DNA of 64,000 nucleotides from positions 26,530 to 90,529 of the forward strand of contig NZ_JAFYYT010000008.1 in the NCBI RefSeq assembly GCF_017549005.1, given 5' to 3'. The position numbers and the translations under genes are program-made. This stretch comes from Ruminococcus sp. GTDB lineage: Bacteria; Bacillota; Clostridia; Oscillospirales; Ruminococcaceae. Within the stretch, counting starts at the first letter, position 1; every line of letters starts with the position of its first letter. A model generated the notes under the pieces. The model made no database searches and had not been told where the DNA came from. It saw nothing but the letters and a program-made list of their open reading frames with translations. Positions 1 to 64,000 of this stretch are shown in pieces.

Positions 1-1
1 C

Positions 2-847
2 AAATGGAACGCTGTTTACGACAACGTAAAGGCAAACGGACTCGAGGTCTCGTCCTTTAAGAACACCCGTATCAAGGGCTCTCTCAACGCCTCCGAGGCA
101 GGTCTTGTAATGACATCTATCCCTCAGGACGGCGGCTGGACAGTCTACGTTGACGGAAAAAAGACCTCGGATTTCAAGGTGCTCGGTACGCTTATCGGCT
201 TCAATGTCGGGGCAGGCAGCCACGATATCGAGTTCAGATACCATGTTCCCGCATTAAAGGCAGGTGCCCTGATAACGCTCCTTGCACTTGCGGCGCTGAT
301 ATTCTGCCTGAGAGTCCGCAAAAACGGCGGCTTCAGGCTTAAAAAGAAGGAAAAGGCACCCAAGACCGAGGAAAAAGCTCCCGAAGCTGAAAAAAGCGGC
401 AAATCTGAAAAAGCTGCTGAAAAGAGCAGCGACAAAAGCAAAAAGAGCTCCAAAAAGGCAGAAAAAACCGAAACTGCAAAGGACTGCGAAAAGGAGCTGA
501 CAAGAAGCAAAAGCTACATCGTGGGTCACGAATACGAGACCGTTATCCTGCGTAATGCAGACAATAACATGAAAATAGCCACTATCGCCAAATTCGGCAA
601 GGACGACCCATGTGACGCGAAGATCGCAGAAAACGAGAAATACTGCGTGGTTATCGGCTGGGGAGCAGTCATATACAAGCTCCAGCCGCCTTTCGAGAAC
701 TATCTCCCGGGTCTGAGCACGACTCAGTGGAAGAAATACCTCGTTGACGAGGACACATGGTTCGAGGAAATAAAGGAAATCACCAACGAATATGCAGTGC
801 TCGCTGCGGAAAACGGCGAAGAGCACAGGGTAGAATTCGATTTCTGA
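2..847 (+). CDS. YfhO-like membrane protein, C-terminal part (5' truncated by window edge)
   Basis: The frame is open from base 2 without a start, so the gene begins upstream of the window. The visible N-terminal part carries the C-terminal signature of YfhO-family membrane proteins (GGWTVYVDGKK, then GSHDIEFRY) followed by one hydrophobic helix (LITLLALAALIFCL). YfhO proteins are large multispanning membrane proteins linked to glycosylation of cell-surface polymers. After the helix there is an unusual tail: about 50 residues rich in Lys, Glu, Ser and Ala, then a roughly 115-residue acidic domain of unknown type ending in EHRVEFDF. The next gene starts 18 bases later with a good ribosome site. 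The family call is fairly secure; the role of the tail is unknown. Confidence 0.75.
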   Translation, partial: KWNAVYDNVKANGLEVSSFKNTRIKGSLNASEAGLVMTSIPQDGGWTVYVDGKKTSDFKVLGTLIGFNVGAGSHDIEFRYHVPALKAGALITLLALAALIFCLRVRKNGGFRLKKKEKAPKTEEKAPEAEKSGKSEKAAEKSSDKSKKSSKKAEKTETAKDCEKELTRSKSYIVGHEYETVILRNADNNMKIATIAKFGKDDPCDAKIAENEKYCVVIGWGAVIYKLQPPFENYLPGLSTTQWKKYLVDEDTWFEEIKEITNEYAVLAAENGEEHRVEFDF

Positions 848-865
848 GAAAACAGAGGTGAAAAA

Positions 866-1282
866 ATGTCAGTAGGATTCAAGGTAAAGTTTTATTGGTA
901 TCAGGTAGGCTCTGCCGATTTCCTGTTTTCGTTTTTCTCCACTGTAGCCTGCAATCTCGAAAACGGCAGGCAGGGAGAGCGGTTCCCCATGATAAAAAAC
1001 CTTTGCGATAACGGACGGCTCGAAATTAACGAGCTTTCCGCCGCTCTTGAAGAAATCGCACTGATAAAGGCAGAGCTCAAACGCTTTTCCGCGGATAAAG
1101 TTGTATGGGACATGGATGACCTCTCAAAACAACCGCCGTGGGGCAGTAATATAAGCCCTGATATAACCGACCTTTCCAACTATTTCGTAACGAGCGACGG
1201 TGAAGACTTTATAACAGTACTTCAGCACGCCGTAGAAAAAGCTGTCAGTCTCGGTACAGAGCTGGAAATATCAAATTTATGA
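866..1282 (+). CDS. Immunity protein 70 (Imm70)-like protein
   Basis: This 138-residue protein matches what I remember of the Imm70 family (Bacillus YxxD type): an N-terminal FKVKFYWYQVGS segment, then SFFSTVACNLE, a central VVWDMDDL, and the characteristic PPWGSNISPDITDLSNYF stretch followed by VTSDGEDF. Imm70 proteins neutralise secreted polymorphic toxins such as LXG nucleases by binding them in the cytoplasm. The start is preceded by AGAGGTG at 7-8 bases. The stop overlaps the next start, so it is translated together with a second immunity-like gene. No toxin gene is visible beside it. Confidence 0.8.
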   Translation: MSVGFKVKFYWYQVGSADFLFSFFSTVACNLENGRQGERFPMIKNLCDNGRLEINELSAALEEIALIKAELKRFSADKVVWDMDDLSKQPPWGSNISPDITDLSNYFVTSDGEDFITVLQHAVEKAVSLGTELEISNL

Positions 1283-1737
1283 AAAACGAGATAAAAACAA
1301 TACCGGACAGCGCCGTTTCCGATATCAGAAACAACGAAAAGGGCGCATACACAGCAGAAATTGACGGAAAGACCATACATACGGAAAAGGAATGGCTGTA
1401 CGCTATGGCGGAAGCCTTCCGTTTTCCCGTTTATACCGAAAACGACAGAAAGACTGCCGTATGGTACAGCGGAGCATACAAGGATACGGAAAGATATCTT
1501 ATGAATTATCCGCGCTATAACGACTGGATGACCGATCTTTCATGGATAAGCGAAGAAAAGATAGTCCTTATAGTAAGGGATTTCCCGCATATCTTTGACG
1601 GCGATCCCGACGCAAAGGGATATTTTCTGAAAGACCTTCGGGATATCCTTCATTGGTGGGATACAGAGGTCGTAAACTGTGTGGTCGGGGGTCAAAAAAG
1701 AGAGTTCACAGTGTATCTGACAGATAAGAATAAGTAA
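1279..1737 (+). CDS. Barstar-like ribonuclease inhibitor
   Basis: This 152-residue protein resembles barstar: IDGKTIHTEKEWLYAMAEAF near residue 30, an extended centre, and a helix ending in LKDLRDILHWWDTEVV where barstars carry their conserved Trp-rich segment. Barstars bind and block barnase-like RNases. The ATG overlaps the Imm70-like stop by four bases (ATGA), a typical translational coupling. It is longer than classical barstar (about 90 residues), with an insertion around residues 55-85. A strong terminator follows directly. The family call is likely; the target nuclease is unknown. Confidence 0.7.
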   Translation: MKNEIKTIPDSAVSDIRNNEKGAYTAEIDGKTIHTEKEWLYAMAEAFRFPVYTENDRKTAVWYSGAYKDTERYLMNYPRYNDWMTDLSWISEEKIVLIVRDFPHIFDGDPDAKGYFLKDLRDILHWWDTEVVNCVVGGQKREFTVYLTDKNK

Positions 1738-1764
1738 GGCGGACTGACTACAGGTCCGCCTTTT
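1738..1764 (+). terminator. Intrinsic terminator after immunity gene pair
   Basis: A perfect 7-bp stem (GGCGGAC / GTCCGCC) with a 9-base loop is followed by TTTT, starting one base after the barstar-like stop codon. Confidence 0.85.
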
Positions 1765-1870
1765 GCCGATTTAAAGGGATAAAAAAAGCATCAGGATCTG
1801 CTCCTGAAACAGTAAAAAAATATAAATTACGGATAAAAAATGCAAATAAACGGCGTTTAGTGCAAAGTTA

Positions 1871-1898
1871 TTGACTTTTTCGGATTTATAAATATAAT
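1871..1898 (+). promoter_or_regulatory. Promoter of the AgrD-like gene
   Basis: TTGACT at 1871-1876 and a perfect TATAAT at 1893-1898 are separated by 16 bp, about 60 bases upstream of the small peptide gene. Confidence 0.7.
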
Positions 1899-1959
1899 AT
1901 ACTTAGGCGTTGTCCAGAAAGTGCCCGCTCAATCATTTATAAGGAGGTATTTCATTCTT

Positions 1960-2115
1960 ATGAAGAAAACCCGGCACGCTGTCACAGACATCATAATGAA
2001 AACTATCGTAGCAAAATCAGTAAAAACAGCAGCGAGAAACGCAAATTCCGCTTGTTTTTGGTGGAATAACCAACCAGCTGTTCCAAAGGATCTAAAAAAA
2101 CTCAGAAAATTCTAA
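1960..2115 (+). CDS. AgrD-like cyclic autoinducer precursor peptide (orphan)
   Basis: A 51-residue peptide starts at ATG 1960 behind a perfect AAGGAGG at 1941-1947. It has the three parts of AgrD precursors: an amphipathic N-terminal helix (MKKTRHAVTDIIMKTIVAKS), a Cys core (SACFWWN), and the conserved recognition tail (QPAVPKDLKKLRKF). From memory, Clostridium perfringens AgrD has SACLWFT followed by HQPEEPKSL, which aligns without gaps. By that analogy the product would be a thiolactone peptide with ring Cys-Phe-Trp-Trp-Asn. No AgrB protease, histidine kinase or response regulator is nearby, so it would need a distant AgrB. It has its own promoter. Ring size and activity are inferences. Confidence 0.82.
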   Translation: MKKTRHAVTDIIMKTIVAKSVKTAARNANSACFWWNNQPAVPKDLKKLRKF

Positions 2116-2714
2116 ACAATAGTTTACATAATAAAGCCTAACCTCTATCCCTAACAATACTCTATTATAAAAACACTGAAATGCCGATTTATCCGACGCG
2201 TATTCGTTATCTGATACGCTGAGCTGCAACAGACTTAACCTTTACTGATAAAAGATATCCAACATTCATTTTATTCTATCAAGTAACTGACGCTGAACTT
2301 TATCTGACAACAGATCAATCTGACAGACAAATGATCGCGCAGTCACTTTCTGGCGACTAACCTAAAAAGCGGGCAAAACGATCTCATTTGCAGCGGTCGT
2401 GATGCCTGTCTAGTTGATCAAAACCACATCTTCTCTAATACATCATATCCAAAAAGCGGAATGTGGAACACTGCCGAGCATTCGGCAGGTCCCATTTTTC
2501 CGTCCCCCTACCCCCGATGATGATCATTCGTATGCTGCACAATCGGAACAAACAATGAACATATGACGCTTTCAGATCTCTCTTTAAAAAACCATCTCTA
2601 TCTAAACGCTTGAAAGAAAAAACAGAAATTCAGAATTTCCATTCCTTGCTTGTTTCGCAGTAAATCATACAGTGATTTTTCATATAGGGAGTTCCGCTTC
2701 AACTCCCGAGTGAA
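2116..2714. other. Non-coding stretch downstream of the AgrD-like gene
   Basis: About 600 bases with no credible gene on either strand; the longest start-to-stop runs are about 20 codons and lack ribosome sites. It contains a 7-bp hairpin at 2471-2488 and ends at a strong terminator. It may be a long 3' untranslated region, an unrecognised RNA, or decayed sequence where agrB-type genes once were; I see no remnant of those. Confidence 0.5.
2471..2488 (+). other. Short perfect hairpin
   Basis: CTGCCGA, loop GCAT, TCGGCAG, followed 5 bases later by a run of T at 2494-2498. It could be a weak terminator for the AgrD-like transcript. Confidence 0.45.
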
Positions 2715-2754
2715 GGAGCCCATTCCCGGTCAGAATGGGCTCCTTTGCTTTTTT
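2715..2754 (+). terminator. Strong intrinsic terminator
   Basis: An 11-bp perfect stem (GGAGCCCATTC / GAATGGGCTCC) with a 7-base loop is followed by TTTGCTTTTTT. No gene ends immediately before it, so it must close a long transcript from the AgrD-like promoter or a non-coding RNA. Confidence 0.85.
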
Positions 2755-2924
2755 ATTGCCCGTGATCGTATTTCACTTTGCGAACACAGTTCTGTCACCT
2801 TCCTGACATCTTAGTATCTTGACTTTTTTCGCAGTAAATGATAAAATTATATCTGTTTAGTACTGATATAATGTGAAATCCGTTGCATTAAACCACACGG
2901 TGCTAAAGGATATTGGAGGAAAAA

Positions 2925-5564
2925 ATGAAACACTATCTTGAATCAACCGAATCGGTCCTTAAAGAAGTCAAAAGTTCGGCTTCGGGACTTACCGCAGAAG
3001 AGGCTGCAAAGCGCCTTGAAAAGGTAGGTCAGAACAAGCTCGACGAGCCGCCGAAGCCCACGCTGCTTGCAAGGTTCATAGAGCAGTTCAAGAATCCCAT
3101 GATACTCGTTCTTATCGCAGCTGCCGTAATATCAGCTATTACAGGCATAGTTTCCGAGGGCAAGCTTGACGCGGACGTATTCATCATCATGTTCGTTGTC
3201 ATCGCAAACGCTGTTCTCGGAGTTTATCAGGAAAACAAAGCCGAATCCGCTATCGAAGCCCTGCAGGCTATGAGCGCCGCACAGAGCAAGGTTTACCGCT
3301 CGGGCGAGATGATAGTGATACCCAGTTCGGAGCTCGTCCCCGGTGACGTAATAGCTCTCGAGGCAGGCGACAATGTCCCTGCGGACTGCCGTATACTCGA
3401 AGCGGCTGCACTTAAAGCCGAAGAATCAGCCCTCACAGGCGAAAGCGTCCCCTCCGAAAAGGAGAGCGGAGTGCTCTCGGGCGAGGAAGTACCTCTCGGC
3501 GACAGAAAGAATATGCTCTACATGGGCAGCAGTATCGCTTACGGCCGTGCGGAAGCAGTCGTAGTCGCTACAGGTATGCAGACCGAAATGGGCAAGATAG
3601 CAGGTGCTATAGCAAATGCAGACGATGACGAGACTCCTCTCCAGAAGAGCCTCGACCAGCTCAGCAAGATACTTTCAGTGGCAGTTCTCGTTATCTGCGT
3701 TATCATACTTGGAATCAACATATTACAGATGCTCGTGAAGAACGGCGCTATCACGCTCCCCGGCTTCCTTGACTCGTTCATGATAGCTGTAAGCCTTGCT
3801 GTTGCGGCTATTCCGGAGGGACTTGCGGCAGTTGTCACAGTCGTTCTCTCTATCGGCGTTACCAATATGTCCAAGCGCGGAGCTATCATACGCAGACTTA
3901 CCGCCGTTGAGGCTCTCGGCTGCGCTCAGGTAATATGCTCCGATAAGACAGGTACTCTCACACAGAACAAGATGACAGTCGTTCACGAGAATACAGACGA
4001 CAAGGAGCTCCTTGCAAAGGCTATGGCGCTCTGCTGCGACGCTGTCCTCAACTCCGACGACACAGTTGCGGGCGAGCCTACAGAGGCTGCTCTCGTAGCT
4101 TACGCACACAAGTGCGGACTTAAAAAGTACGAGCTGGAGGCAGCAACTCCGAGAGTTGCAGAAGCTCCCTTTGATTCTCTCAGAAAGATGATGTCCACTG
4201 TACACAAGACCGATAAGGGCTATGTACAGTACACCAAGGGCGCTCCTGACGAGGTGCTGAAAAACTGCACCCATATGTACAAAGAGGGCGGCGTCCGCAT
4301 TATGACGGAGTCCGACAGACTTGAGATACTCCGCAGAAACAAGGAAATGGCAGACCAGGCTCTGAGAGTTCTCCTTGCGGCTTACCGTGAGTACGACGAG
4401 CTCCCCGCAGATACCTCACCCGAAGGTCTCGAGCATGATCTTATATACATAGGCATGACAGGTATGATAGACCCTGTCCGTCCCGAAGTCAAGGACGCTA
4501 TCGGTCTCTGCCGCACAGCAGGCATACGTCCTGTCATGATAACAGGCGACCACAGGGATACAGCCGTTGCTATCGCAAAGGAGCTGGGAATCCTCGGCGA
4601 GGGTCAGCAGGCTCTCACAGGCGCAGAGCTCTCAAAGATTCCCGATAACGAGTTCAACGCACACGTTGAGGACTACAGCGTATATGCCCGTGTACAGCCT
4701 GAGCACAAGGTACGTATAGTCAACGCATGGCGCAAGAAGAACATGACAACAGCTATGACAGGCGACGGCGTAAACGACGCTCCGTCCATCAAGAGCGCGG
4801 ATATCGGCGTTGGTATGGGTATCACAGGTACGGACGTTACAAAGAACGTTGCGGATATGGTCCTTACCGACGACAACTTCGCAACTATCGTAGGCGCTGT
4901 CGAGGAAGGCAGACGTATCTATGACAATATCCGCAAGGCTATACAGTTCCTGCTTTCCAGCAACCTCAGCGAAGTGCTGTGCATACTTATGGCTACTATC
5001 GGTCTCGGCAGTCTCACAAATGGCTCGTTCGTGATATTCAAGCCTGTACATCTGCTCTGGATAAACCTTATCTCAGACTGTTTCCCTGCAATAGCTCTCG
5101 GCATGGAGCCTGCTGAAAAAGGCATTATGTCACGCAAACCGCGAAGCAGTAATTCCCACATCTTCTCAGACGGTCTCGGCATAAATCTTCTGTGGCAGGG
5201 TACACTGATAGCAATACTCAGCCTTATCTCCTACGTTGTAGGCTATCAGAACGAGGGACACGGCGCAGCTATGACAATGGCTTTCATCACCCTCTGCGTA
5301 TGCGAAATGCTCCATGCATGGAACATGAGAAGCCTTAAAGGCTCTATCTTCAAAATGAAGAGCAGAAATATAGTCCTTATCGGAGCTATCGCCCTTTCAG
5401 CCGTGCTCACTATCCCCGTACTCTTTATACCGAAGCTCAGGGATATATTCTCACTTACTCAGCTTAACGGTTCCGATTATCTCTTTGCATTCCTCATAGG
5501 TGCCTGCATAGTGCCTGTTGTTGAGATAGTGAAGTTCTTCCAGAGAGCTTCTTCAAAGAAGTAA
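2925..5564 (+). CDS. Calcium-type P-type ATPase (P2A class)
   Basis: This 879-residue cation pump has all P-type landmarks: TGES in the actuator domain (about residue 171), PEGL in transmembrane helix 4, the phosphorylated Asp in DKTGTLT (about 340), KGAPDEV in the nucleotide domain, and TGDGVNDAP (about 612). The N-terminal cation-ATPase domain and NPMILVLIAAAVISA helix place it with bacterial SERCA/PMCA-like Ca2+ exporters, which use ATP to expel Ca2+. ATG 2925 is preferred over the upstream in-frame TTG because GGAGG (2915-2919) sits 5 bases before it. It is a single-gene unit ending in a composite repeat-terminator. Confidence 0.93.
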   Translation: MKHYLESTESVLKEVKSSASGLTAEEAAKRLEKVGQNKLDEPPKPTLLARFIEQFKNPMILVLIAAAVISAITGIVSEGKLDADVFIIMFVVIANAVLGVYQENKAESAIEALQAMSAAQSKVYRSGEMIVIPSSELVPGDVIALEAGDNVPADCRILEAAALKAEESALTGESVPSEKESGVLSGEEVPLGDRKNMLYMGSSIAYGRAEAVVVATGMQTEMGKIAGAIANADDDETPLQKSLDQLSKILSVAVLVICVIILGINILQMLVKNGAITLPGFLDSFMIAVSLAVAAIPEGLAAVVTVVLSIGVTNMSKRGAIIRRLTAVEALGCAQVICSDKTGTLTQNKMTVVHENTDDKELLAKAMALCCDAVLNSDDTVAGEPTEAALVAYAHKCGLKKYELEAATPRVAEAPFDSLRKMMSTVHKTDKGYVQYTKGAPDEVLKNCTHMYKEGGVRIMTESDRLEILRRNKEMADQALRVLLAAYREYDELPADTSPEGLEHDLIYIGMTGMIDPVRPEVKDAIGLCRTAGIRPVMITGDHRDTAVAIAKELGILGEGQQALTGAELSKIPDNEFNAHVEDYSVYARVQPEHKVRIVNAWRKKNMTTAMTGDGVNDAPSIKSADIGVGMGITGTDVTKNVADMVLTDDNFATIVGAVEEGRRIYDNIRKAIQFLLSSNLSEVLCILMATIGLGSLTNGSFVIFKPVHLLWINLISDCFPAIALGMEPAEKGIMSRKPRSSNSHIFSDGLGINLLWQGTLIAILSLISYVVGYQNEGHGAAMTMAFITLCVCEMLHAWNMRSLKGSIFKMKSRNIVLIGAIALSAVLTIPVLFIPKLRDIFSLTQLNGSDYLFAFLIGACIVPVVEIVKFFQRASSKK

Positions 5565-5566
5565 AC

Positions 5567-5618
5567 AGAACTAAGAGCTAAGAACTAAGATTTTAGGGGC
5601 GCACAATGTGCGCCCCTT
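5567..5618 (+). repeat. Composite extragenic repeat with terminator palindrome (copy 1)
   Basis: Starting two bases after the ATPase stop, a 24-bp tract built from AACTAAGA and GCTAAGA words is followed by a palindrome with 11-bp arms (AGGGGCGCACA / TGTGCGCCCCT) around one base, then TT. An almost identical unit lies at 48695-48750 after another plus-strand gene. It probably acts as a terminator. Confidence 0.75.
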
Positions 5619-5738
5619 ATAATATGAAAAAAGACCGATCATATGTGTAATACGCATAGAGAAGTATTTGTGAGAATTTATTGAGGAAAACCCTTTTGAA
5701 AAAGGGACGCCCGAAAGAAGAAATTATAGTTTTAGATG

Positions 5739-7407
<1,669 letters not shown>

Positions 7408-7507
7408 TCACAGCGAATCGCAACCTTATTATAACATATACTCCGCATCAATTCAAGACTTTAAAGCGAGAAATTTATTCGCGCGCTGTGATTCTCTTGT
7501 CGCTTAT

Positions 7508-7696
7508 TCAGGCGGAGTAATCGCCGTTCTTGATTTCACGGGCTATCATTCTGCTAATGATAGCCTTGATAGTTTCGCTATCATCACCGCAGAAATGCGT
7601 CTCGACAATATAGGTGGTGTTGCCTATCCTGTACTCTGAAATAGTGGGAGTAGGCAATGTCTGCGGATTTTCTGTTGTATTCTCGTTTCTTCCCAT
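7508..7696 (-). CDS. TnpW-like transposon protein
   Basis: A 62-residue protein starting at ATG 7696 behind a perfect AAGGAGG. The C-terminal half (YRIGNTTYIVETHF, then KAIISRMIAREI) matches the small TnpW family named from Tn4451, where it lies beside the TnpX serine recombinase. Its biochemical role is unknown. It is encoded upstream of the recombinase on the same strand, 121 bases apart, as expected for this type of element. Confidence 0.8.
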   Translation of the reverse strand: MGRNENTTENPQTLPTPTISEYRIGNTTYIVETHFCGDDSETIKAIISRMIAREIKNGDYSA

Positions 7697-7822
7697 GTGA
7701 ACCTCCTTGCTTTTGGCTGCTCTGACGAATGGAGCAGCGGGCGTATGTCGTGGAGAGTGGGAGGATTTCATTTTGGCGACAGCTTGCAACTTTGGCAAAA
7801 ACAGATGCAGGCGGAAATTATC

Positions 7823-8009
7823 CCCTCTTACTATCTGGAGAAAAGGAGCTCGTTTTTCAACCCTATCGCAGAAAATAGTCTGCAATTTTTGAGCGATTCT
7901 CTCTTTTGCACAATCAGCCAAGTCTGTTTGAATGCTGCGTTGTCAGAAATAGAGAATAGATGCAGATAGGGTTGAAAACAGGACAAATTATCTCCTGATA
8001 GTAGGAGGG
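7823..8009. repeat. Imperfect 45-bp inverted repeat
   Basis: Arms 7823-7867 and 7965-8009 are inverted copies with 35 of 45 matching bases by eye. The outer 19 bases (CCCTC, TACTATC, GGAGA blocks) and inner TTTTCAACCCTATC are best conserved. The spacer is 97 bp. Confidence 0.7.
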
Positions 8010-8011
8010 CA

Positions 8012-8043
8012 ACACAAAAGCCGCACCCGTGACAGGTGCGGCT
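8012..8043 (-). terminator. Minus-strand terminator downstream of the XRE gene
   Basis: Read on the minus strand, AGCCGCACC, a 7-base loop, and GGTGCGGCT are followed by TTTTGTG. It would stop transcripts from the XRE regulator before TnpW. Confidence 0.65.
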
Positions 8044-8187
8044 GAAAAATCCGAGACATGAAAATGAAGCAAAAAACGGTTCAAAAAAAGTGCCGTATAC
8101 CTTGTTGTGAGAAGCTACCAGCAAGCCATAGAAAGTGCCGTATTCTTTGCACTTTCGGAGATTTTCGGTCGCAAGTCTCCCGAAGAT

Positions 8188-8218
8188 TTGATTCAGGGAA
8201 CCCTCCGCCCTGAATCAA
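8188..8218. repeat. 11-bp perfect inverted repeat
   Basis: TTGATTCAGGG and CCCTGAATCAA flank a 9-base spacer. There is no T-run, so a protein-binding site or structural element is more likely than a terminator. Confidence 0.6.
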
Positions 8219-8347
8219 GTCTCCATCAAAACAAGGATGCACCTTGAACCGCTGAATAGGAAGTGTAGATGAAAAAACATCTCTCGCATAATTATTACAA
8301 ATTATGATGCACTGTGCCAAGAATAAAGGTACTCACATAATAAAACC

Positions 8348-9127
8348 TTATTGCTTTGAATCATCAATGGGATACAAATCAAATAATAACGATGAAATTG
8401 TTTCTTGCAACGCATAACGGCGATATTTAAGACTATCAATGAGCTTACCAGAAGTTGTATAGTCATCATATTCCAGTTCTCTATACTTGTGTATAACTTG
8501 TAATTCTTCATCTGTTAAAGAATCACGAATACTCAATTCTTCTGATGAAAAGGCATCGTCACAATCTAACGGTGAGTTAAGGTTGTCAATAATAAAATTT
8601 GCTTTTTTAGGCTCCATACTATAAAGTTGTTCTTTTAGAGAACGTACCTTTTCATCGTATTCATTTCTATGCTTTACATAATCAGAATAGAGATCATCTA
8701 CTTTTTTTAACTCTTCAACTGCTTCTATGAAACGTGGCATCGAAATAAACCTGTTAATCATTTTTTGATATGAATCAGCTTCTTCAGAAAAAACAAATTT
8801 TTCAGGAATAAGCCCCATAACAGTTTTTATTTGGTGAATAGATTCCTCAGTCAATCCTGTTTCAGCAACAACGATTGTTGTGTTTTTTGTTTTATTAGAA
8901 TACGCTTCTTCTCCAAGGAGATATCCGAGTTCACATCCGAAGAATTTGCACATATTCAAAAGTATTTCCAAAGGCGGAAGTGTCCTCTTATCCGAGTCGT
9001 CATTTTCATAGTTGGATATTTGCTTTCCGGTTACTCCAAGTTTATCACCTAACCTCGCCTGAGACCACTTGTGGTTTTGGCGCTCTTTTTTTATATTCTT
9101 ACTCAAGACTTCAGGGCTATAATACAT
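8348..9127 (-). CDS. XRE-family transcriptional regulator
   Basis: A 259-residue protein with an N-terminal helix-turn-helix of the Cro/C1 type: IKKERQNHKWSQARLGDKLG, then VTGKQISNYEN and PPLEILLNMCKFF (about residues 10-70). The rest is a long acidic, helical region without a recognised enzyme domain. It starts at ATG 9127 behind AAAGGAAA. It is divergent from the small membrane protein gene at 9260, and a strong promoter for that gene lies in the shared 132-bp intergenic region, so it probably regulates the island genes. Base composition is AT-rich compared with the flanking chromosome, consistent with transfer. Confidence 0.85.
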   Translation of the reverse strand: MYYSPEVLSKNIKKERQNHKWSQARLGDKLGVTGKQISNYENDDSDKRTLPPLEILLNMCKFFGCELGYLLGEEAYSNKTKNTTIVVAETGLTEESIHQIKTVMGLIPEKFVFSEEADSYQKMINRFISMPRFIEAVEELKKVDDLYSDYVKHRNEYDEKVRSLKEQLYSMEPKKANFIIDNLNSPLDCDDAFSSEELSIRDSLTDEELQVIHKYRELEYDDYTTSGKLIDSLKYRRYALQETISSLLFDLYPIDDSKQ

Positions 9128-9175
9128 ATAATTTCCTTTCTTACCTAAAAAGTAAATTTATATTTCGGAACATAC

Positions 9176-9204
9176 TTGACATTTCCTATTAGTCATTATA
9201 CAAT
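9176..9204 (+). promoter_or_regulatory. Promoter of the island gene train
   Basis: Perfect TTGACA at 9176-9181 and TACAAT at 9199-9204, 17-bp spacing, about 55 bases upstream of the first plus-strand island gene. Confidence 0.8.
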
Positions 9205-9259
9205 GTTATTACAGCAATGTCAACCCATTAGATTATGTTTTGAAAGGCGGTCGATTTGT

Positions 9260-9574
9260 ATGGCTTGGAATCCAAAGAAACCAGGGAATTATGCTTGGTT
9301 AACCCAAATAGTAAAAGAACACGGAGGTGTTGAACAATTCATCGATGATATCCACAATGAAGGATATCAAAAAGGACAGGAACATGGAGTACTTATAGGA
9401 GCAAGTATCGCAACGATAGCATTTGTGGCGGTTTTGGGAGCTTATCAAGAGATAAGGCACATCGTAGAAGTACGAAAAGCGTCTAAGGTGCGTGCAAAAG
9501 TATCAAGTGATATTATACGTTGCAATATAAGCAAATCTGACAGTGAAGGCGTTGATACACCAACTCAAAAATGA
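9260..9574 (+). CDS. Small single-span membrane protein, copy A
   Basis: A 104-residue protein starting at ATG 9260 behind AAAGGCGG. The soluble N-terminus contains AWLTQIVKEHGGVEQFIDDI and HNEGYQKGQEHG, followed by one hydrophobic helix (about residues 46-64, ASIATIAFVAVLGAY) and a basic, then acidic tail. It is clearly paralogous to the product of 14745-15083; both share the [20 protein letters not shown] and GAY motifs in the same order. I know no function for this family. It lies first in the plus-strand island train behind the strongest promoter of the island. The two copies bracket the enzyme genes, suggesting both are parts of one membrane-associated system. Confidence 0.75.
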   Translation: MAWNPKKPGNYAWLTQIVKEHGGVEQFIDDIHNEGYQKGQEHGVLIGASIATIAFVAVLGAYQEIRHIVEVRKASKVRAKVSSDIIRCNISKSDSEGVDTPTQK

Positions 9575-9600
9575 GTTATTAAATTGTTTAGTGCCTGCAA

Positions 9601-9725
9601 TGTTGCATATTTCTATAAAATGTTGCAGAAATATATGACTTCATACAAAGTGTTGCGCACTCGGTTCTTTTGTTGCAAAAAAACAACATCAAGCAAAAAT
9701 GTTGCAACTTATTGTTCCTTGTTGC
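9601..9725 (+). promoter_or_regulatory. Iteron-like array of six TGTTGC boxes
   Basis: TGTTGC occurs at 9601, 9621, 9651, 9671, 9700 and 9720, that is three pairs with 20-bp spacing inside each pair and 50 or 49 bp between pairs. Most copies read TGTTGCA. The fifth lies in a GTTGCAAC palindrome, and an inverted GCAAC (9753-9757) sits between the boxes of the downstream promoter. Spacing by whole helical turns suggests cooperative binding by a regulator, possibly the HTH domain of the next gene. Confidence 0.75.
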
Positions 9726-9741
9726 AATTATGTGATAAATA

Positions 9742-9770
9742 TTGACTTTTACGCAACGGCATGGTATTAT
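9742..9770 (+). promoter_or_regulatory. Promoter of the HTH-PIN-ankyrin operon
   Basis: TTGACT at 9742-9747 and TATTAT at 9765-9770 with 17-bp spacing, just after the TGTTGC array and about 48 bases before the start codon. Confidence 0.75.
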
Positions 9771-9817
9771 ATGATCAAAGAACACACACCTGCAGATGTA
9801 CGGAGGAGGAATCAGCT

Positions 9818-11140
9818 ATGACCAAAAAGGAAATGGAGTTTTTAGGCGGCAGAATGAAACAGCTACGTGAGAAGAACTCTGTAAAAAGTCTTGAAGCTAT
9901 GAGAGAACTACTGACTGATAGCGGAAATGATGATTATCGTGTTGATAATAAATCGACGCTTTCAAGAGCAGAGAGCGGTTCCGCAGGAGAAAAGACTATT
10001 ATTAAGTGGGCAAAAGCTTACTGTAGTGTTTTCGGATATTCTGAAAAACAGACTGAGCAATTCCTTAGAGGCGATAAAATAGCTGTTCCAGATACATCGG
10101 CTCTTCTTAAGAATCCTCAGTTAGTGGACGAACTCGGTGAGGAATACAATATCGTTGTAATCCCAGACACTGTAATAAGAGAACTGGACGGCATAAAAAA
10201 TGCTAATGCTGGTGCTCTTGGCAAAAAAGCATGGGAAATCATCAGAGGTATAGGTTACGGTGAAAGAGTAATCAAAATGGAGTATGATGGCGATAAATCC
10301 ATTGAAAAGGACGAGCAGATAATATCGGTTGCAAAAACTGCGGCTGAAAAGTATGGATGTGAGGTACAAATCATTACAGACGATGCCGACTATTCTGCTT
10401 TTCTAAAAGGTGATGAAACGGTTACAGCTCTACATTTAAGAGAGTACATGATTACTAAGCAAAAACTTGTCAATATGAAAGGACTTGTAGAGCTTGATAA
10501 TTATTATGCCGATGATTATTCCAATTTGACAGCTCCTGATGAAGATGAGATAAATGCATTTCTTGCTGACGGTAATACTCTTATTATTTCAGCGGTAAGA
10601 AATCGTTCGCACAGTTTAGCTCAAAGGAAAGCCAAAATCAAATGGTTAACAGATCATGGCGCAGATGTTAATAAGAGAGACTGTAAGCACAGATACTTTC
10701 CACCGCTGACTCATGCGATACAGATGAATGATTATGAAATGTTTATCTTCCTATTAAACGAATGCCATGCAGATCCAAATGTCGGCAGCAGAAATCCACA
10801 CGATGCGGGAAAACTCAGACAAAAGGACATTAAGCGTGAAAAAAACGAAGGTAATATGCCTTTAATGGTCGCTGCTTGGGATGGCAAGGTCGAATTTGTT
10901 AAAGCACTTTGTGCTGATGAACGTACAAGTATCAATCAGCAAGACGCCAATGGTTTTACCGCCTTGATAAAGGCTTGCTACTGGGGATTCCTGAAATGCA
11001 GAGATATTCTGCTTGATGCAGGAGCTGATACAAAAATCGTCGACATTGACGGTTTAACAGCAGAGGATCATTATAACGAGTTCCTTGAATGCGGACGAAA
11101 AAAGCCAACCAAGCAGAATAAGAAAGGACGTCGATTCTAA
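9818..11140 (+). CDS. HTH-PIN domain-ankyrin repeat protein
   Basis: A 440-residue protein, ATG 9818 behind GGAGGAGG. Residues 8-75 look like an XRE-type DNA-binding domain (GGRMKQLREKN, then KSTLSRAESG). Residues 88-215 form a PIN nuclease domain of the PhoH-associated kind: VPDTSALLKNP (D92), VVIPDTVIRELDGIK (E122) and IITDDADYSAFL (D188, D189, D191) supply the acidic metal-binding residues. Residues 250-430 hold ankyrin repeats (LTDHGADVNKRD, GFTALIKACYWG, LLDAGADTKIVD). PIN domains cut RNA. The DNA-binding end and the operator-like array upstream suggest autoregulation. The stop overlaps the next start. Target and trigger are unknown. Confidence 0.85.
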   Translation: MTKKEMEFLGGRMKQLREKNSVKSLEAMRELLTDSGNDDYRVDNKSTLSRAESGSAGEKTIIKWAKAYCSVFGYSEKQTEQFLRGDKIAVPDTSALLKNPQLVDELGEEYNIVVIPDTVIRELDGIKNANAGALGKKAWEIIRGIGYGERVIKMEYDGDKSIEKDEQIISVAKTAAEKYGCEVQIITDDADYSAFLKGDETVTALHLREYMITKQKLVNMKGLVELDNYYADDYSNLTAPDEDEINAFLADGNTLIISAVRNRSHSLAQRKAKIKWLTDHGADVNKRDCKHRYFPPLTHAIQMNDYEMFIFLLNECHADPNVGSRNPHDAGKLRQKDIKREKNEGNMPLMVAAWDGKVEFVKALCADERTSINQQDANGFTALIKACYWGFLKCRDILLDAGADTKIVDIDGLTAEDHYNEFLECGRKKPTKQNKKGRRF

Positions 11141-11979
11141 TGATTGACCGAGCCTGTATCAGCATCAACAATCGCTGTAACCTGAACTGCACTTACTGCC
11201 ACTTTCACACCTCTGAAAAGGCGGAATACCTTGCTGAAGCGGAAATGAATGTCTTTTCGATACTTGACAATATCAAGCACCACGTTGACAAGTATAATAT
11301 TGAGGTGTTCAAGCTCGGCTTTGTGGGCAACGGTGAGCCGCTCCTTGACTATGAAGCATTACACGAATACATTGAATACATCAGCGATTACCTCTCCGCT
11401 GGCAGGATTGCTGCCTATACAATAACAAATGGAACGCTCATAACCGATGAAATGCTCGATTTCTTCAAGGAACACAAGGTCAATGTGGGCTTTTCAATTG
11501 ACGGAATACCGGAGATACACAACAAGTTAAGGTGCAATACCCATTCTGAGGTCATGCACGCTATTGAGCTGTATCATTCGGTAAACGGCTGCTATCCTTC
11601 AATGAATTGTACCGTTGGCAGAGATGCGCTCAAAACGGCGGAAGATACGATATCTTTCTTTGAACCGTTCAACAGCAGGATAACCTTTTCCCGTATGATC
11701 GGTACAGACGGTATATCCTTAGACGAGTTCCGCTGTTTCCTCGATAAAGCCAAGCAAAAGCTCAATGTTCGTACCGGAGGATACGATTGCACGATGTACG
11801 GAGGTATGTGCGGTGCAGGGATCAACAACATCTTCTATGCAAATGGAAATGTATATCTATGCGGCAATTGCGTGGATTTACCGCCAATTGCTAAAGCTGA
11901 TACACCTATTGACCGTATAAAGCCCGATATTCCTGAATTTGACCGAAATACTTGTTTCAAGGAATCACAAGGTTTATAA
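11140..11979 (+). CDS. Radical SAM enzyme
   Basis: A 279-residue radical S-adenosylmethionine enzyme. C13-X3-C17-X2-C20 (RCNLNCTYC) binds the 4Fe-4S cluster; FVGNGEPLLDY is the GGE-like SAM motif, and TITNGTLI and VGFSIDGIPEIHNKLR are typical of the anSME/SPASM branch. Four further Cys near the C-terminus (YDCTMYGGMCGAG and YLCGNC) could bind a second cluster. Its ATG shares the last A of the PIN-ankyrin stop (TAATG), so the two are translationally coupled. SPASM relatives modify peptides, but there is no obvious precursor peptide here; the substrate could be a small protein or nucleotide of this island. Confidence 0.88.
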   Translation: MIDRACISINNRCNLNCTYCHFHTSEKAEYLAEAEMNVFSILDNIKHHVDKYNIEVFKLGFVGNGEPLLDYEALHEYIEYISDYLSAGRIAAYTITNGTLITDEMLDFFKEHKVNVGFSIDGIPEIHNKLRCNTHSEVMHAIELYHSVNGCYPSMNCTVGRDALKTAEDTISFFEPFNSRITFSRMIGTDGISLDEFRCFLDKAKQKLNVRTGGYDCTMYGGMCGAGINNIFYANGNVYLCGNCVDLPPIAKADTPIDRIKPDIPEFDRNTCFKESQGL

Positions 11980-12076
11980 ATCATGGAATCGGTTTTTATA
12001 ACCATTTCGTGATATAGATTATAATGTAAACAGAAGAAAAAACAACCGTTTTCAACATAAGAAGGAGGAATTTGAA

Positions 12077-13117
12077 ATGATGAATGAAAAGAGAGTAAAC
12101 GAGATCATTTCCCAGATAAACGCTTTTTCTAAAGAAACCTACACCAAGAGCGAGTTTTTGCCAGAGTTGCTGAAACTTCAAAAAGAGCTGATTGATCTGA
12201 CCTTCAACGCTGAACACGCTGAAAACGGTGATCTTCGGCTTTGGGACGTAGAAAGGCATCTTCGCAAGATGAATGATGAACGCGGTCATGTAGCCGATGA
12301 TGAACTTGCAAGGTTCATTAAGGGCAGTAAGGTTGTGTGCAACAACATCAGTGCTGAGTTTTCAGGCAATGCAGGAGAACAGAAAGTGTTCAGGGCGTTG
12401 GAGAATCTCGGTTGTCAGAATGGCGTTCTTCACAATGTGGAGCTTGAATTTGACGGTAGACGTACTGAAATCGATGCTATTGTATTCACCAACCGCGCTG
12501 TTTTCATTATTGAGATCAAGAACAGCAAGAAGAACATATTTATCGACGAATACGGCGAATTATACAGAATCGGCAACTCTATGCACCATGACTGTAATAT
12601 CGTTGACAAGATGGACGAGCGTGAAGCTCTGCTCCGTAAGGCACTTGAACGGGCAGGAATGGATTACCTGAAAATCTTTAAGATAGTGACTTTCACTAAT
12701 CCTCGTATTGATGTTGAGTGTAAGTATCACTACATAAAAGTATGCCCCAGCAACTATCTTCCTTCTTTCATTGAAAGATTCACAAGCAATCAGTGGTATT
12801 CCTATGAGGACATCTGCACAATGATGGAGGCTGTAACTGAGGTCAAATGTCCCGAAGAATATCAGATGTCGATTGATATGACTACTTTCAAGAGAGATTT
12901 TGCAATACTAATGGCAAAACTTGAGGCGGCGGAAGAAGCTGATATTGAGTCTGAAATCGTTCAGGAAGAAATCAACGAAACTGAGAAGATTGTTGATACT
13001 AAACCTGATAATAAGAATAAGATAGTCCGTAAATATGGAGGTATGGTTGCTGCCGCAGTTGGCATAACACTTGTAAATGTCGCTTTCATCGGTATCAGCA
13101 GATTTATAAGGAAGTGA
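12077..13117 (+). CDS. NERD-domain protein with C-terminal membrane anchor
   Basis: A 346-residue protein, ATG 12077 behind AAGGAGGAA. A helical N-terminus (1-90) precedes a NERD (nuclease-related) domain at about 95-215: NAGEQKVFRALENLG (E101), RRTEIDAIVFTNR (D133), and FIIEIKNSK (E146, K148), the acidic-Lys pattern of a PD-(D/E)XK-like fold. After an acidic linker one hydrophobic helix (about 322-342, VAAAVGITLVNVAFIGI) ends in basic residues, so the enzyme probably faces the cytoplasm at the membrane. It lies 97 bases after the radical SAM gene and 6 before the next. DNA or RNA cleavage is inferred from the domain only. Confidence 0.85.
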   Translation: MMNEKRVNEIISQINAFSKETYTKSEFLPELLKLQKELIDLTFNAEHAENGDLRLWDVERHLRKMNDERGHVADDELARFIKGSKVVCNNISAEFSGNAGEQKVFRALENLGCQNGVLHNVELEFDGRRTEIDAIVFTNRAVFIIEIKNSKKNIFIDEYGELYRIGNSMHHDCNIVDKMDEREALLRKALERAGMDYLKIFKIVTFTNPRIDVECKYHYIKVCPSNYLPSFIERFTSNQWYSYEDICTMMEAVTEVKCPEEYQMSIDMTTFKRDFAILMAKLEAAEEADIESEIVQEEINETEKIVDTKPDNKNKIVRKYGGMVAAAVGITLVNVAFIGISRFIRK

Positions 13118-13123
13118 TAGCTA

Positions 13124-14725
13124 ATGAAGTATGTACTGTACGGACTGCCGTGTGCAGGAAAAACTACTCTGTTAAGCAAGCTGACAACACCTTTTATTCA
13201 CGGAAGTATAGAATTAAACCGAATGGCATCGGGAAGGTTTTCAAATCTTCCCGATGATAAAAAGGCTGAACTCCGTGTGAAATATGCTGAATGGCTTTCA
13301 AAAAGAGAAGATAGCTTTATCTCGGACGGTCATTACTCTTTCCTTGATGATGTTGTCTTTACCGAAGCAGACGGCAGCCTTTATGATGTGTTCATGTATT
13401 TATACTGTGATCCTGAAAGCATAGCTCAAAGGATTCAGTTATCCCCGAAAAACGAACGCTTCTCCAAATTGTCAGTGGAGCGAATCCGCAAGTGGCAGAG
13501 CTACGAAATCGAATGTCTGCGTAAAGAGTGCCACAACAGGAATAAGGACTTCTATGTTATACATGATGCCACATCAGCAGACTTACAGGAGTTTATAAAT
13601 CAAATCGAGAATGGATTCAGTTCTTACACTTTGGCTGGAAGCATCGTGGATAGGATCACCTCCATTTATTCCGTTCCGTGCGAGCTGCATATTGTTGATG
13701 GAGACAAGACTATCATCGAGAAGGATTCATTTAGGGTATCTACTGACAACTATATCACCCATGTATTTGACGGTAATTTCTACACAGGGTATCAGTCCAT
13801 GAAGTTCGCACAAGAAACAGAATTTTTGAAATACAACATGGATATCCTCGCTACGTTAAGTCTGAATGATGTAATATACAGCAAGATAGCTGATAAAAAC
13901 TATATCATTCTTTCTTCAGGAGTAAAGAAATTATGGGACAGACTTTCTGAGCTTCACGGTTTAAGGAATGTTATAGCCAATACTCTCATATCAGCAGATA
14001 CTAAGTATTTCGTGGTCAAGCTGCTGCAAGGTAAAGGATATGGAGTTATAGCCTATGGTGACGGCAAAAACGATTACTATATGCTGAGGCAGGCAGATAA
14101 GGGCTATCTGTATATCGGCTCATACCTTAGTCGCTCACTAAGAGATGCTGATACGGCAGGAATAAGCCTGATCTACGATAAATCTCCATACATACTGGCT
14201 GATAAGAACAACAGTATTACAGATGATATTGCGATTTGCAAGTCTAATTCAGCTGTAAACGGAGCTCCTCTTGCTGATGCTCATATCAGGCTCGGAAGAA
14301 TGCTCGGTGAAGCGATTCGAGAGATAATTCCGCACATTGATAGTGCAGTCATCGTACTTGAACGAGGCGGTCGTTTCTTTGGTGACGGTGTATATACAGG
14401 CTTTGGCGGTACTTTCTACAGCTTCGATTCTAAAAGCGATGACTTTCCTGAGATACAACAAGGAGTTGCTGTTATTGTTGACAGCGTGATCAACACTGGA
14501 AAGTCTGTCCTTGATATGATAGACAAGCTAAAGCAAAGAAAAACTGAGATAGAGATCGTTATTGTATCCAATGTCATTCAGGAAGATGCTATCAATCTAT
14601 TACAGGGTTATAAGGTCTTTGCGATACGAACATCTGCTAATTCATTCGTTGGTAGCAGGCAATCAACGCAAAAGAACGGGAAAGGCCCAGATACGGCTGA
14701 CAGGCTGTTTAATTATATCGACTGA
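13124..14725 (+). CDS. P-loop kinase - HAD hydrolase - phosphoribosyltransferase fusion
   Basis: A 533-residue protein with three enzyme-like regions. Residues 1-165 form a P-loop kinase-like domain (Walker A G7-LPCAGKTT). Residues 185-345 form a HAD hydrolase: motif I VDGDKTI (D192, D194), motif II IILSSG (261-266), and motif IV YGDGKNDYYML (311-321), closest to phosphoserine-phosphatase types. Residues 375-533 look like a type I phosphoribosyltransferase with PRPP loop VIVDSVINTGKSV (about 450-462). Together these could make, trim or salvage a nucleotide-like molecule. I know no protein with this order. Related HAD and phosphoribosyltransferase genes occur in Ter-type stress operons. Start ATG 13124 is 6 bases after the NERD stop. 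Confidence 0.8.
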   Translation: MKYVLYGLPCAGKTTLLSKLTTPFIHGSIELNRMASGRFSNLPDDKKAELRVKYAEWLSKREDSFISDGHYSFLDDVVFTEADGSLYDVFMYLYCDPESIAQRIQLSPKNERFSKLSVERIRKWQSYEIECLRKECHNRNKDFYVIHDATSADLQEFINQIENGFSSYTLAGSIVDRITSIYSVPCELHIVDGDKTIIEKDSFRVSTDNYITHVFDGNFYTGYQSMKFAQETEFLKYNMDILATLSLNDVIYSKIADKNYIILSSGVKKLWDRLSELHGLRNVIANTLISADTKYFVVKLLQGKGYGVIAYGDGKNDYYMLRQADKGYLYIGSYLSRSLRDADTAGISLIYDKSPYILADKNNSITDDIAICKSNSAVNGAPLADAHIRLGRMLGEAIREIIPHIDSAVIVLERGGRFFGDGVYTGFGGTFYSFDSKSDDFPEIQQGVAVIVDSVINTGKSVLDMIDKLKQRKTEIEIVIVSNVIQEDAINLLQGYKVFAIRTSANSFVGSRQSTQKNGKGPDTADRLFNYID

Positions 14726-14744
14726 CTGAAAGGAGAAATGCTCT

Positions 14745-15083
14745 ATGGCGTGGGACGCAAATGAAAAAGGTAATCCGGCTTGGCTTACAAAACAGGCAAG
14801 TGAACACGGTGGAGTTGACAACTTCATTGATGATATTCACAACGAAGGCTATCAGGAAGGTCATGAACGTGGTATGATTGTTGGCGCTGGTGTAGCAACT
14901 GTGGTTATTACTGTTGTGATAGGTGCATATGAAGGCATCAAGTATCTCGTTCAGAAGCACAAAGTTAAGAAGCAGGTTGTTATAGAACGCTCAGATTCAG
15001 CTCAAAATGCTATCAGGCAGATGTGTGAAGATACCGATGATAAGCAGTATGACGATAATGATGTTTCAGACCTTGACGATTAA
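14745..15083 (+). CDS. Small single-span membrane protein, copy B
   Basis: A 112-residue paralogue of the product of 9260-9574. It starts at ATG 14745 behind AAAGGAG, 19 bases after the fusion gene. Shared motifs in order are [26 protein letters not shown], then a hydrophobic helix (about 45-65, [16 protein letters not shown]). The tail differs: basic, then strongly acidic ([15 protein letters not shown]). Two related copies bracketing the four enzyme genes suggest a conserved structural or targeting role at the membrane. No known function. Confidence 0.75.
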
Positions 15084-15100
15084 TAAAGGAGGCTGTTTAT

Positions 15101-15319
15101 ATGACTATTTACACAACGCAGGAGTACAAGGGCTATGGTAAGCAGAACTACTACTGGTACGAATATCGACTTGAAGGCGATGAAGTGTTCAAGTACAAAT
15201 GTCACAGACAAAAATTCTTTGACGGACATGAAAACACATGGGAAAGGGATGAAGATGTAGTTAATTCTTGGAAAACTGATGATCCGGATATGCCTGATTG
15301 GCTGCATCAGTATCTGTGA
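15101..15319 (+). CDS. Small hypothetical protein
   Basis: A 72-residue soluble protein rich in aromatic residues ([17 protein letters not shown]) and Trp. The start is preceded by AAAGGAGG at a good distance, and it lies 17 bases after copy B of the membrane protein, so it belongs to the same transcript. I recognise no family. No signal peptide or membrane helix. Confidence 0.7.
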
Positions 15320-15364
15320 GTTCCTTATAAGTAACTTGTAAATTATGGACATGGAGGTATGATT

Positions 15365-15631
15365 ATGAGACACGTTTTCAGAGCAACAAAGCTTGGTTGG
15401 GACGAGGAACAGGAAGGTATATGGTTTGATTCAGAATACTATACCAAAGAAGAAGCTGAAGAGCAATTCAAGCCATATCAAGGAATAACTCAAAAAGGCT
15501 ATCCATATACAGGGTACGAATATGATGGGCAGAAGTATCATGATTATTTCTATCTTGGCGAATATGAGGATGATAAAATGCCCAAAAATAATGAAGAGTA
15601 TATTGATAGTTTGTTTGGGAAAGGTAGATGA
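15365..15631 (+). CDS. Small hypothetical protein
   Basis: An 88-residue acidic protein (FRATKLGWDEEQEGIWF, then EEYIDSLFGKGR). ATG 15365 is chosen over ATG 15359 because GGAGG at 15353-15357 is 7 bases from it but only one base from the earlier ATG. It is the last gene of the island train, about 95 bases before a bidirectional terminator. Like its neighbour it is rich in Tyr, Trp and acidic residues; both could be partners or substrates of the enzymes upstream. No known family. Confidence 0.65.
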   Translation: MRHVFRATKLGWDEEQEGIWFDSEYYTKEEAEEQFKPYQGITQKGYPYTGYEYDGQKYHDYFYLGEYEDDKMPKNNEEYIDSLFGKGR

Positions 15632-15725
15632 AAATCAAAAAGGAAGATACAAAATGAGTAAATAAACGCTATTATGCAGAATTTGACTAAACTGCATTAC
15701 GGAACTTGTAAAAACAGTACAACGA

Positions 15726-15760
15726 AAAAGTCCCCCATTCAGCAGAATGTGGGACTTTTC
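15726..15760. terminator. Bidirectional terminator closing the island operon
   Basis: AAAAGTCCCCCATTC and GAATGTGGGACTTTT pair over 15 positions with one mismatch around loop AGCA. A- and T-runs on both sides allow termination in both directions. Confidence 0.75.
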
Positions 15761-15856
15761 TGATTCGCTGTAAATTGCCTTGGGTTCAAACTTCTGTGCT
15801 GCGTCCCAACTGAAAAAGGGTTCTTCCTCAAACTCCTTTCCTAAAACTTCCAGCTT

Positions 15857-15936
15857 AAATTTTTCTAAATAGGACGCCCAACGAAAACTAACGCCCTCTG
15901 TAACACTTACAGGGGGCGTCCTATTTAGAAAAATTT
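15857..15936. repeat. 23-bp perfect inverted repeat
   Basis: Arms 15857-15879 and 15914-15936 are exact reverse complements (inner part GGACGCCC / GGGCGTCC, outer part AAATTTTTCT / AGAAAAATTT) with a 34-base spacer. It could be a strong terminator, a MITE-like element, or part of an element end. Confidence 0.75.
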
Positions 15937-16080
15937 GGGTTAAAAGTCTTTGGAAGGGGGTTCGGGGGAGAACATTTCCTCAGAAAGGTTTCCCCCGATA
16001 AGTCCCATATATACTTCTTTACGAGTACCGCACATACGACCGGTCATTTTATATTATTCTGCTGCTGGAGCAGCTTTTAT

Positions 16081-17073
16081 TCAGTTCATCTTAAAATAAA
16101 CGTTTCTGTACCACTCTACAGTTTCAGCCAGACCCATATCTACAGAATACTCTGCCTTCCAGCCAAGGCGCTCAAGCGCCTTTGTTGCGTCAAGCTGCTG
16201 GATAAGAATCTCGGATACCTCGCTCTGCTGTACAACAGAAGGTACATTCTCGCAGCCCATAATAGATTTGATCTTGTTTACAACTGTTTCTATATCCGTA
16301 GCAATGCCTGTACCGAAATTGAATGCATTACCAACTACATCTTCCTTGTTGATATTATACAGCATATACATATAGGCATTGACGATATCGTTGATATAAA
16401 GGAAGTCTCTCTTGAACACGCCGTTTGCAGGGTGTCTTATCAGCGGAGACTCGCCGTTTTCGAGCTTCTGTATCGTTCCCGGGATAAGTCTGTTGAAGTT
16501 ATTGTCACCGGGTCCGTAGATATTTCCGAATCTTCCTACTACAACAGGAAGTCCGTAGCTGTGATAGAAGCTTCTTGCCAGCATATCCTGACAAACCTTT
16601 GAAACGTCATAAGGATTGCTGCCCTGGAGTATCATGCTCTCATTGTAAGGCAGTACGTCGCTGTCGCCGTAGACCTTATCACTGGAAGCAACAAGGACAG
16701 CCTTGACTGTATCTGTGTGAAGTCTTGCAGCGTCTAAAATGTTGTATGTTCCCACAATATTGACCTGGAAAGTCACCTTAGGCATTTTATAAGCCAGATC
16801 CTGGAGAGCAACTGCTGCAAGGTGGAATATGACCTCTATCTTCTGCTCAACGATTATCTGCTCAATGAGAGTACCGTTGCTGACGTCGCCATAGTATACA
16901 TTTACCTTTTTATCAAGTCCGCAGATACTGAAATAACTGGTATTGTCGCATCTCTCGATGAGAACTGTGACATTTGCGCCAAGCTCAATGAGATGCTTTG
17001 TAATGTGCGCCCCTACAAATCCTGTTGCACCTGTTACGAATACACGCTTATTCTTCATATCCATTTTTTCCAT
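16081..17073 (-). CDS. NAD-dependent sugar-nucleotide dehydratase/epimerase (CDP-glucose 4,6-dehydratase-like)
   Basis: A 330-residue short-chain dehydrogenase of the extended type. It has the Rossmann motif TGATGFVGAH at the N-terminus, HLAAVALQDL, the catalytic Ser in VASSDKVYGD, and the YxxxK pair in YDVSK. The stretch GRFGNIYGPGDNNFNRLIPG is typical of CDP-glucose 4,6-dehydratase (RfbG) rather than UDP-galactose epimerase. These enzymes convert nucleotide sugars for cell-surface or natural-product glycans. It starts at ATG 17073 behind GGTAAGGGA and has its own promoter. No sugar cytidylyltransferase is next to it; a divergent glycosyltransferase lies 436 bases away. The exact substrate is uncertain. 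Confidence 0.82.
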   Translation of the reverse strand: MEKMDMKNKRVFVTGATGFVGAHITKHLIELGANVTVLIERCDNTSYFSICGLDKKVNVYYGDVSNGTLIEQIIVEQKIEVIFHLAAVALQDLAYKMPKVTFQVNIVGTYNILDAARLHTDTVKAVLVASSDKVYGDSDVLPYNESMILQGSNPYDVSKVCQDMLARSFYHSYGLPVVVGRFGNIYGPGDNNFNRLIPGTIQKLENGESPLIRHPANGVFKRDFLYINDIVNAYMYMLYNINKEDVVGNAFNFGTGIATDIETVVNKIKSIMGCENVPSVVQQSEVSEILIQQLDATKALERLGWKAEYSVDMGLAETVEWYRNVYFKMN

Positions 17074-17184
17074 TTTTCCCTTACCTTTCCTTTTTCACCT
17101 GTTGTATACGGTGATCTCCCCTGATGCGTCGGAATTGTCTGTTTCTTAGTATTCGATATAACAGGCTATATTAAAGCAAAAAAT

Positions 17185-17213
17185 AGTATAGCATATCCAC
17201 GGTGGTTTGTCAA
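17185..17213 (-). promoter_or_regulatory. Promoter of the dehydratase gene
   Basis: On the minus strand TTGACA (17213-17208), 17-bp spacer, TATACT (17190-17185), leaving a leader of about 110 bases. Confidence 0.75.
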
Positions 17214-17293
17214 GTATTAATTTATTTAAGTTCATAGCATAAGATGTCAAACTATATAGATAAAATGCCACCGGAGCTCATAAGAAAAAGGTA

Positions 17294-17322
17294 TTGATTT
17301 TTCTGTCGGAATATGATATAAT
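17294..17322 (+). promoter_or_regulatory. Promoter of the glycosyltransferase gene
   Basis: TTGATT at 17294-17299 and a perfect TATAAT at 17317-17322, 17-bp spacing, giving a leader of about 180 bases that contains a possible 36-codon upstream gene. Confidence 0.75.
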
Positions 17323-17402
17323 ATGAACTTGAACGGTTTTGAAGTGCCCATTACAGAAGAATACCTACAGCAAAGTCCCACTACTGCAACTCGGATAAAA
17401 AA

Positions 17403-17513
17403 ATGATAAATATTTGGCAAAAAACCACGCAGGACACAGTAAAAACCTGTTTCGGCAGCGCCAAAGCTGACGAAAAACAACTGAGTACAGTATTCTGGGA
17501 GGAATCAAAATGA
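17403..17513 (+). CDS. Possible 36-residue leader peptide overlapping the glycosyltransferase start
   Basis: An ATG at 17403 opens a 36-codon frame (starting MINIWQKTTQ, ending FWEESK) whose TGA overlaps the ATG of the glycosyltransferase by four bases. The ribosome site is weak (CGGAT then an A-run), so translation is uncertain. The ATGA overlap is what would be expected of translational coupling, but chance is possible at this length. Confidence 0.3.
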   Translation: MINIWQKTTQDTVKTCFGSAKADEKQLSTVFWEESK

Positions 17514-18688
17514 GCGAAGTATTAAAAACGACAAGCCCAAAAAAGATCTTTGTTGCAAACGGTATTCTGCACGGCCATTTTACAGGAAGTGTTGAGGTCG
17601 TAAGAGAATTAGCCGCATTAGGCCATGATGTCACCTGTTTTGTTACAGACGAATTTGCAGACAGATTAAACGAAGTTCCTGTTAAAAAGATCGTTTACTC
17701 TGCGGACGTCAGCGAAGTTGCAAAGAAACTGCCTCCGTATGCTCCGCCGTTTGCTATCAACTCTTTTATGGTCGGAAAAGCAACATATCTCCTTATGGAG
17801 CATTTATTAAAGGACGAGACGAAATATGATTATTACATTTTCGACTGCTTCTTCGATATCGGCGAGATGAACAAGGTATTGAAGCTTGATCCTGCAAAAT
17901 GCTCTATCCTCTATCCTTCGTTCATTCTTACTGACGAGAACCAGTTTGACAATGCAAGAGTTATCGGTCTGCAGTGGACAAGCCAGCAGTATAACATCAA
18001 TCTTCATGATTTCGTCGGACTCATTTTTACTCCCAACAATTTCAAGAAGCTTATTCTGACTTCAAAATTCTTCCATTTAAGACCCGAAGATACCGATGAT
18101 ACCTGCTATTTCATCGGACCTCACATCGAGCAGAGAGCTGCCGACAAGAACTTTGATTTCAAGAAGGACGAAAGCAAGAAGCTCGTGTTCATTTCACTGG
18201 GAACTATCTTCGGAAAGGACCTTGAGTTTTATCACCGCTGTATCGAAGCTTTCAGGGACTCAGATGAATATCAGGTAATCATGTCCGTCGGCAAATTTGT
18301 TGACATTGCTGAGACATTCAAGGATATCCCGGGCAACTTCAGCATTTACAATTATGTACCACAGACTCAGCTCTTACCCGAGGTAGATGTTTTCATTACT
18401 CATGCAGGCTTCAATTCCACCTCAGAGGGTCTTGCAAGCGGTGCTGCAATGGTTCTTGTACCGCAGGCAGTTGACCAGTTTGACGTTGCAAAGGTAGTTC
18501 AGAACTTAAAGGCAGGCATAGAGCTGAATAAGCATGAGATCGATATAACTCCCGATATAATAAAGAACGCGGTCGACGAAGCTTATAACAGCAGAGAAAG
18601 CTTCAAGGCAGGCACAAAGGCAATCATAGACTCATTCAAGGAAGCAAGAAGCAACAGAACTGCAATTTACAATGAGATATTTGCTTAA
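17510..18688 (+). CDS. GT1-family (MGT/UGT-type) glycosyltransferase
   Basis: A 392-residue GT-B glycosyltransferase. The N-terminal domain has GILHGHFTGSVEVVRELAAL, and the C-terminal donor-binding domain has FISLGTIFGKD and the family signature FITHAGFNSTSEGLASGAAM followed by PQAVDQFDVAKVV. Members of the macrolide-glycosyltransferase group move a sugar from a nucleotide donor to a small hydrophobic acceptor, drug or lipid. GGGAGGAA lies 7 bases before ATG 17510. It is divergent from a nucleotide-sugar dehydratase, so the two may work in one glycosylation pathway. The acceptor is unknown. Confidence 0.88.
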   Translation: MSEVLKTTSPKKIFVANGILHGHFTGSVEVVRELAALGHDVTCFVTDEFADRLNEVPVKKIVYSADVSEVAKKLPPYAPPFAINSFMVGKATYLLMEHLLKDETKYDYYIFDCFFDIGEMNKVLKLDPAKCSILYPSFILTDENQFDNARVIGLQWTSQQYNINLHDFVGLIFTPNNFKKLILTSKFFHLRPEDTDDTCYFIGPHIEQRAADKNFDFKKDESKKLVFISLGTIFGKDLEFYHRCIEAFRDSDEYQVIMSVGKFVDIAETFKDIPGNFSIYNYVPQTQLLPEVDVFITHAGFNSTSEGLASGAAMVLVPQAVDQFDVAKVVQNLKAGIELNKHEIDITPDIIKNAVDEAYNSRESFKAGTKAIIDSFKEARSNRTAIYNEIFA

Positions 18689-18717
18689 ACAGCACTTTTA
18701 CATATATTGAGCAGGAC

Positions 18718-18757
18718 AGATCTGACAGAGTCATCCTCTGTCAGATCTTCGCATTTT
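18718..18757 (+). terminator. Terminator after the glycosyltransferase
   Basis: A 13-bp perfect stem (AGATCTGACAGAG / CTCTGTCAGATCT) with loop TCATC is followed by TCGCATTTT. It separates the glycosyltransferase from the acetyltransferase gene. Confidence 0.75.
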
Positions 18758-18775
18758 CTACCACGAGGTGATACT

Positions 18776-19273
18776 ATGAGACTAAGACCATACATACCAA
18801 GCCACGACTTCGACTCAATAAAGAACTGGATAACCGACGAACGCACTCACGCCATGTGGAGCGCCAATCACGCTCCCTATCCCCTCGAAAAGGACGCTTT
18901 TGACCGATTTCTTGCGGATATGTATACCAAACACGGCGACTGTCCCTTTGTGGCTACCACTGATGACGGAACGGCAGTGGGCTTCATATGCTGCGGAATA
19001 AACGCTGAAAGCAACGAATCCATGCTCGCTTTTGTACTGATAGACCCTGCACAGCGCGGAAAGGGCTACGGAAAGGAAATGATAAAGCTTGCCGCTAAGT
19101 ACTGCCTTGAGATACTGAAAGCGAACGCGGTGCAGCTCAACGTATTCACTTCAAACGAGAGAGCGCGAAAATGCTACGAAAGCGCAGGCTTCAAAGAAAG
19201 GCATACAACTCCCGACGCATTCCCCTACGGGAACGAAATGTGGGGCAGGTGCAATATGGTATTCAAAAAATAA
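18776..19273 (+). CDS. GNAT-family N-acetyltransferase
   Basis: A 165-residue acetyltransferase starting at ATG 18776 behind ACGAGGTG. The acetyl-CoA binding segment is AFVLIDPAQRGKGYGKEMIK (R/Q-x-x-G-x-G/A pattern), followed by NVFTSNERARKCYESAGFKE, which is typical of RimJ/RimL-like GNAT enzymes acting on amino groups of proteins or small molecules. The upstream in-frame extension is rejected because it would run through the terminator hairpin. It ends in a bidirectional terminator shared with the convergent heptad-repeat gene. Confidence 0.87.
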   Translation: MRLRPYIPSHDFDSIKNWITDERTHAMWSANHAPYPLEKDAFDRFLADMYTKHGDCPFVATTDDGTAVGFICCGINAESNESMLAFVLIDPAQRGKGYGKEMIKLAAKYCLEILKANAVQLNVFTSNERARKCYESAGFKERHTTPDAFPYGNEMWGRCNMVFKK

Positions 19274-19285
19274 AGGTATAATAAC

Positions 19286-19322
19286 AAAAAAGCCATAGTA
19301 TTCTGAAATACTATGGCTTTTA
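19286..19322. terminator. Bidirectional terminator
   Basis: AAAAAGCCATAGTATT and AATACTATGGCTTTT form a long stem around a short loop between convergent genes; both strands carry a T-run. Confidence 0.85.
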
Positions 19323-19330
19323 CTATTCAC

Positions 19331-22045
19331 TTACTTAGTTCCGTCAACAAGGTAGATGAACTTAACGCTGCCGTCCATTTTATCGGAAATGCCCGAAAAC
19401 GTGTTGTACTCCCTTGAAGCGTCCCTGAGTGCCTTGAGATTTTCGATTATCTCAGGCAGCTTTTCATCGACTGCTCCCGTGATAACGGAGATTCCCTCAT
19501 CGTTGAATCTTATCATGCCGTCGTTGAGCTCCTTTGCGCCGCTTTCAAGTCTGCCGACTCCGTCCGCAAGAGCTGCGCCGCCGTCCCTGAGCTGTCCGAT
19601 ACCGCTGTAAAGCTCGCCTGTGCCGCCGTAAAGCTTAGACGCACCGCCGCTGAGGAGCTGTATCGAATCATACAGTGTCTTTGCACCGCCGCTGAGCTGC
19701 TTGCTGCCGCCGAAGAGCTGTGCAAGTCCGCTGTCAAGCTCTGCCGCGCCGCTGCTGAGCTGTCCGAGACCGCCGCCCAGTGTAAGCGAGCCCTGCGACA
19801 ACTGAGCGAGACCGCTGTCAAGTGCCTTTGCACCGTCAGAGAGCTGATAAATGCCGCCTGTAAGGTCAACAGCGCCCGTTGAGAGCTTTCCGAGACCGTC
19901 ATTGAGGGAAGCGCTGCCGCCGCTTAACTGTCCGAGACCCTTTACAAGAGAGTCGAGACCGCCTGTGAGCTTGCTGCTGCCGCCCGAAAGCTCGCCTATG
20001 CCGCCGTCAAGAGCTGCCGCGCCTGTGCTGAGGTCCGCCGCGCCCTTTGAGAGCTGCTCCGTTGAGCTGTAAAGCTGTCCTGCACCTGCCGCCAGAGCCT
20101 TTCCGCCCTCGTCGAGCTTTGCAAGACCCTGCTGCAATGATACAGAGCCGCCCTGTGCAGCTTCAAGTCCGCTGCTGAGCTGTCCGAGACCGCCGCCAAG
20201 CTGTGCCGCGCCTGTTTTGAGTGAAGCCGCGCCTGTACTGAGCTGTCCGCCCTCGTTCATTGAAGCGGATATCTGCTTCTGACCCTCAATGGTCTGCTGT
20301 AAAGTTCCTATAGCCACAGCCAGCTCCTGTGAGGGAGACTGCTGATAAACTGCCTGCAATGCTGCAAGCGCCTGTTCGTTTGCCGCTATGGTAGTATCAA
20401 GTGAAGCTCCTGCAAGGGCGATACCGTCACTGAGCTGTGAAGCTCCGTCCGTAAGAGCTGCCGCACCTTGTGCAAGACCGTCCGCACCTGTCCTGGCACC
20501 TGTGATACCCTCTGCAAGAGCGTCAGCACCGCTCTTTACAGAGCCTATGCCTGCTGATACCTGTCCTGCTGAATCGCTGAGCTTTGAAGCTCCGTCGCTG
20601 AGAGCAGCCGCTCCCTGAGAGAGCTTCGCAGAGCCGTCCCTGACCTGCTTACTGCCGTCCGCAAGAGCTCCCACGCCGCCTGTGAGGCTGTCCGCACCTG
20701 TTTTGAGAGCAGCCGCTCCCTCGTTTACCTGTGCAAAGCCTGCATTCAGCGCGTCCGAACCTGCCTTTGCGTCCTTTATTCCGTTTGTGAGCGCGTCCGC
20801 GCCTGCCGTTACCTTTCCGAAGCCCTCAACAAGAGCCGTAGAACCGTTCTTCGCGCTGCCGATACCCTCTGTGAGCTGAGAAGCTCCGTCGCTTAACTGT
20901 CCGAGACCGTCCGCAAGCTTTGCAGAGCCGTCCTTTGCGCTGCCGAGGCCCTCCTCGAATTTTCCTGTAGAATCCGAGAGAGTTTTTGCGCCGTCCGCAA
21001 GCTTCTTAGCGCCGCCGTCAAGCTCTGCCGCACCGTTTCTGAGCTCCAGCGAGCCTGCAAGGAGCTTATCTATACCTGCTGTCAGGTCGCCTGTGCCGCC
21101 GCTGAGCTGCTTTATGCCGTCATAGAGTGAAGCTGTACCGTTACCGAGCTTTTCAGCTCCGTCACTGAGCTCCTTCACCTTTGCCTTCAGGCTGTCAAGG
21201 TCTACAGCCTCGTCAACGTCCAGCTTTGAGAATATCTCGTTGGAAACTACCGTAACAGAAGTATTCATCTCGAAATTCTTCACATCTGCGGATATCTCGA
21301 AGCTCTCGGGGATATCAATGTCAACGCTGTCAAGTCCGCTGAGGTCGATACTCTCCTGAAGTCCCGGGAAAGCAACTCCCACAGCTATGAGCTTTTCGCC
21401 GTCGGAGAGTATCTTACCGTTGGTAACTTCAACATTGAGGTACTTGTCTGTGCTGAGGACAGCCGCGCTTGCCGCCATGAAAGGAACATAAATGTCCCTG
21501 CTCTTTCCGTTTATGAGCTTTGTGACCTTCTGTCTGTTCTTATAAGTCCAGCGGATAACGAGATGACCGCTTTTTCCCTTGATACTGTCCGGTTCGACCT
21601 TTTTGCCGTCCAGGAAGTACTCCATAGTGACGTCCACGGGGAGCTCCTTGTCGGAATTGCCCTTATAGTAGATATCGTCGCCGTCAGCGCTCCAGCGGAG
21701 CGAGCTGCCGTCCGCTTCAAATATCTCGTCGCCCTTTACGTTGACTATATCGCTGAGGTCGGATATATCATACAGACTTGAGAGCGCAGGGGAGTTTTTC
21801 AGCCAGTCGCTTACGACAACGTTCTTTACGGAAGAGTCGCTGTTGCACAGAACATAAACTGTTTCGTCCTTGTAAGCCTGTTCACCGTTGTTCTTCCTTG
21901 CGGTCTCAGCTGCCTTCTTTTCGCTCTCGGGAGCTTCTGCGGGAGCATTCCCGCTTCTGCTGTTTGCATATGCTATAGAGCCTGTAGCGCCTGCGGATAC
22001 TGTTACCGCAAGCAGGGCTGCCATTATTTTACTTAACCTTTTCAT
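19331..22045 (-). CDS. Heptad-repeat (xxxLxxG) exported protein, partner of MMPL exporter
   Basis: A 904-residue protein. ATG 22045 is favoured because AAAGGAG lies 8 bases upstream; the GTG at 22054 overlaps that site. Residues 1-30 are a signal peptide (MAALLAVTVSAGATGSIAYA). A folded region to about 280 contains the DGKKVEPDSIKGKSGHLVIR segment. Then some 550 residues are built of repeated heptads with Leu and Gly four apart (LSDGASQL, LSSGLEAA, LAQLSQGS), as in YhgE/Pip-like phage-infection proteins. It ends without a clear membrane anchor. The gene lies 21 bases downstream of an MMPL transporter in one operon, so it is probably its extracellular partner. The repeat also makes the DNA internally repetitive. 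Confidence 0.82.
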   Translation of the reverse strand: MKRLSKIMAALLAVTVSAGATGSIAYANSRSGNAPAEAPESEKKAAETARKNNGEQAYKDETVYVLCNSDSSVKNVVVSDWLKNSPALSSLYDISDLSDIVNVKGDEIFEADGSSLRWSADGDDIYYKGNSDKELPVDVTMEYFLDGKKVEPDSIKGKSGHLVIRWTYKNRQKVTKLINGKSRDIYVPFMAASAAVLSTDKYLNVEVTNGKILSDGEKLIAVGVAFPGLQESIDLSGLDSVDIDIPESFEISADVKNFEMNTSVTVVSNEIFSKLDVDEAVDLDSLKAKVKELSDGAEKLGNGTASLYDGIKQLSGGTGDLTAGIDKLLAGSLELRNGAAELDGGAKKLADGAKTLSDSTGKFEEGLGSAKDGSAKLADGLGQLSDGASQLTEGIGSAKNGSTALVEGFGKVTAGADALTNGIKDAKAGSDALNAGFAQVNEGAAALKTGADSLTGGVGALADGSKQVRDGSAKLSQGAAALSDGASKLSDSAGQVSAGIGSVKSGADALAEGITGARTGADGLAQGAAALTDGASQLSDGIALAGASLDTTIAANEQALAALQAVYQQSPSQELAVAIGTLQQTIEGQKQISASMNEGGQLSTGAASLKTGAAQLGGGLGQLSSGLEAAQGGSVSLQQGLAKLDEGGKALAAGAGQLYSSTEQLSKGAADLSTGAAALDGGIGELSGGSSKLTGGLDSLVKGLGQLSGGSASLNDGLGKLSTGAVDLTGGIYQLSDGAKALDSGLAQLSQGSLTLGGGLGQLSSGAAELDSGLAQLFGGSKQLSGGAKTLYDSIQLLSGGASKLYGGTGELYSGIGQLRDGGAALADGVGRLESGAKELNDGMIRFNDEGISVITGAVDEKLPEIIENLKALRDASREYNTFSGISDKMDGSVKFIYLVDGTK

Positions 22046-22066
22046 ATCCGTCACTCCTTTATAAGT

Positions 22067-24175
22067 TTACGCCATTCGGAATATATGATGATGCTTTCTT
22101 CCGTCCTTGTCCTTCTGTACAAAGCCTGCGCTTGTCCTGCAGATGACCTTGTCAAAGACCATAAACATCGAAGGAAGCACTGTTACGACTACGACCATTG
22201 AGATAAGAGCGCCTCTTGCAAGGAGCATACACAGCTCCGAGATAAGACCGATATCCGAGTATAATGCAACGCCTACCGTTGCCGCAAAGAATCCCAGCGC
22301 CGAGGTTATTATTGACTTTATGGAAGTGCTGAGCGCTATTCCAACCGACTCCTTTTTCTCCTTGCCGCTGTGCCTTTCGGTGCGGTATCTTGTAGTCATG
22401 AGTATCGCATAGTCAACAGTTGCGCCGAGCTGTATGGTTCCTATTACTATAGGAGCTATGAACGAAAGTTTGGAGCCTGTATAGTAGGCTGTGCCGAGAT
22501 TTATCATTATGGCAAGCTCTATTACCGATACAAGTATCACAGGAAGCGATACCGACTTGAAGGTGAATGCGATTATAAGGAATATAGCCGCAATGGACAG
22601 GAAGTTGACTATCCTGAAATCTCTGTCCGTTATGGTTATGAGGTCCTTTGTTGCAGGAGCTTCGCCTATGAGCATACTTCCGCTGTCATAGCTTTCAGCG
22701 ATGTCGTTGAGCCTTGCTACCTGTGCATTCACCTCTTCGGACGCCACCTCGTACTCAGAGCCTATAAGCATCAACTGCCATTTGTCGCTCTTGAGTACGC
22801 TTTTCAGGTCGTCTGGAATGACTTCCTCTGGTATCGCCGAGCCGACCAGCGAATTGAAGCCGACTGCGAACTGAACTCCGTCCACATTCTTAATGTCGTT
22901 CATCATTTTATTAGCGTCCTTAGCGCTCATTGACGAATCGAACATAAGGATATGCGTGCTGTTCATGTTGTAGTCCTCCGCAAGCTTTGTGTTTGCGGTA
23001 ACGCTTGGCAGATAAGAGGGAAGGGTGCTGTCAAGCTTGTAGTAAACTCCGTAGTGGCTGTTGCCGAAAACGGCAGGTATCAGCAGTGCTATGGCAATTG
23101 TCAGGAAAGCCCATGAATGCTTTACTATAAATGAGGAAGTTCTCCTGAAAGCAGGGAAGAAGTTCCTGTGGGAGGTTGCCGCGATAGCCTTATCGAATAT
23201 GAGTATCATCGCAGGAAGTACCGTTACGCAGGCGATAACTCCGCAAACAACGCCCTTTGCCATTACAAGGCCGAGGTCAAGTCCGAGAGTGAATGTCATG
23301 AAGCACATTGCAAGGAAGCCTGCAACTGTTGTGAACGAACTTCCCACAACCGATGTGATAGTAGCCGCAACAGCATGAGCCATTGCCTCCTGTCTGCTGT
23401 CGGGGAAGTACTTCTGCTGCTCCTTGTAGCTGTGCCACAGGAATATTGAGTAGTCCATTGTAACGCCAAGCTGAAGAACCATTGCCAGCGCCTGTGTGAT
23501 AAAGGATATCTCACCGAGGAATACGTTCGTACCCAGGTTCCAGACTACCGCAAAGCCTATACTCAGCATGAAGAATACGGGTATCAGGAAGGAATCCATA
23601 GTCAGCACAAGGACTATGCTCGTGAGTATCACCGCTATCAGAGCATATATGAGAGTTTCGCTCTGAGTGATGTTCTTCATATCGAGAGTCATAGCCGACA
23701 TACCGCTGATGAAGCACTGCTCCGAGGTGATGTTCCTCATTTCCTCCACAGCTGCGAGAGTTGCGTCGGCAGATGTGGTATCGTCGAAGAATACCGCCAT
23801 CATGGTATTGTCGCCGTGATTGAAGAAATCGTATATATTTTCGGGAAGTATCTCCTTGGGGATATTGCAGCCGGTCATTGACTGGTAGCAGATAACGTCG
23901 GAAACATGATCGACAGCCTTTATTTTATCGGCAGTCGCCGCAACGTCCCTGTCGCTCATGCCTTCCACCATTACAAGGGAGAAGCCGCCCTGTCCGAAAT
24001 CCTCTTTCAGGATATCCTGTCCGACCATTGTGTTTATATCTTTTGGAAGATAAGAGAGTATATCGTAATTCACCCGCGTTTTCATATATCCGAAAGCTGA
24101 CGGGATAAGCAGGAGCACTCCGATGATAAGTATGAGCGCACGGTGCTTTACGATCCATTCACCGAATTTAAGCAT
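22067..24175 (-). CDS. MMPL/RND-family exporter
   Basis: A 702-residue membrane protein with two repeats of one helix, a large external loop and five more helices. Repeat one starts at HRALILIIGVLLLIPSAFGY; conserved segments include QLGVTMDYSIFLWHSY (about 240) and, in repeat two, IQLGATVDYAILMTTRYR. These are the RND/MMPL helix-4 motifs with Asp used for proton coupling. The family exports lipids or toxic amphipathic molecules. It is the first gene of a minus-strand operon with the heptad-repeat protein and is divergent from a TetR regulator with operator-like palindromes between them. Confidence 0.9.
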   Translation of the reverse strand: MLKFGEWIVKHRALILIIGVLLLIPSAFGYMKTRVNYDILSYLPKDINTMVGQDILKEDFGQGGFSLVMVEGMSDRDVAATADKIKAVDHVSDVICYQSMTGCNIPKEILPENIYDFFNHGDNTMMAVFFDDTTSADATLAAVEEMRNITSEQCFISGMSAMTLDMKNITQSETLIYALIAVILTSIVLVLTMDSFLIPVFFMLSIGFAVVWNLGTNVFLGEISFITQALAMVLQLGVTMDYSIFLWHSYKEQQKYFPDSRQEAMAHAVAATITSVVGSSFTTVAGFLAMCFMTFTLGLDLGLVMAKGVVCGVIACVTVLPAMILIFDKAIAATSHRNFFPAFRRTSSFIVKHSWAFLTIAIALLIPAVFGNSHYGVYYKLDSTLPSYLPSVTANTKLAEDYNMNSTHILMFDSSMSAKDANKMMNDIKNVDGVQFAVGFNSLVGSAIPEEVIPDDLKSVLKSDKWQLMLIGSEYEVASEEVNAQVARLNDIAESYDSGSMLIGEAPATKDLITITDRDFRIVNFLSIAAIFLIIAFTFKSVSLPVILVSVIELAIMINLGTAYYTGSKLSFIAPIVIGTIQLGATVDYAILMTTRYRTERHSGKEKKESVGIALSTSIKSIITSALGFFAATVGVALYSDIGLISELCMLLARGALISMVVVVTVLPSMFMVFDKVICRTSAGFVQKDKDGRKHHHIFRMA

Positions 24176-24204
24176 ACTATCGTTCCTTTCCTTGCATATT
24201 CAGA

Positions 24205-24330
24205 GCACATATTGAAAGTCCGTGAACCTCGGGAAAGCGCCGAGTGGATTCGGCATAAGAAACTCTTTAGGGATCGGGGTTCTTTCAGGGAAAACAATTC
24301 ATCAGCGGCTCACGGACATTCAATATGCGC
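24205..24330 (-). other. Structured 5' leader of the MMPL operon
   Basis: Arms 24205-24225 and 24310-24330 are inverted copies with 19 of 21 matches, closing a loop of 84 bases that contains smaller hairpins (for example GCCGA / TCGGC). The element lies between the minus-strand promoter and the MMPL start codon, so it would be transcribed as RNA. I could not match it to a known riboswitch. Confidence 0.6.
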
Positions 24331-24350
24331 CCTGTTTACTGTTATTACAT

Positions 24351-24379
24351 AGTATACTCCAAAAATGACCAGTAGTCAA
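24351..24379 (-). promoter_or_regulatory. Promoter of the MMPL operon
   Basis: On the minus strand TTGACT (24379-24374), 17-bp spacer, TATACT (24356-24351). The -35 box overlaps the degenerate TGACC-N3 operator copy at 24366-24378. Confidence 0.75.
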
Positions 24380-24464
24380 TACTTCGGGTGTTAAAAAATG
24401 ACCTTCGGTCATATTTTTGTATGAATGCACAATTCGGACTGCGAAACAGCTTGACCGTTGGTCA
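24366..24464. promoter_or_regulatory. Three TetR operator-like palindromes
   Basis: Perfect TGACC-N3-GGTCA palindromes occur at 24399-24411 (TGACCTTCGGTCA) and 24452-24464 (TGACCGTTGGTCA), and a one-mismatch copy at 24366-24378 (TGACCAGTAGTCA). They lie between the divergent MMPL and TetR promoters; the outer copies touch the MMPL -35 box and lie 11 bp before the TetR -35 box. Confidence 0.8.
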
Positions 24465-24475
24465 GTTTTACACCC

Positions 24476-24504
24476 TTGACACGTCCTATTTTTCGGGATA
24501 TAAT
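24476..24504 (+). promoter_or_regulatory. Promoter of the TetR gene
   Basis: Full consensus TTGACA (24476-24481) and TATAAT (24499-24504) with 17-bp spacing. Confidence 0.88.
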
Positions 24505-24598
24505 AAAAATAACACAAATCATAATTCAACGGCTTTGCAGTCAGAATCAATCAGAATTAAGCAAAGCTGAGTTTTAGCTGCAAGAAAGGTACGTTAAA

Positions 24599-25213
24599 AT
24601 GGGGAAAGTCGATATAAATAAAAGGATCAAAGAAAATTCTCTTCTCAAGACAGCTTTTGAATTTTTCACAACCAAGGGTTTCAGCAAGACTTCCATAACC
24701 GACATCGTAAGCAAGGCAGGCGTTGCAAAGGGCACGTTCTACCTTTATTTCAAGGACAAATACGACATAAGGAACAAACTGATATCGCACAAATCGAGCC
24801 AGCTCTTCAAAAATGCCATGTCAGACCTCGGGGACGAGCTGGACAAGCTTTCCTTTGAGGAAAAGATAATCAGGGTGATAGACAATTGCATCAATCAGCT
24901 CAACGAGAACCAGTCCCTGCTGACGTTCATATCGAAGAATCTGAGCTGGGGCATATTCAAAAACGCCATAACCTCGCCTGTTTCCGAGGACGACATCGAC
25001 TTCTCGTCGGTATACAACAAAATGCTGAAGGACGCTCCAAAGGGCATAAAGGACCCCGAGATAATGCTGTTCATGATAATCGAGCTGGTGAGCTCCACCT
25101 GCTATTCGGCTATACTCTACAGCGAGCCATGTACGCTGAATGAGCTCAAGCCATATCTTTACAATTCCATAAAGCTCATCATCGCACAGCATGAGGGCGG
25201 AAAAGACAAGTGA
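24599..25213 (+). CDS. TetR-family repressor
   Basis: A 204-residue regulator. The N-terminal DNA-binding domain is typical: LLKTAFEFFTTKGFSKTSIT, then DIVSKAGVAKGTFYLYFKDK (about residues 15-55). The rest is the helical ligand-binding domain. It starts at ATG 24599 behind AAAGG. It is divergent from the MMPL operon and separated by three operator-like palindromes, so it very probably represses the exporter and itself and responds to an exported compound or membrane stress. The ligand is unknown. Confidence 0.92.
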   Translation: MGKVDINKRIKENSLLKTAFEFFTTKGFSKTSITDIVSKAGVAKGTFYLYFKDKYDIRNKLISHKSSQLFKNAMSDLGDELDKLSFEEKIIRVIDNCINQLNENQSLLTFISKNLSWGIFKNAITSPVSEDDIDFSSVYNKMLKDAPKGIKDPEIMLFMIIELVSSTCYSAILYSEPCTLNELKPYLYNSIKLIIAQHEGGKDK

Positions 25214-25221
25214 CCAGAGCA

Positions 25222-25239
25222 GGGGCGGTATTCCGCCCC
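25222..25239 (+). other. GC-rich hairpin after tetR-like gene
   Basis: GGGGCGG, loop TATT, CCGCCCC, 8 bases after the stop; no T-run. It probably protects the mRNA end or forms part of the terminator region. Confidence 0.5.
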
Positions 25240-25258
25240 AAATGCATAATACTAAAAA

Positions 25259-25304
25259 AGCGCTGACATTGTGAGGATTTCACAATATCAGCGCTTGCTT
25301 TTTG
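25259..25304 (+). terminator. Terminator of the TetR gene
   Basis: AAGCGCTGACATTGTGA and TCACAATATCAGCGCTT form a 17-position stem with one mismatch, followed by GCTTTTTG. Confidence 0.85.
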
Positions 25305-25423
25305 TGCAAAACACAGATCTTGAAAATTATTTTTTTCTTATTAAACGGTTTTCCGTTTAATAACAGTGTATTTCAGCCCCCTTACAGAAAGCAAAACGTG
25401 CAGATAATATCCGCCCTGCAAAA

Positions 25424-26767
25424 TTACCTTGTGATGTTCTTGAGCCACTTATACTTCACGTAATGTCTGTATACCGCAGGTATTTTCACGAACTCGTCCA
25501 GTGTGAGTATAAATGCCACCGCAAGCACAGGGAGTTTCAGCCAGAAAGCGGCTATCATTCCCATGGGTACCACCACGCACCAGAGAGTCACAATGTCGCA
25601 TATCATGCCGAATCTCGTGTCTCCGCCGGCAGGGAAAAGTCCTCCGATGACTGTGGAATTGAGGGAGTTTCCTATTATATAATAAGAAGCCATGAGCATC
25701 ATGAACTTCAGGTAATACTGCGCCTTGTCGTTGAGAGATATTACATTGAGTACCAGCGGAGTTACCACCAGTATAACCACTCCCGAGACAACACCTATCA
25801 ATATAGAAAGCCGCACGAACTTGCCGCCTGCTTTTTTTGCTTCGGCTATCTCGTTCCTGCCGAGCATTCCGCCGATAACTATGCCTACACCTGCTGCGAT
25901 ACCCCAGCAGAGACTTGCTATCATGCTGCGGACTATGCTGGCAATGGAATTTGCCGCAACAGCGTCACTTCCCAGCCTGCCCATAATGACCGAGTACATC
26001 GTCACACCGCCGCCCCAGCCGAGCTGATTGAGCAGAAGCGGCACGGTATATCTCCAGTAATCCCTGTGAAGCTCCTTGCTGCCGTTTTTCAGCATAAGCC
26101 TGACACTTAAAGGCGGACATTTACCCCTGAAAACAGCTACCGCAACCATGACCACCTCGAAAACTCTCGAAAGGACCGTTGCGAGAGCTGCTCCGATTAT
26201 GCCCAGTTTTGGGAAAAATCCAACGCCAAAGATAAAAAGTCCGTTCATTATTATGTTGAGAACCACCGAAACCGAGCACACGACCGAGCTAAGCTTTGCA
26301 CGGTCGCAGACCTTCATCATGCTGAAATAGACCTGCGAAAATCCCAGCATCAGATAGGACGGAGAGACTACCCTGAGATATTTTGCTCCCTCAGCTATAA
26401 GAACTTTATCGGAGGTAAATATCATCATTAGCTGACGCGGGATAAACAAAGCCGCTAATGTAAAAAGAAGCCCCACCAGCAGAGAATACCTCATAGCGAC
26501 CGCAAGAACCTCCTCGGTGGTGCGCTTGTCCCCTTTTCCCCAGTACTGGGCCGCAAGCACGGTAAGTCCCGATACAAAAGCCATATTGAAAAGATTGGAT
26601 ACGAACCAGACCTGCCCTGCAAGCGATGAAGCGGAAAGCGAATCCTGATTGAGAAAGCCCAGCATAAAAGCGTCGCTCGCCGAAACCAGTGAATACATAA
26701 AATACTGGACGGCTATGGGCGCTACTATCGTAAACAGTTTTTTGTATATTCCTTTATTATCCTGCAT
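25424..26767 (-). CDS. MATE-family efflux transporter
   Basis: A 447-residue protein with about 12 hydrophobic helices in two homologous halves. Typical MATE features are the start KLFTIVAPIAVQYFMYSLVS, SASDAFMLGFL near helix 1-2, and GGDTRFGMICDIVTLWCVVV in helix 10. MATE pumps expel drugs or metabolites using Na+ or H+ gradients. Start ATG 26767 is preceded by AAAGGAGA. It lies downstream of the murA terminator on the same strand, so it is probably a separate unit. Confidence 0.92.
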   Translation of the reverse strand: MQDNKGIYKKLFTIVAPIAVQYFMYSLVSASDAFMLGFLNQDSLSASSLAGQVWFVSNLFNMAFVSGLTVLAAQYWGKGDKRTTEEVLAVAMRYSLLVGLLFTLAALFIPRQLMMIFTSDKVLIAEGAKYLRVVSPSYLMLGFSQVYFSMMKVCDRAKLSSVVCSVSVVLNIIMNGLFIFGVGFFPKLGIIGAALATVLSRVFEVVMVAVAVFRGKCPPLSVRLMLKNGSKELHRDYWRYTVPLLLNQLGWGGGVTMYSVIMGRLGSDAVAANSIASIVRSMIASLCWGIAAGVGIVIGGMLGRNEIAEAKKAGGKFVRLSILIGVVSGVVILVVTPLVLNVISLNDKAQYYLKFMMLMASYYIIGNSLNSTVIGGLFPAGGDTRFGMICDIVTLWCVVVPMGMIAAFWLKLPVLAVAFILTLDEFVKIPAVYRHYVKYKWLKNITR

Positions 26768-26820
26768 AAATCTCCTTTATTCCTGTAGGAACGACCAATA
26801 TCCGCCCCTGAGATGCGACG

Positions 26821-26850
26821 AAAAAGCTGCCGCACTTGCCGTGCAGCAGC
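26821..26850 (-). terminator. Terminator of murA
   Basis: On the minus strand GCTGC-x-GCAC, loop, GTGC-x-GCAGC, then TTTTT, 13 bases after the murA stop. Confidence 0.75.
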
Positions 26851-26862
26851 CATTATACTTAT

Positions 26863-28167
26863 TTAAACAGCAGCCTTTGTGCTGTCCGACTTTGTTTCCT
26901 CAGTCTTATCGGGAACGCTTACCTTTTCGATATCAGCTCCGAGAGCACGAAGCTTTCCTTCCATGCAGTCATAACCTCTTTCGATATGGTAGATATCCTC
27001 TATCTCGGTAACTCCGCTTGCAGCGAGTCCTGCGATTATAAGCGCAGCTCCTGCTCTGAGGTCACACGCCTTTACGGGAGCTCCCATGAGCTTTCCTGTA
27101 CCCTCGATAAGCGCTACCTTACCGTTTACGGTGATATCCGCGCCCATTCTTCTGAGCTCGTCAACGTAGCGGAAACGCTGCTCCCAGATATTCTCAGTAA
27201 TAATGCTCGTACCCTGTGCAAGACAGAGGAGAGTTGCTATCTGAGACTGCATATCCGTCGGGAATCCCGGATGAGGAGCTGTCTTGACGTTTGTCTTGAC
27301 CAACGGACCGTCTACCCATACCCTGATGCTGTCGTCGAACTGCTCGATATTTACGCCGATCTTTTCAAGCTTCTTTGTGATCGACTCAAGATGCTTCGGG
27401 ATAACGTTCTTGATAAGAACATCGCCCTTCGTGGCGGCAACTGCCACCATGAAAGTACCTGCCTCTATCTGATCGGGGATAACGGCATAGGTAGTACCGT
27501 GAAGGTGCTCAACGCCTCTGATCTTGATAACGTCCGTACCTGCGCCCATGATGTTTGCGCCCATGGAGTTGAGGAAGTTTGCAAGATCGACGATATGCGG
27601 CTCCTTAGCGGCATTTTCGATTATTGTGAGGCCCTCAGCCTTAACGGCTGCGAGCATAGCGTTCATTGTAGCTCCGACGGTGACAACGTCGAAGAATATC
27701 TGATTTCCCGTAAGCTTATCCGCAACAAGGTCTACCATTCCCTGGCTGAGAGTATACTCCGCGCCGAGAGCAGTGAAAGCTTTAAGGTGCTGATCTATGG
27801 GACGGTCTCCGAGAGGACATCCGCCCGGCATTGATACTCTTGCCTTATTGAACTTGCCCAGAAGAGCTCCGAGGAAATAATATGAAGCGCGCATTTTTCT
27901 TGCGTACTCATAGGGCACGCAGTACTTGCTTATGGTCGTAGGATCGATCCTGTAGGCATCTTTTCCTATCTTTTCGACCTGAGCGCCCATTTCCTCAAGG
28001 ATATGGATACAGATCCTGACATCGCTGATGTAAGGTACATTTTCTACAACGCAAGGTTCATCAGAAAGTATGACTGCGGGAAGAATAGCTACAGCTGCAT
28101 TCTTGGCTCCGCTTATGGTAACTTCACCCTCAAGGCGTCTTCCGCCTTTTACAACAAACTTATCCAA
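26863..28167 (-). CDS. murA: UDP-N-acetylglucosamine 1-carboxyvinyltransferase
   Basis: A 434-residue enzyme that transfers enolpyruvate from PEP to UDP-GlcNAc, the first committed step of peptidoglycan synthesis in the cytoplasm. Hallmarks are the N-terminal FVVKGGRRLEGEVTISGAKN, the PEP-binding Cys at about residue 117 in PGGCPLGDRPIDQHL, and DLRAGAALIIAGLAASG. The start is TTG 28167 because AAGGAGAG lies 7 bases upstream and the MurA N-terminus begins there; the longer frame to 28257 would add 30 unrelated residues. The Cys (not Asp) predicts fosfomycin sensitivity at this enzyme. Confidence 0.95.
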   Translation of the reverse strand: MDKFVVKGGRRLEGEVTISGAKNAAVAILPAVILSDEPCVVENVPYISDVRICIHILEEMGAQVEKIGKDAYRIDPTTISKYCVPYEYARKMRASYYFLGALLGKFNKARVSMPGGCPLGDRPIDQHLKAFTALGAEYTLSQGMVDLVADKLTGNQIFFDVVTVGATMNAMLAAVKAEGLTIIENAAKEPHIVDLANFLNSMGANIMGAGTDVIKIRGVEHLHGTTYAVIPDQIEAGTFMVAVAATKGDVLIKNVIPKHLESITKKLEKIGVNIEQFDDSIRVWVDGPLVKTNVKTAPHPGFPTDMQSQIATLLCLAQGTSIITENIWEQRFRYVDELRRMGADITVNGKVALIEGTGKLMGAPVKACDLRAGAALIIAGLAASGVTEIEDIYHIERGYDCMEGKLRALGADIEKVSVPDKTEETKSDSTKAAV

Positions 28168-28285
28168 ATATTTTCTCTCCTTATTTTTCGGGTCATCTGT
28201 ATTTTTTCCCGAATTTCTTTCTTTTGTTCCCCGACTCACAGAGCCGGATAAATACACATATCATCGGACACCCGTCCGAAAAAGA

Positions 28286-29785
28286 TCAATTATAGTCCTT
28301 GATGTTCCAGTGAACATCTCCGCCGCTGAAGTCCGATACTGTTACTTTCTCTATTATTACGTCTTCAGTGGGCTTGTCGTTGTTGCCTGTCTCTGTTTCC
28401 TGTATCTTGAACACTACGTCAAGACCGTCATATACCTGACCGAAGATGGTATAGCTTCCGTCGAGCCACGGCGCTCCGCCGTATGTCGAGTAGACCTCAG
28501 CCTCATTATCGGTAAATGTGTAGCCGCTTTCCTTGAGCTGGTCGATCTGCTCCTTTTCGTAAACCTCGCCTGTTACGATATAGAACTGGCTTCCGTTGCT
28601 GGCTGTAGAGCCGCTGTTCGCATAAGCGACAGCTCCTGTCGCATGGATAAGGTGCGGATCGGTATCATGGTCGTCGAAGCCCTTTTCAAATATGCATTCG
28701 CCGCCTGTTCCGTCGCCGTTCGGGTCGCCGCCCTGTATCATAAAGTCCTTGATGACCCTGTGGAAGGTAAGACCGTCATAATATCCGCGCTCTGCAAGGG
28801 TGATGAAGTTCTCAACGCCCTTGTCCGCATATTCGGGGAAGAGCTTGATCTTAACTTCCTTGTCGTAGCCCTTAACCTTGAGGCTTACGACCTTTTCGCC
28901 CTCTTTCGGAGCCGTGAAGTTTGCAATGTTAAGGTTTTCCTTGCCTGTTGAGTTTCTTATCTCGTCGGCGTCGAACTCGTCATAATCACTGATATACCAG
29001 TGTATGTCCTCGCCGTTGTACTCGCCCACTGTTACGGACTCCATAATGAGATCCTTGTAGGGCATACTGTTTGCGTCGACCGCAACATTCTGTATCTTGA
29101 AGAAAACGTCGAGACCGTCTATAACCTGACCGAAAACTGTATAGCTTCCGTCAAGCCACGGTGCTCCGCCCACTTCCTCATATATCTTCTTTGCATTTTC
29201 AGACAGCGCATAGCCTCTCTGTCCGAGCTCGTCAAGCTCTTCCTTCGAGTACTTCGTACCCGTTACAACGTAGAACTGGCTTCCGTTGGTAGCTGTGCTG
29301 CCGCTGTTGGCGTAAGCAAGAGCTCCTGCTGCATGGATAAGGTGGGGGTCTGTGCCGCCGTCGAACTTACCGCCCCACATACTTTCGCCGCCGATGCCTA
29401 TTCCCTGAGGATCGCCGCCCTGCACCATAAAATCGGTGATGACTCTGTGGAACTTGAGTCCGTCGTAGTAGCCCTTCTTAGCGAGCCCGACGAAATTCTC
29501 AACGCCCTTGTCAGCATATTCGGGGAAAAGTCTGAACTTTACGGTACCGTAATCCTTTACCTTCATTACCACAATGGTATCGCCCTTCTGAGGAGCTGTA
29601 AAGTTTGCGATATCCACATTCTCGACTGTGACCGGCTGTGTTGCGGCTGTAGTTTCCTCTGTGGAAGCAGCCGTTGTAGTGTCACTGGCAGTCGTCTGTG
29701 TACCCTTGCTGTCCTGACCGCATGACGAAAGCGCCGATGCAGCCAAAGCAATGCAGAAAATTCCTGCTATAACTTTTCTGAACAT
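28286..29785 (-). CDS. Tandem cyclophilin-type peptidyl-prolyl isomerase lipoprotein
   Basis: A 499-residue lipoprotein: signal peptide with lipobox ALSSC at about residue 21, a Thr/Ser linker, then two cyclophilin domains (about 65-260 and 285-495). Each has FHRVI-x-DFM-x-QGGDP, YANSGSTA-x-NGSQFY and a W-LDGSYT-x-FGQV-x-DGLDVVFKI segment. Cyclophilins speed proline cis-trans isomerisation, here presumably helping proteins fold outside the membrane. The two domains are clear internal duplicates. RBS AAGGAGAG precedes ATG 29785. Another cyclophilin gene lies 176 bases upstream on the same strand. Confidence 0.9.
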   Translation of the reverse strand: MFRKVIAGIFCIALAASALSSCGQDSKGTQTTASDTTTAASTEETTAATQPVTVENVDIANFTAPQKGDTIVVMKVKDYGTVKFRLFPEYADKGVENFVGLAKKGYYDGLKFHRVITDFMVQGGDPQGIGIGGESMWGGKFDGGTDPHLIHAAGALAYANSGSTATNGSQFYVVTGTKYSKEELDELGQRGYALSENAKKIYEEVGGAPWLDGSYTVFGQVIDGLDVFFKIQNVAVDANSMPYKDLIMESVTVGEYNGEDIHWYISDYDEFDADEIRNSTGKENLNIANFTAPKEGEKVVSLKVKGYDKEVKIKLFPEYADKGVENFITLAERGYYDGLTFHRVIKDFMIQGGDPNGDGTGGECIFEKGFDDHDTDPHLIHATGAVAYANSGSTASNGSQFYIVTGEVYEKEQIDQLKESGYTFTDNEAEVYSTYGGAPWLDGSYTIFGQVYDGLDVVFKIQETETGNNDKPTEDVIIEKVTVSDFSGGDVHWNIKDYN

Positions 29786-29961
29786 TTAATTCTCTCCTTA
29801 TGATTGAGCGGACATTCTTAACATATGCTTGTCCGCAGACAGGATTAAATAATTATACTTCAACTTATATATTATACATCAAAAAAATCACTTTGTAAAG
29901 AGTTTGGGCATATTTTTGTATTGATTTGTCAGATACTTTTATACATATCAGGTTTTTCTGC

Positions 29962-30765
29962 TTATTTTTCCTCCTCCGCGGCCTCTTCCCCGGGAGAATA
30001 AGTACTTATTTTAACTGAATTTATCATAACGTCCACGGCAGGGAACTTGTAATTTCCGACATTATTGGTTTCCAGCGAAGCAAGCTTTTCGACTACATCC
30101 ATTCCGCTGTAGGTCTGGCCGATGACTGTCATCTGCTGCGAAAAATTGGGAACTCCGCCCTTTTCTATGAAAGCCTCCGCAAGCTCCTTGCTTTCCGAGT
30201 AGGACATAAGCTCCTCCTTGAAGGTGTCGTCAAAGGCTACCGTATTCACCAGCATGAATCTGCTGCCATTATAATAGGTACCGCCGCCGATTATCTTTTC
30301 CTTGAAATTCTGCTTGACAGTGGTGTTCATAGAAAGAACTGCGCCCCTGAAAGGCCACAGGTTCTGATGAAGCTCTCTCTCCACAAGCTCGTGGGAGTTG
30401 TCCTTTGCGCTGCCGTCCTTGTTGGGAGCGCCTGCCGCGGAATAAACTCCGCTTTCCGAATGGAAAACATAGGTGTTGTCGTAATAGCCCTGTCCGGCCA
30501 GCTCTGTGAAGTTCTTAACTGCATTCGGCGAATATTCGGGATAAAGCACGAATCTGAACTCGCCGAGGGTCGTGTCCACGATAGCTATGGGAGCGCCCTC
30601 CTCCAAAGCTTCAAGTTGTACGAGCTCCATTTCCTCGGGAACTATGGTGATATAGCTGCTGTTTCTCTCCTTCATCATGCCCGCAAGCATTACCACAAGG
30701 GACGAAACGCCCATAATAAGCGTAAATATCAGTATGAGCCTTACGGCTCTGTTTCCTCTTATCAT
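29962..30765 (-). CDS. Membrane-anchored cyclophilin-like protein
   Basis: A 267-residue protein with one N-terminal hydrophobic helix (about residues 9-30, LILIFTLIMGVSSLVVMLAG) and a cyclophilin-like domain outside: VDTTLGEFRFVLYPEYSPNA, NFTELAGQGYYDN, FRGAVLSMN and VIGQTYSGMDVVEKL. The usual FHR and QGGDP catalytic segments are replaced (VFHSESG, SAAGAPNKDGS), so isomerase activity is doubtful and a chaperone role is possible. It ends in an acidic tail. It is the upstream partner of the tandem cyclophilin. Confidence 0.8.
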   Translation of the reverse strand: MIRGNRAVRLILIFTLIMGVSSLVVMLAGMMKERNSSYITIVPEEMELVQLEALEEGAPIAIVDTTLGEFRFVLYPEYSPNAVKNFTELAGQGYYDNTYVFHSESGVYSAAGAPNKDGSAKDNSHELVERELHQNLWPFRGAVLSMNTTVKQNFKEKIIGGGTYYNGSRFMLVNTVAFDDTFKEELMSYSESKELAEAFIEKGGVPNFSQQMTVIGQTYSGMDVVEKLASLETNNVGNYKFPAVDVMINSVKISTYSPGEEAAEEEK

Positions 30766-30886
30766 TTATTTATCCTTTCAAGCGTATACTACCTACATTA
30801 TACATACTATGTCACATTTTGTCAATATTTATCCCGTTTTTTCTGAGTTTATCAGTGTCGGGGCAGCATTTCTTCAAAATTTTTTC

Positions 30887-30915
30887 TTGACAAAGCGCCC
30901 CGTTTGTGGTATCAT
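30887..30915 (+). promoter_or_regulatory. Promoter of SRP RNA
   Basis: Perfect TTGACA at 30887-30892, TATCAT at 30910-30915, 17-bp spacing. Confidence 0.8.
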
Positions 30916-30959
30916 ATTAAAAGAGCATCGTCTGCTCGTATAAACGGGTGTGAAATTCC

Positions 30960-31077
30960 GAAATATAGATGTGTGGGCCCTGTGCAACAAGACCCCGTGA
31001 ACCATGTCAGGCGGGAGACCGAGCAGCATTAAGCGGTGCGTGTTGTGTGCCGCAGCAAGCCTGCACATCTATGTTTC
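30960..31077 (+). ncRNA. ffs: Signal recognition particle RNA, small bacterial type
   Basis: The conserved apical domain is present: GAACCATGTCAGGC, then GGGAGACCGAGCAGCATTAA. The ends pair in a long stem (AGATGTGTGGGC with GCCTGCACATCT), which extends outward through TTCCGAAA / TTTCGGAA to a T-run that may serve as terminator. The RNA binds Ffh to target nascent membrane and secreted proteins. It lies upstream of dnaX-ybaB-recR, as scr does in Bacillus, but with a TPR gene in between. Exact ends are approximate. Confidence 0.93.
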
Positions 31078-31109
31078 GGAATTTTCCTTTAGACATGGGG
31101 GTGCGTGAA

Positions 31110-32003
31110 ATGTTCCGTTCTATCCTCGCAATGCGCGCCAAGCGCGTACTGCTGTGCATAAAGCGGTCCGTAGTCAAGGCTGCCGCTTTTGTTCCCCTGT
31201 CTCTGACAGGTATCATGATCTATGAAGCCATAAAGAATAAGGGCGGTTCTGTCCGCTGCACTGAGGTAATAGACCTTATGCTCGCCTCGTTCCTGTTCTT
31301 TATGATAGTCTTTTCTGCCGATATGATAGCCAAATACAAGGGCAAGCTCTATCACCTCTACGATGAGGATCTCATCGGCAGTGCCTTTACAGGTTTGAAG
31401 CGGAGCTCCATACTCTTTGAACAGGCTCTCGACCTGTTCCACAAGAACAACTACCGCATGGCTCTCGAACAGTTTACCGACATCGGCAACGACGGCGAGA
31501 AGCTTTCTCAGCAGGAAACGGCTCTTCTGGAGTTCTACCGCGGACGCTGCTACCATATACTGAATGTTTTTCCCAACGCTCTCATCTGCTACGAAAACGC
31601 GGAAGAGAACGGCTTCTATATCCCTGAGCTGCCTATTTTCGAGGCCCGCTGTCATGTGGGCAACGGCTACTACGAAAAAGCGGAGTCCCTTTACAAGGAG
31701 CTCATGACCAAGGATTACCGCTACCGCGACAGGATACGCTGCGAGCTGGGAAATATGTACCTAAAAATGAACGACGGCAGGACTGCCCTCAAGTGGTTCG
31801 GCGAGTCGATCGAAAAGCACGAAAACTACGCAAGCGCTGTGGGCGGAGCTGCCATAGCTCAGGCTATGCTTGGAAATACCGAGAAAAGCGCGGAGCTCTA
31901 CAAGCTTGCGATACTCAACAATATAGACAATGCCGACGACTTCAAGCACTACTACCGCGGCATTATCGCCCTGAAAAAGGCGGATAAAAAGGAAGAACAG
32001 TGA
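31110..32003 (+). CDS. Membrane-anchored TPR protein
   Basis: A 297-residue protein. Two hydrophobic segments lie near residues 24-42 (AAAFVPLSLTGIMIYEAI) and 57-75 (LMLASFLFFMIVFSADMI), followed by cytoplasmic tetratricopeptide-like helices from about residue 100 (FEQALDLFHKNNYRMALEQF, YEKAESLYKELM, GRTALKWFGESIEKHENYAS). TPRs bind other proteins. ATG 31110 is chosen behind GGGGGTG; ATG 31095 and GTG 31101 are alternatives. It ends 14 bases before dnaX, so the two are co-transcribed. Its partner is unknown. Confidence 0.78.
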   Translation: MFRSILAMRAKRVLLCIKRSVVKAAAFVPLSLTGIMIYEAIKNKGGSVRCTEVIDLMLASFLFFMIVFSADMIAKYKGKLYHLYDEDLIGSAFTGLKRSSILFEQALDLFHKNNYRMALEQFTDIGNDGEKLSQQETALLEFYRGRCYHILNVFPNALICYENAEENGFYIPELPIFEARCHVGNGYYEKAESLYKELMTKDYRYRDRIRCELGNMYLKMNDGRTALKWFGESIEKHENYASAVGGAAIAQAMLGNTEKSAELYKLAILNNIDNADDFKHYYRGIIALKKADKKEEQ

Positions 32004-32017
32004 AAGGAGAAGAGGCT

Positions 32018-33625
32018 GTGTACAAGGCACTTTACCGCAAATGGCGACCAATGACCTTCGACGACGTCATATCACAGGAATACACCACGGAAGCTCTGAA
32101 AAACCAGATCATCAGCGGCAAAACTGCCCATGCCTACCTTTTCACGGGTTCGAGAGGCACTGGTAAGACCACCTGCGCCCGTATCCTTGCAAAAGCTGTC
32201 AACTGCCGCAATATGAAGGACGGCAACCCCTGCCTCGAGTGCGACATCTGCCGTGACGCCGACAGCGGCGCCCTTACGGACATAGTTGAGATAGACGCGG
32301 CTTCAAACAACGGCGTCGACAATATCCGCGACCTACGCGACGCTGCGGTATATACTCCCGAACGCGGAGCTTTCAAGATATACATCATAGACGAGGTGCA
32401 TATGCTCTCAGCAGGAGCCTTCAACGCCCTGCTGAAGATCATGGAAGAGCCGCCTCCCTACGTTAAGTTCATACTTGCCACCACCGAGATACACAAAGTC
32501 CCTGCGACTATCGTTTCACGCTGTCAGCGCTACGACTTCCGCAGGATAAAGCCCGAGGACATCGCAAAGCGCATAAGCTATATCGCTTCACAGGAGGATA
32601 TAAACCTCACCGAGGACGGCGCGGCTATGATAGCAAAGCTTGCGGACGGCGGTATGCGTGACGCAGTATCGCTACTTGACCAGTGCTCGGTATGCGCCGA
32701 AAAAATAGACGCGGAAGCGGTCTCCAACGCCGCAGGCATAGCAGGAAGGGACTATCTTTACGATCTGCTTGACGCCATAACGGACTCGGATACGGCAAAG
32801 GCGCTGTCAATTACGGCTTCGCTCTACGATATGTCCAAGGACCTCGCAAGGCTCTGCGACGAGCTCATCATGCAGTTCCGCAACGTCATGCTCATAAAGG
32901 CTTCTCCCGAAAATGCGGAAAAGCTCATAGTGTGTATGCCCGACGAGCTTCAGCGCTTAAAGGCTGCCGCCGAAAAGAGCGACCTCTCCGCAGTAATGGA
33001 CAGGCTCTCCGCTCTGCAGGAGTGCAGGGACCGTATGCAGAACGCCATGAACAAGCGCGTGGAGTTCGAGATGTCCCTCATAAAACTTTGCGGAAATGTA
33101 AAGAATACACCCGAAAGTATTGACAATTCCGAAATTTATGATAAAATAAAACAGTTAGAGGATAAGATAAATTCAGCTCCGAGAGCTGTGCAGAATGCGG
33201 CACATATGCCCGAACAGCCCGAAATACTGGAGGCGAGCGCGGCTCCTGCCGACGAGAAGATAATCCCCACGGTAGACCTGAAAAAGCTTAGACCCGAGGA
33301 TATCCGCCCCTGCGACCGCTGGGGAGAGATACTGGACGAGTTCAAGCAGATAAATCCTGCCGTTGCAGGAAGCCTTGACGGCTCATTCGCAGGCACAGCA
33401 GGGAATTATATCTTCATCACCGCTCAGAACCGCTTCTTCATGGACCTCTTCAAGGTCAAGGAGAATGCAGCCTCACTTGGAGCGGCTATCGCTAAAGTGC
33501 TGGGACAGCGCTTCATAATCAAGGCGAAATGCGCCACAACTGTCACAGAACAGAAAAATCTTGCGGAAAGTCTCATAAAAAAGGCTGTCGAAAGCCAGAT
33601 AGAGACCTCCGTGGAGAACCAGTAA
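32018..33625 (+). CDS. dnaX: DNA polymerase III subunit gamma/tau
   Basis: A 535-residue clamp-loader ATPase that loads the sliding clamp at the replication fork. It begins MYKALYRKWRPMTFDDVISQ; Walker A is GSRGTGKT (44-51), a zinc module is CRNMKDGNPCLECDIC, Walker B IYIIDEVHML, and sensor 1 FILATTEIHKVPATIVSRCQ. The C-terminal third (tau part) is divergent. GTG 32018 fits AAAGGAG 8 bases upstream better than GTG 32000. The dnaX-ybaB-recR order is conserved in many Firmicutes. Confidence 0.95.
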   Translation: MYKALYRKWRPMTFDDVISQEYTTEALKNQIISGKTAHAYLFTGSRGTGKTTCARILAKAVNCRNMKDGNPCLECDICRDADSGALTDIVEIDAASNNGVDNIRDLRDAAVYTPERGAFKIYIIDEVHMLSAGAFNALLKIMEEPPPYVKFILATTEIHKVPATIVSRCQRYDFRRIKPEDIAKRISYIASQEDINLTEDGAAMIAKLADGGMRDAVSLLDQCSVCAEKIDAEAVSNAAGIAGRDYLYDLLDAITDSDTAKALSITASLYDMSKDLARLCDELIMQFRNVMLIKASPENAEKLIVCMPDELQRLKAAAEKSDLSAVMDRLSALQECRDRMQNAMNKRVEFEMSLIKLCGNVKNTPESIDNSEIYDKIKQLEDKINSAPRAVQNAAHMPEQPEILEASAAPADEKIIPTVDLKKLRPEDIRPCDRWGEILDEFKQINPAVAGSLDGSFAGTAGNYIFITAQNRFFMDLFKVKENAASLGAAIAKVLGQRFIIKAKCATTVTEQKNLAESLIKKAVESQIETSVENQ

Positions 33626-33700
33626 AGCTTCAAAAGCAAATATAACTTTGCTTGATATAAAATTTTTAAAAGAAACCATTTTTTCAAAGGAGAATTTAAA

Positions 33701-34051
33701 ATGAAAGCAAGAATACCAAAGAATATCAACGGCGGCGGCGCTCAGAACATGAATCAGATGATCAAGCAGGCTCAGAAAATGCAGGATCAGATCACTGAGC
33801 TCCAGGAAGATATCGAAGCAAGAGATTTCTCTGCCACAGCAGGCGGCGGAGCTGTTGAAGTTACTATAACAGGCAAGAAGACTATCAAGTCTCTTACTCT
33901 CAAGCCCGAAGTCGTTGACCCTAACGATATAGATATGCTCCAGGATCTCATCATCAGCGCTGTAAATGAAGCTGTAAACAACGTTGAGTCCACAACAGAA
34001 AGCGAAATGGGCAAGATCACTGGCGGAGTTTCTCTCCCCGGCCTTTTCTGA
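33701..34051 (+). CDS. YbaB/EbfC nucleoid-associated protein
   Basis: A 116-residue protein: MNQMIKQAQKMQDQITELQE, then FSATAGGGAVEVTITG and the conserved C-terminal half ending GGVSLPGLF. YbaB family dimers bind DNA and are linked with RecR/DnaX through conserved gene order. AAAGGAG precedes ATG 33701. recR starts 6 bases after the stop. Confidence 0.93.
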   Translation: MKARIPKNINGGGAQNMNQMIKQAQKMQDQITELQEDIEARDFSATAGGGAVEVTITGKKTIKSLTLKPEVVDPNDIDMLQDLIISAVNEAVNNVESTTESEMGKITGGVSLPGLF

Positions 34052-34057
34052 TAAATA

Positions 34058-34660
34058 ATGGCTGACCACAACGCGCTCCCATTGGTCATACTGGCCGAGA
34101 AGTTCGCTTCTCTCCCCGGTATCGGCATGAAATCGGCACAGAGGCTCGCTTACCATGTCATGTCTATGGATACGGAAGCTGTGGAGGACTTCGCAAAGGC
34201 TCTCATAGACGCAAAGAAAAACGTTCACTGCTGCAAATGCTGCCAGAACCTCACGGAAAGGGATATTTGCCCTATCTGCGACGATCCTCAGCGCGACAGG
34301 AGCATTATCTGCGTCGTCGAGAACCCAAAGGACGTCACAGCCTTCGAGCGTACAAGAGAGTACGGCGGCGTGTATCACGTTCTTCATGGCCTTTTATCGC
34401 CTATGGACGGCATTACTCCCGATAAGCTCCGCGTAAAGGAGCTCCTCGCAAGAATTGCGGAGGGCGGCGTGAACGAGGTCATTATGGCAACTAATCCCAC
34501 AGTGGAGGGCGACGCTACCGCTATGTATATCGCAGGCCTGCTAAAGCCAATGGGCATTAAGGTCACCCGCCTCGCTTTCGGACTGCCGGTGGGCGGTATA
34601 CTCGAGTACGCCGACGAGGTAACGCTGTTCAAGGCGCTCGAAAACAGGAATGATATGTAA
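34058..34660 (+). CDS. recR: Recombination protein RecR
   Basis: A 200-residue protein of the RecFOR gap-repair pathway. It has the helix-hairpin-helix LPGIGMKSAQRLAYHVM, a four-Cys zinc finger (CCKCCQNL and CPIC), a Toprim domain (ICVVENPKDVTAFERT), and the C-terminal Walker-like segment TRLAFGLPVGGILEYADEVT. It follows ybaB directly and ends in a terminator. Length fits the family exactly. Confidence 0.96.
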   Translation: MADHNALPLVILAEKFASLPGIGMKSAQRLAYHVMSMDTEAVEDFAKALIDAKKNVHCCKCCQNLTERDICPICDDPQRDRSIICVVENPKDVTAFERTREYGGVYHVLHGLLSPMDGITPDKLRVKELLARIAEGGVNEVIMATNPTVEGDATAMYIAGLLKPMGIKVTRLAFGLPVGGILEYADEVTLFKALENRNDM

Positions 34661-34661
34661 A

Positions 34662-34684
34662 AACGGGCATTAAGCCCGTTTTTT
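34662..34684 (+). terminator. Terminator of the dnaX-ybaB-recR unit
   Basis: AACGGGC, loop ATTAA, GCCCGTT, then TTTT. Confidence 0.88.
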
Positions 34685-34736
34685 CGTAAAGTATTATATC
34701 GCTCCCACAGAGGAGCGGTACATCGGAGGAATATTT

Positions 34737-35447
34737 TTGAAAAGCAGATTTTTGCGCGGAATGTCCCACGGTATCCCTATTTGTCTGGGATATCTTTCAG
34801 TTTCTTTCGGATTCGGCATCCTTGCGGTCAACAAGGCAGGACTTTCCGTATTTCAGGCTTCGGTCATATCCGCAACTAACCTTACTTCCGCAGGGCAGAA
34901 GGCAGGTCTTGACGTTATTGCGGCAGGCGGAGCTATCATTGAAATGATACTGCTCCAGCTGACTATCAATATCCGCTACTCCCTTATGGCGCTTTCACTT
35001 TCGCAGAAGCTTGACAGGTACTTTACTACGCCCCACAGGCTTCTCGCCTCATACGGCATTACAGACGAGATATTCGCTGTCTGCTCGGCGCAGAAAGAGC
35101 CTCTTACCCCTGCGTATATGTACGGAATGATATTCATTTCCGCCGCAGGCTGGATAACGGGAACAGCTCTCGGAGCAGCGGCAGGTGAGCTTCTTCCCGC
35201 GTCTGTGAGCATGGCTATGGAGATAGTTCTGTACGGAATGTTCATAGCTATCGTCATTCCGCCTGCAAAAAAACAGCACGGAGTGCTCTTTGCGGCAGTT
35301 ATCGCAGCTGCTCTCAGCGTTATGTTCAGGTATGCGCTGCCTGTGATAAGCGAAGGATTTGCTATTATTATTTCCGCGATCGCAGCTTCAATGCTTGCGG
35401 CTCTCATATTCCCCGTCAAGGACGGAGAGGAGGGAGCTGCACAGTGA
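34737..35447 (+). CDS. azlC: AzlC family branched-chain amino acid exporter, large subunit
   Basis: A 236-residue membrane protein of the AzlC/YgaZ family: GIPICLGYLSVSFGFGILAV in the first helix, LTSAGQKAGLDVIAAGGAII, LQLTINIRYSLMALSLSQKL, and YGITDEIFA. With a small AzlD partner it exports branched-chain amino acids or analogues. The start is TTG 34737 with CGGAGGA upstream. It overlaps azlD by four bases (GTGA). Confidence 0.92.
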   Translation: MKSRFLRGMSHGIPICLGYLSVSFGFGILAVNKAGLSVFQASVISATNLTSAGQKAGLDVIAAGGAIIEMILLQLTINIRYSLMALSLSQKLDRYFTTPHRLLASYGITDEIFAVCSAQKEPLTPAYMYGMIFISAAGWITGTALGAAAGELLPASVSMAMEIVLYGMFIAIVIPPAKKQHGVLFAAVIAAALSVMFRYALPVISEGFAIIISAIAASMLAALIFPVKDGEEGAAQ

Positions 35448-35743
35448 GTTTAGCTGTATATATCGCCGTTATGGCAGGCGTGACCTACCTCATAAGAATG
35501 ATACCTTTCACTTTCTTCCGGAAAAAGATAAAGTCCCGTTTTTTCAGGAGCTTTCTGTACTATATCCCCTATGCGGTGCTTTCCGCGATGACTATCCCCG
35601 CAATTTTCTACACCACCCATAATATGTGGACAGCCGCGGCAGGCACGGCAGTTGCTCTGCTGCTCGCATTCTTTGAGATGCCGCTGATAGTTGTTGCTCT
35701 TGCAGCTTCGGGAGCGGCTTTCCTGCTAAGTCTTTTCATGTGA
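35444..35743 (+). CDS. azlD: AzlD family branched-chain amino acid exporter, small subunit
   Basis: A 99-residue membrane protein with about three helices: GVTYLIRMIPFTFFRKKI, FLYYIPYAVLSAMTIPAIFY and a final hydrophobic segment. Features and length match AzlD. GTG 35444 overlaps the azlC stop, and AGGAGGGAG lies upstream. Confidence 0.9.
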   Translation: MSLAVYIAVMAGVTYLIRMIPFTFFRKKIKSRFFRSFLYYIPYAVLSAMTIPAIFYTTHNMWTAAAGTAVALLLAFFEMPLIVVALAASGAAFLLSLFM

Positions 35744-35756
35744 AAGGAGCCTGACT

Positions 35757-36242
35757 ATGCTGAAAAAGATACTCAGCAGCGAAGCCTGTGCGAAATGCAG
35801 GCTGTGCTGTATCTTCGACCGCTACGACGTATGGGAGACTCCCGTATTTACTGCGGAGCTCTGCGAAAAAATAAAAGCCGCCCGTCCTGAGGTGCAGTTT
35901 GTCACCAAGGACGGCGGCTATATATTCAGAGTGGGCGAGCTCAGGGGCGACGAGCTGTTCTCATGCCCTGCGCTCACGGAAAACGGCTGTATGCTGGGCG
36001 ACGAGAAGCCCTTCGACTGCCGCATATGGCCCTATCGTATCATGGAAGTGGGCGGCAGGCGAGCCATAACCTTTGCTTCCATATGCGACGAGCTGTACCA
36101 CCGCCCTCTGTCGGAGCTCGTTGGACTGCTGAAGGACGGGCTTGCAGATAAGATATTCGCCTATGCAGACGAGCACCCCGAGATAGTAAAGCCCTATTAC
36201 GAGGGATATCCCGTGCTTCTTTTTGAGAGGAAACCGCTCTGA
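35757..36242 (+). CDS. YkgJ-like cysteine-cluster protein
   Basis: A 161-residue protein with the Cys pattern of the zinc/iron-chelating YkgJ family: EACAKCRLCC at the N-terminus, then FSCPALTENGCMLGDEKPFD followed by CRIWP. The cluster probably binds Fe-S or Zn; the function of the family is poorly known. AAAGGAG precedes ATG 35757, 13 bases after azlD, so it is in the same transcript. Confidence 0.82.
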   Translation: MLKKILSSEACAKCRLCCIFDRYDVWETPVFTAELCEKIKAARPEVQFVTKDGGYIFRVGELRGDELFSCPALTENGCMLGDEKPFDCRIWPYRIMEVGGRRAITFASICDELYHRPLSELVGLLKDGLADKIFAYADEHPEIVKPYYEGYPVLLFERKPL

Positions 36243-36278
36243 GCATTTCAAAAGCGGGTGCTTTTATCACCTTAACGC

Positions 36279-37169
36279 TTACGTTTTATCCTGGTTGACG
36301 GAGAAAATATCCGCAACTTCAGTAAGGGTTATGTATGCAAGAGGGTCTATTTTCTGCACTATATCCTTCATTTTCATGACCTGGAAACGGTTCACCACAA
36401 AATACAGAACCGTGCGTTCCTCTCCCGAATAGCCGCCGACTGCCTTAATGAGCGTCATTCCGCAGCCGAACTGCGCCATAAGCTCCTTTTTTATTTTGTC
36501 GGGACAGGCTGTTATTATCATCGCCGCCTTTTCACGCTGAAGTCCGTCTACTATATAATCCACGGTTTTCAGCGCCGCTCCGTAGGTCACTATGGAGTAA
36601 AGGGGCAGTATCCAGCTGTGTATGACAGCTCCGCAGATGATATAAAGTATGACGTTGTAGACCATGACAAACGTGCCGACGGACAGTCCGAGGCGCTTGG
36701 CAAATATTACCGCCATTACTTCCATGCCGTCCATAGCTCCGCCGAAGCGTATGGCAAGACCGCTGCCGACGCCCGATATCACGCCGCCGAACAGAGCGCA
36801 CAGCAGCAGGTCCGTACCTGCAAGCGGTGAGGCTATGCTCACATCTATGGGCAGAACATCAGTGATCAACCACGACATCATCGAGTATACGGCTACGGTA
36901 TATATCGCCGACACGGTAAAGCTCAGTCCCTGCTTTTTAAGTCCGTACAGAAACAGCGGTATATTGAGGACTATCAGGAACACAGACAGCGAAAGCGCTT
37001 CGGGCGTTACCTGAGCCAGCAGCATGGAAGTTCCCGAAATTCCGCTGTCATAGAGCTTTACAGGCATAAGGAACAGGGTTATGCCGAAAGCGTTGACCGC
37101 TCCTGCCACTGTCAGCATGAAAAATCTGAACGGACTTATTTCCTTTATGGCTTCAAGTATTTTCTTCAT
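36279..37169 (-). CDS. YitT-family membrane protein
   Basis: A 296-residue protein with five or six N-terminal helices (SPFRFFMLTVAGAVNAFGIT, LPVKLYDSGISGTSMLLAQV, GGVISGVGSGLAIRFGGAMD) and a C-terminal DUF2179-type cytoplasmic domain (IITACPDKIKKELMAQ, then GMTLIKAVGGYSGEERTVLY). This is the standard YitT/YpjC architecture; substrate unknown. It is convergent with the YkgJ-like gene. Confidence 0.9.
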   Translation of the reverse strand: MKKILEAIKEISPFRFFMLTVAGAVNAFGITLFLMPVKLYDSGISGTSMLLAQVTPEALSLSVFLIVLNIPLFLYGLKKQGLSFTVSAIYTVAVYSMMSWLITDVLPIDVSIASPLAGTDLLLCALFGGVISGVGSGLAIRFGGAMDGMEVMAVIFAKRLGLSVGTFVMVYNVILYIICGAVIHSWILPLYSIVTYGAALKTVDYIVDGLQREKAAMIITACPDKIKKELMAQFGCGMTLIKAVGGYSGEERTVLYFVVNRFQVMKMKDIVQKIDPLAYITLTEVADIFSVNQDKT

Positions 37170-37196
37170 AAGAGCTCCCTTTTGCTTGATCTTTAT

Positions 37197-37232
37197 AAAA
37201 AAGAGGCACTTTCATTCTGAAAATGCCTCTTT
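37197..37232 (-). terminator. Terminator after the 72-residue gene
   Basis: On the minus strand AAAGAGGCA and TGCCTCTTTTTT flank a partly paired TTTC/GAAA extension and short loop. Confidence 0.75.
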
Positions 37233-37238
37233 GCACGA

Positions 37239-37457
37239 TCACTTCTTGATCTTCTCGACAATGTCGCCGACCTTGTCCTTGACCTTTTCAATATTCTCCT
37301 TGGTAGCCACCTTGCTGACCATTTCCTTTGCTTTTTCAAGATTGTCCTTGGTTGCTACCTTTGAAACTGTCTTTTCGATCTTCTCATCGGGAAGGTCTAT
37401 GCCTGTTTTTTTCTCAACAAATTCTACAGCTTCTTTTACACCTTTTTTGATCTCCAT
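37239..37457 (-). CDS. Small Lys-rich helical protein
   Basis: A 72-residue, highly charged helical protein with a short internal repeat: KTVSKVATKDNLEKAKEM and VSKVATKENIEKVKDKV. No signal peptide, membrane helix or Cys. AGAAGG lies 8 bases before ATG 37457 and a strong terminator follows, so it is a genuine single-gene unit. It resembles small stress-type or histone-like helical proteins only in composition; no family recognised. Confidence 0.72.
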   Translation of the reverse strand: MEIKKGVKEAVEFVEKKTGIDLPDEKIEKTVSKVATKDNLEKAKEMVSKVATKENIEKVKDKVGDIVEKIKK

Positions 37458-37698
37458 AGGGGATACCTTCTTTCGATAAAATTTATATATTTATTGTATC
37501 ACACTTTTTTTATAAATGCAATATTCTGATATGATTTTTTTGGTTGCAACTTTGAAATGCCCGAAAAACAGCGGATCGCAACCGGCGATTGACAAATTGT
37601 AAAGCAGAGTTGCTTGTATGTAACCGCCCGAAATGTTAGAATAAGAACATGGAAAACGAAAATGTTTCCGCAGAAAAAACTCAACGGAGGATATAAAT

Positions 37699-38673
37699 AT
37701 GATACTCGCAGACAAGATAATCGAACTAAGAAAAAAGGCAGGTATGTCTCAGGAAGAGCTTGCCGAGAAGCTCGGTGTGAGCCGCCAGTCAATATCAAAA
37801 TGGGAGGGCGCTCAGTCAACTCCCGACCTCAACCGTATATTGCAGCTCGCTGAAATATTCAATGTCAGCACAGACACCCTCCTTAAAGACAGTATCGAGC
37901 TCACCGAAGCTCCTGCCGCAGCCGCCGAAGCTGCCGTAGAGACCGAGCCGCCTCTCCGCAAGGTATCAATGGAAGAAGCGAATACATTCCTTGAAGTGAA
38001 CGAAAAGCGCTCATTACGCACTCCCATAGGAGTTGTCCTGTGCATATGTTGCTGTCTGCCCATTATACTTTTAGATATTTTCGAGCCCTTTATTGGAGCA
38101 CCCGGTATCATCGGAGTACCGCTCATGTTTATAATGGTAGCCATTGCAGTGGGCCTGTTCATTACCTCGGGCAAGCAGATAAAGCGCTACGAGTACCTCG
38201 AAAAGGAGGGTATCGACACCGAATACGGCGTTTCGGGCATGGTAAACGAGAAAAAGGCAAAATTCGAGACAAAGCATACCCTCTTCCTTATCACAGGCGT
38301 TATCCTTTTCATAGTCTCATTCATACCCTTAATAGTTTTCACAGAGGTATTTCCCGAGAGCAGTTTCTGTGAAGCCCTCTCGCTGATGATAATGTTCGGA
38401 GCCATCGCTGTCGGCGTGGGACTTATAGTCCATGTGTCCATAAAAATGGGCGGATACAAGCGTCTTCTTGAGGAGGACGACTTCTCAAGGCAGAAAAAAG
38501 AGCGCACAAACAAAACATCGGGACCTGTTTCCTTATACTGGTGCATTATCGTTGCAGTATATCTCGCTTACAGCTTTATTACCAACGACTGGGGCAGATC
38601 GTGGATAATATGGCCTGTAGCAGCAGTCCTCACACCTGTTGTCATGGCCATTGCGGACAAGGTAAGAAAATAA
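37699..38673 (+). CDS. XRE-type regulator with C-terminal membrane domain
   Basis: A 324-residue protein. The N-terminal helix-turn-helix is classical: [53 protein letters not shown] (1-65). After an Ala/Glu linker there are about six hydrophobic helices in three pairs ([55 protein letters not shown] and on). Such HTH-membrane fusions are common in Clostridia and may sense membrane or envelope signals. CGGAGGA precedes ATG 37699. Confidence 0.88.
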
Positions 38674-38706
38674 GGGAACAGCCCCAGCCAACATGATATA
38701 GTTCAA

Positions 38707-38735
38707 TAAAAGCCGCAGTTTTTACTGCGGCTTTA
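38707..38735. terminator. Bidirectional terminator
   Basis: AAAGCCGCAGT, loop TTTT, ACTGCGGCTTT between convergent genes. Confidence 0.8.
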
Positions 38736-38739
38736 CTGT

Positions 38740-39525
38740 TTATATGTTACTGCTCTGTGAGGGCGGCTGTTCTGTGGGTGGTGCTGGCTGTTCCGCAGGG
38801 GGCGGAGGCGTCGGCGGCAATACGGGCGGTTCTGCACCGCTTACCGCAGGCTGTGCGTTCTTAGTCTCCAGATAGCACGCCGCGGCTGTCGCCAATAGCA
38901 TCAGCAGACACAGCAATAGTCCGAATTTCGATTTGACCTTTATGTATTTCGCATATTCTTTCGGGAAATCATAGTAACTGCGGAACGATACCCTGAAAAG
39001 AAGCAGAACAAGTGCGGAAATTCCGCTGACTATAGAAGCAAGCTTGAGATTTTTCTTTGTGAAGATCATCACAGCTGCTGCAATTCCGCCGCCGAACGCT
39101 GCAATAAGGAAGATATTCGGCTTCGGGTCTGACTTGGATTCAGAATTTGACATAACAGAGTCGTCCTTCTTTTCAATGCTGAACATAAGACGGACTCCCG
39201 AATAATTCTCCTTTATGGACTTGTCCTGAGTACAGGATACCGAAACGAACGGCAGGAAAAACGCTAAAAGCGCCACAAGCACGCAGACCTTTGCTATGAG
39301 AGCAAGAGGAAGTCCTGCTGTCTTCTGAGCTGCGAGGTCTGTTACCGAATCAGCAAGCTCCTTTACGGAAGCGCCTGCGTTAGCTGCATTTGCCGTCTGC
39401 TGGGGAGCGGCTGCCTGCGCCGTAGCTTCTGCTTTCGGTGCAGCATTTTTCGTCAGGGCTCCTCCGCATGAGGGACAAGTCTCAGAACCGTCGGGGATCT
39501 GAGTTCCACAGTGTTTGCAAAACAT
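38740..39525 (-). CDS. Zinc-ribbon membrane protein with proline-rich tail
   Basis: A 261-residue protein. It begins with a zinc ribbon (FCKHCGTQIPDGSETCPSCG), then an Ala-rich linker, three or four hydrophobic helices (about 85-105, 140-160, 167-183, 205-222) and a C-terminal Pro-rich tail (PPTPPPPAEQPAPPTEQPPS). ATG 39525 is chosen since AAGGAGG lies 8 bases upstream; the longer frame adds MIIKEVII from the ribosome-site region. Zinc-ribbon membrane proteins of this kind are common in gut Clostridia; function unknown. Confidence 0.82.
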   Translation of the reverse strand: MFCKHCGTQIPDGSETCPSCGGALTKNAAPKAEATAQAAAPQQTANAANAGASVKELADSVTDLAAQKTAGLPLALIAKVCVLVALLAFFLPFVSVSCTQDKSIKENYSGVRLMFSIEKKDDSVMSNSESKSDPKPNIFLIAAFGGGIAAAVMIFTKKNLKLASIVSGISALVLLLFRVSFRSYYDFPKEYAKYIKVKSKFGLLLCLLMLLATAAACYLETKNAQPAVSGAEPPVLPPTPPPPAEQPAPPTEQPPSQSSNI

Positions 39526-39567
39526 AATAATTACCTCCTTAATTATCATAACGGAATATTATGTCAT

Positions 39568-39596
39568 ATTTTAACATATTTTCACCATTGTGTCAA
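39568..39596 (-). promoter_or_regulatory. Promoter of the zinc-ribbon protein gene
   Basis: On the minus strand perfect TTGACA (39596-39591), 17-bp spacer, TAAAAT (39573-39568). Confidence 0.75.
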
Positions 39597-39637
39597 GAAG
39601 AATATATAAAAATCGTCGCCTGCGGAGAAGTGCCTGC

Positions 39638-39665
39638 AAAAAAGGCAGACCTGCGGTCTGCCTTT
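39638..39665 (-). terminator. Terminator of the S26-like membrane protein gene
   Basis: AAAGGCAGACC, loop, GGTCTGCCTTT, with a T-run on the minus strand. Confidence 0.8.
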
Positions 39666-39672
39666 GGTTTTA

Positions 39673-40923
39673 TCAAAGTTTCTTCTTTTCTTCCTCTATC
39701 ATCTTGATGAGGTCGTCTACGGACATATTTGACGGCGACTTCTTCTTTTCGTTGCGCTCGCTCTTGTCGATGATATCCGAAATATCAGGTGTGCTGCTCT
39801 TCTTCGGCTTAGGAGCTGCTGCTGAAGGAGCAGACTGGCTTCTGAGAGGAGTTGTCTTGGGAACGTCGTTCCTTGACATTTCCGCAAGCTGGCTCTTTGA
39901 AAGGATACCGGTGTTATCTGTTACCGGCTCTGAGACTGCAGGTCTCTGAGCTGTATTTGTATTTACTGCCGCTGTGGAAGCAGAAGCCGCAGCTGCTGCC
40001 TTTACGCTGAATGAACCTGTGCGCTCGCGCTCTGCCTCGGCTGTCTTTCTGAGCATTTCTTCTCTCAGTGCGTCGGCTGTGGGAGCTGTAGATGATGAAC
40101 CGCCCACGTTCTTTGCAGCAAATGTACTCTCGGCGCTGCGCTGTGCCTTGAACTGCATTGTACGCTCCTTTTCCTTCTGGTAAGGAGAATCGGGATTAAC
40201 CTTCTTCTGGCTGAAGTTCTCGGCTATGGACATCTTCTTGCGCTCGAGCTCATTGCTCGGCTGAATCTCCTGTGATGGTTCAAAGAGAGGATTTGCATTC
40301 TTTTCATGGAGATTCTTCCTGCTCTCGGAAACTGCTCTCTCCTTTTCCTTCTCGTCGTACTCATAGAAGCCGAAGTCCTCGTCATCGTCGCCCTTTGAAG
40401 AAGCTATCTTTGCGATGAAGAATATCACAAGAAGTACACAGGGGAGCACGAGAAGTGCGAATATGCCCTTTATTCCCGAAGCGAACTTAATGAACGAACC
40501 TATGCCGAGACTCTGATTGTAGCCCGTACATTTTGCAAGTATCTTGTCCTTTGTAATGGACTCTTCACTTCCGACCTTCGTTGCGTCTGCGGTAATGTAC
40601 TTCTGAGTACCGTCATCGGCAGTAACTATGTCGAAGATACTGAGCACCTTGAGCGTCTCGGGAGCGTCCGCAGGATAACAGAGGACGATATCGCCCTTTG
40701 ATATGGTCTCGTTCTTTGCGTCAGCCGCAAGAAGTGCAGCTCCCTCCGTAACGCTGTCGCCCATGTTGTCGGTCTCTCTGACCACATAGACGTATCTGCC
40801 GAAGAGCTTCGGGGTCTTTCCGCCCGAGAACGCAATATTGATAATGATCGACAATACGATCAGAATTATGCTAAGCGCGATAAGAACAAATTTAAGTATT
40901 GAGAAGCGTTTTTCCTTTTCCAT
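39673..40923 (-). CDS. Signal-peptidase-like (S26) membrane protein, apparently degenerate, with charged tail
   Basis: A 416-residue protein. Residues 1-170 have the layout of archaeal-type signal peptidase I: an N-terminal helix (LKFVLIALSIILIVLSIIIN), an external beta domain with ISKGDIVLCYP (the GD-x-V motif), and a second helix (GIFALLVLPCVLLVIFFIAK). The catalytic SMEP-type Ser motif is not seen; the matching place reads ETDNMGDSV, so it is probably not a working peptidase. A 240-residue cytoplasmic tail rich in Lys, Glu, Ser and Ala follows, ending in DDLIKMIEEEKKKL. Function unknown. Confidence 0.6.
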   Translation of the reverse strand: MEKEKRFSILKFVLIALSIILIVLSIIINIAFSGGKTPKLFGRYVYVVRETDNMGDSVTEGAALLAADAKNETISKGDIVLCYPADAPETLKVLSIFDIVTADDGTQKYITADATKVGSEESITKDKILAKCTGYNQSLGIGSFIKFASGIKGIFALLVLPCVLLVIFFIAKIASSKGDDDEDFGFYEYDEKEKERAVSESRKNLHEKNANPLFEPSQEIQPSNELERKKMSIAENFSQKKVNPDSPYQKEKERTMQFKAQRSAESTFAAKNVGGSSSTAPTADALREEMLRKTAEAERERTGSFSVKAAAAASASTAAVNTNTAQRPAVSEPVTDNTGILSKSQLAEMSRNDVPKTTPLRSQSAPSAAAPKPKKSSTPDISDIIDKSERNEKKKSPSNMSVDDLIKMIEEEKKKL

Positions 40924-40976
40924 TTTACATCACCTTTACGTTTTCTTTTGTTGTCTTTTTATTTCTACACTTTTCC

Positions 40977-40994
40977 GGTCATATTTTTATGACC
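40977..40994. promoter_or_regulatory. Operator-like palindrome
   Basis: GGTCAT-N6-ATGACC lies just downstream of the predicted minus-strand transcription start of the S26-like gene, a typical repressor position. Confidence 0.5.
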
Positions 40995-41002
40995 ACTTTA
41001 CT

Positions 41003-41031
41003 ATTATATCACATATTTATACAAATTTCAA
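41003..41031 (-). promoter_or_regulatory. Promoter of the S26-like gene
   Basis: On the minus strand TTGAAA (41031-41026), 17-bp spacer, perfect TATAAT (41008-41003). Confidence 0.75.
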
Positions 41032-41251
41032 ATATTTTTTTGAATATTTCTAAGTTTTATTTTTTAAATATATGTAAGCCGTTCTCACTCCTGTTTTTTC
41101 GTCCCGTATGTGCATATCATATATGGTGCGGACCTCGTTTTGCACAAATTGCACAATCATCATCTTCCTTGTTTCCGCATATAAAACTATTTGTTTTGTC
41201 GTTATCCGCAATATATAAATTTCGTTGACAAATATTTGTATATTAATGCAC
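41032..41251. other. AT-rich spacer between divergent promoters
   Basis: About 220 bases between divergent promoters with no gene on either strand; I see no further element in it. Confidence 0.4.
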
Positions 41252-41280
41252 TTGAAAAAAACTTTTTTTCATAGTATAAT
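41252..41280 (+). promoter_or_regulatory. Promoter of the glycogen phosphorylase operon
   Basis: TTGAAA at 41252-41257, perfect TATAAT at 41275-41280, 17-bp spacing, about 110 bases before the start codon. Confidence 0.72.
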
Positions 41281-41397
41281 GAATGTGTATACTGTTCGTA
41301 GAGGGATTTTCCGCTGTTTTCCGAAAGCAGGTAGTAAAATCCGAGGATATTATACGAGCAGTAATAAAGCCGTCCTGCGGCAGATTGGAGATAATTT

Positions 41398-43806
41398 ATG
41401 GCTACTAAAAAAGCAAATCCTCTGATGGACAAGATCAAAGAAGAGTTTCCGAGAAAGCTCCAGCTTTTATACAGCGTTTCTCCCGAAGAAGCTTCAGACA
41501 AACAGGTTTACCATGTTCTCTCCTCACTGATAGTCGAGATACTTGGTGCAAAGAGGCAAAGCTTCATAAATCATACCAGCTCTGTGGGCGGCAAGCAGAT
41601 ATACTACCTTTCGATGGAGTTCCTCATGGGACGCTCCCTCAAGACCAGCATCTACAATCTTGAGCTTGCCGACGGAATAAAGGAAATGCTCAAGCCCTAT
41701 GATATAAACCTTGAGAAGATATACAAGATGGAGCCCGACGCAGGCCTCGGAAACGGCGGCCTCGGCAGACTTGCAGCCTGCTATCTCGACGGTCTCGCGA
41801 CCATGGCTTTTCCTGCAATGGGATATTCCTTATGCTATGAGTACGGAATCTTCCAGCAGAAGCTCGAGGACGGCTGGCAGACAGAGCTCCCCGACAACTG
41901 GCTCCCCGGCGGCTCGGTATGGCTCGTTCCTAAGCCCGAGCTCTCCATAGACGTCCACTTTGAGGGCGATCTCCAGGAATACTGGGACAACCAGTACCAC
42001 TATATCTCTCATGTGAACTACAACACGGTAGTTGCAACTCCGTATGACCTGTACGTTTCGGGCTACGGCTCGGAGGGAGTTTCAGTGCTCCGTCTGTGGT
42101 CGGCAAAGGCTCCGAACTTCAACATGGAGATGTTCAACAGCGGCAACTACGAAGCGGCTCTCGCTCAGAACTCTGTGGCAAACGCTATTTCTAAAGTGCT
42201 TTATCCAAACGACAACCACCTGGAGGGAAAGAGTCTCCGCCTGCGTCAGCAGTACTTCCTCTGCGCGGCTTCCATAGGCGACATCGTAAGCGCTCATATG
42301 GCTGTATACGGTACTCTCGAAAACCTGGCGGACAAGGTCGCCATACACATAAACGATACCCACCCGACTCTTGCTATCCCCGAGCTCATGAGGATACTCC
42401 TTGACGACTGCGGCTACAGCTGGGAAAAATCATGGGATATCGTCACAAGGACATTCGCATATACCAACCATACAGTTATGGCAGAAGCTCTCGAAAAATG
42501 GGACGTTAACCTCGTAAAGCAGATAATCCCGAGAATTTTCTCCATCATCATCGAGATAAACAACCGCTACTGCCAGTCTCTCGCAGAGTGGAACGGCGAC
42601 GACTGTGCAAAGACCTCACGTATGTCCATCGTCAAGGACAATCAGATACACATGGCTACTCTCTGCGTTGCGGCTTCACACAGCGTAAACGGCGTATCGA
42701 AGCTCCATTCCGAGATAATCAAGCAGTCCGTTTTCCATGAGGAATTCGAGCATACTCCCGAAAAGTTCAAGAACGTAACAAACGGTATCGCATACAGAAG
42801 ATGGCTGTATCAGTCAAATCCTGCCCTTACAAAGCTCCTTACGGACACTATCGGTCCCAAGTTCATCAAGGACGGCGCAGAGCTTGAGAATTTCAGGAAG
42901 TTCCAGGACGATAAGGAAGTTCTCGAGAAGCTCATGGCTGTCAAGAAGGAAAACAAGGAAGCCTTTGCGAAGTACGTCAAGGCTGAATCGGGCATAGAGC
43001 TCAATACCAACAGCATTTTCGACGTGCAGGTAAAGCGTCTCCACGAATACAAGAGACAGCACCTCAACGTCATGAATATACTCACTGACTACGCTTATCT
43101 CCTCAACGACCCGGACGCTCCCTTTACGCCAAAGACCTATATCTTCGCGGCAAAGGCTGCTCCCGGCTACTACCTTGCAAAGCAGATAATCAAGATGATA
43201 TGGGCTATATCCGAGGAAATAAAGCGCAACCCCAAGATAAGCGAGAAGCTTGCAGTGGTATTCCTTGAGAATTACTGCGTAACTCTCTCAGAGCACCTCA
43301 TGCCTGCATCTGATGTTTCCGAGCAGATATCCCTTGCAGGAACAGAAGCTTCGGGAACAGGCAATATGAAGCTCATGCTCAACGGAGCCGTTACCCTCGG
43401 TACTCTCGACGGCGCCAACATCGAGATAAAGGAAGCCTGCGGCGACGATAATATCGTTATCTTCGGCATGACCACACCGCAGGTCAACGAACTCAGATAC
43501 AGGGGCTATCACCCCAATGACTGCTACAACTACGACCCGCGCATACGCGAGGCTATCGACCGTATGTACCACGGCATAAACGGCTGCACCTTCAACGATG
43601 TGGCAAATTCGCTGAAAAACAACGATCCTTACATGGTACTCGCTGATTTTGACAGCTACAGAAAGGCTCAGCACTATATCACACAGTGCTACAACGACAA
43701 GCTCAAATGGGCTAAGATGTCCCTGAACAATATCGCAGGCGCAGGTATTTTCTCAGCAGACCGTGCTGTTACGGAATATGCAGAAAATATCTGGCACCTC
43801 AGATAA
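41398..43806 (+). CDS. glgP: Glycogen/alpha-glucan phosphorylase
   Basis: An 802-residue enzyme that releases glucose-1-phosphate from the ends of alpha-1,4-glucans with phosphate. Family segments include YYLSMEFLMGRSL, the pocket DAGLGNGGLGRLAACYLDGL, and the pyridoxal phosphate site TEASGTGNMKLMLNGAVTLG with the Lys at about 658. TTGGAGA lies 9 bases before ATG 41398. A GH13 amylase follows after 27 bases, so the two form an operon for breaking down stored or imported glucans. Confidence 0.95.
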   Translation: MATKKANPLMDKIKEEFPRKLQLLYSVSPEEASDKQVYHVLSSLIVEILGAKRQSFINHTSSVGGKQIYYLSMEFLMGRSLKTSIYNLELADGIKEMLKPYDINLEKIYKMEPDAGLGNGGLGRLAACYLDGLATMAFPAMGYSLCYEYGIFQQKLEDGWQTELPDNWLPGGSVWLVPKPELSIDVHFEGDLQEYWDNQYHYISHVNYNTVVATPYDLYVSGYGSEGVSVLRLWSAKAPNFNMEMFNSGNYEAALAQNSVANAISKVLYPNDNHLEGKSLRLRQQYFLCAASIGDIVSAHMAVYGTLENLADKVAIHINDTHPTLAIPELMRILLDDCGYSWEKSWDIVTRTFAYTNHTVMAEALEKWDVNLVKQIIPRIFSIIIEINNRYCQSLAEWNGDDCAKTSRMSIVKDNQIHMATLCVAASHSVNGVSKLHSEIIKQSVFHEEFEHTPEKFKNVTNGIAYRRWLYQSNPALTKLLTDTIGPKFIKDGAELENFRKFQDDKEVLEKLMAVKKENKEAFAKYVKAESGIELNTNSIFDVQVKRLHEYKRQHLNVMNILTDYAYLLNDPDAPFTPKTYIFAAKAAPGYYLAKQIIKMIWAISEEIKRNPKISEKLAVVFLENYCVTLSEHLMPASDVSEQISLAGTEASGTGNMKLMLNGAVTLGTLDGANIEIKEACGDDNIVIFGMTTPQVNELRYRGYHPNDCYNYDPRIREAIDRMYHGINGCTFNDVANSLKNNDPYMVLADFDSYRKAQHYITQCYNDKLKWAKMSLNNIAGAGIFSADRAVTEYAENIWHLR

Positions 43807-43833
43807 AAAATACCGATAAACGGAGTGTTTTAA

Positions 43834-45720
43834 ATGAAACCTTTATATGACACCTGGGATCCCATGTATAAATCCATATTCGGCGCTGTAAGGCAGTATG
43901 AGACCTGCCGCTTCACCATAAGGCTGCCGAAGAACGTCCGTCCCGACTATTCTCCTGTACTGGTGCTCTTCCGAACAGGCTTCAAGGAGCGCTTTATCAC
44001 CATGAACTCAGTGGAGGAGGAAGAGGACTGCATTGCATACTCGGCTGAGTACAATGCAAGATATACCGACGTTCATTTCTACTATTTCTCGTACACCGAG
44101 GGCGGTACGCGCCACTATATCAAGAGGATAAATATCCATGAGGGCGGACTTGACGCAGGAGAGATGTTCCAGCTGACGGTCTACAACAGCACCTATGAGA
44201 CCCCTGATTTCCTCAAGGGCGGCGTTATGTACCAGATTTTCCCCGACCGTTTCTGCAACAGCGGCAAGCCTAAGGAGAATATCCCCGAGGGCCGTATCCT
44301 CCGCGACGACTGGGGCGGAACTCCGCTCTACAAGCCCGACGAGAACGGTCACGTATGGAACAACGACTACTTCGGCGGAGATTTCGAGGGTATAAAGTCA
44401 AAGCTCCCTTACCTGAAGGGACTGGGAGTTACCTGCATCTACCTCAATCCTATCTTTGAGGCTCACGAAAACCACCGCTACAATACGGCAAACTACATGA
44501 AGGCAGACCCTCTTCTCGGTACCAACGAGGAGTTCGAGGAGCTCTGCAAGGCTGCCGAAAGCTTCGGCATATCCATAGTTCTTGACGGAGTTTTCTCACA
44601 TACGGGCGCGGACAGCGTTTACTTCAACAAGTACGGACGCTATCCGGATCTCGGCGCTTATCAGTCACAGGAAAGCCCCTATTACGACTGGTACAGCTTC
44701 ATCGAATTCCCCGACGTGTACGAGGCGTGGTGGGGAATAGATACTCTCCCCAATGTTTTCGAGAACAATGAGGACTATACTGAATATATCTGCGGCGACG
44801 AAGGCGTTCTGCGCTACTGGCTGGACAGAGGCGCCGCAGGCTACCGTCTTGACGTTGCAGACGAGCTCCCCGACAAGTTCCTGGGAAATCTGAGAAAATG
44901 CGTCAAGGATTACGACAGCAGCAAGGTCATAATCGGCGAGGTATGGGAGGACGCCACAAATAAGGAGAGCTACGGCATAAAGCGCCGCTATCTTCTCGGC
45001 GACCAGCTCGACTCGGTAATGAACTACCCGTTCCGCGAAGCTATCATGAACTTCATAAAAGGCGGCAAGCCTGTCGATTTCATCAACACGGTAATGACGA
45101 TCGTCGAACACTACCCTAAGCCGACTATCGACGTACTTATGAACTTTGTCTCCACTCATGATATCGAGCGCGCTATCAACCGCCTTGCAGGCGACGACTG
45201 CGAGGGCAAGAGCAAGGAGTGGATGGCAGAGCGCTACCTCACACCCGAGCAGTATGAGCACGGAAAGGAAATGCTCAAGGCAGCTATGGCTATACAGTTC
45301 TTCCTCCCCGGTGTACCGAGTATATACTACGGCGACGAGGCAGGACTTCAGGGCTATAAAGACCCATTCAACCGCCGCTGCTACCCCTGGGGAAATGAGG
45401 ATACAGACCTTATCGAATACGTTTCCGAGCTCAGCCGCGTAAGAAAGTCCATACCGAGTATGCGCGACGGAATGATATTCTTCGTCATAAACGAAAAGGA
45501 GACCCACGACAGCCGTCTTATCGGCTTTGCGCGTAAGGGACAGAAACAGGAGTATATCTTCTTCATCAACAGGAGCAGCGATACGGTACAGCTCGGAAAT
45601 ATCAGCGGAATACTCTCGCGCTACAGCGATATACAGCCATTCTACGGCGAATATATGGACGATACTATTACGGTAAAGCCCTACGGATATACGATAATCA
45701 AGGCAAACTTCGTAAAATAA
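43834..45720 (+). CDS. GH13 alpha-amylase family enzyme (neopullulanase/cyclomaltodextrinase-like)
   Basis: A 628-residue glycoside hydrolase. An N-terminal beta domain (about 1-125) like CBM34 precedes the barrel: VMYQIFPDRFCN, LDGVFSHTG, the nucleophile Asp in GYRLDVADELP, the acid/base Glu in VIIGEVWED, and FVSTHDIERA. A small C-terminal beta domain ends the protein. There is no signal peptide, so it acts on short glucans in the cytoplasm together with glycogen phosphorylase just upstream. CGGAG precedes ATG 43834. Exact bond specificity is not certain. Confidence 0.92.
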   Translation: MKPLYDTWDPMYKSIFGAVRQYETCRFTIRLPKNVRPDYSPVLVLFRTGFKERFITMNSVEEEEDCIAYSAEYNARYTDVHFYYFSYTEGGTRHYIKRINIHEGGLDAGEMFQLTVYNSTYETPDFLKGGVMYQIFPDRFCNSGKPKENIPEGRILRDDWGGTPLYKPDENGHVWNNDYFGGDFEGIKSKLPYLKGLGVTCIYLNPIFEAHENHRYNTANYMKADPLLGTNEEFEELCKAAESFGISIVLDGVFSHTGADSVYFNKYGRYPDLGAYQSQESPYYDWYSFIEFPDVYEAWWGIDTLPNVFENNEDYTEYICGDEGVLRYWLDRGAAGYRLDVADELPDKFLGNLRKCVKDYDSSKVIIGEVWEDATNKESYGIKRRYLLGDQLDSVMNYPFREAIMNFIKGGKPVDFINTVMTIVEHYPKPTIDVLMNFVSTHDIERAINRLAGDDCEGKSKEWMAERYLTPEQYEHGKEMLKAAMAIQFFLPGVPSIYYGDEAGLQGYKDPFNRRCYPWGNEDTDLIEYVSELSRVRKSIPSMRDGMIFFVINEKETHDSRLIGFARKGQKQEYIFFINRSSDTVQLGNISGILSRYSDIQPFYGEYMDDTITVKPYGYTIIKANFVK

Positions 45721-45758
45721 AGGAAGGTGAGCAGCTGTGAAGCTGACGATTGATGAAG

Positions 45759-45790
45759 CTCCATGCAAGGTCTGAGGGAACTGCATGGAG
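45759..45790 (+). other. Hairpin in the amylase-MFS gap
   Basis: CTCCATGCA and TGCATGGAG pair perfectly around 14 bases. No T-run follows directly. It may be a structured mRNA end or leader of the MFS gene. Confidence 0.45.
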
Positions 45791-45867
45791 AAAAACCTGA
45801 TGGCTAACGGCTTTCCCCCTCTGGCTTTGCATTTTTGACATTATACATCAAAAAGGAGCAAAGTCAA

Positions 45868-47157
45868 ATGAAAAACGGAATAAAACAATTAAAAACATAT
45901 CTCCTGCTGTGGAGCACACAGTCACTTTCTACTCTCGGAAGCTCAATGACCAGCTATGCACTGGTGCTGTGGCTCTACATGAGCAGCGGCTCGGCTCTGA
46001 AAACCGCCCTGCTCACCGTATGCTCATATGCGCCGTATGTGGCGATGAGCATATTCGCAGGAGCGCTGAGCGATAAATGGAACAAAAAGCGCACCATGCT
46101 CGTGTGCGACCTCTTCGCCGCGCTCACTACAACAGCGGCATTCCTGCTTATAAAGTCAGGCGCTCTTCAGCCGTGGCATTTATACGTGATAAACGCTTTG
46201 AACGGGCTTATGAACACTGTTCAGCAGCCTGCAAGCGAAGTCGCGGCAACTCAGCTGATACCAAAGGAGCACTACCAGAAAACAGGGGCTCTGCGGTCTC
46301 TTTCGCAGTCGCTCAATACTATCCTCACCCCTGTACTGGCAACTCCGCTGTTTGCATTCGGCGGTATATCGGCAGTTATAGCTGTTGACCTTGTCACGTT
46401 TTCGGCAGCTTTCATAACGCTTCTGCTGTTCATACCGATACCTGAACCGAAAAACGGGGAAAAAGACAGGGAATCCCTTATTTCCTCGGCAAAGGCAGGA
46501 CTCTCATGGCTGAAAGCAAATCCGCTCATACTTAAACTGATATTCTTTCTGTCAGGCATAAACCTCATAGCTTCGGCTTATAATGCGGCACTGTCGCCTA
46601 TGGTACTGTCAAGGGCGGCAGGAGGCAGGAACGTTCTCGGCGCAGTTAACTTCTGCGCGGGAGCTGCGGCTTTTGCAGGGAGCTTCATTGCTTCTGCGAC
46701 TCCTGCCCCGAAAAACCGCGTAAAAGCTATATGCCTTTCGCTGTTCTGCTCAATGAGCACGGAGAATTTCCTCCTTGCATTCAGCGGTTCGCCTGTAGTA
46801 TGGTGCACAGGAGCAGTCCTCGGCTGGCTTTTCATACCGTATATGGGCGCAAATCTTGACGTTATACTCAGAAGCACTATACCTGCGGAAATGCAGGGGC
46901 GCGTGTACGCCTGCCGCAATACCTTGCAGTTTTTCACCATACCCATAGGCTACCTGACGGGCGGAGCTCTCATCGACAGGTTCTTTGAGCCGCTTATGTC
47001 ACGGCAGACGGACGGAAGCTTCCTTGTATCGCTGTTCGGCAGCGAAAAGGGCTCGGGAGCGGCTGTGTTCCTTGCTTTCCTCGGCTTCGCGGGAGTTGCG
47101 GTGTGTACGGTGTTCAGCCTCATGCTGCACAGCGAGAACAGCAGGAAATACGAATAA
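45868..47157 (+). CDS. MFS transporter
   Basis: A 429-residue major facilitator protein with about 12 helices: LLWSTQSLSTLGSSMTSYAL in helix 1, the loop GALSDKWNKKRTMLVCDL (MFS motif A), and MQGRVYACRNTLQFFTIPIG in helix 10. It resembles the macrolide/drug efflux branch that includes Mef-type proteins. ATG 45868 behind AAAGGAGC is chosen over the upstream TTG 45835. It ends in a palindromic terminator. Confidence 0.88.
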   Translation: MKNGIKQLKTYLLLWSTQSLSTLGSSMTSYALVLWLYMSSGSALKTALLTVCSYAPYVAMSIFAGALSDKWNKKRTMLVCDLFAALTTTAAFLLIKSGALQPWHLYVINALNGLMNTVQQPASEVAATQLIPKEHYQKTGALRSLSQSLNTILTPVLATPLFAFGGISAVIAVDLVTFSAAFITLLLFIPIPEPKNGEKDRESLISSAKAGLSWLKANPLILKLIFFLSGINLIASAYNAALSPMVLSRAAGGRNVLGAVNFCAGAAAFAGSFIASATPAPKNRVKAICLSLFCSMSTENFLLAFSGSPVVWCTGAVLGWLFIPYMGANLDVILRSTIPAEMQGRVYACRNTLQFFTIPIGYLTGGALIDRFFEPLMSRQTDGSFLVSLFGSEKGSGAAVFLAFLGFAGVAVCTVFSLMLHSENSRKYE

Positions 47158-47168
47158 AAATATCAATA

Positions 47169-47197
47169 ATATGCGGAGTTAAACTCCGCATATCTTC
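47169..47197 (+). terminator. Palindromic terminator after MFS gene
   Basis: ATATGCGGAGT, 3-base loop, ACTCCGCATAT, then TCTTC. The weak T-run lowers confidence. Confidence 0.6.
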
Positions 47198-47354
47198 GCC
47201 CCAAAGCTGTCCGTCAGTGGCGTACAAGCGTATTCACCAAAAATACAGTTTGCCATTCGCCTAATTTTGGCTTTCTGTCAATTGATTTCAGGAACAAAAA
47301 GGCATATAATAGATATTGCTATAAAATTATCAATGTTATAAAGGAATGATATAT

Positions 47355-48692
47355 ATGAATAATAAAGTCGTTAAGTTCGGCGGAAGCTCCCTTGCAGACG
47401 CCAACCAGTTCAGAAAGGTCGCAGCTATCATAAAGAGCGACGACAAGCGCAGATACGTTGTTCCGTCAGCTCCCGGAAAGCGCTTTTCCGACGATATAAA
47501 AATAACAGATATGCTCTATAAGTGCAGCGAGCTCGCAGGCAGCGGCATGGACTTCTCAAAGGATTTCCAGGTCATCAGGGACCGCTACAACGGCATTATT
47601 TCCGAGCTCGGCATGGATATGTCCCTCGACGATGAGTTCGACGCTATCGTTAAGGAGCTCAAGAACCGCCCTGCAAAGGATTTCGCAGCAAGCCGCGGCG
47701 AGTACCTCAACGGTAAGGTCCTCGCAAATTACCTCGGCTTCAACTTCGTTGACGCTGCTGATGTTATAATATTCGATACGAACGGAGTCCTTCTCCTGGA
47801 CGAGACAGTAAAGGCTGTACGCGAAAGGCTGAAGGGACTGGACAATGCAGTTATCCCGGGCTTCTACGGAAGAACTACAGAGGGCTTCATAAAGACATTT
47901 TCACGCGGCGGCTCGGACGTTACAGGCTCTATCATCGCAAACGCGGTCAAAGCCGAGATATACGAGAACTGGACCGACGTTTCGGGATTCCTCGTTGCAG
48001 ACCCGAGAATAGTTGACAAGCCCGATGTTATCGAGGTCATCACATACCGTGAACTCCGCGAGCTGGCTTACATGGGAGCCTCCGTGCTCCACGAGGACGC
48101 TATTTTCCCTGTCCGCTCGGCAGATATACCGATAAATATCAGAAATACCAATGCTCCCGAGGACGCAGGTACTATGATCGTCGGCAACGATTTCGATTTC
48201 AGCAGGGAAAGCGTAAAGCATACTATCACAGGTATCGCAGGCAAGAAGGGCTTCAGCACTATCAATATCGAAAAGGCTATGATGAACAACGAGACAGGCT
48301 TCGGTATGAAGGTACTCAAGGTGCTCTATGACAACGGTCTTTCCTTCGAGCATATGCCCTCTGGTATCGATACCATGAGCATTACCGTAAGCACGGAAAA
48401 GCTCGATCCTGTACGCGACAAGGTGCTCGCAGACCTCCGCAAGGCAGTTGATCCCGACCACCTCGAGATAGAGGACGGTATAGCTCTCCTCGCTGTAGTC
48501 GGACGCAGAATGAAGAACACAAGAGGTACCGTTGCACGTATCTTCGCTTCTATGGCTCATGCGCGCATCAACGTAAAGATGATTGACCAGGGCTCCAGCG
48601 AGCTCAACGTAATCATCGGCGTAAGCGAGAACGACCTCCCCGAGGCTATCCGCAGGATATACGATATGTTCATCAATTCCGAAAAGAAGTAA
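47355..48692 (+). CDS. Aspartate kinase (lysC/thrA type)
   Basis: A 445-residue enzyme that phosphorylates aspartate, the first step to lysine, threonine and methionine. The N-terminal kinase domain begins VVKFGGSSLADANQFRKVAA and has FSRGGSDVTGSIIANAVKAE and YENWTDVSGFLVADPRIVD. Two ACT domains at the C-terminus (GKKGFSTINIEKAMM and VVGRRMKNTRGTVARIFASM) indicate allosteric feedback control. ATG 47355 fits AAAGGA at 9 bases better than ATG 47346. A composite repeat-terminator follows. Confidence 0.93.
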   Translation: MNNKVVKFGGSSLADANQFRKVAAIIKSDDKRRYVVPSAPGKRFSDDIKITDMLYKCSELAGSGMDFSKDFQVIRDRYNGIISELGMDMSLDDEFDAIVKELKNRPAKDFAASRGEYLNGKVLANYLGFNFVDAADVIIFDTNGVLLLDETVKAVRERLKGLDNAVIPGFYGRTTEGFIKTFSRGGSDVTGSIIANAVKAEIYENWTDVSGFLVADPRIVDKPDVIEVITYRELRELAYMGASVLHEDAIFPVRSADIPINIRNTNAPEDAGTMIVGNDFDFSRESVKHTITGIAGKKGFSTINIEKAMMNNETGFGMKVLKVLYDNGLSFEHMPSGIDTMSITVSTEKLDPVRDKVLADLRKAVDPDHLEIEDGIALLAVVGRRMKNTRGTVARIFASMAHARINVKMIDQGSSELNVIIGVSENDLPEAIRRIYDMFINSEKK

Positions 48693-48694
48693 GA

Positions 48695-48750
48695 AGAACT
48701 AAGAGCTAAGAACTAAGAACTATGTAGGGGCGCACAGTGTGCGCCCCTTT
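48695..48750 (+). repeat. Composite extragenic repeat with terminator palindrome (copy 2)
   Basis: The same 24-bp AACTAAGA/GCTAAGA tract as at 5567, then an 11-bp-arm palindrome (AGGGGCGCACA / TGTGCGCCCCT) around one G and a run of six T. It begins two bases after the aspartate kinase stop. Confidence 0.78.
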
Positions 48751-48811
48751 TTTACGTGAAAAGTCTTTCTGTAAAGGAACTGACAGCTTTTATGGCACAG
48801 AACGCCCTATA

Positions 48812-48840
48812 TTGACATATTTATCCTGTTGTGATATACT
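48812..48840 (+). promoter_or_regulatory. Promoter of the GT2 glycosyltransferase gene
   Basis: Perfect TTGACA at 48812-48817 and TATACT at 48835-48840, 17-bp spacing. Confidence 0.8.
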
Positions 48841-48856
48841 TTTATTATTGTTATTG

Positions 48857-48928
48857 CGGCGTTAAAGCGGACTGCCGGAGGCAGCCCCTGCAATGCTGAT
48901 GTTTATTTCGGAACGCCGAGGCGGCGTT
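48857..48928 (+). other. Leader RNA with alternative pairings
   Basis: Within the 135-base leader, CGGCGTT occurs at 48857-48863 and again at 48922-48928, while AACGCCG at 48912-48918 can pair with either one. A CTGCC-GGA-GGCAG hairpin lies between. Such mutually exclusive pairs are the core of many switches, but no known riboswitch consensus was recognised. Confidence 0.45.
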
Positions 48929-48984
48929 GTCTGCCGATTACTATGCACTGATCACTAATTACTCATAAAAGGAAAGGAATAATT

Positions 48985-49962
48985 ATGGATTCGCCCGAAA
49001 TATTATATATGGTAGTTCCGTGCTATAACGAGCATGAAGTGCTCAGACAGACTGCGGAACAGCTCAGAAACAAATACAATTCACTTATGGCGGAAAAGCT
49101 CATTTCTCCCGAAAGCCGCATTGTCTTCGTAAACGACGGCTCTTCCGACGAGACATGGAGAATCATAAAGGAGATCCATGAAGCCTGGCCGAACCTCTTT
49201 TCGGGTATAGATCTCGCCCACAACAGCGGCCATCAGAACGCCGTTCTCGCAGGTCTCATGACAGTAAAGGATATCTGCGATATGTGCATTACTATGGACG
49301 CAGACCTGCAGGACGATATCAATACCATCGACGAAATGGTCAAGAAATACTACGAGGGCAATCAGGTGGTCTACGGCGTGAGAAGCGCAAGGGATACCGA
49401 TACCTTCTTCAAGAAGTTCACCGCCGAGGGCTTTTACAAGTTCATGAAGGTAATGGGCGCGGACGTGGTCTATAACCACGCGGACTTCCGTCTCATGAGC
49501 AGGAGAGTCCTGCAGGAGCTCGCCAATTTCAAGGAAGTAAACCTCTTCCTCCGCGGAATGGTACCCCTTATCGGCTTCCAGAACTGCAAGGTATACTACG
49601 AGCGCCACGAAAGAGCCGCAGGCGAAAGCAAGTATCCCCTGAAAAAAATGCTCGCCTTTGCCGTGAACGGTATAACCTCGTTCAGCACTAAGCCCCTGAA
49701 GCTGATCACAGCTCTCGGACTCATCATGTCCGTCGCAAGCTTCTTTGCATTTGTATGGGCGTTTATCACTAAGATATTCGGCTATACTGAGCTTGGCTGG
49801 TCAAGTACGATATGCTCCATATGGCTCATAGGCGGCCTGCAGCTGTTCTGTCTCGGTATCATCGGCGAGTACATCGGCAAGATATACGCCGAGGTCAAGC
49901 AGCGCCCGAGATACATAATCGCGGAGTTTCTCAGCGATACCAATAAAAAAGAAGAAAAATGA
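48985..49962 (+). CDS. GT2 glycosyltransferase, membrane-anchored (GtrB/DPM1-like)
   Basis: A 325-residue enzyme. The N-terminal GT-A domain has YMVVPCYNEHEVL, VFVNDGSSDETW, ITMDADLQDD (the metal-binding DxD-type motif) and NHADFRLMSRRVL. Two C-terminal helices (about 233-258 and 270-292, LGLIMSVASFFAFVWAF and SIWLIGGLQLFCLGIIGEY) anchor it. Such proteins load a sugar onto undecaprenyl phosphate for transfer outside. GGAAAGGAA lies upstream. Its leader contains a possible regulatory RNA. Confidence 0.92.
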   Translation: MDSPEILYMVVPCYNEHEVLRQTAEQLRNKYNSLMAEKLISPESRIVFVNDGSSDETWRIIKEIHEAWPNLFSGIDLAHNSGHQNAVLAGLMTVKDICDMCITMDADLQDDINTIDEMVKKYYEGNQVVYGVRSARDTDTFFKKFTAEGFYKFMKVMGADVVYNHADFRLMSRRVLQELANFKEVNLFLRGMVPLIGFQNCKVYYERHERAAGESKYPLKKMLAFAVNGITSFSTKPLKLITALGLIMSVASFFAFVWAFITKIFGYTELGWSSTICSIWLIGGLQLFCLGIIGEYIGKIYAEVKQRPRYIIAEFLSDTNKKEEK

Positions 49963-49982
49963 TACGATAAGGAGGTCTCCGA

Positions 49983-50495
49983 ATGGACGCTGTAAAAAAT
50001 GCAATGGGAATTATTCTGTTATATCTGCCTGTACCTGCGGTGATCGCAATAGTTATCGCTGTGGTACTGATGATAAAATGGAAAATAAAAAAAGCCGTTC
50101 TGAAAATTATCCTTGCTGCTGCCGCTTCAGTTGCCGTTATCTGGTTCTTAGGTCCGTTCACAAAGGGACCTCATGCAACTTTCACATGGAAACATATAAT
50201 TAAAACGGAAACTCTCAGTAAGGAAGAAGTATACGACGCTATGGAAATATGCAAGGATTTTTTCCGCAATAATGAAGCTGATAATAATCGCTGGCTTCAG
50301 GAACTTCAATTTGAAGAAAACGAACAGAGCCATTTCTTTTCAGACTTTGATAATTCTGAGCGGATCATTATAACTCCAAAGATAAAAAACGGTTACTTCT
50401 TTTATGAAGACTTTATGTCCCAAAGTGTCGAGTTCTGCCTCAAGCGTGAAAACGGCGGAGAATGGAGCTTGGTTTATCAAAACGACTTAGACTGA
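49983..50495 (+). CDS. Hypothetical membrane protein
   Basis: A 170-residue protein starting at ATG 49983 behind AAGGAGG, 21 bases after the GT2 gene. Two hydrophobic helices (about 8-30 and 38-55) are followed by a roughly 110-residue polar domain with many Phe and Asn (YDAMEICKDFFRNNEADNNR, FFYEDFMSQSVEFCLKR). No known family recognised. A strong terminator follows, so it is the second gene of a two-gene operon with the glycosyltransferase. Confidence 0.75.
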   Translation: MDAVKNAMGIILLYLPVPAVIAIVIAVVLMIKWKIKKAVLKIILAAAASVAVIWFLGPFTKGPHATFTWKHIIKTETLSKEEVYDAMEICKDFFRNNEADNNRWLQELQFEENEQSHFFSDFDNSERIIITPKIKNGYFFYEDFMSQSVEFCLKRENGGEWSLVYQNDLD

Positions 50496-50501
50496 TACAT
50501 C

Positions 50502-50528
50502 ACAGCGCAGTTTATCTGCGCTGTTTTT
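50502..50528 (+). terminator. Terminator after the GT2 operon
   Basis: ACAGCGCAG, loop TTTAT, CTGCGCTGT, then TTTT. Confidence 0.88.
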
Positions 50529-50646
50529 GCTTGCGGCGTTACCTGCAAAAATGCCTGACATTTCATTGAATACAGGCTGAATATCACTGTTTTTTCCGCC
50601 GAAATGCGGGAAAAACTTTAAAAAGCTCCCTAAATCATGATTACTC

Positions 50647-50675
50647 TTGACTTTTTCGCGCGTTTGCGGTACAAT
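50647..50675 (+). promoter_or_regulatory. Promoter of glyS
   Basis: TTGACT at 50647-50652, TACAAT at 50670-50675, 17-bp spacing, about 40 bases upstream of the start codon. Confidence 0.8.
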
Positions 50676-50715
50676 ATTATGTGACTATTATAAAATAAAA
50701 GCGAGGTTGCTTATT

Positions 50716-52122
50716 ATGCTTAAAAACAATGAAAAAGTAATGGATAAGATCGTTGACCTTTGTAAATCAAAGGGCTTTGTTTACCCGGGCTCCGAGATCT
50801 ACGGCGGTCTTGCAAATACATGGGACTACGGCCCTCTCGGCGTTGAGCTCAAGAACAACATCAAGAGAGCATGGATGAAAAAATTCGTACAGGAGAACAA
50901 GTACAACGTAGGTCTTGACTCCGCTATCCTCATGAACCCACAGACTTGGGTCGCTTCGGGACATATCGGCGGTTTCTCAGACCCCCTCATGGACTGTAAG
51001 GAGTGCAAGACACGTCACCGTGCGGACAACCTCATCGAGGACTTCGACGGCACAAACGTTGCAGGCTGGTCAAACGAGCAGATGATGAACTACATAAAGG
51101 AAAAAGGCATTACCTGCCCTAACTGCGGCAAGCAGAACTTCACTGATATCCGTCAGTTCAACCTTATGTTCAAGACATTCCAGGGCGTTACTGAGGACAG
51201 CAAGTCCGAGCTCTATCTCCGTCCCGAAACTGCACAGGGTATCTTCGTAAACTTCGCTAATATACAGAGAACTACACGTAAAAAGGTGCCATTCGGTGTT
51301 GCTCAGGTAGGTAAGTCCTTCCGTAACGAGATAACTCCCGGCAACTTCATCTTCCGTGTACGTGAATTCGAGCAGATGGAGCTTGAATTCTTCTGCAAGC
51401 CGGGTACAGACCTTGAATGGTTCGACTACTGGAGAAGCTACTGCAAGAACTTCCTCCTCTCACTGGGTCTCAAGGAGGAGAATCTCCGTCTCCGTGACCA
51501 CGACAAGGAGGAGCTCTGCTTCTATTCAAAGGCAACTACAGACTTCGAGTACCTCTTCCCATTCGGCTGGGGCGAGCTCTGGGGCGTTGCAGACAGAACA
51601 GACTACGACCTCACCCAGCATATCAATACAAGCGGCAAGTCCCTTGAATACTTCGACCCCGAGACAAACGAGAAGTATATCCCTTACGTTATCGAACCTT
51701 CTCTCGGCGTAGAGAGACTCTTCCTCTCAGTTGTCACCGAGGCTTACGACGAGGAAGAGATAGTTTCCACTGACAAGGACGGAAACGAGAAGAAGGAAAC
51801 AAGAACAGTTATGCACTTCCACCCTGCACTTGCTCCTTTCAAGGCTGCTGTTCTTCCGCTGGTAAAAAAGCTCTCGCCAAAGGCTGAGGAAGTATACGAT
51901 ATGCTTTCCAAGAAGTTCATGGTAGACTTCGACGAGGCAGGTACTATCGGTAAGAGATACCGCCGTCAGGACGAGATAGGAACTCCTTTCTGCATCACAT
52001 ACGACTTCGATACTCTCGAAAAGGACAACTGCGTAACAGTCCGCGACCGTGACACAATGCAGCAGGAAAGAGTAAATATCAACGACCTCGTTGCTTATCT
52101 TGAAGCTAAAATGGTATTCTGA
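50716..52122 (+). CDS. glyS: Glycine--tRNA ligase, single-chain class II
   Basis: A 468-residue synthetase that charges tRNA-Gly. Motifs: [20 protein letters not shown] near the start, [12 protein letters not shown] and CPNCGKQNF (Zn-like insertion), motif 2 in [20 protein letters not shown], and motif 3 in [13 protein letters not shown]. It is the homodimeric type (like Bacillus/eukaryotic GlyRS), not the alpha2-beta2 type of many bacteria. ATG 50716 starts after GCGAGGT. No T-box or glycine riboswitch was found in the short leader. Confidence 0.95.
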
Positions 52123-52146
52123 TAAAAAAAACTTCATAAAATCATT

Positions 52147-52180
52147 ATAAGCCATCGTTCCTCGCGTACTATGGCTTATT
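52147..52180 (+). terminator. Possible terminator of glyS
   Basis: ATAAGCCAT and ATGGCTTAT pair perfectly around 15 bases, followed by TTTAAC. The T-run is short. Confidence 0.45.
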
Positions 52181-52195
52181 TAACAGGAGAGACAT

Positions 52196-52849
52196 ATGCA
52201 GACATCGGAGAGCTTTGCATTAAGCGCATTATTGTCCTTTTCGGGCGGCTTGCAGGACGCATATACCTATAACATAAGGGGAAAAGTATTTGCCAACGCT
52301 CAGACGGGAAACGTAGTCCTCATGAGTCAGAACTTCATGACAGGCGAAATACACAGGGGACTGCGCTATATGTGTCCGCTTATCGCCTTTGCGCTTGGTA
52401 TTTTCATAGCCGAAAGGATAGAGAACAAATACAAGGATATAAAGTCTCTCCACTGGAGACAGATAATCATTATCATCGAGATGATAGTCCTCGCTGCTGT
52501 GGGATTTATGCCATCGGCACTTGATATGCCCGCGAATATGATGGTATCCTTTGCCTGCGCCATGCAGGTACAGACATTCAGAACGGTCAGGGGTTACGGC
52601 TACGCAAGCACCATGTGCATAGGCAACCTCAGAAGCGGTACGGAAAGCTTTTCGCAGTTCCTCCGTGATAAGAACAGGGACGCATTGTACAAGTCCCTGC
52701 ATTTCTTCGGTATCATACTGTTTTTTGCTGTAGGCGCAGGCTTCGGCGGAGTTGTTTCTGCTATGCTCGGCATGAGAACTATATGGATATCAGTGGGACT
52801 CCTCCTCTTAGCCGCTATTATGATGATACAGAAAAAGGTAAAGATATAA
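52196..52849 (+). CDS. YoaK/DUF1275-family membrane protein
   Basis: A 217-residue membrane protein with about six helices. Family motifs are FSGGLQDAYTYNIRGKVFAN with AQTGNVV just after, and the central AMQVQTFRTVRGYGYASTMC. The role of the family is unknown; members are small permease-like proteins. ACAGGAGAG lies 6 bases before ATG 52196. A perfect palindromic terminator follows. Confidence 0.88.
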   Translation: MQTSESFALSALLSFSGGLQDAYTYNIRGKVFANAQTGNVVLMSQNFMTGEIHRGLRYMCPLIAFALGIFIAERIENKYKDIKSLHWRQIIIIIEMIVLAAVGFMPSALDMPANMMVSFACAMQVQTFRTVRGYGYASTMCIGNLRSGTESFSQFLRDKNRDALYKSLHFFGIILFFAVGAGFGGVVSAMLGMRTIWISVGLLLLAAIMMIQKKVKI

Positions 52850-52850
52850 C

Positions 52851-52877
52851 AAAAGGACTGCTATAGCAGTCCTTTTT
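52851..52877. terminator. Bidirectional terminator
   Basis: AAAAGGACTGC, loop TATA, GCAGTCCTTTT between convergent genes. Confidence 0.88.
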
Positions 52878-52914
52878 CTGTTATTCTGTCATAAAGGACG
52901 GATAATATCCGCTC

Positions 52915-53388
52915 CTACATACTTAGAAATTCCTTGATAACATCAAGATCGCCGTAGGTTCTCAGGAGAGTATAGCCTGTATTTTCAAGGACTGCGTTCA
53001 CAAAGTCGTCTCTCTCGATACGGTCGGGGCGCGAATGTGAAGTATCGTCCAGCTCTATAAGCGCTACTATAGCTGTTTCATCATCGGCAAGGGCAAAGTC
53101 TATGTGCTTTGCCTTTATTTTATTGAAGCACTCCATCCAGTAGGGATTTTCTGCTTTCGGCTTCGGCTCGATAAGGTCCGCCAGCCTCACCTTTGTATAA
53201 ATACTGAGCCCGTACTCGTCCGCGAGGGGCTTCAGGATCTTGTAAAACTCGTACTCTCTGTCCGTAAGTATGGTCTTTGCAGTGAAAAGCTTTGTTATAT
53301 CAGGTCTGCGGACTCGTCTGTATACCCATACAGCAAAAGCTGCCACACATATCAGAAACAGGAGCGCAAGCACTTCGTTTCCGCTCAT
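52915..53388 (-). CDS. DUF2726-type membrane-anchored protein
   Basis: A 157-residue protein. An N-terminal helix (EVLALLFLICVAAFAVWVYR) precedes a soluble DUF2726-like domain: LTDREYEFYKILKPLADEYG, KVRLADLIEP, KHIDFALADDETAIVALIEL followed by DDTSHSRPDRIERDDFVNAV. The D-x14-E-x pattern resembles restriction-endonuclease-like folds. The function of the domain is not established. Its ATG overlaps the stop region of the lipoprotein gene upstream (TGATATG), showing translational coupling. Confidence 0.8.
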   Translation of the reverse strand: MSGNEVLALLFLICVAAFAVWVYRRVRRPDITKLFTAKTILTDREYEFYKILKPLADEYGLSIYTKVRLADLIEPKPKAENPYWMECFNKIKAKHIDFALADDETAIVALIELDDTSHSRPDRIERDDFVNAVLENTGYTLLRTYGDLDVIKEFLSM

Positions 53389-53389
53389 A

Positions 53390-54484
53390 TCACTTGTCGG
53401 AGTGTATCATGTCCACGACCTTGCCGTTTTCGTCTATTTCCGCAAGACTGTGGCGGAAAGCTCCCGAGCCGCCGCTTACAAAGAGCCTGTCGCCGACTGT
53501 GCAGACGCCGTCGATGAAATCGGTGTTTTCAAGGTCTGATGCTTTCAGTATCTCCACGGTCTTTCCATCCTTGTCAACGACGGATACGCCTGCTGTTACC
53601 GCGCAGTACAGCTTATCCTTGTAAAAGCAGTAGCTTATGCAGCCCTTGTCCGTAACAGCTTCCTCATTGCCGCCCGAAAGCGTACTGCGCCAAAGTCGCT
53701 GATTTTTGATATAATAAAGGCTGTCTCCCACGATATACGGGCTGTTTCCCGAATTTATCTCGGTGAACCCGCCTTTTTCGTCAAAAATGCGGATATGCTC
53801 ATTAATGCTTATGCGATAGGTGCAGAGAAGCGATTTTTTACCGTTTATCTCAGCAATTCCCACTATACGGGCATTTTTGTACTCAAGCTCGTACTTCTTG
53901 TCCGAGAGCTTTCCCGAATAGTCCATAGACTTTATGACCGTGCCGCTGTCAGCAGGGCAGGCGAAGTACACAGTGTCCTCCGTGAAGTAAAACTCATCAC
54001 GCTCAGGTGCGGAATCGTCCTTTCTTGCGGTCTCTGCGCTGAGAGGCTTTGACTTTCCGTCCCTGTACTCGCAGATACCCTTATCGGGAGCGTAGTAATA
54101 GAGCTTGCTTCCGTCAGTGTGGAGCATAAGGCTCTTTGAGGGGAACGGGAGCTCCTCGGTATGTCCCTTGCGGTCGTCGAGAACATACACTTCTTCAGAG
54201 CCGTCCTTTCCCGATAAATAGATGTATTCGCCCTTATCGGTCATATACAGGTACTGAGGGCGGTTCAGCTCGGAAACGGCTGAAGGCTGCCCGAAATCCT
54301 CCGGATTGTCCTTTTTCGGCTTGGAAGTGACCTTTTCTGCAGTCGTTTCGTTCTCTGCCGAATAGGTCGCCTCCGTAACCGTCTCAGGAGCGCTGTTGTC
54401 GGTGGTGTTATGGTCTGAACAAGCCGTAACAAGGGGAGCTGCGAGGAAAGCGCCCAGAACGGCTGCGGCAATGCGATTTTTCAT
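53390..54484 (-). CDS. Lipoprotein with beta-propeller-like repeats
   Basis: A 364-residue lipoprotein: signal peptide with lipobox LVTAC at about 18-22, a Thr/Glu-rich linker (to about 70), then repeated short beta blades (YLYMTDKGEYIYLSGKDGSE, GSKLYYYAPDKGICEY, DTVYFACPADSGTVIK, DSLYYIKNQRLWRSTL, DKLYCAVTAGVSVVDKDG), as in DUF5050/propeller surface proteins of Clostridia. It presumably binds ligands or proteins at the outer face. The gene is coupled to the DUF2726 gene downstream. Confidence 0.8.
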   Translation of the reverse strand: MKNRIAAAVLGAFLAAPLVTACSDHNTTDNSAPETVTEATYSAENETTAEKVTSKPKKDNPEDFGQPSAVSELNRPQYLYMTDKGEYIYLSGKDGSEEVYVLDDRKGHTEELPFPSKSLMLHTDGSKLYYYAPDKGICEYRDGKSKPLSAETARKDDSAPERDEFYFTEDTVYFACPADSGTVIKSMDYSGKLSDKKYELEYKNARIVGIAEINGKKSLLCTYRISINEHIRIFDEKGGFTEINSGNSPYIVGDSLYYIKNQRLWRSTLSGGNEEAVTDKGCISYCFYKDKLYCAVTAGVSVVDKDGKTVEILKASDLENTDFIDGVCTVGDRLFVSGGSGAFRHSLAEIDENGKVVDMIHSDK

Positions 54485-54657
54485 ACATATTCCCTTTTTC
54501 TTTTAAAATGTTGGTTACACTTTTGACGTTCAAAGGCTGAGAAACTGGTATTATCAGCAATTGCAAACGTCGGCAACCGGTAAACTATTTCAAGTATAAT
54601 TATATCACCCGTAAAGTACAATGTCAAAGAAAAACGCCGAAAACTCCCTTATACAAT

Positions 54658-54686
54658 AAAAAGGACCGCTTTGAACGGTCCTTTTT
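54658..54686 (-). terminator. Terminator of the GKWE lipoprotein cluster
   Basis: AAAAAGGACCG, 7-base loop, CGGTCCTTTTT; T-run on the minus strand just after the stop of the 312-residue lipoprotein. Confidence 0.85.
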
Positions 54687-54688
54687 GG

Positions 54689-55627
54689 TCATGTTGTGGA
54701 TTCTTCCTCGGGTTCGAGGAGGATATTCTCATCGGGGATATCGGTGGCAGCAGCCTCAAAGTCATATTCCGTAAATTTGTCGACCTTTTTCATCTTCAGA
54801 ATGAACCTGCTTTCCTTGTTCTCATTGTCAAGAACAAGCGTATCGCCCTTGATATTCATCACAAAGCCCTCCATATCGCTCCAGAGGTAAAGCTGCTCCT
54901 TTTTCTCGGGTTCCCATTTATATACCTGAGAGGAGTTGAGTATCGACATGGAAGCGGTATTGTCCTTGTTCATTTCAAGCTGGAACGACACATTTACGGG
55001 ATAATCGCCGAGGGCATCGGTATAGACCTCTTCGCCCATAGTTATCTCTGTGGCTTCCCATTTGCCCATGAACCTGCTGTAATCCACCTTGTCGAGACCT
55101 GCCTCTGTAGTAGTCTCAACAGAGGTGAACTCGCTTACGGGCAGGAGATAGTAAACGTCGGATTCATCGCCGTAATACGGGGTAGTCATGGTCATTTCGC
55201 CCTGACTTACGGTACAGTCAAAGCTCTCGTCGGGGCTTCTCATATGGAGCACGTCGTTTCCGTCCTCGTCAACGGTTATGCCCCAGTTATACTCCATGAC
55301 CCTCTCTTTTCCGTGGGGATTGAGGTTGTCATAGTATTTTGCCTTATTATCGTCGGTTATCTCAAGTCTGCATACTGAGCTGAGAAGATAGTCCTCATAG
55401 AAAGTCTCGTATATCTCGCCGTTGACCTTGACCTTGTAGGTCTCCCACTTTCCGAGGAACTGCTTTCCCGTATTGTCGATATTATCCGTATTTACAGCAG
55501 TTGTCGTCACAGCCTCTGTAACGGACTGCCCGTTATTGTCGTTGTTCGTCTTTTTCTTATTATCGCAGCCGCAGAAAACTCCTGCAAGCAGGACGGCTGA
55601 CAAGCTGAAACAAATTATCCTTCTCAT
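54689..55627 (-). CDS. Lipoprotein with two GKWE domains
   Basis: A 312-residue lipoprotein: lipobox GVFCGC (about 16-21), Asn/Thr linker, then two similar beta-rich domains starting FLGKWETYKVKVNGEIYETF (about 58) and FMGKWEATEITMGEEVYTDA (about 186). The GKWE-x-NGE pattern resembles lipocalin-like/DUF-type small domains. It is the last of three tandem lipoprotein genes sharing this motif (13-base gaps). Function unknown; probably a surface-exposed binding protein family expanded by duplication. Confidence 0.78.
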   Translation of the reverse strand: MRRIICFSLSAVLLAGVFCGCDNKKKTNNDNNGQSVTEAVTTTAVNTDNIDNTGKQFLGKWETYKVKVNGEIYETFYEDYLLSSVCRLEITDDNKAKYYDNLNPHGKERVMEYNWGITVDEDGNDVLHMRSPDESFDCTVSQGEMTMTTPYYGDESDVYYLLPVSEFTSVETTTEAGLDKVDYSRFMGKWEATEITMGEEVYTDALGDYPVNVSFQLEMNKDNTASMSILNSSQVYKWEPEKKEQLYLWSDMEGFVMNIKGDTLVLDNENKESRFILKMKKVDKFTEYDFEAAATDIPDENILLEPEEESTT

Positions 55628-55640
55628 ATATGCTCCTTTT

Positions 55641-56126
55641 TTACTGCGTTATACCGAAATTCTGTATCGCGCTTGCTGCGGCGTTGAGAGCGTCGGGGTC
55701 TATCTCCGTAAATTCGTCCACCTTTACAAGGTCTATCGACGAGCCGTTTTCCTCGATGACGAGTTTTCCGTCCTTATATTTCAGATTCATTGTCTCAGGG
55801 TCGTTCTTGCCCGTGAGGTCCTTTACTGTGAACTGCAATACGTCTGTCTCTGTCTCTTTCCACTTTATTTCGGTATTTTCGTTTGCGTTGTTTATTATGT
55901 CGTTATTTACTGCGGACTTCCATGTTACCTTTCCGTTGTCCTCTATCTCAAAGCGGAACAGCGCCCCGAGAGGGATACCCATGAATTTTTCCGTAGTCTC
56001 GCCGTTAACGGTAAGTCCCGTAGCTTCCCACTTGCCGATATACTTCGGATCGCGCTTTTCTCCGCAGCTGACTGCGAATATCAGCATAAGAAGCGCTGCA
56101 AGTGTCAGTGATATTATCCTTTTCAT
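55641..56126 (-). CDS. Lipoprotein with one GKWE domain
   Basis: A 161-residue lipoprotein: lipobox FAVSC at about 17-21, then YIGKWEATGLTVNGETTEKF and a beta-rich domain ending in SSIDLVKVDEFTEIDPDALN. It is most similar to the domains of the 312-residue neighbour downstream. RBS AAAGGAGA. Function unknown. Confidence 0.78.
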   Translation of the reverse strand: MKRIISLTLAALLMLIFAVSCGEKRDPKYIGKWEATGLTVNGETTEKFMGIPLGALFRFEIEDNGKVTWKSAVNNDIINNANENTEIKWKETETDVLQFTVKDLTGKNDPETMNLKYKDGKLVIEENGSSIDLVKVDEFTEIDPDALNAAASAIQNFGITQ

Positions 56127-56138
56127 GTTATTTCTCCT

Positions 56139-56603
56139 TTACTGAGGTACGGGCTTGGTGAAATCCCCGACCCTGCCGAAGCATTCAACGAGCTCTCCGT
56201 CTGGAGTTTCCGTTTTCTTGCTGAGGTCGTAGCCGATATAGTCGAAATGCTCTATCTTTTCGCCCATATCCTCAAAATTGACGTCTATTCCTCCGTCAGC
56301 CGTTACCTTCCAGCGTATGAGCTGCTTTTCGTCCCCGGGAGTATAATAGAAGCCGTTACCGTCCTTTGTGAGCTCAAATCTTTTCTTTGTTATGTTCTTT
56401 TCGTCCTTTTCAACTCCGCCGAGGTACTCCGTCGTAGTCTCCCACTTGCCTGATATCTCGGATATAAGCTCCTCGTCAGACTTGTTTCTCGTTGCGTCCA
56501 CAGAAGCCTTTACTCCCTCATTTGAAACAGGGTGACTTCCGCATGAAGCTCCGCAGCAGAGCAGCGCCGCGGAAACGCATATGCATAAAATGTTTTTTTT
56601 CAT
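56139..56603 (-). CDS. Lipoprotein, GKWE type
   Basis: A 154-residue lipoprotein: signal peptide with lipobox CGASC at about 17-21, linker, then ISGKWETTTEYLGGVEKDEK and a beta-rich remainder with FELTKDGNGFYYTPGDEKQL. First gene of the three-gene lipoprotein cluster; RBS GGAGAGG before ATG 56603. Function unknown. Confidence 0.76.
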   Translation of the reverse strand: MKKNILCICVSAALLCCGASCGSHPVSNEGVKASVDATRNKSDEELISEISGKWETTTEYLGGVEKDEKNITKKRFELTKDGNGFYYTPGDEKQLIRWKVTADGGIDVNFEDMGEKIEHFDYIGYDLSKKTETPDGELVECFGRVGDFTKPVPQ

Positions 56604-56670
56604 AGTCCTCTCCTTTTCGTATACTTGTATTATACAGCATAAAACGCATATTGTAAAGCTTTTTATTGCG

Positions 56671-56701
56671 GAAAAGAAAGCTGCCGCATAAAGCGGCAGC
56701 C
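56671..56701 (-). terminator. Terminator of pssA
   Basis: GCTGCCGC, loop, GCGGCAGC, then a CTTTCTTTTC tract on the minus strand. Confidence 0.78.
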
Positions 56702-56705
56702 TGAT

Positions 56706-57347
56706 TTACTTGGTTTTTGTCTTATAGAGCATCCATATGAGCTCGAGGACTCCCACGCCGATGAAGCAGAGCATGGTCTTCATGCTTGGCTTCTTCACCT
56801 TGAAACGGGTGATAAAGGCGATAGCTATAACAAGGAGCGAGCCGCCGTAGACCTCGGGGAACCAGTCGCCGATATCCTTGTGGAAGCTGTATATCAGCGG
56901 CAGTATCAGCGCAACGCTGGTAACGGGCAATCCCTCATAGACCTTGCGGTTCTCTGAGGTCTTGGACTGCCTTTCCTCCTCTGCCACGTTGAAGTACGCA
57001 AGCCTTATGACAGCGCACAGCGGGAAGAGTATGAGTATGGGCAGGTCGCACCAGTCCCTCATGCCGATGGAATAGCCTATTATTGCAGGCAGTACGCCGA
57101 AGCATATGGCGTCGCACAGCGAATCTATCTGTATACCGAACTTTTTCTCGCTTTCGGTACGGTCTTTTTTTGTACGGGCGACCTTACCGTCGAACATATC
57201 ACACAGTCCCGAGATCATAAGACAGATTATGGCATATTCGGGGTGAGATCTCATTCCGCCGTAGCCTGCCGCGAAGAACATACCTATTATCGACGAAACG
57301 AGGCTCATATATGTAAGGATCACCGTATAATTGTAAAATCCGATCAT
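56706..57347 (-). CDS. pssA: CDP-diacylglycerol--serine O-phosphatidyltransferase
   Basis: A 213-residue membrane enzyme that makes phosphatidylserine, precursor of phosphatidylethanolamine. The CDP-alcohol phosphotransferase motif is complete though with a longer insert: GLCDMFDGKVAR, then FGIQIDSLCDAICFGVLPA, giving D-G-x2-A-R ... G-x3-D-x3-D. Six or so helices. ATG 57347 is chosen because TGAGGT lies just upstream; the TTG at 57362 overlaps that site. It is separate from the PPK gene upstream. Confidence 0.88.
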   Translation of the reverse strand: MIGFYNYTVILTYMSLVSSIIGMFFAAGYGGMRSHPEYAIICLMISGLCDMFDGKVARTKKDRTESEKKFGIQIDSLCDAICFGVLPAIIGYSIGMRDWCDLPILILFPLCAVIRLAYFNVAEEERQSKTSENRKVYEGLPVTSVALILPLIYSFHKDIGDWFPEVYGGSLLVIAIAFITRFKVKKPSMKTMLCFIGVGVLELIWMLYKTKTK

Positions 57348-57405
57348 TAATTCTAACCTCAAATGATTTTTGCTGGAATATATAACATCAAGTTACGATC
57401 GTCCC

Positions 57406-57428
57406 ATCACAGGGAACAGACCTGTGAT
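57406..57428. repeat. 8-bp inverted repeat upstream of pssA
   Basis: ATCACAGG, 7 bases, CCTGTGAT, about 60 bases before the pssA start: a possible operator or leader hairpin. Confidence 0.4.
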
Positions 57429-57516
57429 CTGCACATCTGCAAGGACTTATAAATAATTATATCATAATTCATATGCTTTTTCAAGTATTTTATTGTAATT
57501 TCAAACAATTTACAGC

Positions 57517-59685
57517 TCATTCGCTCTTTTTCTTCCTTCCGCGCTTTACTGGAGCCTTTTCCGCCGGCTTTGCAGCCGTCTTTTTCGCAGACGTCCTTTT
57601 AACGGTCTTTTCGCGGTTCACGCGGAGCTGTTTCTGCTTTGAGCTCTTGTCCTCGAGGCGCTTATACGCCTCCTCATAGAAGTATTCCTGTGAATTGAGA
57701 GGCTTTTCACGGCTCCTGCGCTCGCGGACGTACTCGCCGCTGCTGAGCATTATCCTTGCCTTGACGTTATCGCGGAGCATTATGCGGAACATATCGCGGA
57801 TACGCTTTCTCAGCTTCTCGTCCTCCACGGGAGCTGCCACCTCTACGCGGCGAATGGTATTCCTGCTCATATAGTCGGCAGAGCCTATATATATCTTCTG
57901 GTCCTTTCCGTCCTTGCCGAATATGAAGATACGGCTGTGTTCGAGGAAACGTCCCACTATGCTGCGGACAGTAATATTCTCAGTAAAGCCCTGAACTCCG
58001 GGGATAAGGCAGCATAGTCCGCGGACTATGAGCTCCACCTTTACGCCTGCCTGAGAAGCCTCGATGAGCTTTGCGATAACGGCAGGGTCGTTGAGGGAGT
58101 TTATCTTCGCGGCAATATAGCCGTTTCCGCCGTTCCCGGCAAGCTCTATCTGTTCGTCCATCATGGCGAGCACCTGAGGTCTCAGGGCAAGCGGCGAAAC
58201 AAGGAGCTTTTTCGTATTTTCCACGAAGCTTCCGTTAAGGAGCGCAGTAAACACAGCCTCTGCGTCGGCAGCGATGTCCCTGTCGGCGGTGAGAAGCATG
58301 AGGTCTGTATATAATGTGGCTGTTTTTTCGTTGTAATTGCCCGTACCTATCTGAGTAACATAGTCATATCCGCCGCCCTGAGCCTTCCTCGTTATGAGCA
58401 GCAGCTTGGAATGAGCCTTGTACTCCTTCGGTCCGTAGATGACCTTTACACCTGCCTCCTGAAGCTGCTTTGACCATTCAATATTGTTTTCCTCGTCAAA
58501 GCGCGCACGGAGCTCTATCATAACGAGTACCTCCTTGCCCTGCTCTGCGGCTGTACACAGCGCGTCAATGACCTTGCTGTTGCGTGCGAGGCGGTAGAGG
58601 GTTATCTTTATGGACGTTACCTTCGGGTCGTTTGCAGACTCCTGCAGGAGCCTTATAAACGAGAGATTTATCGACTCAAAGGGATAGCTGAGAAGTATAT
58701 CCCTTGACTTTACCTGCTGGAATACAGGTCTTGAGTCCGAAAGAGCCGCAGGCTTGCGGGGCGACCTCGGTACGTAGTGAAGCGCTGCATTTTCATCATA
58801 TTCCTGCAGGGTATACAGATATGAAAGGTCGAGGGGTATCCTCGATGTAAATACGCGGACATTTTTCAGCTTCAGCTTCCTGCAGAGGTAATCCAGTGCG
58901 TCGCGGCTGAAAACGTCGGATATTTCAAGGCGTACAGGTGCAAGCCGCTGGCGCTTGTCAACGAGTTCCTCCATGCGGCGGCGGAACTCGGGACCTCTTC
59001 CCGAAGCCATGATGTCGGCGCTTCTCGTGACTCTTATGAGAGCGCGGTCTATGACCTTGTAGTTCTTGAACAGCTGGTGTGCAAAGCGGAGAATGACCTC
59101 TTCCTCGAGGATAAAGCGCTTTCCGTCGGGACTGAGATGTATCAGTCTCTCCGAGCGGCTGGTATTGGCAGGGATTATGCCTATGGACACGCCTTTTTTC
59201 GCCGCGAGCTGAACTACCGCGTATATCTCCTTGTTTTTGAGAAACGGGAACGGTAGGGCGTCATTTACGACAACTCCCGACACAAAAGGCTTCAATTCGC
59301 GCTTGAAGTACATTTCAAGGAAAGCCTGCTCCTCCTTTGTAGCCTTGTCGTAGGAAACGTGCTCGAAGCCGTAAGCTGCGAGCTCGCCCATAGTTTTCCG
59401 CAGAGCCTCCTCCACAGAGGGCTGCATTCTGCGGACAGCCGTAAATACGGCGTCAAGCTGCTGTGAGGGCGTCATTCCCGAAAATTTGTCCTTTTTTTCT
59501 TTCTTTTCCTTTGCCTTATCGGTGATCGAGCCAACTCTGACCATGAAAAATTCGTCTAAATTGCTCTGATATATAGCTGAAAAGGAGAGCCTTTCAAGAA
59601 GCGGAGTTTCCGGGTCCGTCGCTTCTTCGAGCACCCTTTTGTTGAATTTAAGCCATGAAAGCTCCCGATTTTCGAGATATTCCAT
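57517..59685 (-). CDS. ppk1: Polyphosphate kinase 1
   Basis: A 722-residue enzyme that builds polyphosphate from ATP. It opens with the PPK N-domain (YLENRELSWLKFNKRVLEEA), DEFFMVRVGS follows, and the two catalytic His are in YKAHSKLLLI (about H425, autophosphorylated) and FLEHSRIFIF (about H583). It carries an unusual C-terminal tail of about 50 residues rich in Lys, Arg and Ala (KTVKRTSAKKTAAKPAEKAP), likely to bind polyanions such as its own product or nucleic acid. GGAGAAC precedes ATG 59685. Confidence 0.95.
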   Translation of the reverse strand: MEYLENRELSWLKFNKRVLEEATDPETPLLERLSFSAIYQSNLDEFFMVRVGSITDKAKEKKEKKDKFSGMTPSQQLDAVFTAVRRMQPSVEEALRKTMGELAAYGFEHVSYDKATKEEQAFLEMYFKRELKPFVSGVVVNDALPFPFLKNKEIYAVVQLAAKKGVSIGIIPANTSRSERLIHLSPDGKRFILEEEVILRFAHQLFKNYKVIDRALIRVTRSADIMASGRGPEFRRRMEELVDKRQRLAPVRLEISDVFSRDALDYLCRKLKLKNVRVFTSRIPLDLSYLYTLQEYDENAALHYVPRSPRKPAALSDSRPVFQQVKSRDILLSYPFESINLSFIRLLQESANDPKVTSIKITLYRLARNSKVIDALCTAAEQGKEVLVMIELRARFDEENNIEWSKQLQEAGVKVIYGPKEYKAHSKLLLITRKAQGGGYDYVTQIGTGNYNEKTATLYTDLMLLTADRDIAADAEAVFTALLNGSFVENTKKLLVSPLALRPQVLAMMDEQIELAGNGGNGYIAAKINSLNDPAVIAKLIEASQAGVKVELIVRGLCCLIPGVQGFTENITVRSIVGRFLEHSRIFIFGKDGKDQKIYIGSADYMSRNTIRRVEVAAPVEDEKLRKRIRDMFRIMLRDNVKARIMLSSGEYVRERRSREKPLNSQEYFYEEAYKRLEDKSSKQKQLRVNREKTVKRTSAKKTAAKPAEKAPVKRGRKKKSE

Positions 59686-59808
59686 AATTGTTCTCCTATC
59701 CTTTATTCAATTCATAATGCATGATGCGTAATAAACACCCTCATTGTTTCAGAACTGCCGCCGAAAGGCGATGCCGAAAATTATGAATCATGTATCTGTA
59801 ATTATGAA

Positions 59809-60729
59809 TCAGTATTTGAATTGTCCGTTGCCTATAAACTCGCATATCAGCGAATCAGGCGTAACATCTGTCTTTTCTATTGGTCTGAGCTTTTCCAGCA
59901 CAGCTATGCACTCGCGCACCTCGGGAACGTCCGTAAGCTCCTCAAGCTGCGACAGAAGATCGTTTCTGTATACCGAGAGCTCATACGCCATAAAGGTGTC
60001 TATATCGTAGTCGGAACGATACTTATAGGGCATGATGTACTTGTTTTCGCCTGCCTCCACGCTGTGGAACATATTCATAGTCTCACGGAGAGAGCGCTTG
60101 CGGAAATTCTTGTCGCGTATCATGCGGCGCATAAGACGTACCCTGGACGGATGAAGCAGTATACCGTCGTCCGATATCCTGGTTCTTACGCTGACGTATA
60201 TCTTGCTTATCATTCTGTCGGGAACCGTTATTACCGCAGGATTAAGGGCATGAATACCCTCGAAAATAACTATTTCTCCCTCGTTTCGCTTGAATTTCTT
60301 ACCCGAGCCGCAGCGCGACGAGGTCTTGAAATTGTACTTTGGGAGCTCTATTTCGCGGCAGGCGCATATGTCCTCTATCTGCTCGTTGAGGAGATCGCAG
60401 TCCACACGCAGAGGCGATTCAAGATCCATTTTTCCCTCTGCTGCAAGAGCCTTTTCGGCTTCCGTAAGCGGACAGAACCAGTTGTCCATTGAAAGGGTAT
60501 GGGTCTCGTGTCCCATTTCGTCAAGAAGCTTTTCTATCATCATAGCCGTGGTGGTCTTGCCCGAGCCTGAAGGTCCCGAAAGCAGTATTACAGGCTTTTC
60601 GTTATAATTATCGGCAATATCGTCGGCAATTTTTTTCAGCTTGTAGAGGTAGTCCTCGTTGACTGACCTGATAAAGTCTTTAGGGTCTGTTTCTATTCCC
60701 TGATTTATTCTTGTTATCTCAATATTCAT
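59809..60729 (-). CDS. Uridine kinase-like P-loop nucleoside kinase
   Basis: A 306-residue protein with a short N-terminal segment and a Udk-type kinase domain: Walker A PVILLSGPSGSGKTTTAMMI (about 47-66), THTLSMDNWF (substrate-binding Asp), YNFKTSSR, and VIFEGIHALNP (Walker B). It resembles the long bacterial uridine-kinase/phosphoribulokinase-like proteins of Clostridia, sometimes fused to TGS domains, which is absent here. The substrate is presumably uridine or a related nucleoside. It is upstream of ppk1 on the same strand with a 123-base gap. Confidence 0.85.
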   Translation of the reverse strand: MNIEITRINQGIETDPKDFIRSVNEDYLYKLKKIADDIADNYNEKPVILLSGPSGSGKTTTAMMIEKLLDEMGHETHTLSMDNWFCPLTEAEKALAAEGKMDLESPLRVDCDLLNEQIEDICACREIELPKYNFKTSSRCGSGKKFKRNEGEIVIFEGIHALNPAVITVPDRMISKIYVSVRTRISDDGILLHPSRVRLMRRMIRDKNFRKRSLRETMNMFHSVEAGENKYIMPYKYRSDYDIDTFMAYELSVYRNDLLSQLEELTDVPEVRECIAVLEKLRPIEKTDVTPDSLICEFIGNGQFKY

Positions 60730-60918
60730 TTATATCTCCCTTATCTTATGCTTATTTGCCGTGGAACCGTTTCCCCAACGTAAATAAACATTTTTATAAC
60801 ATTAATATTATATCACATTTTTTGGTGCATTTCAACCCGTAGATTTGGTATTTTTAACGTCCGATTCAACTAAATGTTTAATTTCAACTGCATTAAAATG
60901 CAGTCCCGGACAGGCTGA

Positions 60919-60940
60919 AAGCTAAGGACTAAGGGCTGAA
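60919..60940 (+). repeat. Degenerate copy of the CTAAG-rich extragenic repeat
   Basis: Reads as AAGCTAAGGACTAAGG followed by GCTGAA; matches the tract at 5567 and 48695 with several changes and lacks the palindrome. Confidence 0.45.
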
Positions 60941-60963
60941 TGCTTTTTTATTGAAATTTACTC

Positions 60964-60992
60964 TTGACAAACTGTAAAATCTGTGCTAATAT
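60964..60992 (+). promoter_or_regulatory. Promoter of the T-box transcript
   Basis: Perfect TTGACA at 60964-60969 and TAATAT at 60987-60992 with 17-bp spacing (a TATAAT overlaps at 60990-60995 with 20 bp). Confidence 0.75.
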
Positions 60993-61005
60993 AATTGTAC
61001 AATAT

Positions 61006-61241
61006 TACGAAATCGTCGATGAGGAAGGCTGTTTTCAACAGCAACGCTCACAGAGAGCTGCCGTTCGGTGCAAGGCAGCAGCGTTCAGGAAACAGCATAC
61101 CGCCTCTGAGTGCGCCCAATAAGCGACGGGAGCTCCCGTTACAGAGCACTTGAGATACGGAGAAGTCCTCCGTGTGAATCAGGGTGGAACCACGGTAATT
61201 CATCGTCCCTTGTGCCTAATACAGGCGTAAGGGGCTTTTTT
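61006..61241 (+). promoter_or_regulatory. T-box leader, threonine-specific
   Basis: A tRNA-sensing leader. The T-box sequence AGGGTGGAACCACGG is at 61181-61195, followed by the terminator 61206-61241 (CCCTT ... AAGGGG, then TTTTTT). Stem I pairs GAGG and GCTGTTT at about 61020-61036 with AAACAGC and CCTC, leaving the loop ATACCG; its ACC (61099-61101) is a Thr codon and would pair with uncharged tRNA-Thr(GGU). When threonine is scarce the RNA should read through. The first gene downstream is not thrS but a small unknown protein. Confidence 0.92.
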
Positions 61242-61268
61242 GTTATCATGGCTCCGGGAGGTGAAAGT

Positions 61269-61649
61269 GTGAGCAACATAAAGTACAACGAACAGGAAGA
61301 AGCCTTCGAGCTTCCCTATAAGCTGTGGAACGAGAACATGACCGTCCGTTTCTATACGGGCGATGAAACCGATATAATGAAAAACCTCAAGGATATCGCC
61401 CGAAAACTTGCAAAGCTGGACAGCAGCAAGGCTGTGCTTGCAGGTATGCTGATCGACGAGGGCTACTACGAAGGCAGCAACGCGGACGAGCTTGCAAAAA
61501 TACTGAAGCTCGAAAACGTTTATGTGGATATCGACGACGAAGATATCGTTGTGTGCTTCGATACAGGCACCGACGACGGATTCATGCAGGGACTTGCCCA
61601 TGGAGAGCTCTTCGGCGAGCTCTTTGAAATAACGGGCTGGGTCGAATGA
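61269..61649 (+). CDS. Small acidic protein under T-box control
   Basis: A 126-residue acidic protein. GTG 61269 is chosen because GGGAGG lies 7 bases upstream; ATG 61248 is an alternative. It begins SNIKYNEQEEAFELPYKLWN and ends in FMQGLAHGELFGELFEITGW, with YVDIDDEDIVVCFDTGTDDG before that. No signal peptide, Cys cluster or membrane helix. I do not recognise the family with confidence; composition and length recall DUF2004/DUF2262-like small proteins. It lies between a Thr T-box and thrS, so it is probably made when charged tRNA-Thr is low. Confidence 0.72.
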   Translation: MSNIKYNEQEEAFELPYKLWNENMTVRFYTGDETDIMKNLKDIARKLAKLDSSKAVLAGMLIDEGYYEGSNADELAKILKLENVYVDIDDEDIVVCFDTGTDDGFMQGLAHGELFGELFEITGWVE

Positions 61650-61660
61650 CATGGATAAAC

Positions 61661-61683
61661 CCGTCCGTTCAGAAATCGGACGG
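61661..61683 (+). other. Hairpin between the small gene and thrS
   Basis: CCGTCCG, 9 bases, CGGACGG; no T-run, so read-through into thrS is likely. Confidence 0.45.
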
Positions 61684-61802
61684 ACAGTCCGAAAATATAT
61701 TGTAAATACCCAAGGAATAATAAAATACGTGATAATGCAAATCATGTTCATATTATTCATTATGCATTATTAATTATGAATCAACATAAAGGAGAGATAA
61801 CC

Positions 61803-63743
61803 ATGATAAAATTAACATTACCTGACGGCAGCGTCCGCGAGATCGAAGCTGCACAGTCAGCCGCAGAGATCATCAAGGGCATAGGCATGGGACTTTACAA
61901 GGCTGCCTGCTGCGTAAAGGTAAACGGAGAGGTCAAGGACCTCCGCACCCTTATCGACAGCGACTGCCAGTTCGAGGTATGTACCTTTGACTCACTCGAC
62001 GGCAAGAAGACCTTCTGGCACACAGCTTCACACATACTTGCACAGGCTGTAAAGAGACTTTACCCTGCTGCAAAGCTGGCTATCGGTCCTGCTATCGACA
62101 ACGGCTTCTACTATGACTTCGACCTTGAAAAGCCCTTCACTCCCGAGGAGCTCGAAAAAATCGAGGCTGAAATGAAGAAGATCGTCAAGGAGGACATAGA
62201 GCTTGAGAAGTTCGAGCTTTCACCTGCCGACGCTATCGCAAAGCTCAAAGAAATGGACGAGCCTTACAAGGTAGAGCTCTGCGAGGAGCACGCTGACAAG
62301 GGAGAGCCTATCTCCTTCTACAAGCAGGGCGAGTTCATCGACCTCTGTGCAGGTCCTCACCTCATGTCCACAGCTCCCGTAAAGGCATTCAAGCTCCTTT
62401 CATGTACAGGAGCTTACTGGCGCGGCAACGAGAACAACAAGATGCTCAGCCGTGTATACGCTATCGCATTCCCCAAGTCCTCACAGCTTGACGAATATAT
62501 AAAGATGATAGAGGAAGCAAAGCTCCGCGACCACAAGAAGCTTGGCAAGGAGCTCAGTCTCTTCATGTTCGACCACACAGCTCCGGGTATGCCTTACTGG
62601 CTCCCGAGAGGCTGGAAGCTCTTCAACGCACTCCTTGAATACTGGAGAGGCGTTCACGAGGATCACGGTTACACCGAGATATCAGGTCCTGTTCTCTCAA
62701 AGAAGGAGCTCTGGGTGACATCGGGTCACTGGGATCACTATCAGGACGGTATGTTCGTTATCCCTGCCGAGGAGGACAACGAAGTATACTGTGCTAAGCC
62801 TATGAACTGCCCCAACGCTATCAAGGTATATATGAACAAGCAGCGTTCCTACAAAGAGCTTCCTCTTAAATTCAATCAGGTAGACGTTATCCACCGTAAG
62901 GAGAAGTCAGGCGAGCTCAACGGACTCTTCCGCGTTCAGCAGTTCAGACAGGACGACGCTCATATCCTCGTAACAGAGGAGCAGATAGCTTCCGAGATAA
63001 ACGATATCATGGATATCGCTACAGAGATATACAAGACCTTCGGTCTGGAATACAAGGCTGAGCTTTCCACACGTCCCGACGACTACATGGGCGATATCAA
63101 CGTATGGAACAAGGCTGAGGCTGACCTCAAGGCAATCCTTGAAGAGAAGTACGGTCCCGACGGATACGAGCTCAACGAGGGCGACGGCGCATTCTACGGT
63201 CCTAAGATAGACCTCAAGATGAAGGACGCTATCGGACGTGAATGGCAGATGGGTACTATCCAGCTCGACTTCCAGCTCCCTCTCAACTTCAGGATGAAGT
63301 ACATCGCTTCCGACGGCTCCGAAAAGCAGCCTGTAATGATACACAGAGCTATATTCGGTTCATTCGAGAGATTCATCGGTATCATCACAGAGAACTTCGC
63401 AGGCGCGTTCCCGTTCTGGCTCTCGCCTATGCAGGTAGGTATCGTTCCTATCAGAACAGACCACAACGAATACGCCAAGAAGGTAGCAGACCTTCTCAAG
63501 AAGAACCATATCAGAGCTGAAGCTGACTACACTGACGACAACATGAAGAACAAGATAAGACGCTTCAAGGACTACAAGGATCCGTATGTTGTGATAATCG
63601 GCGACAGTGAGGCTGAAAACGAGCAGGTATCCGTAAATATCCGCGGAAACAAGCAGCTCAAGAACGTTCCTCTCGACAAGTTCATCGAAATGTGCAGAAC
63701 TATGAACGAGGAGCATTCTCTCGATATAATCGACACTCTTTGA
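61803..63743 (+). CDS. thrS: Threonine--tRNA ligase
   Basis: A 646-residue class II synthetase that charges and edits tRNA-Thr. Order of domains: TGS (ITLPDGS-like KLTLPDGSVREIEA), editing domain with HTASHILAQAVKRLYP, catalytic core with zinc ligand Cys in YCAKPMNCPNAIKVY and motif 2 RKEKSGELNGLFRVQQFRQD, motif 3 HRAIFGSFERFIGI, and the anticodon-binding domain. ATG 61803 follows AAAGGAGAG. The T-box leader at 61006 controls it through the intervening gene unless a promoter in 61650-61800 contributes. Confidence 0.96.
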   Translation: MIKLTLPDGSVREIEAAQSAAEIIKGIGMGLYKAACCVKVNGEVKDLRTLIDSDCQFEVCTFDSLDGKKTFWHTASHILAQAVKRLYPAAKLAIGPAIDNGFYYDFDLEKPFTPEELEKIEAEMKKIVKEDIELEKFELSPADAIAKLKEMDEPYKVELCEEHADKGEPISFYKQGEFIDLCAGPHLMSTAPVKAFKLLSCTGAYWRGNENNKMLSRVYAIAFPKSSQLDEYIKMIEEAKLRDHKKLGKELSLFMFDHTAPGMPYWLPRGWKLFNALLEYWRGVHEDHGYTEISGPVLSKKELWVTSGHWDHYQDGMFVIPAEEDNEVYCAKPMNCPNAIKVYMNKQRSYKELPLKFNQVDVIHRKEKSGELNGLFRVQQFRQDDAHILVTEEQIASEINDIMDIATEIYKTFGLEYKAELSTRPDDYMGDINVWNKAEADLKAILEEKYGPDGYELNEGDGAFYGPKIDLKMKDAIGREWQMGTIQLDFQLPLNFRMKYIASDGSEKQPVMIHRAIFGSFERFIGIITENFAGAFPFWLSPMQVGIVPIRTDHNEYAKKVADLLKKNHIRAEADYTDDNMKNKIRRFKDYKDPYVVIIGDSEAENEQVSVNIRGNKQLKNVPLDKFIEMCRTMNEEHSLDIIDTL

Positions 63744-63770
63744 TAAGCTTTCATTGAACAGTAAATGATC

Positions 63771-63796
63771 AGGGCTGCCTTTCGGCAGCCCTTTTA
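63771..63796 (+). terminator. Terminator of thrS
   Basis: AGGGCTGCC, loop TTTC, GGCAGCCCT, then TTT. Confidence 0.9.
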
Positions 63797-63917
63797 TTTA
63801 TCGCCTGTACAGGAAGTGCTGAATGAGATATTTCAGAAAACGCTTTTCTTATACATATTCGAGTCAATCCCAAATTCTGTGTAAACGAGAAATAGTGCAA
63901 TAGAAAAGTATATGATG

Positions 63918-63943
63918 AGACCGATTGTGAAAGCAGTCGGTCT
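63918..63943. other. Hairpin near the right window edge
   Basis: AGACCGA and TCGGTCT pair around 12 bases. No gene is visible in 63797-64000; this could be a terminator or leader of a gene outside the window. Confidence 0.35.
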
Positions 63944-64000
63944 TATCTGCATATTAGCACATGATTATTTGATTGTCAAGATAAAAGTGTTATTCCGGGA

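What the first reader, a model, noticed from the sequence alone, without database searches (positions are those of the whole stretch)
9176..15760. Uncharacterised island system: HTH-PIN-ankyrin, radical SAM, NERD and kinase-HAD-PRTase between paired small membrane proteins
Seen: seven or eight same-strand genes with tight spacing, one ATG overlap, one terminator at the end, lower GC than the flanks, a divergent XRE regulator and a serine recombinase with TnpW at one side. The combination of an RNase-type PIN domain, a nuclease-like NERD domain at the membrane, a radical SAM enzyme and a three-part nucleotide enzyme is not one I know. Known separately: PIN and NERD domains are frequent in conflict systems, and HAD plus PRTase occurs in Ter-like stress operons. 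Inference: a mobile defence or stress system that makes a modified nucleotide as signal or effector and controls a nuclease.
Basis: partly seen in the sequence, partly recalled or inferred. Interest (0 to 1): 0.88.

Follow-up and report, generated by a model that had tools for sequence, protein, structure and literature searches.

The report
Mobile PIN-ankyrin and radical-SAM operon
A mobile bacterial gene set, found mostly in gut and rumen bacteria and in a few of their viruses, joins a protein that probably represses its own operon and cuts RNA to a set of nucleotide-type enzymes; it may be an undescribed defence against viruses, but nobody has tested it.

Summary
An insertion of about 10.5 kb (empty site in a congener) carries a serine recombinase, TnpW, an XRE gene and an operon: HTH-PIN-ankyrin, radical SAM, NERD, fused kinase-HAD-PRTase, small proteins. 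The core is conserved: 26 of 29 loci hold all four parts, and separate searches with three of them pick the same 3 of 200 genomes and the same 4 viral contigs (PIN-ankyrin one contig end more).

New: HTH-PIN-ankyrin has iterated operators. Type A proteins go with spaced GTTGC repeats, type B with spaced GTGCA repeats; types match in 18 of 18 loci with a strict operator (15 of 33 have none; 0 of 79 control loci). A matching copy precedes NERD in 6 of 11. The enzymes co-evolve (r=0.90), while HTH-PIN-ankyrin has been exchanged together with its operator.

Best reading: a self-repressed conflict system, probably anti-phage, in which the ankyrin part gates a PIN RNase and the enzymes make or remove a nucleotide-like ligand. 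Defence rests on location in prophages; ligand, repression and RNase activity are inference. No structure could be predicted. No known system tested fits.

The parts
5565..16045 (.). inserted island (approximate ends)
   Evidence: In G457 (L083) the matches that end at window 5543 and start at 16046 lie about 120 bp apart; exact junction not resolved
5752..7407 (-). large serine recombinase
   Evidence: Pfam Resolvase, Recombinase, Zn_ribbon_recom, DUF4368
7508..7921 (-). TnpW-like protein
   Evidence: PF14202 6.8e-6
8348..9127 (-). divergent XRE regulator
   Evidence: HTH_3 2.9e-10
9176..9223 (.). overlapping divergent sigma70-like promoters (XRE leftwards, small membrane protein rightwards)
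   Evidence: 12 of 12 and 11 of 12 consensus matches
9260..9574 (+). small one-TM protein, paralogue of 14745-15083, own promoter
   Evidence: TM segment by eye
9602..9757 (+). type A operator: GTTGC at 9602, 9622, 9652, 9672, 9701, 9721 and inverted GCAAC at 9753 inside the promoter spacer
9742..9770 (+). operon promoter TTGACT-17-TATTAT
9818..11140 (+). HTH-PIN-ankyrin protein (type A): proposed autorepressor and RNase
11140..11979 (+). radical SAM enzyme with conserved C-terminal cysteines
12080..13117 (+). NERD nuclease-like protein with C-terminal TM segment (accessory)
   Evidence: TM by eye
13124..14725 (+). P-loop kinase + HAD phosphatase + PRTase fusion
14745..15083 (+). small one-TM protein
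   Evidence: TM by eye
15101..15319 (+). 72-aa accessory protein
   Evidence: relatives beside the system in L021, L023, L024, L040, L046-L048
15359..15631 (+). 90-aa accessory protein
   Evidence: relatives in L022, L040
15725..15760 (+). hairpin, likely terminator
   Evidence: sequence by eye; not in the scan

Best explanation
A mobile, self-regulated conflict system, most likely anti-phage. The HTH-PIN-ankyrin protein binds an iterated operator and represses its own operon and, in several loci, a second promoter in front of the NERD gene. Its ankyrin domain is the sensor that controls the PIN RNase. The radical SAM enzyme with kinase-HAD-PRTase builds, charges and removes a nucleotide-like small molecule (PRTase adds ribose phosphate, kinase and HAD add and remove phosphate, radical SAM does the unusual chemistry). 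On infection the ligand level changes, the ankyrin part lets go of the DNA and frees the RNase, and the NERD protein at the membrane acts as a second nuclease. Supported by sequence: conserved unit, mobility, cognate operators, exchange of HTH-PIN-ankyrin with its operator, conserved PIN and radical SAM residues. Inferred: DNA binding and repression, RNase activity, ligand, trigger, and defence itself.
For: Unit: 26 of 29 loci hold all four core parts (the loci were found by kinase-HAD or radical SAM, so the other parts are the test); the rest are one contig end (L023) and two decayed copies (L037, L043). Kinase-HAD, radical SAM and PIN-ankyrin profiles each pick the same 3 of 200 genomes. Viral scans with radical SAM and kinase-HAD give the same 4 contigs, PIN-ankyrin scans those 4 plus one contig end. 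Co-evolution over 21 loci: radical SAM vs kinase-HAD r=0.90, PIN-ankyrin vs either 0.19-0.21. Operators: GTTGC (type A) or GTGCA (type B) with set spacings; type matches the protein in 18 of 18 loci with a strict-grammar operator (11 A, 7 B), 0 of 79 control loci, 1.0 Mb; L190, fetched afterwards, fits; matching arrays in front of NERD in 6 of 11. PIN acids D92, E122, D165, D189 kept in 28, 30, 27 and 31 of 31. Defence: 2 of 4 viral contigs carry it between lysis genes and serine recombinases; behind related endolysins 8 of 10 cargo proteins that I chose match PADLOC at 1e-5 or better, against 2 of 10 upstream phage proteins, both weak.
Against: No experiment and no structure: the prediction machine was busy at all 21 tries. 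In PADLOC only single proteins match: pVip on the radical SAM domain and PDC-M72A on the ankyrin part among the stronger ones. Of 7 chromosomal flank proteins that I chose, 6 are ordinary genes and 1 a phage integrase; none is a defence gene by Pfam. 15 of 33 system loci have no strict operator, all type C ones among them. The type match ignores relatedness; L021, L022, L024 and L074 may stem from one exchange. Cargo proteins came from 4 of the 18 endolysin loci looked at and include generic domains. Nothing shows that the enzymes act on a nucleotide; the nearest radical SAM relatives act on peptides or proteins. Mixed: L043 and L074 keep an intact PIN-ankyrin frame with broken enzymes, L037 and L075 the reverse.
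Confidence: 0.45

Rival explanations
1. Peptide or protein modification: the radical SAM enzyme modifies the PIN-ankyrin protein or another protein, and kinase/HAD/PRTase add and remove a further group.
For: Best family and PDB matches are peptide- or protein-modifying enzymes (sulfatase maturase models, 1.2e-21 but far under their cut-offs; anSME 8.9e-15).
Against: The small membrane proteins, the only small candidates in the window, have relatives in 7 of the 28 other loci only, so no universal small substrate was seen.
Confidence: 0.2
2. Viperin-like arm: the radical SAM module makes a nucleotide analogue that itself blocks phage polymerases; the PIN-ankyrin protein is mainly the regulator.
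For: Radical SAM domain matches pVip models (1.4e-15); the neighbour is a P-loop kinase with nucleotide-kinase-type matches.
Against: NCBIfam viperin model 59 bits against a cut-off of 180, and peptide maturases score higher; PIN acids are conserved, so the RNase is probably active.
Confidence: 0.15
3. Toxin-antitoxin-like or stress module: HTH-PIN-ankyrin is a self-repressed RNase toxin held back or released by the enzymes in response to metabolism, for the benefit of the element rather than against phage.
For: Operator array over the promoter; PIN domain; mobile element.
Against: Intact PIN-ankyrin frames persist with broken enzymes in L043 and L074; related prophages hold defence-type genes behind the endolysin.
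Confidence: 0.15
4. RNA end-healing: kinase-HAD is a 5'-kinase/3'-phosphatase that works with the PIN nuclease.
For: Kinase-then-HAD order (resemblance to T4 Pnkp is recalled).
Against: No PNK phosphatase model among the listed matches; the HAD part is nearest to phosphoserine-phosphatase-like and P-type ATPase HAD models; no ligase among the window's nine proteins; PRTase and radical SAM unexplained.
Confidence: 0.05

Closest known systems
Prokaryotic viperins (pVip) with nucleotide kinases
   Same: radical SAM enzyme next to a P-loop kinase; possibly anti-phage
   Different: viperin cut-off not met; conserved C-terminal cysteines C217, C224, C241, C272; HAD, PRTase and PIN-ankyrin partners
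RNase L / 2-5A (animals)
   Same: ankyrin domain joined to an RNase-type domain; RNase L is among the matches of the ankyrin part
   Different: PIN instead of the RNase L nuclease; added HTH; no 2-5A synthetase seen; DARPins match better, so this is likely the similarity of ankyrin repeats in general
Ter-linked HAD/PRTase operons (recalled)
   Same: HAD and PRTase encoded together
   Different: no Ter family among the matches of the nine proteins; has kinase, radical SAM and PIN-ankyrin
VapBC and other PIN toxin-antitoxin pairs (recalled)
   Same: PIN domain under a likely operator-bound repressor
   Different: HTH and PIN are one protein with an ankyrin domain; no separate antitoxin gene seen
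Retron PRTase systems
   Same: PRTase domain, weak match PRTase_III-A 4.4e-4
   Different: no reverse transcriptase among the nine proteins

Membership tests
Prokaryotic viperin | score above the curated viperin cut-off | tested here: not met
   NF038283 59.2 bits, cut-off 180
Prokaryotic viperin | makes ddh-nucleotides | not testable with these tools
   enzyme assay needed
Ter-linked biosynthetic operon | TerD-type protein beside HAD and PRTase | tested here: not met
   no Ter family among the Pfam matches of the nine proteins
Type II PIN toxin-antitoxin pair | separate antitoxin gene beside the PIN gene | tested here: not met
   HTH and PIN are in one chain; the next gene is the radical SAM enzyme
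Type II PIN toxin-antitoxin pair | operator over the promoter | tested here: met
   cognate repeat arrays over the promoter, sequence evidence only
Retron with PRTase effector | reverse transcriptase in the operon | tested here: not met
   none among the nine window proteins
RNase L | RNase L nuclease domain and 2-5A synthetase | tested here: not met
   PIN_4 instead; no such synthetase among the nine proteins
Polynucleotide kinase-phosphatase | PNK-type phosphatase domain | tested here: not met
   HAD, Hydrolase and Hydrolase_3 models only
Known or candidate systems of PADLOC-DB 2.0 | several genes of one system match | tested here: not met
   matches to unrelated systems, one protein each
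Anti-phage defence system | protects against phage | not testable with these tools
   location evidence only

The most novel reading that the evidence does not exclude
A bacterial analogue of the OAS/RNase L logic with a new kind of messenger: radical SAM, PRTase, kinase and HAD enzymes make and destroy a modified nucleotide, and one protein that is transcription repressor, ankyrin receptor and RNase at once reads it, releasing both the operon and a membrane nuclease. Receptor and operator are swapped as a cassette between enzyme modules.
Probability: 0.27. Interest if true: 0.92.

Novelty: categorically new. Interest (0 to 1): 0.78.

Why it matters
If true, it adds a conflict system whose effector is also its own operon's repressor, with two matching protein-operator specificities that can be tested at once by binding assays. 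It would add a radical SAM route to nucleotide-type signals and give a prokaryotic parallel to ankyrin-gated RNases. Even without the signal idea, the exchange of an HTH-PIN-ankyrin protein together with its operator between enzyme modules is a clear case of modular swapping. 'Categorically new' means here that no known system tested shares the gene set; each single domain is of a known family, the broad class (defence) would be known, and absence from print is only as good as the open-access searches named.

Tried and rejected
Truncated radical SAM gene: rejected, relatives have about the same length and end. Chance cluster: rejected. Known RNA in the region: no Rfam match in 5000-17500. Wide occurrence: the kinase-HAD profile matched only the own genome among 398 of the phylum; P0005 had true matches in 3 of 391 genomes of the class including the own, the other 12 of the 15 tally rows being partial matches to the HAD part; none in 72,556 plasmid or 50,697 phage records. 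The genome-contig scan used strict peptide patterns, so 24 loci is a lower bound. A viral scan with a divergent radical SAM alignment gave only 2 of the same 4 contigs. Operator as a free-standing signature: an exact pattern scan of viral contigs gave 10 contigs, 2 with the system (the L045 contig, and L094, whose PIN-ankyrin is 100% identical to that of L045) and 8 without any match to the system proteins, so the pattern alone is not specific there. A looser hexamer count in 300 bp upstream gave at least 2 TGTTGC in 8 of 15 type A genes and at least 3 TGTGCA in 5 of 11 type B genes, p=0.007 each. UPRTase-like end of the PRTase (GPDTxxRLFN): suggestive only; PDB profile matches were weak and led by purine-type enzymes. 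NERD protein: no PDB sequence match. Literature: 9 searches; I saw passages of PMC13092281 only and listings with abstract starts of the rest; the library is open-access only, so absence is weak.
Full report
What is there. The window holds an operon on the + strand: HTH-PIN-ankyrin (9818-11140), radical SAM (11140-11979), NERD (12080-13117), a fused P-loop kinase-HAD-PRTase (13124-14725), a small one-TM protein (14745-15083) and two small ORFs (15101-15319, 15359-15631) (domains). A paralogous small one-TM protein (9260-9574) lies upstream with its own promoter, divergent from an XRE gene (8348-9127). A serine recombinase and a TnpW-like protein follow on the other strand. In G457, a genome of the same genus, the two genes that flank the island (an ATPase-like gene, named by eye, and an epimerase gene) are neighbours with about 120 bp between the match ends, so about 10.5 kb (5565-16045) is an insertion; the exact junction is not resolved. 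The second genome fetched for this, G452, matched the right flank only.

It is a conserved unit. P0005 found two relatives in a class sample of 391 genomes (both re-appear below as L032 and L036). A kinase-HAD scan of the genome collection gave 24 loci, a radical SAM scan of viral contigs gave 4. With the window that is 29 loci: 26 hold HTH-PIN-ankyrin, radical SAM, kinase-HAD and PRTase; L023 is cut by its contig end, L037 has lost the radical SAM gene and the end of the ankyrin part, and L043 has a truncated kinase-HAD and no PRTase. The radical SAM gene of L029 has lost part of its cluster motif. The PRTase is fused in the window and L021-L030 and separate in 17 others; NERD is present in 11 of 29, the small membrane proteins in 8 of 29. 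In L021 the order is changed but the genes stay together. Reciprocal tests: in 200 genomes of the family of G202, profiles of kinase-HAD (E<=1e-20), radical SAM (1e-40) and PIN-ankyrin (1e-30) each hit G202, G1042 and G1075 only, at adjacent positions. In 100 genomes of the window's genus, radical SAM matches above 150 bits are in G000, G465, G461 and G466, the next being below 60 bits; PIN-ankyrin (1e-30) is in G000, G461 and G465, and G466 has a deletion that removes most of it. In viral contigs kinase-HAD finds the same 4 contigs as radical SAM, and two PIN-ankyrin scans find those 4 plus L094, which ends inside the gene. These loci are not all independent: L019 (G232) is L032, L020 (G202) is L036, L073 (G465) is L022, L189 (G1042) is L039; L033/L034 and L035/L046 are close to each other. 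A divergent set in G543 (L076, 29-34% identity) keeps the order PIN-ankyrin, radical SAM, kinase-HAD up to its contig end.

The enzymes evolve together, the PIN-ankyrin does not. Over 21 of the 29 loci (left out: L023, L033, L035, L037, L039, L042, L043, L046, being incomplete, decayed, near-duplicate, with two PIN-ankyrin genes or, L039, with only a PIN-dead copy) the distance correlation of radical SAM and kinase-HAD is 0.90, and of PIN-ankyrin with either 0.19 and 0.21 (permutation p 0.013 and 0.011, so weak but not nil). L021, L022 and L024 have window-like enzymes (68-77% identity) with a PIN-ankyrin of another type (30-34%). I name the types A (window-like), B (L040-like) and C (rest). 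Between A and B the mean identity is 19% in the HTH, 32% in the PIN and 39% in the ankyrin part; the last may in part reflect ankyrin repeats in general.

Operators. Upstream of the window gene GTTGC stands at 9602, 9622, 9652, 9672, 9701 and 9721, and inverted at 9753 inside the spacer of the promoter TTGACT-17-TATTAT; 20-bp-spaced pairs occur three times in the window, all here, against a mean of 0.10 in 100 shuffles. The spacing 20/30/20/30/20/33 (inverted), with sites missing or shifted by 1-2 bp and in L031 the last one not inverted, is seen in L025, L028, L029, L030, L031, L042 and L045; type B loci have GTGCA, at best 20/13/20/13/21 in L041, with 25 to an inverted site in L040, L043, L044 and L048. 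A strict two-type grammar scan of 33 system loci (the 29, L074, L075, L076, L190) finds operators in 18: type A in window, L025, L028-L031, L036, L042, L045, L047 and L190, type B in L021, L022, L024, L040, L041, L048 and L074; the type matches the PIN-ankyrin type in 18 of 18 (1 in 31,824 by the exact test, worked out by hand, which ignores relatedness). None in 79 control viral loci of 1.0 Mb. Types were set before the operators were seen, except L074 and L190, which were typed by protein similarity. The grammar was made from most of these loci; L190 was fetched afterwards and fits. 15 of 33 have none: L023 and L075, which lack the PIN-ankyrin gene or nearly all of it, all type C loci, and L026, L027, L037, L038, L039, L043, L044, L046 (some of these have looser sites). 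L021, L022, L024 and L074 combine window-clade enzymes (L074: radical SAM 86% identical, enzymes otherwise lost) with type B protein and type B operator, so protein and operator moved together; this may be one event. In 6 of 11 NERD genes looked at, a matching array lies in front of NERD (A: L036, L045, L047, L190; B: L021, L040); the other 5 (window, L022, L024, L046, L048) have none within 300 bp, L048 having one further up, and no array of the other type was seen, only scattered single sites (L023 was not looked at). The simplest reading is that HTH-PIN-ankyrin binds these sites and represses its own operon, and NERD with it; binding is not shown.

Active sites. The PIN acids D92, E122, D165 and D189 are kept in 28, 30, 27 and 31 of 31 sequences (the truncated L037 left out of 32); L035a, L046a and L039 have H and K in place of D92 and D165, and L035 and L046 carry an intact second copy beside it. 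The radical SAM family keeps CxxxCxxC (except L029) and C217, C224, C241, C244 and C272 in the 24 aligned sequences; L076 lacks C244. By recalled knowledge this resembles a SPASM/twitch cluster domain. Kinase and HAD motifs are conserved.

Where it travels. A gene of the serine-recombinase cluster is in the fetched stretch of 8 of 29 loci. In L045 and L046 the system lies between tail/lysis genes and serine recombinases. For relatives of the L046 endolysin (162 relatives, 80 kept, 18 looked at) I read the genes behind the endolysin. L101, L102 and L103 have other cargo and then serine recombinases: a PDC-S60-like protein (L101, L102) and a set with AAA-M41, WYL, Mrr, DEDDh and KAP proteins (L103). 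L106 (DEDDh, metallo-hydrolase) and L107 (M78, Sel1, Hsp70) show other cargo, but no recombinase within the stretch held. Several of the other 13 have little or no cargo or what looks by eye like ordinary phage genes; these were not scanned. Of 10 cargo proteins that I chose from L101, L103, L106 and L107, 8 match PADLOC at 1e-5 or better (best 1e-40); of 10 upstream phage proteins 2 do, at 4e-6 and 9e-6. This favours defence; it does not prove it. Of 7 chosen chromosomal flank proteins, 6 are ordinary genes and 1 is a phage integrase.

Mechanism. Supported by sequence: unit, mobility, cognate operators, exchange. Inferred: the HTH-PIN-ankyrin protein is repressor, sensor and RNase; the enzymes make and remove a nucleotide-like ligand; NERD is a second nuclease. 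The peptide-modification rival is kept because the nearest radical SAM relatives act on peptides or proteins. Decayed copies go both ways: L043 and L074 keep PIN-ankyrin without a working enzyme set, L037 and L075 keep kinase-HAD-PRTase without PIN-ankyrin, which speaks weakly against a toxin that needs constant neutralising by the enzymes.

Known systems. The viperin cut-off is not met; no Ter protein, reverse transcriptase or PNK phosphatase was found among the window's nine proteins; the literature searches gave no paper with this combination (open-access library only). PMC13092281, of which I saw passages, reports a PIN nuclease and a HAD phosphatase in other defence systems. No structure was obtained.

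Noticed in passing
window 15811-16036: A ~226-bp element, mostly an inverted repeat (70-nt arms), repeated across the genus sample, with two further copies in the own genome at 99% and 91%; MITE-like.
   Followed up: partly
L035 412-2915, L046 5480-7983, L039 5618-6832: PIN-ankyrin paralogues in which PIN acids D92 and D165 are H and K; in L035 and L046 an intact paralogue without HTH follows.
   Followed up: partly
L034 4413-5582; L033 302-1471: An HTH gene and an RNase_T exonuclease gene directly before the system (Pfam on the L034 copies; L033 by cluster).
   Followed up: no
L045 12323-12544, L046 12259-12489: Small HNH nuclease-like genes beside the system in two viral contigs.
   Followed up: no
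L107 10692-18944: Cargo behind a related endolysin with M78 peptidase-like, Sel1/DUF1883 and Hsp70-like proteins; no PADLOC match at 1e-5 for the last two: a possible undescribed system.
   Followed up: no
L042 9631 and 9773-10726: A second type A operator after the PRTase in front of a 317-aa gene without Pfam match: possible further regulon member.
   Followed up: partly
   Followed up: partly
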